Source: Flavisolibacter sp. (lineage in GTDB: Bacteria; Bacteroidota; Bacteroidia; Chitinophagales; Chitinophagaceae). From it: 32,185 bases of DNA. The translations under genes and the position numbers were made by a program. This document shows positions 1 to 32,185 of the stretch, one piece after another. Within the stretch, counting starts at the first letter, position 1, and every line of letters begins with the position of its first letter. The stretch lies in the NCBI GenBank assembly GCA_028288675.1, contig JAQBNG010000030.1, forward strand, positions 1-32,185, in the 5' to 3' direction. A model generated the notes under the pieces. It was given only the letters and a program-made list of their open reading frames with translations, was not told the DNA's origin and made no database searches.

Positions 1-533
1 ATATTACACCTGATTATCCCGGTTTGGATAAGCTGATTGAAGACATGTGGGAAACTATGTACGGCAGTAATGGCGTGGGTTTGGCAGCACCCCAGATCAA
101 TAAGCCCATCCGGTTATTTGTAATGGACAGTGCGCAGATATTTACCAACATGGATGAAGAAGAAAGGGCAGAAACTACATATCCTGATGCACCCGGTATC
201 AAGCAGGTTTTCATCAATGCCCATATTTTAGAAGAAGCCGGTGAAGACTGGCCTTACAATGAAGGCTGTTTAAGCATTCCTAAAATCAGGGAAGATGTTT
301 ACCGTGCCGAGGAAGTAACCCTTGAATTCATGGATGAAAAATTTGAGAAACACACTAAAACATTTGATGGTATAAGTGCCCGTATTATTCTGCATGAATA
401 TGACCATATTGAAGGGAAATTATTTATTGATCATTTATCTCTCTTAAAAAGAAAGCTGTATAAACGCAAACTGGACAATATTTCTAAAGGGGATATTAAG
501 GTGGACTACCGGATGTTGTTTCCGAAGAAGTAA
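1..533 (+). CDS. def: Peptide deformylase, 5' end missing
   Basis: Removes the N-terminal formyl group from new proteins in the cytoplasm; a metalloenzyme. The reading frame is open from base 3 to the TAA at 531-533, so the true start lies before the window and roughly 15-25 residues are missing. All three family motifs are present in order: GVGLAAPQ (motif I), EGCLS (motif II, with the metal-ligand Cys) and HEYDH (motif III, with two metal-ligand His and the catalytic Glu). A TTG codon at 24 could be mistaken for a start, but family-like sequence (ITPDYPG) is encoded before it. It runs towards rluD, which ends 10 bp away on the other strand. Confidence 0.95.
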   Translation, partial: ITPDYPGLDKLIEDMWETMYGSNGVGLAAPQINKPIRLFVMDSAQIFTNMDEEERAETTYPDAPGIKQVFINAHILEEAGEDWPYNEGCLSIPKIREDVYRAEEVTLEFMDEKFEKHTKTFDGISARIILHEYDHIEGKLFIDHLSLLKRKLYKRKLDNISKGDIKVDYRMLFPKK

Positions 534-543
534 GACCTCACCC

Positions 544-1596
544 CTAACCCCTGGTCTTCGAGTACTCTCTCCAGCGATCAATCACCTGCGCAATATCAGT
601 GGGCAGCTCAGTATCAAAAAACATTTCTTCACCAGTTGTAGGATGAACAAAACCCAGCGTTTTTGCATGTAAAGCCTGCCGTTGGCAAATAGCAAAACAA
701 TTATCAACAAACTGTTTGTACTTGCTAAAGACCGTGCCTTTTACAATCTTATCGCCGCCATAAAAATCATCATTAAATAAAGGATGACCGAGGTATTTCA
801 TGTGAACGCGAATCTGGTGGGTGCGGCCGGTTTCCAAAACACATTTAACCAGCGTTACATAATTAAACCGTTCCAAAATTTTGTAATGCGTGGTAGCAGC
901 CTTCCCATGATCGCCTTCGGGGTAGGCTTCAAATAACTTGCGGTACCGGAGATTGCGGCCCACATGTGCGATGATGGTGCCTTCATCAGCTTCTATATCG
1001 CCCCAGGCTAAAGCATTATACTCCCGCTTCACGGTATGGTCATAAAACTGTTTGGCCAGGTGCCGCATGGCTTTATCATTTTTGGCTAACACCAATAAGC
1101 CGCTGGTGTTTTTATCTATACGATGAACCAGTCCAAAGCGAGGTAAAGTTTCTTCGGATACGGAAGGATTTTTTTGTTGCAGGTAATACGCAACTCCATT
1201 GAGCAAAGTACCGTTGTAATTGCCGCTTCCGGGGTGCACCACCATTCCTGCCGGCTTGTTTATGATAAGAATATCATCATCTTCAAATACAATGTTCAAG
1301 ATCATTTCTTCGGGAACAACATCAGTAGATTCCGGCGAGAGGTCGGAGTAGATAATGATATCGTCAAGCGGTTTGATCTTATAATTCTGTTTTACCTCTT
1401 TGCCATTAACTAAGACCAGACCGGCATTGATAGCCCGCTGTAATTTATTACGGGTAGCATTTTCAATGCGCCCCATTAAAAATTTATCAATGCGATAAGG
1501 CTCCTGGCCTTTATCTATAGAAAAATGAAACCGTTCGTAAAGTTCATCGCTGCTTTCCGGTTCGTCTGCGGTTATTGATATATCCTCGTTCGCCAT
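544..1596 (-). CDS. rluD: RluA/RluD-family 23S rRNA pseudouridine synthase
   Basis: Isomerises uridine to pseudouridine in RNA; by length and architecture closest to RluD. The N-terminal S4 RNA-binding domain covers about residues 30-77 and the catalytic RluA-type domain follows. The signature HRIDKNTSGLLVLAKN carries the catalytic Asp, about residue 161. GRTHQIRVHMKYLGHPL is the conserved C-terminal motif. I chose the ATG at 1596 (350 aa). The frame extends to a TTG at 1605, but that codon lies inside a TAnnTTTG promoter box. It is divergent from lipB with only 37 bp between start codons. The exact paralogue (RluD, RluC or RluA) cannot be fixed from sequence alone. Confidence 0.93.
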   Translation of the reverse strand: MANEDISITADEPESSDELYERFHFSIDKGQEPYRIDKFLMGRIENATRNKLQRAINAGLVLVNGKEVKQNYKIKPLDDIIIYSDLSPESTDVVPEEMILNIVFEDDDILIINKPAGMVVHPGSGNYNGTLLNGVAYYLQQKNPSVSEETLPRFGLVHRIDKNTSGLLVLAKNDKAMRHLAKQFYDHTVKREYNALAWGDIEADEGTIIAHVGRNLRYRKLFEAYPEGDHGKAATTHYKILERFNYVTLVKCVLETGRTHQIRVHMKYLGHPLFNDDFYGGDKIVKGTVFSKYKQFVDNCFAICQRQALHAKTLGFVHPTTGEEMFFDTELPTDIAQVIDRWREYSKTRG

Positions 1597-1602
1597 ATCG
1601 TG

Positions 1603-1610
1603 CAAAAATA
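1603..1610 (-). promoter_or_regulatory. -7 promoter box of rluD
   Basis: TATTTTTG on the minus strand is an exact match to the Bacteroidota -7 element TAnnTTTG. Its last base is 7 nt before the chosen ATG at 1596, so transcription would begin at or next to the start codon, giving a leaderless or nearly leaderless mRNA. It forms the left arm of a 10-bp inverted repeat (1602-1611 with 1618-1627). No clear -33 TTTG was recognised. Confidence 0.65.
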
Positions 1611-1618
1611 AAGGAGCT

Positions 1619-1626
1619 TATTTTTG
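1619..1626 (+). promoter_or_regulatory. -7 promoter box of lipB
   Basis: TATTTTTG on the plus strand, an exact TAnnTTTG match, lies 8 nt before the lipB ATG at 1634, so the predicted transcript start falls on or beside the ATG. It is the mirror image of the rluD box, and the two boxes are separated by 8 nt. The two polymerases could not sit there together, so the promoters should be mutually exclusive (inference). Confidence 0.65.
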
Positions 1627-1633
1627 CGGCGCC

Positions 1634-2401
1634 ATGGAAAAACAAATAGTGCTGTTTCAGGACTTGGGTGAGATGGATTATAAATCGGCCTGGGATTACC
1701 AGGATGTGTTGATGAAGGAGAACCTGGCTGTAAAGGCAGAAGTAGGCCGTAGGCAGTATGAAACAGGCAACTCAACGGCCAACTGCCAACTGTCAACTGT
1801 CAACCATTTTCAACTGCCAACTACCAACTACCTATTGTTTGTAGAGCATCCCCCGGTATATACAATAGGCAAGAGCGGCAAAATGGAAAACCTATTAATT
1901 AAAGAGCAGGAGCGGCAACAAAGAGGCATTGAATTTTATCAAACCAACCGTGGTGGCGACATTACTTTTCACGGTCCGGGACAAATCGTAGGTTACCCGA
2001 TACTGGATCTCGAAAAATTTTATACCGATATCGGACGCTATTTACGGGAACTGGAAGAAGTGATTATTCTTACACTTGCCGAATATGGCATTATTGCAGG
2101 CCGTTCTGCCGGCGAAACCGGTGTATGGATTGATGCTGCAACAAAAGGCAAAGAGCGAAAGATATGTGCTATGGGAGTAAGGTGCAGCCGATGGATTACG
2201 ATGCATGGCTTTGCCTTAAATGTCAATACAGATCTGTCTTATTTTAACCACATTATTCCCTGCGGTATTCAAAATAAAAAAGTGACTTCCATAAAAGAGG
2301 AGTTGGGCAGAGAAGTTCCGATAGTTGAAGTAAAAGAGAAATTGAAAAGTGCTTTTGAAAAAGTATTTGGTGTGGAAATAAGAGATCAAAGCAACGGTTA
2401 A
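1634..2401 (+). CDS. lipB: Lipoate-protein ligase B / octanoyltransferase
   Basis: Transfers octanoyl from acyl carrier protein to lipoyl domains, the first step of lipoate synthesis. Family motifs are clear: EHPPVYTIGKSG (71-82), RGGDITFHGPGQ (106-117), the catalytic Lys in RKICAMG (K176) and the catalytic Cys in HIIPCGI (C210). At 255 aa it is near the family length. Residues about 37-66, between the N-terminal helix and the EHP motif, are encoded by a 7-bp-periodic repeat and look unrelated to the LipB fold (polar, Asn/Thr/Gln rich). lipA is not in the window. No Shine-Dalgarno sequence is visible and the promoter box abuts the start. Confidence 0.95.
   Translation: MEKQIVLFQDLGEMDYKSAWDYQDVLMKENLAVKAEVGRRQYETGNSTANCQLSTVNHFQLPTTNYLLFVEHPPVYTIGKSGKMENLLIKEQERQQRGIEFYQTNRGGDITFHGPGQIVGYPILDLEKFYTDIGRYLRELEEVIILTLAEYGIIAGRSAGETGVWIDAATKGKERKICAMGVRCSRWITMHGFALNVNTDLSYFNHIIPCGIQNKKVTSIKEELGREVPIVEVKEKLKSAFEKVFGVEIRDQSNG
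1742..1832 (+). repeat. Heptameric repeat tract inside lipB
   Basis: Thirteen consecutive 7-nt blocks can be laid out in register. The 5' blocks are of the GTAGGCA type (1742-1762) and the later ones of the TGCCAAC/TGTCAAC/CCAACTA type (about 1770-1832). The blocks are imperfect but the period is obvious to the eye. The tract is read in frame and encodes a Gln/Asn/Thr/Ser-rich stretch. It is one of several heptamer tracts in this window. Confidence 0.8.
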
Positions 2402-2444
2402 GGAAGTGGCTTCTATCCTAAGTTTTAACCTCCTTACCATCAGC

Positions 2445-3134
2445 CTAAAATTCCCTCGCCAGATAAAACTTGCTCTTCTCTACTAATTTATCATCATTAT
2501 AAAGTTCAAATAAAAACCAGCCGGCGTGTACCAGGTTAGCTTTATCCAGGGTTAAACCTGTTTGTTTGATGGATTTAATTTCAAATAAAAATTCCCCGTC
2601 TTCTTCAAAAAATTTAATGCGGTATTTCTGTTTTTCTGCATCGGGCAGGTTGATAAATACGTAACCGTCCTTGTTGGTGTAAACATAAAAGGAGGGAACG
2701 AAATCAGGTTTTTTTATAACTACCGGTTCCGGTTTTTTTATGACTGGTGGTTCTTTAATGTTTACTATAATAGCTTTTGCTGTATCAAACTCAGGCCGCT
2801 TTGTACCGCTAAAAAAGTACTGACCATTAGGCTTTACTATAAACAGCCGATAGAACATATGATCATTTGGAGCTTTTGTATCGGCAAAGCCATTCATGCG
2901 TGCATTCGGGTCAGTAAGGCTAATGATGGTTCTGTAACCTTTTATACTGTCATGTGAGGTTTGAATGCTGATTTGATTGAGAGAGTCGTAATTGTTTACC
3001 CAACTGATAATAATACGTGGATTGCCATCCCGGTCCGGGCCAAGGTTCCTTGCCGAGAATTTTGGAAGTGTATCCTGTCCCTGTGCAAAGACAGCTATAA
3101 AAATTAAAAAAAGTAAACCCGATATACGCTTCAT
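2445..3134 (-). CDS. Secreted protein of unknown function
   Basis: This 229-residue protein begins with a typical Sec signal peptide (MKR, hydrophobic core LLFLIFIAVF, cleavage near AQGQ, about residue 19-20). There is no lipobox Cys. After it, residues about 25-115 look like a beta-rich, fibronectin type III-like segment, followed by a Pro/Lys/Val-rich linker (about 125-145) and a C-terminal beta-rich domain. I do not recognise a catalytic motif. It is probably periplasmic or outer-membrane associated. It is convergent with lipB (43 bp between stops). Confidence 0.75.
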   Translation of the reverse strand: MKRISGLLFLIFIAVFAQGQDTLPKFSARNLGPDRDGNPRIIISWVNNYDSLNQISIQTSHDSIKGYRTIISLTDPNARMNGFADTKAPNDHMFYRLFIVKPNGQYFFSGTKRPEFDTAKAIIVNIKEPPVIKKPEPVVIKKPDFVPSFYVYTNKDGYVFINLPDAEKQKYRIKFFEEDGEFLFEIKSIKQTGLTLDKANLVHAGWFLFELYNDDKLVEKSKFYLAREF

Positions 3135-3165
3135 ACAGTAGAATTATACCATCTAAAATAGGCCG

Positions 3166-3173
3166 CAAATATA
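3166..3173 (-). promoter_or_regulatory. -7 box of the secreted-protein gene
   Basis: TATATTTG on the minus strand, an exact TAnnTTTG match, ends 32 nt before the ATG at 3134, giving a predicted leader of about 25 nt. The next gene on the same strand ends at 3190, so the secreted-protein gene probably has its own transcript. Confidence 0.6.
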
Positions 3174-3189
3174 GAAGCGGCTGCTGTTC

Positions 3190-4092
3190 TTAATCAAAAA
3201 TTAACGTTCCCTTCTTCAGTGAGCGATTGCCCTGCAAGCCACCGGTATGTATAATTAAAAGCCTGTCCATTGATGTGAAATAATTTTTGTTCAATAAATC
3301 AAAGGCAGCATAAAATGCTTTTCCTGTATAGACGAAATCAGTTGGTATGCCGGTTTTAGAATAGAGCTCATTCATAAATTGAAGCAAGCCTTCAGTATGT
3401 TTTGCATAGCCGCCAAAATGGTAGTCATGCATAAGTGTAAATGCTTGCAACTTTTCTTCAGGCAATAAATTTTCAATCTCCTGCTTCAAGGAGAAAGCGT
3501 TTTTTAAAGCCGGTATACCAATAACAGTTTGAGTGTGATTTGCAGCGGTGACGATACCCGCAAGCGTAGTGCCTGTGCCCACGGCTGAAATTATATGGGA
3601 GTAAGATCTCGTTTCATTGCTTTGTAAAATGCTTGTGGCACCTGTAGCTCCTTTTATGCCGTAGCCTCCTTCAGGAATCATATAAATACCTTCTTCATCA
3701 TGTTTCTCATAAACAGCGGCGGGTTTTTTTTTGTGTTTATAGTCTTCTCTTGAAGTAAAAAAAAGTTCCATTCCAAAATTTTGGGCATCCAGCAAGGAAG
3801 GAGATAGCCTTACAGGTACCTCACCCCGGATTATTCCAATGCTTTTAAAATTATTTATCTCCGCTGCGGCAGCTGTTGCAACAATATGATTGGAAAAAGC
3901 GCCGCCAAACGTCAGCAGGGTTTCTTTATTATTATGCTTTGCTTCACCAATGTATTCTTTCAGCTTAAACCACTTATTGCCAGATACAAAGGGATGGACT
4001 AAGTCGAGGCGCAATACATCAGTTGTTACAGGAAAATTATAGTATGGGGAGAGGGAATCAATCCTGCATATTTCAGAAATGTGGCTCATCAT
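3190..4092 (-). CDS. PLP enzyme, ACC deaminase / D-cysteine desulfhydrase family
   Basis: A fold-type II pyridoxal-phosphate enzyme of about 300 aa. The PLP Lys is the K in SGNKWFKLKEY, about residue 40 (the family pattern is GGNKxRKL). Further family marks are the Gly-rich phosphate loop SAVGTGTTLAG and FGGAFSNH (family: GGxQSNH). The second residue of that motif set differs from classical ACC deaminases, so D-cysteine desulfhydrase or a related lyase is as likely as ACC deaminase. The frame opens at a TTG (4098), but ATG at 4092 or 4089 is more plausible because a promoter-like box lies at 4102-4109. Divergent from the nucleotidyltransferase gene. Confidence 0.85.
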   Translation of the reverse strand: MMSHISEICRIDSLSPYYNFPVTTDVLRLDLVHPFVSGNKWFKLKEYIGEAKHNNKETLLTFGGAFSNHIVATAAAAEINNFKSIGIIRGEVPVRLSPSLLDAQNFGMELFFTSREDYKHKKKPAAVYEKHDEEGIYMIPEGGYGIKGATGATSILQSNETRSYSHIISAVGTGTTLAGIVTAANHTQTVIGIPALKNAFSLKQEIENLLPEEKLQAFTLMHDYHFGGYAKHTEGLLQFMNELYSKTGIPTDFVYTGKAFYAAFDLLNKNYFTSMDRLLIIHTGGLQGNRSLKKGTLIFD

Positions 4093-4101
4093 TATCAAGG
4101 A

Positions 4102-4120
4102 CTAAAATACTTTATTTTCG
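4102..4120. promoter_or_regulatory. Back-to-back -7-like boxes between divergent genes
   Basis: On the minus strand TATTTTAG (4109-4102) faces the PLP-enzyme gene. On the plus strand TATTTTCG (4113-4120) faces the nucleotidyltransferase gene. Both deviate from TAnnTTTG by one base. They form an inverted repeat AAAATA-CTT-TATTTT. The layout resembles the rluD/lipB divergent promoter, with boxes almost touching; here it is less certain because the boxes are imperfect. Confidence 0.4.
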
Positions 4121-4141
4121 CACCAATTTTAAAACGGAAAT

Positions 4142-5038
4142 ATGAAACCAACATTAGTTATTATGGCCGCCGGCATGGCATCGCGTTATGGTAGCATGAA
4201 ACAAATACAAGGGTTTGGCCCCAATGGCGAAACTATTATGGACTATTCTATTTACGATGCTATAAAAGCGGGTTTTGGTAAAGTTGTATTTATTATCAGG
4301 AAAGATTTTGCTGATGACTTTAAAAAAATATTCGATCCAAAGCTTGACGGTAAAATTGATGTGGAATATGTGTACCAGGAGCTGGATGCTTTTATTGGTG
4401 CCATTGCTATTCCTGCAGAAAGAAAAAAGCCATGGGGAACTGCTCATGCTATATTATGTGCGCATGGCGCCGTAAGCGGACCATTTGCTGTGATTAATGC
4501 TGATGATTTTTATGGTACCGATGCGTTTGTAAAAGCCAATAATTTTTTGGTGACTGACTGCGATGAAGATACTTATGGGATAGTGGCTTATAATTTAAAC
4601 AATACACTTTCTGAACATGGTTCTGTTAGCCGTGGAGTGATAGAAGTAGGTGATAACGGCCAATTATTAAGCATTAACGAACGATTAAAAATTTATCGTG
4701 AAAATGGACAGATCATTAATGAAGATGGAACAACGAAAATGCCTATACCTGAAGAGGCAAAAGCATCTATGAATTTCTGGTGTTTCCATCCTTCTATATT
4801 TCCATACATCCGTGAGGAGTTTGCGACTTTTTTAGGAAGAAGTCTGAGCGATCCTAAATCGGAATTTCTGATTCCGTTTGTAGCCGACCAATTTATAAAA
4901 AGCGGTAGGGGTGAGATAAAAGTTATTCCAACCTCAGCGCCCTGGTTTGGTGTTACGTATAAAGAAGATGCGCCGATTGTACAAAGCAGCCTGGATAAAC
5001 TGATAGACGAAAAAACCTACCCGGTAAAACTTTGGTAA
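4142..5038 (+). CDS. Nucleotidyltransferase (sugar-phosphate NTP transferase-like)
   Basis: The protein (298 aa) opens with a beta strand and the Gly-rich NTP-binding loop MAAGMASRYGSMKQI (residues 8-22), a variant of the GxGTRM...K signature of NDP-sugar pyrophosphorylases. A metal-binding Asp pair is in NADDFYG (about residue 119-125), and ITHIRK-like and PWGTAHAI segments match the family (PxGTAxA). Substrate cannot be deduced; a UTP- or dTTP-hexose-1-phosphate uridylyl/thymidylyltransferase role is the family inference. Monocistronic, with a strong terminator right after the stop. Confidence 0.85.
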   Translation: MKPTLVIMAAGMASRYGSMKQIQGFGPNGETIMDYSIYDAIKAGFGKVVFIIRKDFADDFKKIFDPKLDGKIDVEYVYQELDAFIGAIAIPAERKKPWGTAHAILCAHGAVSGPFAVINADDFYGTDAFVKANNFLVTDCDEDTYGIVAYNLNNTLSEHGSVSRGVIEVGDNGQLLSINERLKIYRENGQIINEDGTTKMPIPEEAKASMNFWCFHPSIFPYIREEFATFLGRSLSDPKSEFLIPFVADQFIKSGRGEIKVIPTSAPWFGVTYKEDAPIVQSSLDKLIDEKTYPVKLW

Positions 5039-5056
5039 GGCAAAAAGTAATCTTAT

Positions 5057-5091
5057 AAAAAAGGCTTAGTAGTGATACTAAGCCTTTTTTT
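5057..5091. terminator. Bidirectional intrinsic terminator
   Basis: A 15-bp perfect stem (5057-5071 with 5076-5090) and a GTGA loop, GC-containing in the middle with A6 and T6-7 tails, so it can terminate in both directions. It lies between the convergent nucleotidyltransferase and protease genes. Confidence 0.9.
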
Positions 5092-5107
5092 ATGTTAGTA
5101 TATTTTA

Positions 5108-6232
5108 TCAATTCACTTTTACCATGTAAACGAAATCTGTAATCTTTTGCACCTGTTTTGTTCTGTCAATACCTTTTATACTTGAGGTTACAGGCAATCT
5201 TATATTCCGGAAAGTTGTATCGCTTTTTTGTAGCTGGCTTAGGGCGTCATAAATATATTTCGATTGAATAGCAAACACAGCCCCATCCAGTGAGGTCTGC
5301 TTTGAACTTAGTACGGCAATTACTTCCCCTTTACGGTTAATTATCGGGCTGCCACTATTACCCCTGTTAGCATCAATAGAAATTTGAACGGCCAGCGTAT
5401 CACCATTATAACCAGTTTTAGCCGACAGGTAACCTTCGCCGTAAACAATATCAAAATCACTACGTGGAAAACCTAATGAAAAGACTGGCTCTGCTATATC
5501 GGTGCCCGATTTTTTTATTGCATAAGGAATGGATGACAGCGTTTTAAAAGCCGTATCAATAATTTTTAGAATTGCAATATCACGTTTGGCATCAACCCAA
5601 ACAATACTTGCTTTGAAATCCTTTCCGGAAGCATTTTGCACTGCTACATAGGTAGCTCCTTCTATAACATGAGCATTGGTAACTAAGTAGCCTTTGGCAT
5701 CTACTAAAAAGCCGGTACCACCTGTTGTGTACTTTATATCGGGAGGTGCATCAGTTCTTTTAATATGATTGATAACTGTAGTGATCTCTTTGTCCTGCTT
5801 CTTATTCTGAACTTCGAGGTTGTTGATTTTACTGTTTAAAAGTTGTACGTCCTGGGTTGTGTTTTTACCGGGAGAAAATGACCACACCATAGCACTGATG
5901 CTTAACGCCATAATACCCGCAACGGAAGCAGCAATGGCAGCCGTGCGTTTGTAGCGGTTGAACAAATAAACCACTTTGGCTCCGCCTTTCAGTTTTGGAG
6001 ATTGAATCAATCCCTTTTCGGCCAGGTGAATGTGGGTTTCATCAAGAATGTTTTTAAACTGGCGGGTATCTTCAAACCGGGCAATCTGCTGCAGAAAAAA
6101 AGTATGTTCTACCACGGCCTGGTCTATCTCAGGGTTGCTTTTACGCAAGGCCTCGAAATATACCCTTTCGTTCGGGTTCATTTCGCCGCCAATGTAGCGT
6201 TCAACAGCTTCCAAAATTTGTAAATCCTCCAT
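5108..6232 (-). CDS. Membrane anti-sigma-like / trypsin-like serine protease fusion
   Basis: 374 aa from the ATG at 6232 (a GTG at 6235 is also possible). Residues 1-50 resemble the cytoplasmic start of anti-sigma factors (pattern ERYIGGEMNPNERVYFEAL) but contain no Cys, so there is no zinc-binding site. A single membrane segment lies at about 97-118, then a heptad-like coiled-coil stretch (about 125-158), then a periplasmic chymotrypsin-fold protease. The catalytic triad is visible: His188 in TNAHVI, Asp218 in KRDIAIL and Ser293 in GNSGSP. There is no PDZ domain. The start overlaps the sigma gene stop by one base (TGATG), so the two are translationally coupled. The likely role is a membrane regulator of the ECF sigma with its own protease domain; this is inference from order and topology. 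Confidence 0.85.
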   Translation of the reverse strand: MEDLQILEAVERYIGGEMNPNERVYFEALRKSNPEIDQAVVEHTFFLQQIARFEDTRQFKNILDETHIHLAEKGLIQSPKLKGGAKVVYLFNRYKRTAAIAASVAGIMALSISAMVWSFSPGKNTTQDVQLLNSKINNLEVQNKKQDKEITTVINHIKRTDAPPDIKYTTGGTGFLVDAKGYLVTNAHVIEGATYVAVQNASGKDFKASIVWVDAKRDIAILKIIDTAFKTLSSIPYAIKKSGTDIAEPVFSLGFPRSDFDIVYGEGYLSAKTGYNGDTLAVQISIDANRGNSGSPIINRKGEVIAVLSSKQTSLDGAVFAIQSKYIYDALSQLQKSDTTFRNIRLPVTSSIKGIDRTKQVQKITDFVYMVKVN

Positions 6233-6798
6233 CACAGTGACTCATTTTTATATTGCGTGAAAAATAATTTCTTTAAGCGTACAAGGCATTTATACTTCTG
6301 CGTTTTGGCATTTTCGGCGTTGGTGTATCCAAAGCTGCCGGCAATTTCCTGCATATTCTTTTTTTGCATATAGAAAGCCTCTAATAAACTTCTGCAAGGT
6401 TCACCTAAACCCCCCATCGCCTTCTCCATCATTTTAAATTCAGTGTCCCGCTTTGCGTGATCTTCCATATCATCATCTACTATTACCAAATCGTCAGTGT
6501 TCTCGTGAAGGCTGTAGCGAGATTGCTGCATAAGCCTTTTTAGCCACAACCTCCTGCAAACTGAATAGACGAAAGTTTTTATCTGGCAGTTTAATTCAAA
6601 GGACCCGGACTGAACTTTTTGATATAAAACAATCATTGCTTCCTGGAAAACATCTTTTGCATCTTCCGTGCTGCCGTTATTATTTATTATTAGCGCCTGT
6701 ATCAGGTTAAAATTTTCTTTGTAGATGGTATCAATCGCTTTTTTATCGTTACGGGCTAATCCCTGCAATAAGGCCGTTTGATTATGCTCTGCTTTCAA
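6232..6798 (-). CDS. ECF-type RNA polymerase sigma factor
   Basis: About 188 aa, the size of ECF sigmas with only regions 2 and 4. Region 2 includes the DAKDVFQEAMIVLYQKV core-binding helix. Region 4 has the helix-turn-helix around MQEIAGSFGYTNAENAKTQKYKCLVRLKK. There is no ATG near the start. A TTG at 6804 opens the frame and a second TTG at 6798 sits 7 nt after AGGAG (6810-6806), so I prefer 6798. The predicted transcript start (about 6805) lies at or after that AGGAG, so the ribosome site is uncertain. First gene of an operon with the protease fusion, and preceded by a motif shared with the divergent lipoproteins. Confidence 0.9.
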   Translation of the reverse strand: MKAEHNQTALLQGLARNDKKAIDTIYKENFNLIQALIINNNGSTEDAKDVFQEAMIVLYQKVQSGSFELNCQIKTFVYSVCRRLWLKRLMQQSRYSLHENTDDLVIVDDDMEDHAKRDTEFKMMEKAMGGLGEPCRSLLEAFYMQKKNMQEIAGSFGYTNAENAKTQKYKCLVRLKKLFFTQYKNESL

Positions 6799-6811
6799 GT
6801 GCAATCTCCTT

Positions 6812-6840
6812 TTAATACTGTAATGGGGGAAAAGTAACCC
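6812..6840 (-). promoter_or_regulatory. Putative ECF promoter of the sigma/protease operon
   Basis: On the minus strand GGGTTAC (6840-6834), 15 nt, then GTATTAA (6818-6812). The same two blocks with the same 15-nt gap occur on the plus strand at 6873-6901. The size and spacing fit ECF -35/-10 promoters. It does not match the housekeeping TAnnTTTG box. Autoregulation by the sigma is the natural inference. Confidence 0.65.
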
Positions 6841-6872
6841 AAAGATGGCGGTAAAAAAATTTTTTAAGGAAA

Positions 6873-6901
6873 GGGTTACTTTTTTTCAATGGCGGTATTA
6901 A
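6873..6901 (+). promoter_or_regulatory. Putative ECF promoter of the lipoprotein cluster
   Basis: GGGTTAC (6873-6879), 15 nt including a T7 run, then GTATTAA (6895-6901). It is 20 nt before the first lipoprotein ATG (6922). It matches the minus-strand copy before the sigma gene in both blocks and in spacing. The two GGGTTAC boxes also form an 11-bp inverted repeat (6830-6840 with 6873-6883) around an A7T6 palindrome, which could bend or be bound as one site. Confidence 0.65.
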
Positions 6902-6921
6902 CCCTGTAAACCCGTCCTAAA

Positions 6922-7182
6922 ATGAAGAAACTTTTGCTGATTGTTGCTATTGCCTGCCTTGCTTCTTGTAACGAGACGGCAAGGGTTGAAACGGAGTTGG
7001 ACACTCTTGGAAAGAAGATAGACACCCTGACAAAAAAAATTGAAGATTCGAAAGTGGCAGATTCCATTAAATCAAAAGGCACCAGGTTGATGGACTCTAC
7101 TAAATCCAAAGGCGGTCGTCTCTTAAATAGTTTGGATGATAAACTGAAGAGTATAAAAATTAAAAGAGATACAACAAAATAA
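6922..7182 (+). CDS. Small lipoprotein 1 (coiled-coil-like)
   Basis: 86 aa. A lipoprotein signal with lipobox LASC places the lipidated Cys at residue 16. The mature part begins CNETARVETELDTLGKKID and has a heptad-like pattern (LDTLGKKIDTLTKKIED), so a short coiled coil is likely, followed by Lys/Ser-rich sequence with two SKG repeats (KSKGTRLMDS, KSKGGRLLNS). It ends in DTTK. Unknown function; probably outer-membrane anchored and facing the periplasm. First of three lipoprotein genes apparently under the ECF-like promoter. Size and C-terminal Lys recall Braun-type lipoproteins, but no homology is claimed. Confidence 0.8.
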   Translation: MKKLLLIVAIACLASCNETARVETELDTLGKKIDTLTKKIEDSKVADSIKSKGTRLMDSTKSKGGRLLNSLDDKLKSIKIKRDTTK

Positions 7183-7213
7183 AAATTTCTCACAAACAAA
7201 AAATCAAACAAAA

Positions 7214-7444
7214 ATGAAAAAAGTACTAATGGTAATTGCAGTTGCTGGTTTTATGGCTTCTTGTAACAATGAAGCTGATTCAACAACAAGGACGAAAGAT
7301 TCTTTAGATTCAGTTACAAAGGCGACTACAAATGCTATTGATTCAAATGCTAATCAGGCAACTGAAAAAGTAGAAAACTTAAATGATTCTACTAAAAACT
7401 TATTGGATTCTACCAATAAAATGAAAGACAGCGCTACTCATTAA
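7214..7444 (+). CDS. Small lipoprotein 2 (Asp-Ser rich)
   Basis: 76 aa with signal peptide MKKVLMVIAVAGFMASC; lipidated Cys at 17. The mature chain is polar, without aromatic residues, and repeats D-S pairs (ADST, KDSLDSV, NDSTKNLLDSTNKMKDS). Probably disordered or helical in the periplasm. It follows lipoprotein 1 by 31 nt of A-rich leader with no Shine-Dalgarno and no promoter or terminator in between, so it is probably co-transcribed. It shares TRTKDSLDSV with TKDSTDSV of lipoprotein 3. Function unknown. Confidence 0.8.
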   Translation: MKKVLMVIAVAGFMASCNNEADSTTRTKDSLDSVTKATTNAIDSNANQATEKVENLNDSTKNLLDSTNKMKDSATH

Positions 7445-7485
7445 TTCAACCTCTTTCTATAAACAATCCAAAAATTAAACAACAC

Positions 7486-7722
7486 ATGAAAAAGTTCCTC
7501 GGAATTTTAGCTATTGCAGCCACATTAGTAGCTTGCGACAACTCTGCAAGCAGCGAGCAAAGAACAAAAGATTCTACTGACTCAGTAAGAAGAGTTGATA
7601 GCATCAACGCCGCTATGCCTGCTGCTCCTGCAACTATAACTCCTTCAACGGATTCTGGTGCTGGCACAACTGGTGCAGATACTTCTGGCGCAAGCAAAAT
7701 GTCTGCTGATACTACCAAGTAA
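7486..7722 (+). CDS. Small lipoprotein 3 (Asp-Ser/Ala-Thr rich)
   Basis: 78 aa. Signal peptide MKKFLGILAIAATLVAC; lipidated Cys at 17. The early mature part (EQRTKDSTDSVRRVDS) matches lipoprotein 2, while the rest is Ala/Pro/Thr/Gly rich and likely unstructured. It ends in DTTK, like lipoprotein 1. It lies 41 nt after lipoprotein 2 and is followed by an intrinsic terminator, closing the unit. Function unknown. Confidence 0.8.
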   Translation: MKKFLGILAIAATLVACDNSASSEQRTKDSTDSVRRVDSINAAMPAAPATITPSTDSGAGTTGADTSGASKMSADTTK

Positions 7723-7789
7723 TCACTTACAGACCGATTGCATGGCTGTGAGTTGAAAAATAGTTTTTTATGGCAAGCAATCGTTAGAT

Positions 7790-7819
7790 AGCTGTCCTGT
7801 TTTCAGGGCAGCTTTTTTT
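7790..7819 (+). terminator. Intrinsic terminator of the lipoprotein cluster
   Basis: A 10-bp stem (7790-7799 with 7804-7813, one G-T pair), a TTTT loop and a run of seven T. It follows lipoprotein 3 by about 67 nt. A second, looser inverted pair (CGATTGC/GCAATCG) lies just upstream. Confidence 0.85.
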
Positions 7820-8013
7820 AACCGCGGATGTTTAGGATTATATATGGATAAGCAGCATAGGTCGTTTGCAAACAATCCTGTTTTGGCTTAAAAAGCCTGA
7901 CCCCCTCTAACTTTTCGCGTTTTATTTACTCACGCAACTTACTGGCAGTAGATTTAGTGATAATGGATAGATAAAATCCTTACAATCCATTTATAATCCC
8001 ACCAATCTGCGGT
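7820..8013. other. Gene-free DNA before the helicase
   Basis: Together with the terminator, this fills a 312-bp gap. AT-rich, with stops in all frames. I see no further gene, RNA structure or repeat beyond a weak GGCTT/AAGCC hairpin near 7883-7897. Long helicase leaders are common for cold-inducible DEAD-box genes, but nothing specific is recognisable here. Confidence 0.4.
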
Positions 8014-8021
8014 TACCTTTG
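8014..8021 (+). promoter_or_regulatory. -7 box of the DEAD-box helicase gene
   Basis: TACCTTTG matches TAnnTTTG exactly and lies 14 nt before the ATG at 8035, predicting a leader of only about 6 nt. No clear -33 element was found. Confidence 0.6.
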
Positions 8022-8034
8022 CACAAATTATTTT

Positions 8035-9714
8035 ATGGCTACATTCGGTGAGCTTGGACTCAATGAACAGATATTAAAGGCAGTTGAGGAACTCGGCTAT
8101 ATACAACCAACTCCTATCCAGGAAAAAGCAATACCTGTGCTATTGTCAGGTACCAAAGATTTAATTGGACTTGCACAAACGGGCACGGGTAAAACCGCCG
8201 CTTTTGGTTTGCCCCTGTTACAGTTAATTGACATAGAAAAAAAACATCCACAGGCATTGGTCGTTTGTCCTACACGGGAGCTCTGCATGCAAATTGTAAA
8301 TGAGCTGGAACTTTTTAAAAAGCATTCAAAAGGTATAAATGTAGTGGCTGTTTACGGCGGTTCCTCCATCTCAATGCAAATCCGTGATATACGTCGCGGA
8401 GTGCAAATTGTGGTAGCAACCCCCGGCCGTTTAATTGACCTTATAGAGCGCAAGGCAATTAATCTTGAAGAGATCAGCTACGTTGTGCTTGACGAGGCCG
8501 ACGAAATGCTGAACATGGGTTTCCAGGATGATATAGAATTTATTTTAAAGAATACGCCAAAACGCGAAAGCACCTGGTTGTTCAGCGCCACTATGCCAGC
8601 CGAGATCCGTAACGTTAGTAAGCGTTACATGAAATCTCCGGAAGAGATTACCGTGGGTAAGAAGAATACTGCTAATAAAGACGTAGATCATCAATTTGTA
8701 GTTACCTCGGCGCAACACCGTTATGAGACACTGAAGCGCATCATTGATTTCAACCCGGGAATGTATGGTATCATCTTTACCCGGACAAAATTGGATGCAC
8801 AGGAAGTTGCTGAAAAATTAACAAGAGAAGGATATGATATTGATGCCCTGCACGGCGACCTTACGCAGCAGCAGCGTAACAAAGTAATGGATGAGTTCAG
8901 GGAGAAAACCTTGCAGCTTTTAATTGCGACAGACGTTGCAGCACGTGGTATTGATGTAGTAGGCATTACTCATGTTATTAACTACGAGTTGCCTGATGAT
9001 ATTGAGGTTTACACTCACCGTAGCGGCCGTACAGGCCGTGCCGGTAAAACAGGTGTGTGTCTTTCTATCGTTCACACCCGTGAAACTGGCCGCATCCGCC
9101 AGATTGAACGTATGGCACAGGTTCCGTTCAATAAGCTGGAAATTCCAACAGGTAAAGATGTTTGCCGCAAGCAATTCTTTTACTTTATGGATAAATTATT
9201 ATCAACTGACATTAGTCATGGCGATTATGAAACTTACCTGCCTATGCTCTCCGAAAAGTTTGCGGACGTAAGCAAAGAGGAAGTATTAAAGAGAGTGGCA
9301 GCACTTGAGTTTGACCGCTTTTTAAAATACTACGAAAACTCTGAAGACCTGAATGCCCGTGAACGCAGCCGCGATGACAGGGGCAGGCAACAGGAAGGAA
9401 GAGGTGAAAGGACTTCTGATAGAACACGTGATACCCGTGGCCGCGACCGCGAATATGGTGGCGGTGGTAACAGTACCCGCCTGTTTGTGAACCTCGGTAC
9501 AAAAGATGGATTTTATAAAGCAAGCTTCCTGCAATTTATTCTGGATATGAGCGATTTAAGCAAAGAGGTTTTAGGTCGTATCGATATGAAAGAAATGAAC
9601 TCGTGGATTGAAGTGGAAAAAGGGGCGGCAGCTAAAATGATCGGTGCCGTTGATGGTAAGAAGTATAAGGGTAGAAGAATACGGATGAATGAAGCCGATT
9701 CAGTAAGGCGATAA
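8035..9714 (+). CDS. deaD: DEAD-box RNA helicase with DbpA-type RNA-binding domain
   Basis: ATP-dependent RNA unwinding, probably in ribosome assembly or RNA decay. Helicase motifs appear in order: Q motif PTPIQ, Walker A AQTGTGKT (47-54), PTRELC, TPGR, DEAD (about 152-155), SAT (about 184-186), IIFTRT, ATDVAARGIDV and HRSGRTGRAG (about 329-338). A basic Arg/Asp/Gly-rich linker (about 445-480, many RGR/RDR) leads to a C-terminal RRM-like domain of the DbpA type (about 484-555: RLFVNLGTKDGF...GRRIRM). This is the CsdA/DeaD layout. 559 aa, intact, monocistronic, with a terminator 40 nt after the stop. Confidence 0.96.
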   Translation: MATFGELGLNEQILKAVEELGYIQPTPIQEKAIPVLLSGTKDLIGLAQTGTGKTAAFGLPLLQLIDIEKKHPQALVVCPTRELCMQIVNELELFKKHSKGINVVAVYGGSSISMQIRDIRRGVQIVVATPGRLIDLIERKAINLEEISYVVLDEADEMLNMGFQDDIEFILKNTPKRESTWLFSATMPAEIRNVSKRYMKSPEEITVGKKNTANKDVDHQFVVTSAQHRYETLKRIIDFNPGMYGIIFTRTKLDAQEVAEKLTREGYDIDALHGDLTQQQRNKVMDEFREKTLQLLIATDVAARGIDVVGITHVINYELPDDIEVYTHRSGRTGRAGKTGVCLSIVHTRETGRIRQIERMAQVPFNKLEIPTGKDVCRKQFFYFMDKLLSTDISHGDYETYLPMLSEKFADVSKEEVLKRVAALEFDRFLKYYENSEDLNARERSRDDRGRQQEGRGERTSDRTRDTRGRDREYGGGGNSTRLFVNLGTKDGFYKASFLQFILDMSDLSKEVLGRIDMKEMNSWIEVEKGAAAKMIGAVDGKKYKGRRIRMNEADSVRR

Positions 9715-9753
9715 CAATTCACGTTTAGGTACTCGCTCTTGCGCAATATTTAT

Positions 9754-9788
9754 AAAACTCAATCATTTAATTGTGATTGAGTTTTTTT
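9754..9788 (+). terminator. Intrinsic terminator after the helicase gene
   Basis: Stem of 12 bp (AAAACTCAATCA, 9754-9765, with its complement 9774-9785), an 8-nt loop and a T7 tail. A second hairpin built on the same CTCAA/TTGAG core occurs at 24355-24388. Confidence 0.85.
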
Positions 9789-9917
9789 ATGAACCATAGG
9801 GATGAATATCTATTTGGCTACTGTTGCGTCGCACTCTTGTACGCTTTGTAATTCTATTCGCTATCGTGCAATAACTCTTCAAAAATTCAATCTCACTGTT
9901 ATCATAAACACTCCTTC

Positions 9918-10040
9918 TTGTCATCCCGACGCAGGAGGGATCTGAGCTAAACATTGTAAGCAAATACTGCTGCCAGGTTTACGCTTCGGAGCAGTCGTTT
10001 ACGATGCAGTGCAATGATCCCTCCTGCGTCTGGATGACAA
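9918..10040. repeat. 123-bp inverted-repeat element (MITE/REP-like)
   Basis: Two 25-bp arms, 9918-9942 and 10016-10040, are inverted copies with one mismatch. Each reads outside-in as TTGTCATCC then GACGCAGGAGGGATC. The 73-bp centre has no ORF of note and holds smaller palindromic pieces (CTGCT...AGCAG). Arms of the GTCATCC...GGAGGGATCT type are, to my recollection, dispersed in Bacteroidota genomes; that is memory, not a search. It sits alone in a gene-free stretch and encodes no transposase, so if mobile it would need a partner in trans. Confidence 0.75.
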
Positions 10041-10293
10041 ACAACCCTACTGCCAAATAGCAATTTTAAAGTAGCGCAGCGGCAACGGAGCGTCGCCAAT
10101 GTCGCTTCATAGTAGTAATTAAGCTGGTTACTAAAACAAAAGACGTAGTATATCGCAATTGCATTTCGTTCATATAAAAATCCCTTCTTAATTTTACTGC
10201 CAGGCTTAACAACAGGATACATAATTTTATAGGCTAAAAAGTCATCTAAGCAAATTAGTGCTGTAGCATCATCCAACTAAAGTTTACCAGTTC
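10041..10293. other. Gene-free DNA before aroB
   Basis: With 9789-9917 and the inverted-repeat element, this forms a gap of about 500 bp. An antisense open frame across it is not credible because it runs through the repeat arm. There is GC-richer sequence near 10072-10110 (GCGCAGCGGCAACGGAGCG) that could be repeat debris. No exact TAnnTTTG box was found near aroB, so its promoter is not identified. Confidence 0.35.
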
Positions 10294-11304
10294 ATGCAAA
10301 CCAGGAAAGTCAGTTTTAGCAGGCAAACCACTAACTTTTATTTTGGCGCTACCTTCTCTGATATAAAAAATTTTTCATCTCAAAAAACCACAGTTCTCAT
10401 CACAGATGAAAACGTATTCGCCGCACATAAAAAATTGTTTAAAAGCTGGAATGTTATCGTATTAGATCCAGGCGAGGAATATAAAGTACAGGCCACAGTT
10501 GATTCTATTATTCAGCAGTTAATTGAAATGAAGGCCGACCGCACCTGGACGCTGATTGGCGTTGGCGGCGGTGTAATAACTGATATGACAGGTTATGTGG
10601 CTTCTGTTTTTTTACGCGGCCTTTCATTTGGTTTTGTGCCTACAACTTTATTAGGGATGGTTGATGCAGCCATTGGTGGCAAAAATGGAATTGATGTGGG
10701 GCTCTTTAAAAACATGGTGGGTACTATCACCCAACCTTCTTTTCTTTTGTATGATGTTAGTCTTTTAAAAACGCTACCTGACAATGAATGGTATAATGGC
10801 TTCGCCGAGATTATTAAACATGCTGCAATAATGGATGCAGCAATGTTTAAAGAATTAGAAAAAAGAAGCGTATCATTTTTTCAAAAAGGCAAGCCCGCTT
10901 TGCAGGCATTGGTGCAACGGAACGCTTTATTAAAAGCAAAGGTTGTAAAAGAAGATGAGTTTGAAAAGGGGCGGCGACGGCTACTGAACTTTGGCCATAC
11001 CCTGGGACATGCACTGGAAAAACAATGTGAGTTAATGCATGGCGAAGCTGTTGCGATCGGGATGGCTTTTGCAGCTAAACTTTCAGGTGATCTGATAGGA
11101 TTTAAAGGAGCTGATAGATTAGTAAGGTTGATTGAACAATATCACTTACCGGTTTCTACCCACTACGATAAAGAAAAAGCATTTCATTTATTGGTAAGCG
11201 ATAAAAAAAAGGAGGGAGAACAGATCAATTTCATCCTTCTTGAAAAGCTTGGTAAGGCAGTAAGTAAAAAAATATCACTTCCAGAAATTTATAAAGCTAT
11301 TTAA
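10294..11304 (+). CDS. aroB: 3-dehydroquinate synthase
   Basis: Second step of the shikimate pathway: DAHP to 3-dehydroquinate, NAD and metal dependent. GVGGGVITDMTGYVAS and RGLSFGFVPTTLLGMVDAAIGGKNGID are the NAD- and substrate-binding signatures. Metal ligands fit the Glu in NGFAEIIKH, the His in FGHTLGHALE and the His in HGEAVAIGM. 336 aa, slightly short but complete. The stop TAA (11302-11304) shares its last base with the aroA ATG, so it is the first gene of an overlapping aro operon. Confidence 0.95.
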   Translation: MQTRKVSFSRQTTNFYFGATFSDIKNFSSQKTTVLITDENVFAAHKKLFKSWNVIVLDPGEEYKVQATVDSIIQQLIEMKADRTWTLIGVGGGVITDMTGYVASVFLRGLSFGFVPTTLLGMVDAAIGGKNGIDVGLFKNMVGTITQPSFLLYDVSLLKTLPDNEWYNGFAEIIKHAAIMDAAMFKELEKRSVSFFQKGKPALQALVQRNALLKAKVVKEDEFEKGRRRLLNFGHTLGHALEKQCELMHGEAVAIGMAFAAKLSGDLIGFKGADRLVRLIEQYHLPVSTHYDKEKAFHLLVSDKKKEGEQINFILLEKLGKAVSKKISLPEIYKAI

Positions 11305-12572
11305 TGCAGGAAACTATTTCTCCTTCGGAAATAAAAGGAACGATTACAGCACCGGCTTCTAAAAGCGCCATGCAGCGGGCTTGTGCAGCGGCTTTATTAA
11401 AAGGCGGCAAAACTGTTTTACATAACCCCGGTATCTCAAACGATGATGAAGCGGCCTTGGATATTATACAACAGTTGGGTGCTTCTGTAGAAAAGAAGGA
11501 GGATACAATAGTCATTCACAGCAACGGCGTCAAGCCCAGCTCCAATGAAATTAATTGTGGGGAGAGTGGCTTATCGGTGCGCATGTTTACGCCCATTGCA
11601 GCTTTAAGTGCTGAACCTATAACAGTATCAGGAAGGGGAAGTTTAGTCAAGCGTCCTTTGTCATTTTTTACAGAAGTATTACCGCAGTTAAGTGTACGCT
11701 GTGATAGTAAAGAAGGGTTTCTTCCCTTACATATAAAGGGCCCGCTTCAGCCAAAAGATATTGAAGTGGATGGCTCTCTCTCCTCACAATTTTTAACCGG
11801 GTTATTATTTGCTTATTCTGCTGCCGGAACTAGAAATGTAACCATCACGGTTCGCAACCTGAATAGCAAACCGTATATTGATTTGACCTTGCAGGTGATG
11901 AAGGATTTTGGTTTGCTCTTACCAATTAATAATAACTACGAGTCATTTTTCTTTCCTGGTAAACCAATCACTCAATCAACTAATAAACCAATCAACTACA
12001 CCGTAGAAGCTGATTGGAGCGGAGCTGCTTTTTTATTAGTAGCAGGCGCAATAGCTGGCGATATAATAGTAAAAGGCCTTGATGTTTTTTCTACGCAAGC
12101 TGATAAAGCAATACTCCAGCCACTGATGCAATGTGGAGTAAATATTAGTGTTGAATCAGAACAGATTCATATTCGCAAAACTGCTTTAAAGCCATTCCAT
12201 TTTAATGCAACGGATTGTCCTGATCTATTTCCCCCACTTGTTGCTTTAGCAGCCTATTGCGACGGAACATCTGTAATTGAAGGTGTGCACCGGTTAACTC
12301 ATAAAGAAAGTAACCGTGCCCAAACTTTGCAGGAAGAATTTGGAAAGATGGGGGTGGAAATTACTTTCCAGGATGATCTAATGATGATAAAAGGGGGAGG
12401 CATCATAAAAGGGGCATCCGTTCATTCCCGTCACGACCATCGTATTGCTATGGCTTGTGCAGTTGCGGCGTTAGGCGCAGACGGTGAAGTGATCATTGAG
12501 CAAGCGGATGCCGTGAATAAATCATACCCGCAGTTTTGGGAACATCTCCGGTATCTTACAAATCATGAATGA
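11304..12572 (+). CDS. aroA: 3-phosphoshikimate 1-carboxyvinyltransferase (EPSP synthase)
   Basis: Joins shikimate-3-phosphate and phosphoenolpyruvate. Motifs: PASKSAMQRA (shikimate phosphate/PEP Lys), ESGLSVRMFTP, SLSSQFLTGLL, the Asp in YTVEADWSGAAFL, RLTHKESNRAQTL and HDHRIAMACAVAAL. 422 aa, normal length. Residues 220-231 (KPITQSTNKPIN) just before the catalytic DWSGAA strand are an imperfect repeat with codons unlike their surroundings, probably a small inserted tract in a surface loop. Overlaps aroB by 1 nt and the next gene by 8 nt. Confidence 0.95.
   Translation: MQETISPSEIKGTITAPASKSAMQRACAAALLKGGKTVLHNPGISNDDEAALDIIQQLGASVEKKEDTIVIHSNGVKPSSNEINCGESGLSVRMFTPIAALSAEPITVSGRGSLVKRPLSFFTEVLPQLSVRCDSKEGFLPLHIKGPLQPKDIEVDGSLSSQFLTGLLFAYSAAGTRNVTITVRNLNSKPYIDLTLQVMKDFGLLLPINNNYESFFFPGKPITQSTNKPINYTVEADWSGAAFLLVAGAIAGDIIVKGLDVFSTQADKAILQPLMQCGVNISVESEQIHIRKTALKPFHFNATDCPDLFPPLVALAAYCDGTSVIEGVHRLTHKESNRAQTLQEEFGKMGVEITFQDDLMMIKGGGIIKGASVHSRHDHRIAMACAVAALGADGEVIIEQADAVNKSYPQFWEHLRYLTNHE
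11961..11996 (+). repeat. Short repeat tract inside aroA
   Basis: The decamer AAACCAATCA occurs at 11961 and again at 11985, 24 nt apart and in the same frame, with CTCAATCAACTAAT between them. CAAT/CAAC-rich and similar in flavour to the heptamer tracts elsewhere, but its 7-nt phase is not clean, so kinship is a guess. Confidence 0.45.
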
Positions 12573-13257
12573 CTCTACAATCATCCTGGATTCCTGGCAG
12601 GCAAATGCCCATAACTGGATAGCCACTATAGATAACAATGAACTGGAGAGCCGGCGCCTTGTAACTAATGATGCTATTATTACTAAAATACTCAGTTATG
12701 ATCCCCGAAAGGTTTTAGATCTTGGTTGCGGCGAAGGCTGGCTAAGCAGGGCGCTGCGTAAGCATGGAATAGAGGTTTATGGGACTGATGCTATTAAAGA
12801 ATTAGTAGATGCGGCGATAGCAAAAGACGGCCCTTTTTATTCTCAGTATAGTTATGAGGAGATAACAGCAGGCAAACATAGTTTTCCATTTCTTTTTGAT
12901 GCCATTGTTATCAATTTCGCTTTGCTTGATAAAGAAACATCAGCCGCATTAATTCACTACCTGCCCAGGATTTTAGTTGGAGGCGGAATGGTGTTTATTC
13001 AAACATTGCACCCACTTGTAATTGTTTCTTCTGAAGCATACAAATCCGGTTGGAAAGACGGTAACTGGGCAGGTATGAAACGCGATTTCGTTCAGCCTTA
13101 TCAATGGTATTTTAGAACCACTGAAGACTGGGTAAAGCTTTTTACAGAGGCCCGCTATAATATAAAGGAGATAGGTGAACCTGTTCATCCGGATACGGGC
13201 AAGCCATTATCAATTATTTTTGTTTTAGGAGCACTAACATCAACAAATAAAATATGA
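12565..13257 (+). CDS. SAM-dependent methyltransferase of unknown substrate
   Basis: 230 aa class I methyltransferase. The SAM site is VLDLGCGEGWLSRAL (motif I, about residues 51-65), followed by the acidic VYGTDAI (motif II), DAIVINFALLD (motif IV) and a late aromatic segment. The substrate is not evident; a UbiG/UbiE-like or small-molecule methylase is possible. It overlaps aroA by 8 nt and aroC by 4 nt (ATGA), so it is a true internal member of the aro operon. No essential shikimate-pathway step needs a methyltransferase. Confidence 0.88.
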   Translation: MNDSTIILDSWQANAHNWIATIDNNELESRRLVTNDAIITKILSYDPRKVLDLGCGEGWLSRALRKHGIEVYGTDAIKELVDAAIAKDGPFYSQYSYEEITAGKHSFPFLFDAIVINFALLDKETSAALIHYLPRILVGGGMVFIQTLHPLVIVSSEAYKSGWKDGNWAGMKRDFVQPYQWYFRTTEDWVKLFTEARYNIKEIGEPVHPDTGKPLSIIFVLGALTSTNKI

Positions 13258-14252
13258 ATTCATTCGGACGCCTGTTCAGGGTTAGCATTTTTGGCGAGTC
13301 GCACGGGCCCTCGGTAGGGATAATTATTGATGGTTGTCCGGCTGGATTAAAATTGAGCGAAGAAGATTTTACAGAAGATATTGAAAGGCGAAAAGGCGGA
13401 CTCCAAAAAGGTACTACGCCGCGCAAAGAAGATGACAAGCCTATTTTTTTAAGCGGCGTTTTTAACGGTTGTACTACCGGGGCTCCCTTGACTATCATCT
13501 TTGAAAATAATAATACACGTTCTACGGATTATGAAAAGGGCAGGGCCGTTCCCCGGCCCGGACATGCTGATTTTGTTGCGCACCATAAGTTTGGTGGCTT
13601 CGAAGACTTCAGAGGAGGCGGGCACTTTAGCGGAAGACTCACGGTTTGTTTAGTAGGAGCGGGAGTTGTTGCGAAAAAGCTCTTAGAGACAATTGAAGTC
13701 ACCTCGAAAATTATTGAGATTGGCGGAGAGTCTGACATTGAAGCCGGCCTTCAAAAAGCTATCACTGCGAAAGACTCTGTCGGAGGCATTGTGGAATGCA
13801 CGGTAACGAACTTACCACTAGGCTTGGGACAGCCTTTTTTTGATTCTGTAGAATCGCAAATTGCCCACGCAGTATTTTCTATTCCGGCAATAAAAGGAAT
13901 TGAATTTGGTGCCGGCTTTGCGGCAGCAAAAATGTTTGGAAGCCAACATAACGACGCCATTATTGATGCTGATGGGACTACGGCAACCAATCATGCCGGT
14001 GGCATTGTAGGCGGAATATCCAACGGGGCTGATTTAGTTTTTCGTGTTGTGGTAAAGCCAACATCATCAACACCTATTGAACAGGAAAGCTGGAATTGGG
14101 AAACCAATCAAGTAGAAAAATTTTCCATTAAAGGCCGACATGATCTGTGCATTGCACTGCGGGTGCCTCCCGTACTTGAAGCCGTAGCTGCAATTGTTTT
14201 AGCAGACCTCATGTTGCAGGAGCAACAGATTTCTTCATCAGTACTTCGCTAA
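13254..14252 (+). CDS. aroC: Chorismate synthase
   Basis: Converts EPSP to chorismate with reduced FMN. The start MNSFGRLFRVSIFGESHGPSVG contains the family signature GESHG. RPGHADF and FRGGGHFSGRL follow; here HFSGRLT replaces the RSSARET of proteobacterial enzymes, a variant I believe is normal for this lineage. The C-terminal GRHDLCIALRVPPVLEA is the flavin/substrate motif. 332 aa. Translationally coupled to the methyltransferase by an ATGA overlap. Its 3' end overlaps the convergent dipeptidase gene by 15 nt and no terminator separates them. Confidence 0.95.
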   Translation: MNSFGRLFRVSIFGESHGPSVGIIIDGCPAGLKLSEEDFTEDIERRKGGLQKGTTPRKEDDKPIFLSGVFNGCTTGAPLTIIFENNNTRSTDYEKGRAVPRPGHADFVAHHKFGGFEDFRGGGHFSGRLTVCLVGAGVVAKKLLETIEVTSKIIEIGGESDIEAGLQKAITAKDSVGGIVECTVTNLPLGLGQPFFDSVESQIAHAVFSIPAIKGIEFGAGFAAAKMFGSQHNDAIIDADGTTATNHAGGIVGGISNGADLVFRVVVKPTSSTPIEQESWNWETNQVEKFSIKGRHDLCIALRVPPVLEAVAAIVLADLMLQEQQISSSVLR

Positions 14253-14948
14253 TTTTTTAAACGATAGATCAAGCACGTCATAATTACGATCATTTGAAAA
14301 GCTATAATGCCACCACTCCGTTTCCAATGCACGAAAGCCATGTTTCTCCATTATTGTTTTTAATAACAAGCGGTTTTTTAAAACATCACCAGGTAAGTCT
14401 TTAAATGTATGATGAGCTGTGTCGGTAAAGTTGTCAAAACCCGTTCCCATATTTAATTCTTTACCGGTTTTAACCGCTATTAAAGTAACGTCAACAGCAA
14501 GTCCCCGGTTATGCCCTGAACCTTTTGCGGGGTTGGCTACGTAACGTTCGTCGCCAATAAGTTCCCACATTTTTTTAGTAACGCTGTAAGGGCGGTATGC
14601 ATCCCATACTTTTAATCCATAGCCTTCGGCAAGTAACAATTCCTGCTGTACTTTTTGCAGCGCCTGTGCTGCCGTAACCCGTATAAAAGTTCTATCGCCA
14701 TCCTTGTACAATTTCTTACCGGTGAAATTATTTTTGGTGGCGTAACGCAGGTCATAAACCACACGCGGCAGCCAGGTTTTTACTTCCGTCATCTTCTGCA
14801 GGCTGTCATGTTCAACACTTTTTTTATATCCTTTAACACTACTGACAACTGTAAGTTCCTGTGCAAATGATGGTTGCATATGCAGGAACAAACCGATTAA
14901 AAAAAATAAGTAGAAATATTTTATATTGAACTGTATTTTGTGCATCAT
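14238..14948 (-). CDS. D-Ala-D-Ala dipeptidase (VanX/DdpX-like), secreted
   Basis: 236 aa. Signal peptide at 1-29 (hydrophobic YFYLFFLIGLFLHM, then SFAQ), so periplasmic. Zinc and catalytic residues of the VanX/DdpX family: SGHNRGLAVDV with His146 and Asp153, and EWWH with Glu211 and His214. The conserved Arg in AYRP is R119. The family cleaves D-alanyl-D-alanine released from peptidoglycan; a housekeeping recycling role is more likely than vancomycin resistance because no vanHA-type partners are present. Its ATG is 8 nt from the divergent L,D-transpeptidase ATG. Confidence 0.9.
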   Translation of the reverse strand: MMHKIQFNIKYFYLFFLIGLFLHMQPSFAQELTVVSSVKGYKKSVEHDSLQKMTEVKTWLPRVVYDLRYATKNNFTGKKLYKDGDRTFIRVTAAQALQKVQQELLLAEGYGLKVWDAYRPYSVTKKMWELIGDERYVANPAKGSGHNRGLAVDVTLIAVKTGKELNMGTGFDNFTDTAHHTFKDLPGDVLKNRLLLKTIMEKHGFRALETEWWHYSFSNDRNYDVLDLSFKKLAKY

Positions 14949-14956
14949 TGTAACTT

Positions 14957-16648
14957 ATGAAATTTTCACCGCTCTTATTAACACACTTATTTGGCAGGAT
15001 GATAGCCGTCACTGTCTTCATATTTTTTGTAGGCGGTTGTAATTCTCATCCAAACATCGGCGAAAAAGAACTGGTTGAAACACCTGAAGAAATCAATACA
15101 AAAGCTGAAGATGTTATAAAAAACACGTTGGAGCAAATTCTTGAAAATCCATCAAAGGTTCCTGATTCTATAAAGATAAAAAATGCCGGCCTGCTCCAGA
15201 AAATCTACAGTAAAAACAATTTTGCTTTACTCTGGTCGTCTGAGGGGGTATTTAATAAAGAAGCCGATTCTTTGTTGTTGCTGATTGATTCCGCTAAACT
15301 CTATGGCTTATTTTCATCCGACTACTATTCTGAAAAATTAAAAGGGTTAAAAATTGAATTGGTAAAAGACACTGCAGCACAAGCCAAATTTGATGCAGCA
15401 AGGTGGGCTTACAGTGATATGCTTTCCACTTCCGCTTTTGTTCAATTAGTGAAAGATTTAAAAGTCGGCCGCCTCCGTCCTGATAGTATTTTGGTAAAAG
15501 ACACTTCACTTAACAGCAGCTTTTTTTCTGGTCAAAAAAAAGCATTCACCACAGTTTCAATCGACGATTTTGCAACAGCTTTAGAACCTGCCAATAAAGA
15601 TTATCATCAATTAAAAGAAGCGTTACGAAACTTTCTTACTAAGGCAAACATGCGCAACTACACACTGGTGAAAACAAAAGATAGCTTGTTGCTGCCGAAA
15701 ATAATTTACAAACGCATCAGTGAAGAAGATTCTCTGGAAATAGTTCTAATCAAAAAGCCCGATTCCCTGGCTATAGCCAGTGTAATAAAAAAATATCAAC
15801 ACAGGAAGAAAGTAAAGGAAGATGGAAAAATAACAACAGCCCTCATTACAAAATTGAACAGCACTGACAGAGAAAAATTTATCCGCATAGCCATTACATT
15901 GGATAAATATAAAATGCTGCCTGCCCTGCCAGAAGAATATATTTGGGTGAACCTGCCGTCCTATTATTTGGAATTGCGAAAAGGGGACAGCGTAATGCTA
16001 AAGTCAAAAATTATTTGCGGTAAGCCCCTTACCAAAACACCGCAGCTTACCAGTGTTATTACCGATATGATCACGTACCCGCTATGGACCATTCCAGAGA
16101 GCATCATAAAAAAAGAAATATTACCAGGCCTGAAAAAGAATGCTGACTATACCCAAAAACGTGGATACAGTATTGTTGATTTGAAAGGAACAGAGGTTAG
16201 CCCATTTTCGGTGACCTGGGCTAAATATAAAAACAGTATTCCGTATAAGGTGGTGCAGGGCAGCGGCGATGCTAATGCGTTAGGCGTGTTGAAATTTAAT
16301 TTCTCCAACCCGTATGCGGTTTACCTGCACGATACCAACCAACGGTATTTATTTGACCGAAGCAGCAGGGCTTTAAGTCACGGCTGCGTAAGGGTGCATA
16401 AGTGGCGGGAGTTGGCGAATTATATTCTGCGTAAGGACAGTACTGCGGATAGCTCAAACTATACAACAATGGATTCCCTAAATTCCTGGTTGGCGCAAAA
16501 GAAAAAGAAATACATAAAAGTGCGCCAGCAACTGCCGCTATTCATCAGGTATTTTAGTGCAGAGGGAAGGGATGGTAAATTGGTGCTTCATGACGATATT
16601 TATGAGGAAGACAAACGGCTGCGGGAAAAAATTTTTGCCAGGCGCTAA
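14957..16648 (+). CDS. L,D-transpeptidase of the YcbB/LdtD type, probable lipoprotein
   Basis: Forms 3-3 crosslinks (or attaches proteins) in peptidoglycan. The layout is N-terminal scaffold (about 55-200, with NFALLWSSEG and the HGL-like LYGLFSSDYY), a peptidoglycan-binding_1-like segment (IKKYQHRKKVKEDGKI, about 270-290) and a YkuD catalytic domain with SHGCVRV, nucleophile Cys477. The N-terminus has a hydrophobic stretch ending VGGC, so lipid attachment is possible. Start at 14957 leaves only 8 bp to the divergent gene; an internal ATG at 14999 (giving MIAVTVFIFFVGGC) is an alternative. 563 aa. Confidence 0.92.
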   Translation: MKFSPLLLTHLFGRMIAVTVFIFFVGGCNSHPNIGEKELVETPEEINTKAEDVIKNTLEQILENPSKVPDSIKIKNAGLLQKIYSKNNFALLWSSEGVFNKEADSLLLLIDSAKLYGLFSSDYYSEKLKGLKIELVKDTAAQAKFDAARWAYSDMLSTSAFVQLVKDLKVGRLRPDSILVKDTSLNSSFFSGQKKAFTTVSIDDFATALEPANKDYHQLKEALRNFLTKANMRNYTLVKTKDSLLLPKIIYKRISEEDSLEIVLIKKPDSLAIASVIKKYQHRKKVKEDGKITTALITKLNSTDREKFIRIAITLDKYKMLPALPEEYIWVNLPSYYLELRKGDSVMLKSKIICGKPLTKTPQLTSVITDMITYPLWTIPESIIKKEILPGLKKNADYTQKRGYSIVDLKGTEVSPFSVTWAKYKNSIPYKVVQGSGDANALGVLKFNFSNPYAVYLHDTNQRYLFDRSSRALSHGCVRVHKWRELANYILRKDSTADSSNYTTMDSLNSWLAQKKKKYIKVRQQLPLFIRYFSAEGRDGKLVLHDDIYEEDKRLREKIFARR

Positions 16649-16706
16649 GGTTGCTGTTATCAAAATAGAAAAGGTAAATAGTTTTAAATTTTTGGGCGGA
16701 TGCCGT

Positions 16707-16714
16707 TATTTTTG
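16707..16714 (+). promoter_or_regulatory. -7 box of the OmpA-family gene
   Basis: TATTTTTG, an exact TAnnTTTG match, 26 nt before the ATG. A TTTTTGGGC(T)GG block is repeated 20 nt apart over this promoter (starting near 16690 and 16710). A TTTG lies 12 nt upstream, too close for the usual -33 spacing. Confidence 0.6.
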
Positions 16715-16740
16715 GGCTGGTTAAACCAAACTACTATATT

Positions 16741-18069
16741 ATGTTGAAGAAGATTGCCGCTTCGATTTTACTACTTGTCCTATGTTTACAAAATGCGTCT
16801 TCGCAGGATAATATCATACGCCCTGCAAGCTTTGGTATCAGTTATATCCGGAATGATTTTGCCGGTGCCCGGAATATTCGTTCTTCATCACTTTCGACCG
16901 TTTTGCGCAACAAGCAGTTGTTGCAGGCAAGCAACATGAACAGCGGTTTGGCCTTACATTATTTCAAAGGCGTTTCTCCAAACATAGACTTTGCCTTTAC
17001 ACTTAGCGGTTCATCTACAAGAGAAGCCTTGCCTGACAGATCCTTTACAGAAAAAAAATTATTGTTAGAAGCAGATGCCGCGGCTAATTTTAAAATGCTT
17101 CCGGATAACTACCGCTTTTCACCATACCTGATTGCGGGTATTGGCGCCAGTAAATACCGTTCCTATTATGGCGCTTATATTCCATTGGGCGGTGGCTTAA
17201 AATATAACTTTAAAAGCGCCACGTCTATTTTCGTAACCTTACAATACCGGGTGCCTGTAACTGATGAACACAGTGCCTATCATTTTTATTCTAGCATTGG
17301 TATTTCGGGTTTGTTTGCTAAAAAGAAAGTGCAGGCCCCACCGCCTCCAACACCTCCCGCCGATACGGATGGCGATGGAATAGTGGATAGTGCGGACGCC
17401 TGTCCTACAGTTGTTGGTTTGGCAAAATACAATGGTTGCCCAATACCCGATACCGATAAAGACGGAATAAATGATGAACTGGACAAATGCCCACAGGTGG
17501 CCGGAGTTGCCAAATATGATGGCTGCCCTATACCTGATACCGATAAGGATGGAGTAAATGACGAAGAAGACAGATGTGTGAATGTGGCAGGTGTGCTCCG
17601 TTACCAGGGATGCCCTGTGCCCGATACGGATAATGATGGTGTGAATGATGAAAACGACAGGTGCCCTGCAATAGCGGGTACAAGAGCTAACAATGGTTGT
17701 CCGGAGGTGAGTAAAGAAGTAGTTACTAAAATGGAATATGCAGCCAAACGCATCTTCTTTATTACCGGCAGCGCTAAATTATCTACCAAATCAAACGCTG
17801 CTTTGGCAGAGGTTGTTAAGCTCTTAAATGATGACCAGAATCTTAAGCTTTCAATAGGAGGGCATACCGATAATGTTGGTAAAGCTGAGTTTAATATGAC
17901 TTTAAGTGATAAGCGGGCCAACAGTGTAAAAACCTACCTTGTAAATAAAGGCATTGATGAAAGCCGCTTAAACGCTCAAGGCTTCGGATTGGAGAAACCA
18001 ATTGCTGATAATAAAACGGCTGCCGGCAGAGCTAAAAACAGGCGGGTAGAGTTACAACTGGCATATTAA
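16741..18069 (+). CDS. OmpA-family outer membrane protein with TSP3 repeats
   Basis: Links the outer membrane to peptidoglycan. Signal peptide 1-21 (ends NASSQ), a beta-barrel-like region (about 25-195), a Pro-rich hinge (QAPPPPTPPADT), four thrombospondin type 3 repeats of 29 residues (about 207-323, pattern DTDxDGxxDxxDxCP...GCPxP, calcium-binding Asp-rich loops) and a C-terminal OmpA domain (about 330-442) with the signature GGHTDNVGKAEFNMTLSDKRA and the peptidoglycan-contact Arg in KNRRVEL. The third repeat has CVN in place of CPx. 442 aa, intact. Downstream of two peptidoglycan enzymes but with its own promoter. Confidence 0.95.
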   Translation: MLKKIAASILLLVLCLQNASSQDNIIRPASFGISYIRNDFAGARNIRSSSLSTVLRNKQLLQASNMNSGLALHYFKGVSPNIDFAFTLSGSSTREALPDRSFTEKKLLLEADAAANFKMLPDNYRFSPYLIAGIGASKYRSYYGAYIPLGGGLKYNFKSATSIFVTLQYRVPVTDEHSAYHFYSSIGISGLFAKKKVQAPPPPTPPADTDGDGIVDSADACPTVVGLAKYNGCPIPDTDKDGINDELDKCPQVAGVAKYDGCPIPDTDKDGVNDEEDRCVNVAGVLRYQGCPVPDTDNDGVNDENDRCPAIAGTRANNGCPEVSKEVVTKMEYAAKRIFFITGSAKLSTKSNAALAEVVKLLNDDQNLKLSIGGHTDNVGKAEFNMTLSDKRANSVKTYLVNKGIDESRLNAQGFGLEKPIADNKTAAGRAKNRRVELQLAY

Positions 18070-18089
18070 ACCTTATTATATTTCAAATA

Positions 18090-18122
18090 AAAAAGTGCGC
18101 TTCGTTTTGAAGCGCACTTTTT
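18090..18122. terminator. Bidirectional intrinsic terminator
   Basis: A perfect 14-bp stem, 18090-18103 with 18109-18122, GC-rich at the loop side, loop GTTTT, A5 and T5 flanks. Shared by the convergent OmpA and hydroxyacyl-CoA dehydrogenase genes. Confidence 0.9.
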
Positions 18123-18133
18123 ATTGCTATTGT

Positions 18134-19024
18134 TTACTTTATAAACGACCTGCTAACCACCAGTTCTTTTGAACCCTGCATGTAAGTGTAAAATCCTTCT
18201 CCACTTTTTACACCTAATTTTTTAGCAGTTACCATATTTACTAAAAGCGGGCAGGGTGCGTATTTCGGATTGCCGAAGCCACTATGCAATACCTGTAAAA
18301 TGCTGAGGCAAACATCGAGTCCAATAAAGTCAGCCAATTGCAAAGGCCCCATAGGATGCGCCATTCCCAGCTTCATTACTGTATCAATTTCTTCTACTCC
18401 AGCCACGCCTTCGTACAAAGTATAAATGGCTTCGTTGATCATCGGCATTAAAATACGGTTGGCAACAAATCCCGGGTAATCGTTTACTGCACAAGGTACT
18501 TTACCTAATTGCCTGCTTAGTTCAACTATAGTTTCCGTTACTTCTTTTGTTGTAGCATAGCCGTTGATAACTTCTACCAGTTTCATTACCGGTACGGGGT
18601 TCATAAAGTGCATGCCAATTACTTTTTCGGGGCGATTGGTAGCTGCGGCAATTTTTGTGATAGAAATCGAAGAAGTGTTTGTTGCAAGGATGCAATTCAC
18701 CGGTGCATATTCATCCATTTGCTTAAAAATCTTAAGCTTTAGCTCTGTATTTTCGGTAGCCGCTTCTATCACTAGGTCAGCGTTTTTTACACCGTCTTCC
18801 AATGAAGTGTTAGTGGTGATATTTTTAAGCGAAGCTTCTTTTACTTCCTCGTTAATACTGCCTTTTGCTATCTGCCGGTCAAAGTTTTTTGTGATGGTTT
18901 TGATGGCGTTATCAAGTTGTGGTTGCGAAACATCTATAAGTGAAACGGTAAATCCGGCCTGGGCAAATACGTGAGCAATTCCATTACCCATGGTACCGGC
19001 ACCTATAACAGCGATCTTTTTCAT
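18134..19024 (-). CDS. 3-hydroxybutyryl-CoA dehydrogenase
   Basis: NAD-dependent oxidation or reduction of 3-hydroxyacyl-CoA. 296 aa, single-domain length of the Hbd/PaaH type. GAGTMGNGIAHVFAQAGF is the NAD-binding Gly-rich loop (8-25). HFMNPVPVMKLVEVI contains the catalytic His and DYPGFVANRILMPMINEA the conserved dimer/active-site segment. DFIGLDVCLSI and MAHPMGPLQLAD also fit. It stands alone, so whether it serves fatty acid, phenylacetate or butyrate metabolism cannot be told. Confidence 0.95.
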   Translation of the reverse strand: MKKIAVIGAGTMGNGIAHVFAQAGFTVSLIDVSQPQLDNAIKTITKNFDRQIAKGSINEEVKEASLKNITTNTSLEDGVKNADLVIEAATENTELKLKIFKQMDEYAPVNCILATNTSSISITKIAAATNRPEKVIGMHFMNPVPVMKLVEVINGYATTKEVTETIVELSRQLGKVPCAVNDYPGFVANRILMPMINEAIYTLYEGVAGVEEIDTVMKLGMAHPMGPLQLADFIGLDVCLSILQVLHSGFGNPKYAPCPLLVNMVTAKKLGVKSGEGFYTYMQGSKELVVSRSFIK

Positions 19025-19041
19025 ATACCTTTTTAAGCGGC

Positions 19042-19049
19042 CAAAGATA
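19042..19049 (-). promoter_or_regulatory. -7 box of the hydroxyacyl-CoA dehydrogenase gene
   Basis: TATCTTTG on the minus strand, exact TAnnTTTG match, 18 nt before the ATG at 19024; predicted leader about 11 nt. Confidence 0.6.
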
Positions 19050-19232
19050 GGAGGGTTTGGGAGTTAGTAAGTTGGTGGCATTGCTGGCTACTTATTGCTG
19101 TACACCCAATATTTTATGTAAAGAGAAATCAGCTACCATAATTTTCTGCTCATGCATTTGAGAATTTAATTCATTGTTTATGCATTGATTAAAGATTACA
19201 AAGGCAGATTTAAGGAAAAGGGGCATCCTCAA

Positions 19233-19240
19233 TATATTTG
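19233..19240 (+). promoter_or_regulatory. -7 box of the membrane phosphatase-superfamily gene
   Basis: TATATTTG, exact TAnnTTTG match. A TTG codon at 19238 that would lengthen the next gene lies inside this box, so the ATG at 19262 is the better start; predicted leader about 15 nt. Confidence 0.6.
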
Positions 19241-19261
19241 CCGCTTATCTTGATTCATTTA

Positions 19262-20695
19262 ATGAAAATAAAAGCACAACAGTTTCATCATGAGTGGTTT
19301 CTTTTATTTGCACCTGCGTTTGTTGTTCTGCATGGTTTTGTGCGTTACCCTGAATCTATTTATTGGATAGACATTGTCCTGCTTTTCCTGGAATATAGCT
19401 TTTGGTCCATAGCGATAACAGTAGCTTCAGGTTTCTTTTTGTCTTTCAGAAGAGCATCATTTTTCTCTCTTTCGCTATTTATGTTTAATGCGGTCTTTGG
19501 CAGCCTGTACGATTTTGTAACCGGTGGAAATAGCGTTCACTTTTTTACCCGTTATAGTTTTATCCTTCCTTTCTTTCTTTTATTATTTGCATCGCTGTTT
19601 ATTATCTTGAAAAAGAGCAAGCGCAATTATAACAAAGCGACCCGGTTTATGAACCTGGTTTTTTTATTGTTTATAGCTATGGAAGTTTTTGCTTTCTCTG
19701 CAAATAAATGGATGACGGAGCGAAACCTTACGTTAACAACAACATCATGTTTTCAATGTCCGAGGCCTGACATCTACCTGCTCATTACAGATGGTTACGC
19801 CGGCCAAAAACAACTTCATGAGCAATTTGGCTTTGATAATTCAGCATTTGAAGATTCATTGCGGGTAATGGGTTTTCATATAGTGGATAGTTCAATAAGT
19901 AATTATGCCGCTACATTTTCGTCAATGGCAACGCTTCTTAATATGGAATACAAGGAGATTAATCCTGAGGGAGATGTTCATGTTGCATTTAATTCAAACA
20001 AAGTCACGCAGTTTTTTAAAAAGCTGGATTACAAAATAAAAAATAATTCCATCTTCAAAGTGGCAGATCAGTTCCCCTTTCAGCCAAGCATGTATTTTCC
20101 GGTGGGCACATGGCAGATAACGCGTCATACTTTTATTTCAAGAGTGAAAAAAATAGTGAGCATTTTTTTGTATGCAAGGGGAGTTGATAGCGAAATACAA
20201 AGAATAAGAAAAATACAGCGGGATAATATCGATATGGAAACAAGACGCGACTCCATTACACTGCAGAATTTACTAACTGAAGTTAAAACAAGAGAAAAAG
20301 TACCCCGGTTCGTCTACACTCATTTCTTAATGCCTCATCCGCCATATTTATTTAATAAAAATGGACAACAGCCTGATTCTACCGTTTTAAAAGAGACGCA
20401 GTACATAGATTATTTACAATACACCAATGGACAATTATTAAAAGCCGTGACAGCGATTCTGCATAAGACAGAAACCCCTCCTATAATTTTATTGCTAAGC
20501 GATCATGGTTACCGGAATGATGATTTGCCGGCGCCAACACCTCTTCGCTTTCATAATTTCGCAGCGATATATTTACCACAAAAGGACTACAGACAATATT
20601 ACAAGGGTGTATCTAATGTAAACCAGTTCCGCATTTTGTTGAACACACATTTTAAACAACAGCTTCCACTTTTGCCTGACTCAACTGCTAATTAG
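19262..20695 (+). CDS. Membrane sulfatase/alkaline-phosphatase-superfamily protein
   Basis: About 477 aa from the ATG at 19262. Four to five membrane segments fill the first ~150 residues (for example FLLFAPAFVVLHGF, IDIVLLFLEYSFWSIAITVASGFF, FILPFFLLLFASLFII, FMNLVFLLFIAMEVF). A large soluble domain follows. RPDIYLLITDGYAG gives the first metal Asp, THFLMPHPPYLF and LLSDHGYRND the later metal His/Asp, as in LtaS/phosphoethanolamine-transferase-like enzymes. The nucleophile Thr/Ser is probably in NYAATFSSM (family: xxxTxxS). Function is probably phosphoryl transfer or hydrolysis on an envelope molecule; the substrate is unknown. There is no polysaccharide gene context. Confidence 0.8.
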   Translation: MKIKAQQFHHEWFLLFAPAFVVLHGFVRYPESIYWIDIVLLFLEYSFWSIAITVASGFFLSFRRASFFSLSLFMFNAVFGSLYDFVTGGNSVHFFTRYSFILPFFLLLFASLFIILKKSKRNYNKATRFMNLVFLLFIAMEVFAFSANKWMTERNLTLTTTSCFQCPRPDIYLLITDGYAGQKQLHEQFGFDNSAFEDSLRVMGFHIVDSSISNYAATFSSMATLLNMEYKEINPEGDVHVAFNSNKVTQFFKKLDYKIKNNSIFKVADQFPFQPSMYFPVGTWQITRHTFISRVKKIVSIFLYARGVDSEIQRIRKIQRDNIDMETRRDSITLQNLLTEVKTREKVPRFVYTHFLMPHPPYLFNKNGQQPDSTVLKETQYIDYLQYTNGQLLKAVTAILHKTETPPIILLLSDHGYRNDDLPAPTPLRFHNFAAIYLPQKDYRQYYKGVSNVNQFRILLNTHFKQQLPLLPDSTAN

Positions 20696-20883
20696 TATGA
20701 AGTGGGTTTATGAGGCAGCAATGATTTCTGCCCTTATTATACTGTACCAAATGACTTTTCTAAACGATATAACCTGTGGGTTTTTACAAGCCAGGACATA
20801 AAGATAATTGCCACTTTAAACAAAATTTTTGCCCTCAAATTCGTATCTTCATCGCATTATTTTACTACTTAATATTGAGCACT

Positions 20884-21315
20884 ATGATTAAAATGCAGGT
20901 AATCGGAAATCTTGGAAAAGATTGCGTCGTTAACACTGTTAACGGAAAAAATGTTATCAATTTTACAGTGGCCCACACCGAAAAGTACAAGGACAGCCAG
21001 GGCAACAACCAGGAGAAAACTACCTGGGTAGATTGCGCTTATTGGACTGACCGCACTGCTCTTGCTCCTTACCTTCAAAAAGGCAAGCAGGTGTTTGTAG
21101 AAGGCGCTCCTGAAGTACGATCATTTACACGCAACGATGGCACCGCAGGTGCATCACTTTCTGTGCGTGTACGAGAAGTGCAGTTGCTTGGCGGCAAGGG
21201 TGAAAACACTGTTGGCGGTGGTTACCAGGAAGCAGGTTCTCCTGCCAGGCAGCAGGAATCTCAAGCCTCCGCTACGGCCGGCATGGTTGATATAGCAGAT
21301 GACTTACCATTCTAA
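20884..21315 (+). CDS. ssb: Single-stranded DNA-binding protein
   Basis: 143 aa. OB-fold SSB: MQVIGNLGKDCVV, NFTVAHTEKY, TTWVDCAYW, QKGKQVFVEGAPEVRSF and a Gly/Gln/Ser-rich tail that ends in the acidic tip DIADDLPF, the site for partner proteins. The frame opens upstream at 20776, but the family begins at MIKMQVIG, so ATG 20884 is the start. Single gene with terminator. Confidence 0.95.
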   Translation: MIKMQVIGNLGKDCVVNTVNGKNVINFTVAHTEKYKDSQGNNQEKTTWVDCAYWTDRTALAPYLQKGKQVFVEGAPEVRSFTRNDGTAGASLSVRVREVQLLGGKGENTVGGGYQEAGSPARQQESQASATAGMVDIADDLPF

Positions 21316-21333
21316 AAAATAGTTGACAAAATG

Positions 21334-21365
21334 AAATGCTCTCCAAACCGGAGAGCATTTTTTTT
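21334..21365 (+). terminator. Intrinsic terminator of ssb
   Basis: Stem AAATGCTCTCC (21334-21344) with its complement (21350-21360), five-base loop, T run to 21365. Confidence 0.9.
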
Positions 21366-21562
21366 GCCGGGCGTTTGCTGCTGTGGGTTGCCTTAGCTTT
21401 TTAAATATTCTTCCCAACGCCCTGATTCACCATCAACTACACATATCGAATTCCAATTAGTTTTAGTTCTTTCTTAACCAGGTAAGCAGTTGGTAAAATT
21501 CAAGGGTAGCTGGTGCTTTTCGGTTGGTAATTCACGTTTCCCCTTTTGTTGTTTCTTTGCGC

Positions 21563-22651
21563 ATGTCTCAACTATTTTCTTATCGGTATTTGTTTCAATT
21601 CTCAAAAGAAGTTTTCTTAAAAATAGGATGCACTGAAGATGATGCTTTCCTCGCCACTACTGTCTTGTTGTCTGCTGATTTGCGCGGCATAGACTCTCAC
21701 GGTATTGCACGCCTCGGTGGATATGTTCGATTATGGGAAGCGCAACGGGTGAATGCAAAACCGGACGTAAAGATCATTCATCAGACCCCTTCGACCGCTA
21801 CGGTTGATGGCGGCAGCGGCCTTGGATTAGTGGTGGCGCCAAAGGCCATGCAGATAGCGATTGATAAAGCAAAAGCCGTGGGCACAGGTTGGGTAAGTGT
21901 ACAAAACAGCAATCATTTTGGTATCGCCGGCTACCATGCTATGATGGCGCTGGAACATGATATGATCGGCATCTGCATGACGAATGCAAGCCCATTGGTA
22001 GCTCCTACTTTTTCAGTAGAAAGGTTACTCGGTACTAATCCTATTTGTGTCGCAGTCCCGGCAGGATCACAACCTGCGTTTGTTGCAGACCTGGCAACAA
22101 CAACCGCAGCTAATGGCAAGCTTGAAATTCTGCAACGAAAAAACAGTGAAGCGCCATCGGGCTGGATACAGGATAAAGAAGGTAAGCCTTCAATTGACCC
22201 GCATGAATTAAAAGTTGGAGGTGCATTATTACCGCTTGGTGGTGACAGGGAACATGGCAGCCATAAAGGTTATGCGTTAGGTGCTGTGGTTGATATTTTT
22301 TCGGCAATATTAAGCGGTGCGAATTATGGTCCCTGGGTGCCGCCATTTCCTGCTTATGTTCCTATGCCTACAAACATGCCGGGTAAAGGCATCGGCCATT
22401 TTTTTGGAGCGATGCGGATAGACGCTTTCCGTCCCGCAGAAGAATTTAAGCATCACATGGATAACTGGATAGAAAGATTTCGTTCTGCAAAAACTGTAGA
22501 GGGTTTTGAAAAGGTTATCATTCCCGGCGATCCTGAAAGAGAAATGGAAGCTGAGAGAAAGTTAGGCGGTATTCCTTTGGTAGGGGCAGTGGTTGATGAC
22601 TTACGGAAGCTTGCTGAAAAGTTTGAAATTGAGTTTAGAGTCAATAGTTAG
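21563..22651 (+). CDS. Ldh-family (type 2 malate/lactate) oxidoreductase
   Basis: NAD(P)-dependent 2-hydroxyacid dehydrogenase of the MDH/LDH-2 family, the one unrelated to Rossmann-type LDH. Motifs: ADLRGIDSHGIARLGGYV (catalytic His in SHG), NSNHFGIAGYHA, TNASPLVAPTF and HKGYALGAVVDI. 362 aa from the ATG at 21563; an upstream TTG/ATG run to 21524 is outside the family start. Members act on malate, lactate, ureidoglycolate or sugar acids; the substrate is not decidable here. It stands alone, with a weak promoter-like TTTCTTTG 4 nt before the ATG. Confidence 0.9.
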   Translation: MSQLFSYRYLFQFSKEVFLKIGCTEDDAFLATTVLLSADLRGIDSHGIARLGGYVRLWEAQRVNAKPDVKIIHQTPSTATVDGGSGLGLVVAPKAMQIAIDKAKAVGTGWVSVQNSNHFGIAGYHAMMALEHDMIGICMTNASPLVAPTFSVERLLGTNPICVAVPAGSQPAFVADLATTTAANGKLEILQRKNSEAPSGWIQDKEGKPSIDPHELKVGGALLPLGGDREHGSHKGYALGAVVDIFSAILSGANYGPWVPPFPAYVPMPTNMPGKGIGHFFGAMRIDAFRPAEEFKHHMDNWIERFRSAKTVEGFEKVIIPGDPEREMEAERKLGGIPLVGAVVDDLRKLAEKFEIEFRVNS

Positions 22652-22691
22652 GAGTTCAAGGTCATTCTTCATTCACGAAATGTTTGTCATA

Positions 22692-22699
22692 TATATTTG
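22692..22699 (+). promoter_or_regulatory. -7 box of the aspartate kinase gene
   Basis: TATATTTG, exact TAnnTTTG match, 49 nt before the ATG at 22749; predicted leader about 43 nt. No T-box, lysine riboswitch or leader peptide was recognised in this short leader. Confidence 0.6.
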
Positions 22700-22748
22700 C
22701 GTCTTCCGAAACCATCCATATAGGGTGGAGATGGGATAATATTACATT

Positions 22749-24071
22749 ATGAAGATTATGAAATTTGGCGGCACCTCAGTAGGCAAGCCGCATCGCATGT
22801 ATGAAGTTGCGAACCTTATAACAAAAGACAGCGAGTCAAAAATTGTCGTACTAAGTGCTGTATCAGGTACCACAAATAACCTGGTTGAAATAGGAGCATT
22901 TTTGTCCGCGGGGAAAAAAGCAGAAGCAAAAGAAAAGATAGATATACTCAATCAGCATTATCAATCTTTTATTACAGAGTTAGTAAAAAGCGTAGATGCT
23001 TTAACTAAGGCACAAGAGGTATTGAAGGAGCATTTTGAATTTCTGAATATCATTCTTCGCATCTCCTACAATGAAGCCCTGAACAAAGATATTTTAGCAC
23101 AAGGCGAGTTACTTTCAACAAAATTGTTCAGCATTTATCTGAACGAAAAAGGTATTAAACATCAGTTACTCCCTGCCCTTGATTTTATGAGCATTGATGT
23201 GAATGACGAACCACAGGTGGAGGTGATACGTGAAAAATTAAAAGCGGTTCTAGCCAATTTTCCACAGATTGATTTATTCATCACGCAAGGTTATATCTGC
23301 CGTAATGCAAGGGGAGAAGTGGATAACTTAAAAAGAGGTGGAAGCGATTACAGCGCTTCGCTTATCGCTGCTGCTGCTAATGCTTCTGTTTGCGAAATAT
23401 GGACAGACATTAATGGCATGCACAACAACGATCCGCGTATTGTAAATAAGACTGTTCCTATTGAGCAACTAAGTTTTGACGAAGCAGCGGAACTTGCTTA
23501 TTTCGGGGCTAAAATTTTGCACCCGGCTTCTATCTGGCCGGCCCAGCAATATAATATTCCGGTACGCTTGTTAAATACCATGGAACCCGATGCCGGGGGC
23601 ACTTTAATTAAAGAGGCGCCTGCATCATTAGGAGTAAAAGCGGTTGCAGCAAAAGATGGCATTACTGCTATCAACATTAAGAGTAGCCGCATGTTATTGG
23701 CGTATGGTTTTTTGCGAAAAGTGTTTGAAGTATTTGAAAAATACCGCACATCAATTGATATGGTTACAACCTCAGAGGTTGCGGTTTCCGTAACGATTGA
23801 CAATGATGCCTCCCTTGCTGAAATAAAAAAAGAGCTGGAGAGTTTCAGCACTGTTAGTATTGATGCGGCCCAAACTATTGTAAGTATTGTAGGTGCAGAA
23901 ATTGCGGCTCACCCAGATACCTTGAAAAAGGTTTTTGATAGTTTGCACAACATTGATGTACGCATGGTATCGTATGGCGGCAGTGCGCATAATATTTCTA
24001 TCCTCGTAGCTTCTGCAGATAAGAATAGAGTATTGCAGCAATTGAATACTGGGTTGTTTGGGCTGGAGTAA
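22749..24071 (+). CDS. lysC: Aspartate kinase, monofunctional
   Basis: Phosphorylates aspartate, the entry to Lys/Thr/Met/diaminopimelate synthesis. KFGGTSVG (residues 4-11) is the kinase signature, RGGSDYSASLIAAA the ATP/aspartate site and EIWTDINGMHNNDPRIV the ADP-binding segment. Two ACT domains at about 300-440 (SIDMVTTSEVAVSVTID; VRMVSYGGSAHNISILV) point to feedback inhibition by an end product. 440 aa, no fused homoserine dehydrogenase. ATG at 22758 is an alternative start. Confidence 0.95.
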   Translation: MKIMKFGGTSVGKPHRMYEVANLITKDSESKIVVLSAVSGTTNNLVEIGAFLSAGKKAEAKEKIDILNQHYQSFITELVKSVDALTKAQEVLKEHFEFLNIILRISYNEALNKDILAQGELLSTKLFSIYLNEKGIKHQLLPALDFMSIDVNDEPQVEVIREKLKAVLANFPQIDLFITQGYICRNARGEVDNLKRGGSDYSASLIAAAANASVCEIWTDINGMHNNDPRIVNKTVPIEQLSFDEAAELAYFGAKILHPASIWPAQQYNIPVRLLNTMEPDAGGTLIKEAPASLGVKAVAAKDGITAINIKSSRMLLAYGFLRKVFEVFEKYRTSIDMVTTSEVAVSVTIDNDASLAEIKKELESFSTVSIDAAQTIVSIVGAEIAAHPDTLKKVFDSLHNIDVRMVSYGGSAHNISILVASADKNRVLQQLNTGLFGLE

Positions 24072-24258
24072 TTTTCCGGTAAAACGAGATATGCAGTATA
24101 AGAAGTTGGCAAAGAAGAAACACGAAGAACACAAATGGTGCAGGCAGGCACAAAGAAGAGGGGCAGTTGTTGATCTTATAGTTTCATAACATGTCAGGAG
24201 TTCCTACGTAAGCCGTGCCCTGTATTTTGTTCAATCGGGATAAGAACCTTGAAGAGCG

Positions 24259-24297
24259 ATTCTGATTTTCTCTTCCACTGGAAGAGAAAATCAGAAT
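24259..24297. repeat. Perfect 18-bp hairpin without a T tract
   Basis: Arms 24259-24276 and 24280-24297 are perfectly complementary, with a 3-nt loop ACT. It lies in a 443-bp gap between lysC and queA (24072-24514). No run of T follows on either strand, so it is not a standard terminator. A short basic reading frame (24091-24189, 32 codons) precedes it but is not convincing. Confidence 0.7.
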
Positions 24298-24354
24298 AAA
24301 TCAAAGATTGTAACAGAAGCTTGATAGTAGTACAAAAGCCGGGTACATAAAAAG

Positions 24355-24388
24355 AAAAACTCAACCAACAAAAGCTGATTGAGTTTTT
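24355..24388. terminator. Terminator-like hairpin between convergent lysC and queA
   Basis: AAAAACTCAA (24355-24364) pairs with TTGAGTTTTT (24379-24388), extendable with one mismatch, loop about 8-14 nt. A5 and T5 ends make it usable on both strands. Confidence 0.65.
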
Positions 24389-24434
24389 AAGTATCATCCA
24401 AAAGCATGGGCTGTGTTTGGCACTTCCCCTCAGG

Positions 24435-24472
24435 CCTCATCCGGCTTCGCCACCTTCTCCATAAGGAGAAGG
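24435..24472. repeat. Short dispersed-type hairpin repeat
   Basis: CCTCATCCGGCTTCGCC followed by the perfect stem CCTTCTCC-ATAA-GGAGAAGG (24453-24472). The composition, C-rich then a purine-rich mirror, resembles dispersed CCTCACCCC...CTCTCC repeats that I recall from Bacteroidota and other genomes. A fragment of the same flavour (CCTCACCCCTAACCCCTGG) lies at 536-554 beside rluD. Confidence 0.45.
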
Positions 24473-24514
24473 AAAATGGAAACGGATCTAATTTAGAAAG
24501 GGTTCGGTGAGATG

Positions 24515-25564
24515 TTAAATAATCAACAGCGCATCTCCATAACTAAAAAACCGGTACTTATCTTTTATTGCTTTTTTATAAGCTTCTATGGTTAAATCAT
24601 AACCGGCAAAAGCGCAGGTCATAATTAATAAGCTCGTTTTTGGTAAGTGAAAATTCGTTACCAGCGAATCGGCAATATTGAAATTATACGGAGGATGAAT
24701 AAACATATTAGTCCAGCCATCGGAAGGTTTTAAATGACCTTGCGCTGTTACTGAACTTTCCAAAGCCCGCATGGTAGTAGTGCCGATAGAGCAAATACGT
24801 TGGTTTGTTTCCTTAGCCTTATTTACAATTTTAGAAGCGGCTTCCTCAATACGGTAATATTCGGCATCCATTTTATGCTTGCTTAAATCTTCTACTTCAA
24901 TTGGGCGAAAAGTGCCTAAGCCTGTATGAAGTGTAACTTCCGAAAACCGGATGCCCTTGATCTCGCAACGCTTAATTAATTCCCGGCTGAAATGCAAGCC
25001 AGCAGTTGGTGCGGCAACGGCCCCTTCATGTTTTGCATAAACCGTTTGATAACGTTCGCGGTCTTCATCATCTGGCTTACGCTTGATGTATTTCGGCAGT
25101 GGTGTTTCACCATATTTTTCCAGCGTAGCTTTAAATTCCTCTTCGGTGCCTTCGTGCAAAAACTTGATAGTGCGGCCACGTGATGTTGTGTTGTCAATTA
25201 CTTCAGCTACCAGTTCTTCTGTTTCGCCAAAATACAATTTATTACCTACGCGGATCTTTCTTGCAGGATCAACGATCACATCCCACAAACGGTGTTCTTT
25301 ATTCAGTTCACGTAATAAAAAAACTTCGATCTTGGCACCGGTCTTTTCTTTGCGGCCATACATGCGGGCCGAAAAAACTTTTGTGTTATTTACTACAAAT
25401 ACATCCTTGTCATCGAAGTAATCAAGTATCTCACGGAAGTGTTTATTTTCCATTTCCCCGGTTTTACGGTTCACTACCATCATACGGGCATCTTCGCGGC
25501 GTTTTGCAGGATGTTGGGCGATAAGATTTAAAGGGAGATCGAACTTAAATTGCGAAAGCTTCAT
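24515..25564 (-). CDS. queA: S-adenosylmethionine:tRNA ribosyltransferase-isomerase
   Basis: Late step of queuosine synthesis, moving the ribosyl group of SAM to 7-aminomethyl-deazaguanine in tRNA. Motifs: [23 protein letters not shown] at the N-terminus, [48 protein letters not shown] and [19 protein letters not shown]. 349 aa, complete. ATG at 25564. No promoter box was recognised; upstream DNA is heptamer repeats. No other queuosine genes are nearby. Confidence 0.96.
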
Positions 25565-25623
25565 GGGCTTAATATTGGTTTAGTGCTGCTGACAAAAGCC
25601 GTGCGGAAGTGGGAGGGAAGGAG

Positions 25624-25651
25624 AGTCGGCAGTAGACAGTAAGCAGTGAGC
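25624..25651. repeat. Intergenic heptamer tract upstream of queA
   Basis: Four 7-nt blocks in register: AGTCGGC, AGTAGAC, AGTAAGC, AGTGAGC. About 35 nt further on, TTTGAACTCT occurs twice, 15 nt apart (about 25678-25702), a second decayed tract. All lie in the 498-bp gap before the TraB-like gene. Confidence 0.75.
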
Positions 25652-25831
25652 AAAGCTTCAAATAATGAAGCGGCTAACTTTGAACTCTGGCACTTTGAAC
25701 TCTTAACAACACCCCCGGTCTTACGGCACCGGAGTATGGTCATTTAGCGTATAAAGGCCGCAAAAATAGGGGATTTAGGTCTTGCTGCAGAAATTATTTT
25801 GTAGCATTAGCTTTTAATGTAAAACAGCAGA

Positions 25832-25852
25832 ATCTAAAACGTAAAATGTAAA
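25832..25852. repeat. Heptamer tract, left arm
   Basis: Blocks ATCTAAA, ACGTAAA, ATGTAAA in register, with looser blocks before them. Complementary in type to the tract at 25934-25975 (AAAATGTAAA against TTTACATTTT-like sequence), so the pair could fold back over about 80 nt. Confidence 0.55.
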
Positions 25853-25933
25853 GCTGTTTTTACCAACGTCGGGAGAGGCTTTACTTTTTAAACCTATCAT
25901 AGCCTTGTATCCAGCTATCAGTGAATGCTTCTG

Positions 25934-25975
25934 ATTTCACATTTTGCGGATTTATATTTTACATTTTGGATTTAC
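25934..25975. repeat. Heptamer tract, right arm
   Basis: Six 7-nt blocks: ATTTCAC, ATTTTGC, GGATTTA, TATTTTA, CATTTTG, GATTTAC. Same family as the left arm but on the opposite strand. The remaining 26 to 87 bases before the next gene hold nothing I recognise. Confidence 0.6.
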
Positions 25976-26062
25976 GCGAGCCTTGTGCTTAAATCCTGGA
26001 ATCCACTAATCCCTTTTCCCTTTGTCTTATCTTCATTCAAATAACGTTAACCGTTTCTTTTT

Positions 26063-29000
26063 ATGAAAAACCTGATCTGTGCGTTGTTAATCCTGGCTTC
26101 TTTCTCTCCCTGCTTTTCTCAATCAGCTAAAATAAAACCTTCCAAATACCCAAGCCTTTTATGGGAAATTACCGGCAATGGATTGAACAAACCTTCTTAT
26201 TTATTTGGAACAATGCACGTAAGCAGCAAAATGGTGTTCAACCTTTCTGATTCTTTTTACCTTGGCCTGAAATCGGCGCAGGTCGTCGCCCTTGAAACTA
26301 ATCCCGGTACCTGGCAGGAAGACTTTTCACGTTATGATATGGATGGAGAGGCGAGCCGGAGTTTTAATCGATACCATAATACACAAAAAGGTTTTTCATT
26401 ACCACAGGATTACTTGTCTATCAATACACTCAAATTAAATTCTTACGAAAGGATGATGGAGGTTGCTTTGTACAGCAACCCTTCTATTATTAATAATTTT
26501 TTATACAGAAGCAATTCAGAGTCGTCAGGTGACTTTGAGGAGGACACCTATCTTGATCTTCACATTTTTCAATCGGGCAAAAAACTGGGGAAAAAAATAT
26601 GTGGTGTAGAAAATTTTGATGGCAGCATGCAGTTGGTGAAAGAAGCCTATGCTGATGCGGCTAAAGAGAAAATCAAAAAAGAGCGGAGCTACGATACTGA
26701 TGAAGACTTATCGTATCGCCGGTTAGAGGAGGCCTACCGCACTGGCAACCTTGACCTGCTTGATACCATCAACAAAGTCAACAGTCAATCAGCGGCCTTT
26801 GATGAAAAGTTTTTATACAAGCGCAACGATATACAAGCACAATCTGTAGATTCAATTTTAAAAACGGGCACAACGTTATTTGTTGGTGTAGGGGCAGCAC
26901 ATTTGCCAGGCGAAAGAGGCGTGATTGAAATTTTGCGCCGTGCAGGGTACCGCCTCCGGCCTATTAAAATGGTAACCCGCGACAGCCATCATAAAGATGA
27001 AATTGAGAAGCTGCGTGTGCCGGTACAGTTTTCAAAACAAACTTCGGAGGATGGGTTTTATTCGGTACAAACACCAGGTAAATTATACAGCTTTGGACCG
27101 TCGTACAACGGTACCGATATGCAACAGTTTGCTGATATGACGAACGGCAGTTACTATATGGTTACCCGTATAGTAACGAATGCGGTTATTTTAGGACATA
27201 CCGAAGCACAGGTTGAAAGGAAGCTTGACAGCGTGCTGTATGAAAATATTCCGGGTAAAATTTTGAGTAAGAAAGCGATCATAAAAAACGGCTATCGTGG
27301 TTTTGAGATAGCCAACCGCACCCGCCGTGGTGATCATCAGCACTACAATATTTTTATAACGCCTTTTGAGATAATCATATTTAAGATGAGCGGTAATGGC
27401 GATTATGTTAAGCTGGGTACGGAAGCAGCAAGGTTTTTTAGTTCTATTCAACTTAAGGAAATCAAAATAAATCCTTCAGTAGCGGGTTGGAAGAAATACA
27501 GGCCAACAAGTGGTGGCTTTGAAGCAGAACTTCCGCACCAGCCCCTGGTTTTTAAAAACGACAACTGGCAGTATGCGGCTTATAATGCCGGTACAAAAAC
27601 CGGTTTCGGGATCATTCGTACCGATGTACATAACTACGGTTTTGTAGAAGAAGATTCTTTCGATTTGAACCTGATGGAAGAAAGCTTTGCCTCGTCAGAA
27701 TTTATCAACAAACAAACAAGCCGCAAGTTTGTTTCGGTTGACGGCTATCCTGCACTTGATGTAAAGTACCAGTACAAAGACAGTTCTATTGCACTAGTAC
27801 GATTTGTGATCAACGGTCCACGCTACTATACGCTTGTAAGTCATGCTGCAAGTGAGAACAAGGATATGCACACTTTTATTAATTCATTTTCAATAAAGCC
27901 TTTTATCTACAACAGTGCAACAACCGCAAATGATACAACGATGCATTTTACGGTTACAACGCCGGTGCCTTTAGAAAAAAAGAAGAAACTGGATATGTAT
28001 CCTGAGGGCAACTCTTATGATGGCGGTGATAATGACGACTACCTTATTGACAATGGAAAATATGCAGACAGGGTTATTGCATCTGATTCAACGGGTGAAA
28101 AAATTTATGTCTCGTTTTACAAGCCCTCGCAATATTATCAAAGCGGGGCAGAAGATGATGATTCAACCGGGTTTGAAAAAGCGTGGGTGGTTCGCTATAA
28201 AAAGATAGATACATTGACCGACAAGACCGCCATTCTTGATTATGTAGTTGGAAGTAAAAGCAGCAGCCGTATGGTAAGAGGTAAGATCATCACAAAAGAT
28301 GGAAGCCGCTACAAGCTTGAAACAGAATCGGATACCCTTTCTGCTCCAAGCTCATTCCTCACCTCTTTTTTTGAAACTTTTACACCAAATGACACCACAA
28401 AAGGGATCGATATCAAAAAGAAAAAATCATCACTTTTCTTTACGCAGTTTTTTAGCAATGATACGGTGCAACACAAAGCAGCCATCAAAAATGTGAGTAA
28501 TACAGAGATAGATCCGGCTGACTTCCCCCAATTGAAAAAAGCCATTGAAACACTTAGCTGGAAAGAAAAAAAATACATTGATATAAAGAAAGAATTTATT
28601 AGCAGGCTATCTTTTATGCCAGCAAAAGAAGCGTCTGACTTTTTAAAAACAATCTATTATGCAGCCGGTGATACTATTGAATTACAATACACAGCACTGG
28701 AAACACTGTTACTGCAGGCTACTTCGTATTCTTATAAAACCTTTGCAGGAATTATGGAAACCGATCCTCCGGTACTCAATTTTAAGTCAACAACAAGTAC
28801 TACTTATCACGGTTACAACGAAGTGATACGGTACAATGATTTCGACGATGACTATTCATCCAATTACAAAAACGGCTCTTTCTTCGACGATCTCACTGAT
28901 ACGCTTGAGTTAACCGCCGGCATATTCAAAAACCTTCTTCCTCTTGTAAACATCAACGATTATGAGCAGCCCATTATGAACCTGACAGGCGCATTGCTGG

Positions 29001-29857
29001 ACAGCAATATGATTGGTGCCAAAGAATATGAAGCGTATTTGCCGAAGTTTATTATTGAAGCAAAACAGGCCTTGAAAAAACAAACCATCCAGGAAAAATC
29101 GAAGGCGATAGAAAAAGCGGCTGACGAAGGATCGGATAAAAAGTTATATAATACATATGACCGGAGCAACAAAGATTATGGTAACAGTAAATTAAGTTTA
29201 TATGCCACGTTGCTGCTCCCTTTTTGGGATAAAAATCCGCAGATACCACCAATGATTTCCCAAATGTTTCGTAGCAATGACAAGCGGTTGAAATACAATA
29301 CAACAATTCTGCTGCTGCGCAATAAACGTCCGGTTCCAGATACAATGCTGGCCTATTTTGCCGGAATGGATGACTATCGCTATGAACTGTATAATGATCT
29401 GAAGAAGGTAAATCAACTATCGTTATTTCCTGCGGCATTCAAAAATGGATTGGCAATTGCCCGTAGCCAGCTTTTGTCAGAACAATCGTACACTAAGCTT
29501 GACACCGTTGTTTTTATGGAAAAGGTTCCACTACAATACAAAGACCGGGATGGGTATATATATGTCTTTAAGTACAAAGAAAAGAAAGAAGACAATAGCT
29601 GGAAACTAGCCACTGTTGGTCTTTTGCCAAAAAATGAAACGGTCTACCAATTTGAGGAAGAGAGTGATGCAAGAGCAGAACGCAGTTATGATTTTACCAA
29701 TGTTTCTGCAACAAAGCTGACTTCTGATACACCGGAAAAGGAGCAAATAAATGGCTTGATAAAGCGCCTGCTATACAGCAAAAGAAAAAGCGCTTCGCAG
29801 TTTTATAATGAAGACAACCGGTATAATGATGCAGAATTCTCCAGGGTTAGATACTGA
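26063..29857 (+). CDS. Very large TraB/GumN (Tiki-like) secreted protein
   Basis: 1264 aa. Signal peptide 1-20 (ends CFSQ). Residues about 30-300 form a TraB/GumN domain: PSYLFGTMHVSS with the first GxxH (GTMH, 49-52), conserved Glu in ALETN (E78) and the second GxxH (GAAH, 277-280). These match the metalloprotease signature of the TraB/Tiki family. Usual bacterial members have about 300 residues, so some 950 more are unexplained. Residues about 320-462, 466-617 and 625-775 look like three related beta-rich modules, each ending in an FF/F-x-S/T-F-x-x pattern. The last ~450 residues look helical and repeat-like. Alone in its transcription unit; its stop overlaps the convergent ABC gene by 11 nt. 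Confidence 0.85.
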   Translation: MKNLICALLILASFSPCFSQSAKIKPSKYPSLLWEITGNGLNKPSYLFGTMHVSSKMVFNLSDSFYLGLKSAQVVALETNPGTWQEDFSRYDMDGEASRSFNRYHNTQKGFSLPQDYLSINTLKLNSYERMMEVALYSNPSIINNFLYRSNSESSGDFEEDTYLDLHIFQSGKKLGKKICGVENFDGSMQLVKEAYADAAKEKIKKERSYDTDEDLSYRRLEEAYRTGNLDLLDTINKVNSQSAAFDEKFLYKRNDIQAQSVDSILKTGTTLFVGVGAAHLPGERGVIEILRRAGYRLRPIKMVTRDSHHKDEIEKLRVPVQFSKQTSEDGFYSVQTPGKLYSFGPSYNGTDMQQFADMTNGSYYMVTRIVTNAVILGHTEAQVERKLDSVLYENIPGKILSKKAIIKNGYRGFEIANRTRRGDHQHYNIFITPFEIIIFKMSGNGDYVKLGTEAARFFSSIQLKEIKINPSVAGWKKYRPTSGGFEAELPHQPLVFKNDNWQYAAYNAGTKTGFGIIRTDVHNYGFVEEDSFDLNLMEESFASSEFINKQTSRKFVSVDGYPALDVKYQYKDSSIALVRFVINGPRYYTLVSHAASENKDMHTFINSFSIKPFIYNSATTANDTTMHFTVTTPVPLEKKKKLDMYPEGNSYDGGDNDDYLIDNGKYADRVIASDSTGEKIYVSFYKPSQYYQSGAEDDDSTGFEKAWVVRYKKIDTLTDKTAILDYVVGSKSSSRMVRGKIITKDGSRYKLETESDTLSAPSSFLTSFFETFTPNDTTKGIDIKKKKSSLFFTQFFSNDTVQHKAAIKNVSNTEIDPADFPQLKKAIETLSWKEKKYIDIKKEFISRLSFMPAKEASDFLKTIYYAAGDTIELQYTALETLLLQATSYSYKTFAGIMETDPPVLNFKSTTSTTYHGYNEVIRYNDFDDDYSSNYKNGSFFDDLTDTLELTAGIFKNLLPLVNINDYEQPIMNLTGALLDSNMIGAKEYEAYLPKFIIEAKQALKKQTIQEKSKAIEKAADEGSDKKLYNTYDRSNKDYGNSKLSLYATLLLPFWDKNPQIPPMISQMFRSNDKRLKYNTTILLLRNKRPVPDTMLAYFAGMDDYRYELYNDLKKVNQLSLFPAAFKNGLAIARSQLLSEQSYTKLDTVVFMEKVPLQYKDRDGYIYVFKYKEKKEDNSWKLATVGLLPKNETVYQFEEESDARAERSYDFTNVSATKLTSDTPEKEQINGLIKRLLYSKRKSASQFYNEDNRYNDAEFSRVRY

Positions 29858-31565
29858 TTTCCGGAACTGCTTCAATCAATCCTTTTGTATAAGGACTTTG
29901 GGGATGCAGATAGACTTCATCCGCAGGGCCGGTTTCTACAATGCTTCCCGCCTGCATTACAATAATGCGGTCGCACATATAGCGAACAACCGATAGGTCA
30001 TGCGAAATAAATAGCAACGTAAGTCCCAACTCTCTTTTCAGATCATTTAAAAGGTTAAGCACCTGCGCCTGCACGCTTACATCAAGGGCGGAAACTGATT
30101 CATCGCAAACTAAAAAATTAGGGTTCAACCCCAGGGCACGGGCAATTACAATGCGCTGCCGCTGGCCGCCTGAAAATTCGTGTGGGTAACGGTTCATTGT
30201 TGAAGAAGGCATGCTTACTTTTTCCAGCAATTCCGCTACCCTTTTTTTACGCTCTTTTGCCGATGTTTCAACGCTGGCTACTTTCATTGGTTCTGCAATG
30301 GCTGCGCCGATCGTTAATCGTGGATTCAGTGAAGAGTAGGGATCCTGGAAGATCAACTGCACATCTTTACGTAAGCCTTTTACCTGTTCTTTTGATAGTT
30401 GTGTAATATCTGTTCCGTTGTAAATTATTTTACCTGAAGTAGGCTCAACTAACCGTAATAATGTTCGCCCCAAGGTTGTTTTGCCGCAGCCGGATTCGCC
30501 TACCAGGCCAAGTGTTTCGCCCTTGTAAATATCAAAGCTGACATTATTTACGGCACTAACAAAGCTTGTTGGTTTGCCAAGTAAAGAAGTCTTATTTGGA
30601 AAAAGAACAGAAAGTTTTTGGACTTGCACAATTGCTTTTAAATCTGCTTGTCGGTTGCCAGCTGAGGGTTGCATATTGCTAATTGCAAATTGCTTATTGC
30701 TTATTGCCAATTGGTCCTTCCCCTCCAAAAAGTCACTTACAGTTGGCAGGCTTTCTCCTTTGGGATGCAAGGCTGGACGGCAGGCGATTAATGCTTTTGT
30801 ATAAGGATGTTTTGAAGCTTTAAAAATGGTTTGTACAGTTCCTTCTTCTACTATTTCGCCTTTGTACATGATGGCGATACGGTCAGCGATTTGTGCCACT
30901 ACACCTAGATCATGCGTAATAAAAATAACGCCCATGTTCTGCTCTTGCTGCAGTTCTTTGACCAAACCCAAAATAGTTTTCTGCACCGTAACATCAAGCG
31001 CTGTTGTAGGCTCGTCGCAAATGAGTAATTGCGGTTCGCAGCACATAGCCATTGCAATCATCACCCGTTGTTTTTGTCCACCGCTCAACTGGTGCGGGTA
31101 ACGGCTGAAAATCTTATCGGGCTGCGGCAATTTTACTTTTTCAAACCAGGCTATGGTCGTCGCCTTTGCTTCCTTCTTTGAAAGCTTTTTATGTACCAGC
31201 AGCGCTTCCATTACCTGTTCGCCGCAGGCCATAACAGGGTTGAGCGATGTCATTGGCTCCTGGAAGATCATAGAAATTTTGTGGCCTCTTATCGCTTGCA
31301 ATTCCTTGCTGGTAAGTTTAAGTAAGTCTATTGTTTTGCCGGCATCTGTAAACAATATTTTCCCGTTGGGATAATTAGCCGGAGGCTTTGGAAGCAATTG
31401 CAGAATGGAAAGGGATGTTACAGATTTACCCGAGCCGCTTTCGCCAACAATTGCAACAATTTCACCTTTGTTTACAGCGAGAGAAATGTTTTTTACAGCT
31501 TCTGTCTTTTCAGTTTCCGAAACAAAATGAACCGATAAATTTTCAATGCTTAAAAGTGGCTGCAT
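29847..31565 (-). CDS. Peptide/nickel-type ABC transporter ATPase, two fused NBDs
   Basis: 572 aa with two complete ATPase halves, as in GsiA/YejF-type importers (DppD-DppF fused). NBD1: Walker A GESGSGKS (41-48), [23 protein letters not shown]2: [29 protein letters not shown] (DES for the common DEP). Each half ends in the oligopeptide-transporter C-terminal motif ([21 protein letters not shown]). The linker residues 286-306 are encoded by a heptamer repeat. No permease or binding protein is adjacent. Its ATG is 6 nt after the upstream lipoprotein stop, so both are probably one operon. Confidence 0.95.
30648..30710 (-). repeat. Heptamer repeat inside the ABC ATPase linker
   Basis: Nine 7-nt blocks in perfect register on the plus strand: TTGTCGG, TTGCCAG, CTGAGGG, TTGCATA, TTGCTAA, TTGCAAA, TTGCTTA, TTGCTTA, TTGCCAA. 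63 nt equals 21 codons, so the tract does not shift the frame. It encodes [21 protein letters not shown] between the two NBDs. Confidence 0.85.
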
Positions 31566-31571
31566 GTATAA

Positions 31572-31961
31572 TTAATTGCAAGGGCCATTAAGAACTTTAA
31601 TTTTTACTGCTCTTTGCGGATGCGGGTAAAAGGCCATGCAAACGGCGCAGTTTTGTGGTGCAGATGTATCTATTGTAAAATAAAATTCATCGCCTGCATT
31701 TATGGTAGCTGCAAAGGTGCATGGACTGCCTAAAGCAAAAACATTGGTGTATGCTTTCCCTGTTGTTTCATCTATCCACGCTGCTGCAATCTTTGCTGTA
31801 TCTATCTTGCCTTCCAACAGTTTGATAGTGTAGTTAGAGCAGATGCCTTTTATCTCTAATCTTCCTTTATAGCAATCAGAAGTCAAAGCTTTTTTTTGCG
31901 AACTGCAATTAATCAAGCTTACAGAAACACATGCTATTGCAGCTATCAGAAATATCTTCAT
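31572..31961 (-). CDS. Cys-rich lipoprotein of unknown function
   Basis: 129 aa from the ATG at 31961; a longer frame to 32006 would bury the signal peptide. Lipobox LINC, lipidated Cys at 19, then SSQKK. The mature part is beta-rich with six Cys (DCYKG, GICSN, SPCTF, NCAVC, GPCN), which may form disulfides in the periplasm. No family recognised. It precedes the ABC ATPase by 6 nt and might be co-transcribed, but it does not look like a solute-binding protein because it is too short. Confidence 0.8.
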   Translation of the reverse strand: MKIFLIAAIACVSVSLINCSSQKKALTSDCYKGRLEIKGICSNYTIKLLEGKIDTAKIAAAWIDETTGKAYTNVFALGSPCTFAATINAGDEFYFTIDTSAPQNCAVCMAFYPHPQRAVKIKVLNGPCN

Positions 31962-32015
31962 AGTCGTGTTATTGGAACAAGCGTATTGGACCAAATTTTT
32001 AATCACAGGAATTTT

Positions 32016-32050
32016 CTACTGCCTACCCATTACTCATTCTTCACTGTTCA
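32016..32050. repeat. Heptamer tract between lipoprotein and end gene
   Basis: Five 7-nt blocks in register: CTACTGC, CTACCCA, TTACTCA, TTCTTCA, CTGTTCA. Directly downstream of the partial gene's stop. Confidence 0.55.
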
Positions 32051-32053
32051 GCA

Positions 32054-32185
32054 TCAAAACCTCAAATGCCTTACCGTCAATCCTCCATTGATCAACTGCT
32101 TCAGCGAATCGATGCCAATCTTTAAATGCCGCTCTACAAATTGCTCAGTAATTTTTCTATCGCTTTCTTCTGTTTTTACACCTTC
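32054..32185 (-). CDS. C-terminal end of an unidentified gene
   Basis: The minus-strand frame is open from the window edge to TGA at 32056-32054, 43 codons. The other two minus frames stop early. The residues (for example ITEQFVERHLKIGIDSLKQL, then a short GGLTV RHLRF tail) form an amphipathic helix, as at the end of a real protein. I do not recognise the family. It is too short for a function call. Confidence 0.6.
   Translation of the reverse strand, partial: EGVKTEESDRKITEQFVERHLKIGIDSLKQLINGGLTVRHLRF

Follow-up and report, generated by a model that had tools for sequence, protein, structure and literature searches.

A conserved pair of back-to-back sites predicted to be promoters of an ECF σ-factor adjoins genes for a probable HtrA-domain anti-σ partner and small lipoproteins in Flavisolibacter and its relatives

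In Escherichia coli, the σE envelope-stress pathway combines an autoregulated ECF σ-factor, the membrane anti-σ factor RseA, and the periplasmic HtrA-type protease DegS. UP elements are known from σE promoters, as are effects of T-tracts from the spacers of Bacillus ECF promoters. Anti-σ factors keep a constant inner part while the outer part is exchanged, and in the class I factors it is the outer domain that is variable. The text of PMC8103513 describes DegS as a site-1 protease of the HtrA family that has a PDZ domain. Class I anti-σ factors, in the account given in the text of a survey (PMC7406223), combine a cytosolic helical domain with a membrane helix; in that survey only 6% of Bacteroidetes ECFs had a class I anti-σ domain next to them, and the words trypsin, serine protease or HtrA do not occur in its main text. 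In Pseudomonas syringae, the ECF σ gene hrpL lies divergent from a target of its own, hrpJ, and has a σ54 promoter repressed by HrpL, as the text of PMC5263251 describes. In Flavobacterium psychrophilum, the targets listed in the main text of PMC9723704 for the ECF motif SM6 include T9SS and envelope genes among others.

The locus presented here lies in a 32,185-nt stretch of DNA from Flavisolibacter sp. (the window), and it shares features with σE/RseA/DegS but is a different system. The window likewise encodes an ECF σ-factor together with a probable membrane anti-σ factor and an HtrA-type protease domain that is predicted to be periplasmic. However, the protease domain sits on the anti-σ-like protein itself, a PDZ domain was not found by Pfam, the promoter sequence differs, and the putative targets are small lipoproteins and a carbohydrate-binding-module (CBM) protein. 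As in Bacillus ECF and σE promoters, the spacers start T-rich and A/T tracts lie upstream of the –35 boxes. The predicted layout of the partner, with a cytosolic helical domain, a membrane helix, and an outer domain, resembles that of the class I anti-σ factors. The window shares with hrpL/hrpJ the divergence of a σ gene from a likely target, although here the same ECF-type site stands at both promoters rather than a σ54 promoter at one of them (PMC5263251). The putative targets are unlike those listed for SM6; the main text on that motif contains no GTTAC string, and its logos, given only as figures, stand outside this comparison (PMC9723704). In the open-access literature searched, we found no description of the motif, of the anti-σ/protease fusion, of the spacing, or of one A/T tract between divergent –35 boxes with spacing classes. 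The locus brings together a candidate promoter, the putative core of a regulon, and a probable partner, and it recurs in named Chitinophagales, Sphingobacteriales, and Cytophagales. That an anti-σ-like protein bears the protease domain suggests a more direct route than that of the RseA/DegS cascade. The spacing classes bear on how divergent promoters share upstream DNA. The features of the locus are as follows.

5108 to 6232, minus strand: 374-aa membrane protein with anti-σ-like and HtrA-like domains (Pfam, model, Foldseek, alignment)
6232 to 6798, minus strand: ECF σ-factor gene with TTG start (TIGR02937, PF04542; start picked by comparison with relatives)
6812 to 6818, minus strand: candidate –10 box GTATTAA of the σ-operon promoter (exact pattern match and locus comparison)
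6834 to 6840, minus strand: candidate –35 box GGGTTAC of the σ-operon promoter (conserved at 33/33 protein-selected loci)
6853 to 6865, no strand: A7T6 tract between both –35 boxes, possibly a shared UP element
6873 to 6879, plus strand: candidate –35 box GGGTTAC of the lipoprotein-operon promoter (conserved at 30/31 protein-selected loci)
6895 to 6901, plus strand: candidate –10 box GTATTAA of the lipoprotein-operon promoter, 20 nt 5′ of the ATG at 6922
6922 to 7182, plus strand: small lipoprotein 1, 86 aa
7214 to 7444, plus strand: small lipoprotein 2, 76 aa
7486 to 7722, plus strand: small lipoprotein 3, 78 aa
7790 to 7819, plus strand: terminator-like site after lipoprotein 3 (10-pair stem at 7790 to 7813, then a T run)

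The segment 6812 to 6901 very probably consists of two back-to-back promoters of the ECF σ-factor encoded at 6232 to 6798, with an autoregulated regulon. By its sequence, this protein falls among the ECF (group 4) factors, matching σ70 region 2 (PF04542, 28.7 bits, cut-off 24) and the overall ECF profile (TIGR02937, 60.9 bits, cut-off 42.9, residues 21 to 177); Pfam gave no separate match for its region 4. As an earlier note on this DNA had it, GGGTTAC-N15-GTATTAA occurs exactly on both strands at these positions, with 15 nt between the blocks each time. Its view that such a repetition is very unlikely to be due to chance holds as well: with a gap of 13 to 17 the window has no further match, and there were none in 100 dinucleotide shuffles. 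The 11-bp inverted repeat is likewise present, with AAAAGTAACCC at 6830 to 6840, GGGTTACTTTT at 6873 to 6883, and A7T6 at 6853 to 6865 between them. The note had further described blocks and gap as identical and the spacer as different. The former stands, but the spacer does not differ freely, its start being constrained at the loci of relatives selected by protein: on the divergent side the 15-nt spacer begins with C (0.93) followed by T4 (0.93 to 1.00; 29 loci), and on the σ side with T (1.00), A or T, and TT (27 loci). Otherwise, information outside the boxes is low at these loci, except at the base 3′ of the –10 box and at a few A/T positions.

Comparison with relatives shows how closely the two sites follow the σ gene. 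An orthologue of the σ-factor (at least 40% identity) is present in 33 of the 35 genomes searched in the window’s family, giving 33 protein-selected loci, the window’s own among them (L004–L033 and L126–L128). The σ-side site has 0 to 1 mismatches of 14 in all 33, against 4 to 6 for a reversed-pattern control, and the divergent site 0 to 2 mismatches in 30 of 31, against 3 to 6 for its control; L012 and L026, where the contig ends, are excluded from the latter count, and L033 is the single σ locus of the 31 without the divergent site. One locus (L025) carries the σ-side variant GGGTGAC, and one genome (G033) has the σ-factor with both sites at three mismatches of the full pattern and none at two or fewer. 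Thus, relatives that keep the genes keep the blocks too, the reverse of the loss that the earlier note had named as telling against its reading, and these counts support its suggestion that the σ-factor drives both units.

The same association was recovered starting from the promoters. When 84,980 genomes were scanned with nothing but the divergent pair, at spacings of 24 to 52, at least 116 stretches were returned, some of which are the same records as relatives found by protein search; L220 matches G014 and L167 matches G011, both from the window’s genus group. Among the matches listed, tblastn (E 1e-4) placed the σ-factor in 114 of 116, its first matched residue 5 to 125 nt from the pair, and the membrane partner in 106 of 116; in the two stretches without the σ-factor (L189 and L260) the sequence ends at the promoter pair. 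Named hosts among the matches listed are Chitinophaga, Flavisolibacter, Ferruginibacter, Pedobacter, Mucilaginibacter, Larkinella, Spirosoma, and Hymenobacter, and the three that were looked up belong to the Chitinophagales (Flavisolibacter), Sphingobacteriales (Pedobacter), and Cytophagales (Hymenobacter). Two Pedobacter loci (L145 and L165) have an extra σ-directed copy of the site besides the divergent pair, and the σ gene may have tandem promoters there.

The distance between the two –35 boxes is not spread evenly. The set used for spacing comprises 148 σ loci; the search expression finds a σ-side site in 146, and the distinct loci number 138. Most come from the scan that sees only spacings of 24 to 52. 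Measured from GGTTAC to GGTTAC in the 138 loci, the distance is 24 to 26 in six, 31 to 38 in 85, 42 to 47 in 38, and 90 to 122 in six, with three loci lacking a divergent site. A search of 195 family genomes for exact pairs at spacings of 4 to 96, which counts boxes alone irrespective of an adjoining σ gene, found such pairs in 72 genomes: 44 at 31 to 37, 23 at 42 to 47, and five at 70 to 93, with none at 4 to 30, 38 to 41, or 48 to 69. In a quick tree of 123 loci (those with a divergent site present and a partner match of at least 100 bits), at least 14 changes occur among the three short classes, and 18 when the long ones are included. The best period is 10.75 bp, with a Rayleigh maximum of 0.68 in 117 loci. 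None of 4000 Brownian simulations attained this maximum, and the fractions that did so with five, two, and one jumps per unit branch length were 0, 0.009, and 0.32, respectively. Bins 27 to 30 and 39 to 41, chosen post hoc, were empty with all three classes filled in 0 of 4000 simulations under each of the four models; requiring only the empty bins, with at least 100 loci in range, gave 0.001 in the one-jump model and 0 in the others. The simulations ignore the scan range of 24 to 52, at whose edge the 24-to-26 class (six loci) sits, and this class was not seen in the family search, which reached down to 4. Collectively, these distributions suggest that the spacing tends to change by about one helical turn at a time, mainly between 31 to 38 and 42 to 47.

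The DNA between the boxes bears on the reason. The longest A/T run starts a median of 11 nt from the σ-side box in the 31-to-38 class and 11.5 nt in the 42-to-47 class, and the latter contains two A/T alternations, about 10 to 11 nt apart, where the former contains one. In the six long pairs, A+T amounts to 0.79 and 0.90 at 11 to 23 nt from each box; closer to the box the values are 0.60 and 0.69, and farther out 0.70 and 0.82. In 14 isolated promoters, A+T is 0.71 in the segment 10 to 22 nt ahead of the –35 box, compared with 0.60 and 0.62, a modest rise that makes the UP-element reading weaker for them. The A/T tract may therefore be UP-like and, when the promoters are close, common to both. 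The main alternative is that slippage or duplication of A-tracts in units of about 10 bp, or shared ancestry, made the spacing discrete, with no selection for helical phase. The doubling of the A/T alternation is what duplication of a unit would give, the spacings of 70 to 93 in five family genomes are not all in phase, and a model with very few large jumps renders the Rayleigh statistic unremarkable (0.32). However, bins 27 to 30 and 39 to 41 stay empty in 117 loci despite at least 14 class changes, and the gaps in the 195 family genomes point the same way. Since small insertions and deletions already shift the spacing within classes, the gaps should fill in if selection did not act, and we regard this alternative as rather unlikely, though a serious contender.

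The gene following the σ gene, with which it overlaps by one base in the window, encodes the membrane partner. An anti-σ-like domain (residues ~1 to 78) is followed by a membrane helix within 85 to 119, a helix at 126 to 161, and an HtrA-like protease domain (~165 to 340). In the predicted structure (mean pLDDT 88.5) these appear as three helices (2 to 72), a long helix with the membrane segment (85 to 119), a further helix, and a chymotrypsin-like domain. The protease domain matches PF13365 and the structures of HtrA1, MucD, and DegS, and the triad H188/D218/S293 is identical in 49 of 49 aligned partners (the window and 48 loci, out of 115 full-length partners). Pfam gave no match for a PDZ domain, and after residue 324 the model has two short helices and a strand; because no PDZ domain was found, we call the domain HtrA-like and not DegS.

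Several lines of comparison suggest that the partner is probably an anti-σ factor adjoining its σ-factor. The N-terminal 78 residues, modeled alone (pLDDT 94.4), gave 29 Foldseek matches in the PDB, of which 12, including the first six, are chains of σ/anti-σ complexes, with weak E values (0.37 to 9.1); the complexes are those of RslA, MucA, the SigK partner, and RsiW. For five of the 12 chains (three of 8z6g, 6in7_A, and 5wuq_D) a sequence search placed the σ-factor in another chain, and the other seven, from 3hug and 4nqw, we take to be anti-σ chains. Pfam gave no match for this domain in the window’s own copy; among 49 members there were 10 weak matches each to hemerythrin and zf-HC2 (best E 0.0011 and 0.006, respectively). 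A profile of the domain searched against PDB sequences retrieved nuclear receptors (E 0.0006), which we judged to be spurious helix matches. Mean column identity is 51% over the N-terminal 78 residues and 46% over the whole partner. Moreover, in two genomes of other families (G044 and G048), whose σ-factors are 37% and 26% identical to that of the window, a similar N-terminal stretch follows the σ gene (tblastn E 8e-5 and 4e-4), and then a membrane-like segment and a different C-terminal part, which by eye resembles TPR repeats. An HtrA-like protease that is merely cotranscribed with the σ-factor, without inhibiting it, would fit the dominance of PF13365 and HtrA/DegS among the matches and the weak E values behind the anti-σ resemblance. 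That reading nevertheless appears improbable, given an N terminus as well conserved as the whole and matched first to chains of σ/anti-σ complexes, its recurrence before a different C-terminal part at the two distant loci, and a partner found with the σ-factor in 106 of 116 stretches among the matches listed.

AGGTAAC- or GGGTAAC-type sites with 2 to 3 mismatches of 14 lie at the loci of the distant σ homologues in G044 and G048 (L142 at 1102 on the minus and 1533 on the plus strand; L143 at 1701 on the plus strand); sites at three or fewer mismatches are expected by chance at ~1.5 per 5 kb, and these are suggestive by their position only. Promoter and sensor may have changed together in these homologues, where GGGTAAC-type sites accompany the TPR-looking partner. 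In another family (G045), an exact site (L125, 2942 on the minus strand) lies upstream of a 33%-identical σ-factor and points away from it; no site was found on the side of the σ gene itself, and tblastn revealed no protease partner in 6.0 kb.

Unlinked sites extend the candidate regulon. The genome search that the earlier note had called for, over the organism’s own 4.74 Mb, gave three sites for GGGTTAC-N13-17-GTATTA against 0 reversed-pattern controls, the third lying upstream of an ORF with a carbohydrate-binding module. With GGGTTACYWTTTTN9GTATTAA at two or fewer mismatches there were four sites and 0 controls: two lie in the window, a third precedes the gene for a 96-aa AMPK1_CBM protein (Pfam, 31.7 bits, cut-off 26.8), and the fourth stands 39 nt upstream of a lipoprotein-like ORF with a TTG start. 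A spacing-control scan with the full-length pattern yielded five matches, four of them at 0 to 2 mismatches, against five controls at three or fewer. The enrichment for which the note had proposed a test is seen across the 35 family genomes, with 82 sites against 14 reversed-pattern controls at two or fewer mismatches; in 23 genomes of other families the figures are seven and four, sites at σ loci being included in both counts. Neither of the two family genomes that lack a σ orthologue (78% and 62% complete) has a site at this threshold. Of 12 family homologues of the unlinked CBM gene, 11 have a site with two or fewer mismatches, and only a second copy in G005 does not; the homologues of G024 and G026 were identified by tblastn E values of 7e-7 and 7e-9, respectively. 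Outside the family (G036, G045, G047, and G051) none of four CBM homologues has the site, the best showing at least seven mismatches. This site lies 17 to 33 nt before the start codon in eight of nine close homologues that have it, and 93 nt before it in the organism’s own genome. In three close relatives (L109, L110, and L114), a common CTGACAATGCGGCAAA-like stretch stands ~14 to 30 nt upstream of the –35 box of the CBM site. Further small lipoprotein genes have the site in G003, G006, G014, and G021, while several sites with one or two mismatches stand before apparently unrelated genes and could be chance matches.

Alternatively, the sites could serve as operators, bound for instance by a dimeric transcription factor at the GTAACCC/GGGTTAC inverted repeat, while the σ-factor uses other promoters. 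Two boxes inverted about a palindromic A/T tract are a common operator layout, but this reading is very improbable given the single directed two-block sites before CBM genes, mostly at 17 to 33 nt, the –10 block conserved as well as the –35 block with a gap of 15 or 16, and the adjoining σ-factor in 114 of 116 stretches among the matches listed.

Under the promoter reading, we infer from these comparisons and models that holoenzyme containing the σ-factor would bind GGGTTAC, a 15- to 16-nt spacer starting with a pyrimidine and T, and GTATTAA, and would initiate transcription in both directions. Leftward transcription would yield the σ-factor and the putative membrane anti-σ factor with its HtrA-like protease domain in the periplasm, so that in this autoregulation the σ-factor and its brake would be made together. 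Rightward transcription would yield the three small lipoproteins, up to the terminator at 7790, and unlinked members of the regulon would be few, notably the 96-aa AMPK1_CBM protein. The A/T tract between the –35 boxes may act as an UP element for both promoters, and sharing it would explain why helical phase is kept between the boxes. Tentatively, these elements can be assembled into a self-contained envelope-stress switch in which the site-1 (HtrA-type) protease would be part of the anti-σ factor, and a periplasmic signal, perhaps involving the lipoproteins under its control, would lead to cleavage of that factor in cis or by a neighbor. The freed σ-factor would then fire the two divergent promoters, which would share one A/T tract as UP element and so would have been moved in evolution mainly by whole helical turns.

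The position of the σ start codon adds a further feature to this arrangement. The start that best fits relatives is the TTG at 6798, only 13 nt after GTATTAA, so that with transcription starting at the usual distance the leader would be just a few nucleotides long. Across the 138 loci, the first in-frame start, which is not necessarily the one used, is GTG in 83, TTG in 43, and ATG in 12, always within 17 nt of GTATTA, for which the leader computes to 0 to 12 nt if transcripts start 5 to 8 nt after the –10 box; the loci of Larkinella, Fibrivirga, Spirosoma, Rufibacter, Pontibacter, and Hymenobacter have an in-frame ATG 7 to 17 nt after the –10 box. We infer that the σ mRNA would be near-leaderless and weakly translated. 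Leaderless transcripts account for 5.5% of the mRNAs examined in F. psychrophilum, as stated in the text of PMC9723704.

On the lipoprotein side, four terminator-like sites were found in the region scanned, against a mean of 2.5 in shuffles, and the stem at 7790 is the longest, with 10 pairs against 5. A Pfam match of lipoprotein 2 to synaptobrevin (E 0.0008, below the cut-off) was judged to be an artifact of composition. An unusually constant neighbor, a gene that by eye resembles a DEAD-box helicase, lies 3′ of the lipoprotein operon, at 8035 to 9714 of the window, and recurs at roughly half of the remaining loci listed.
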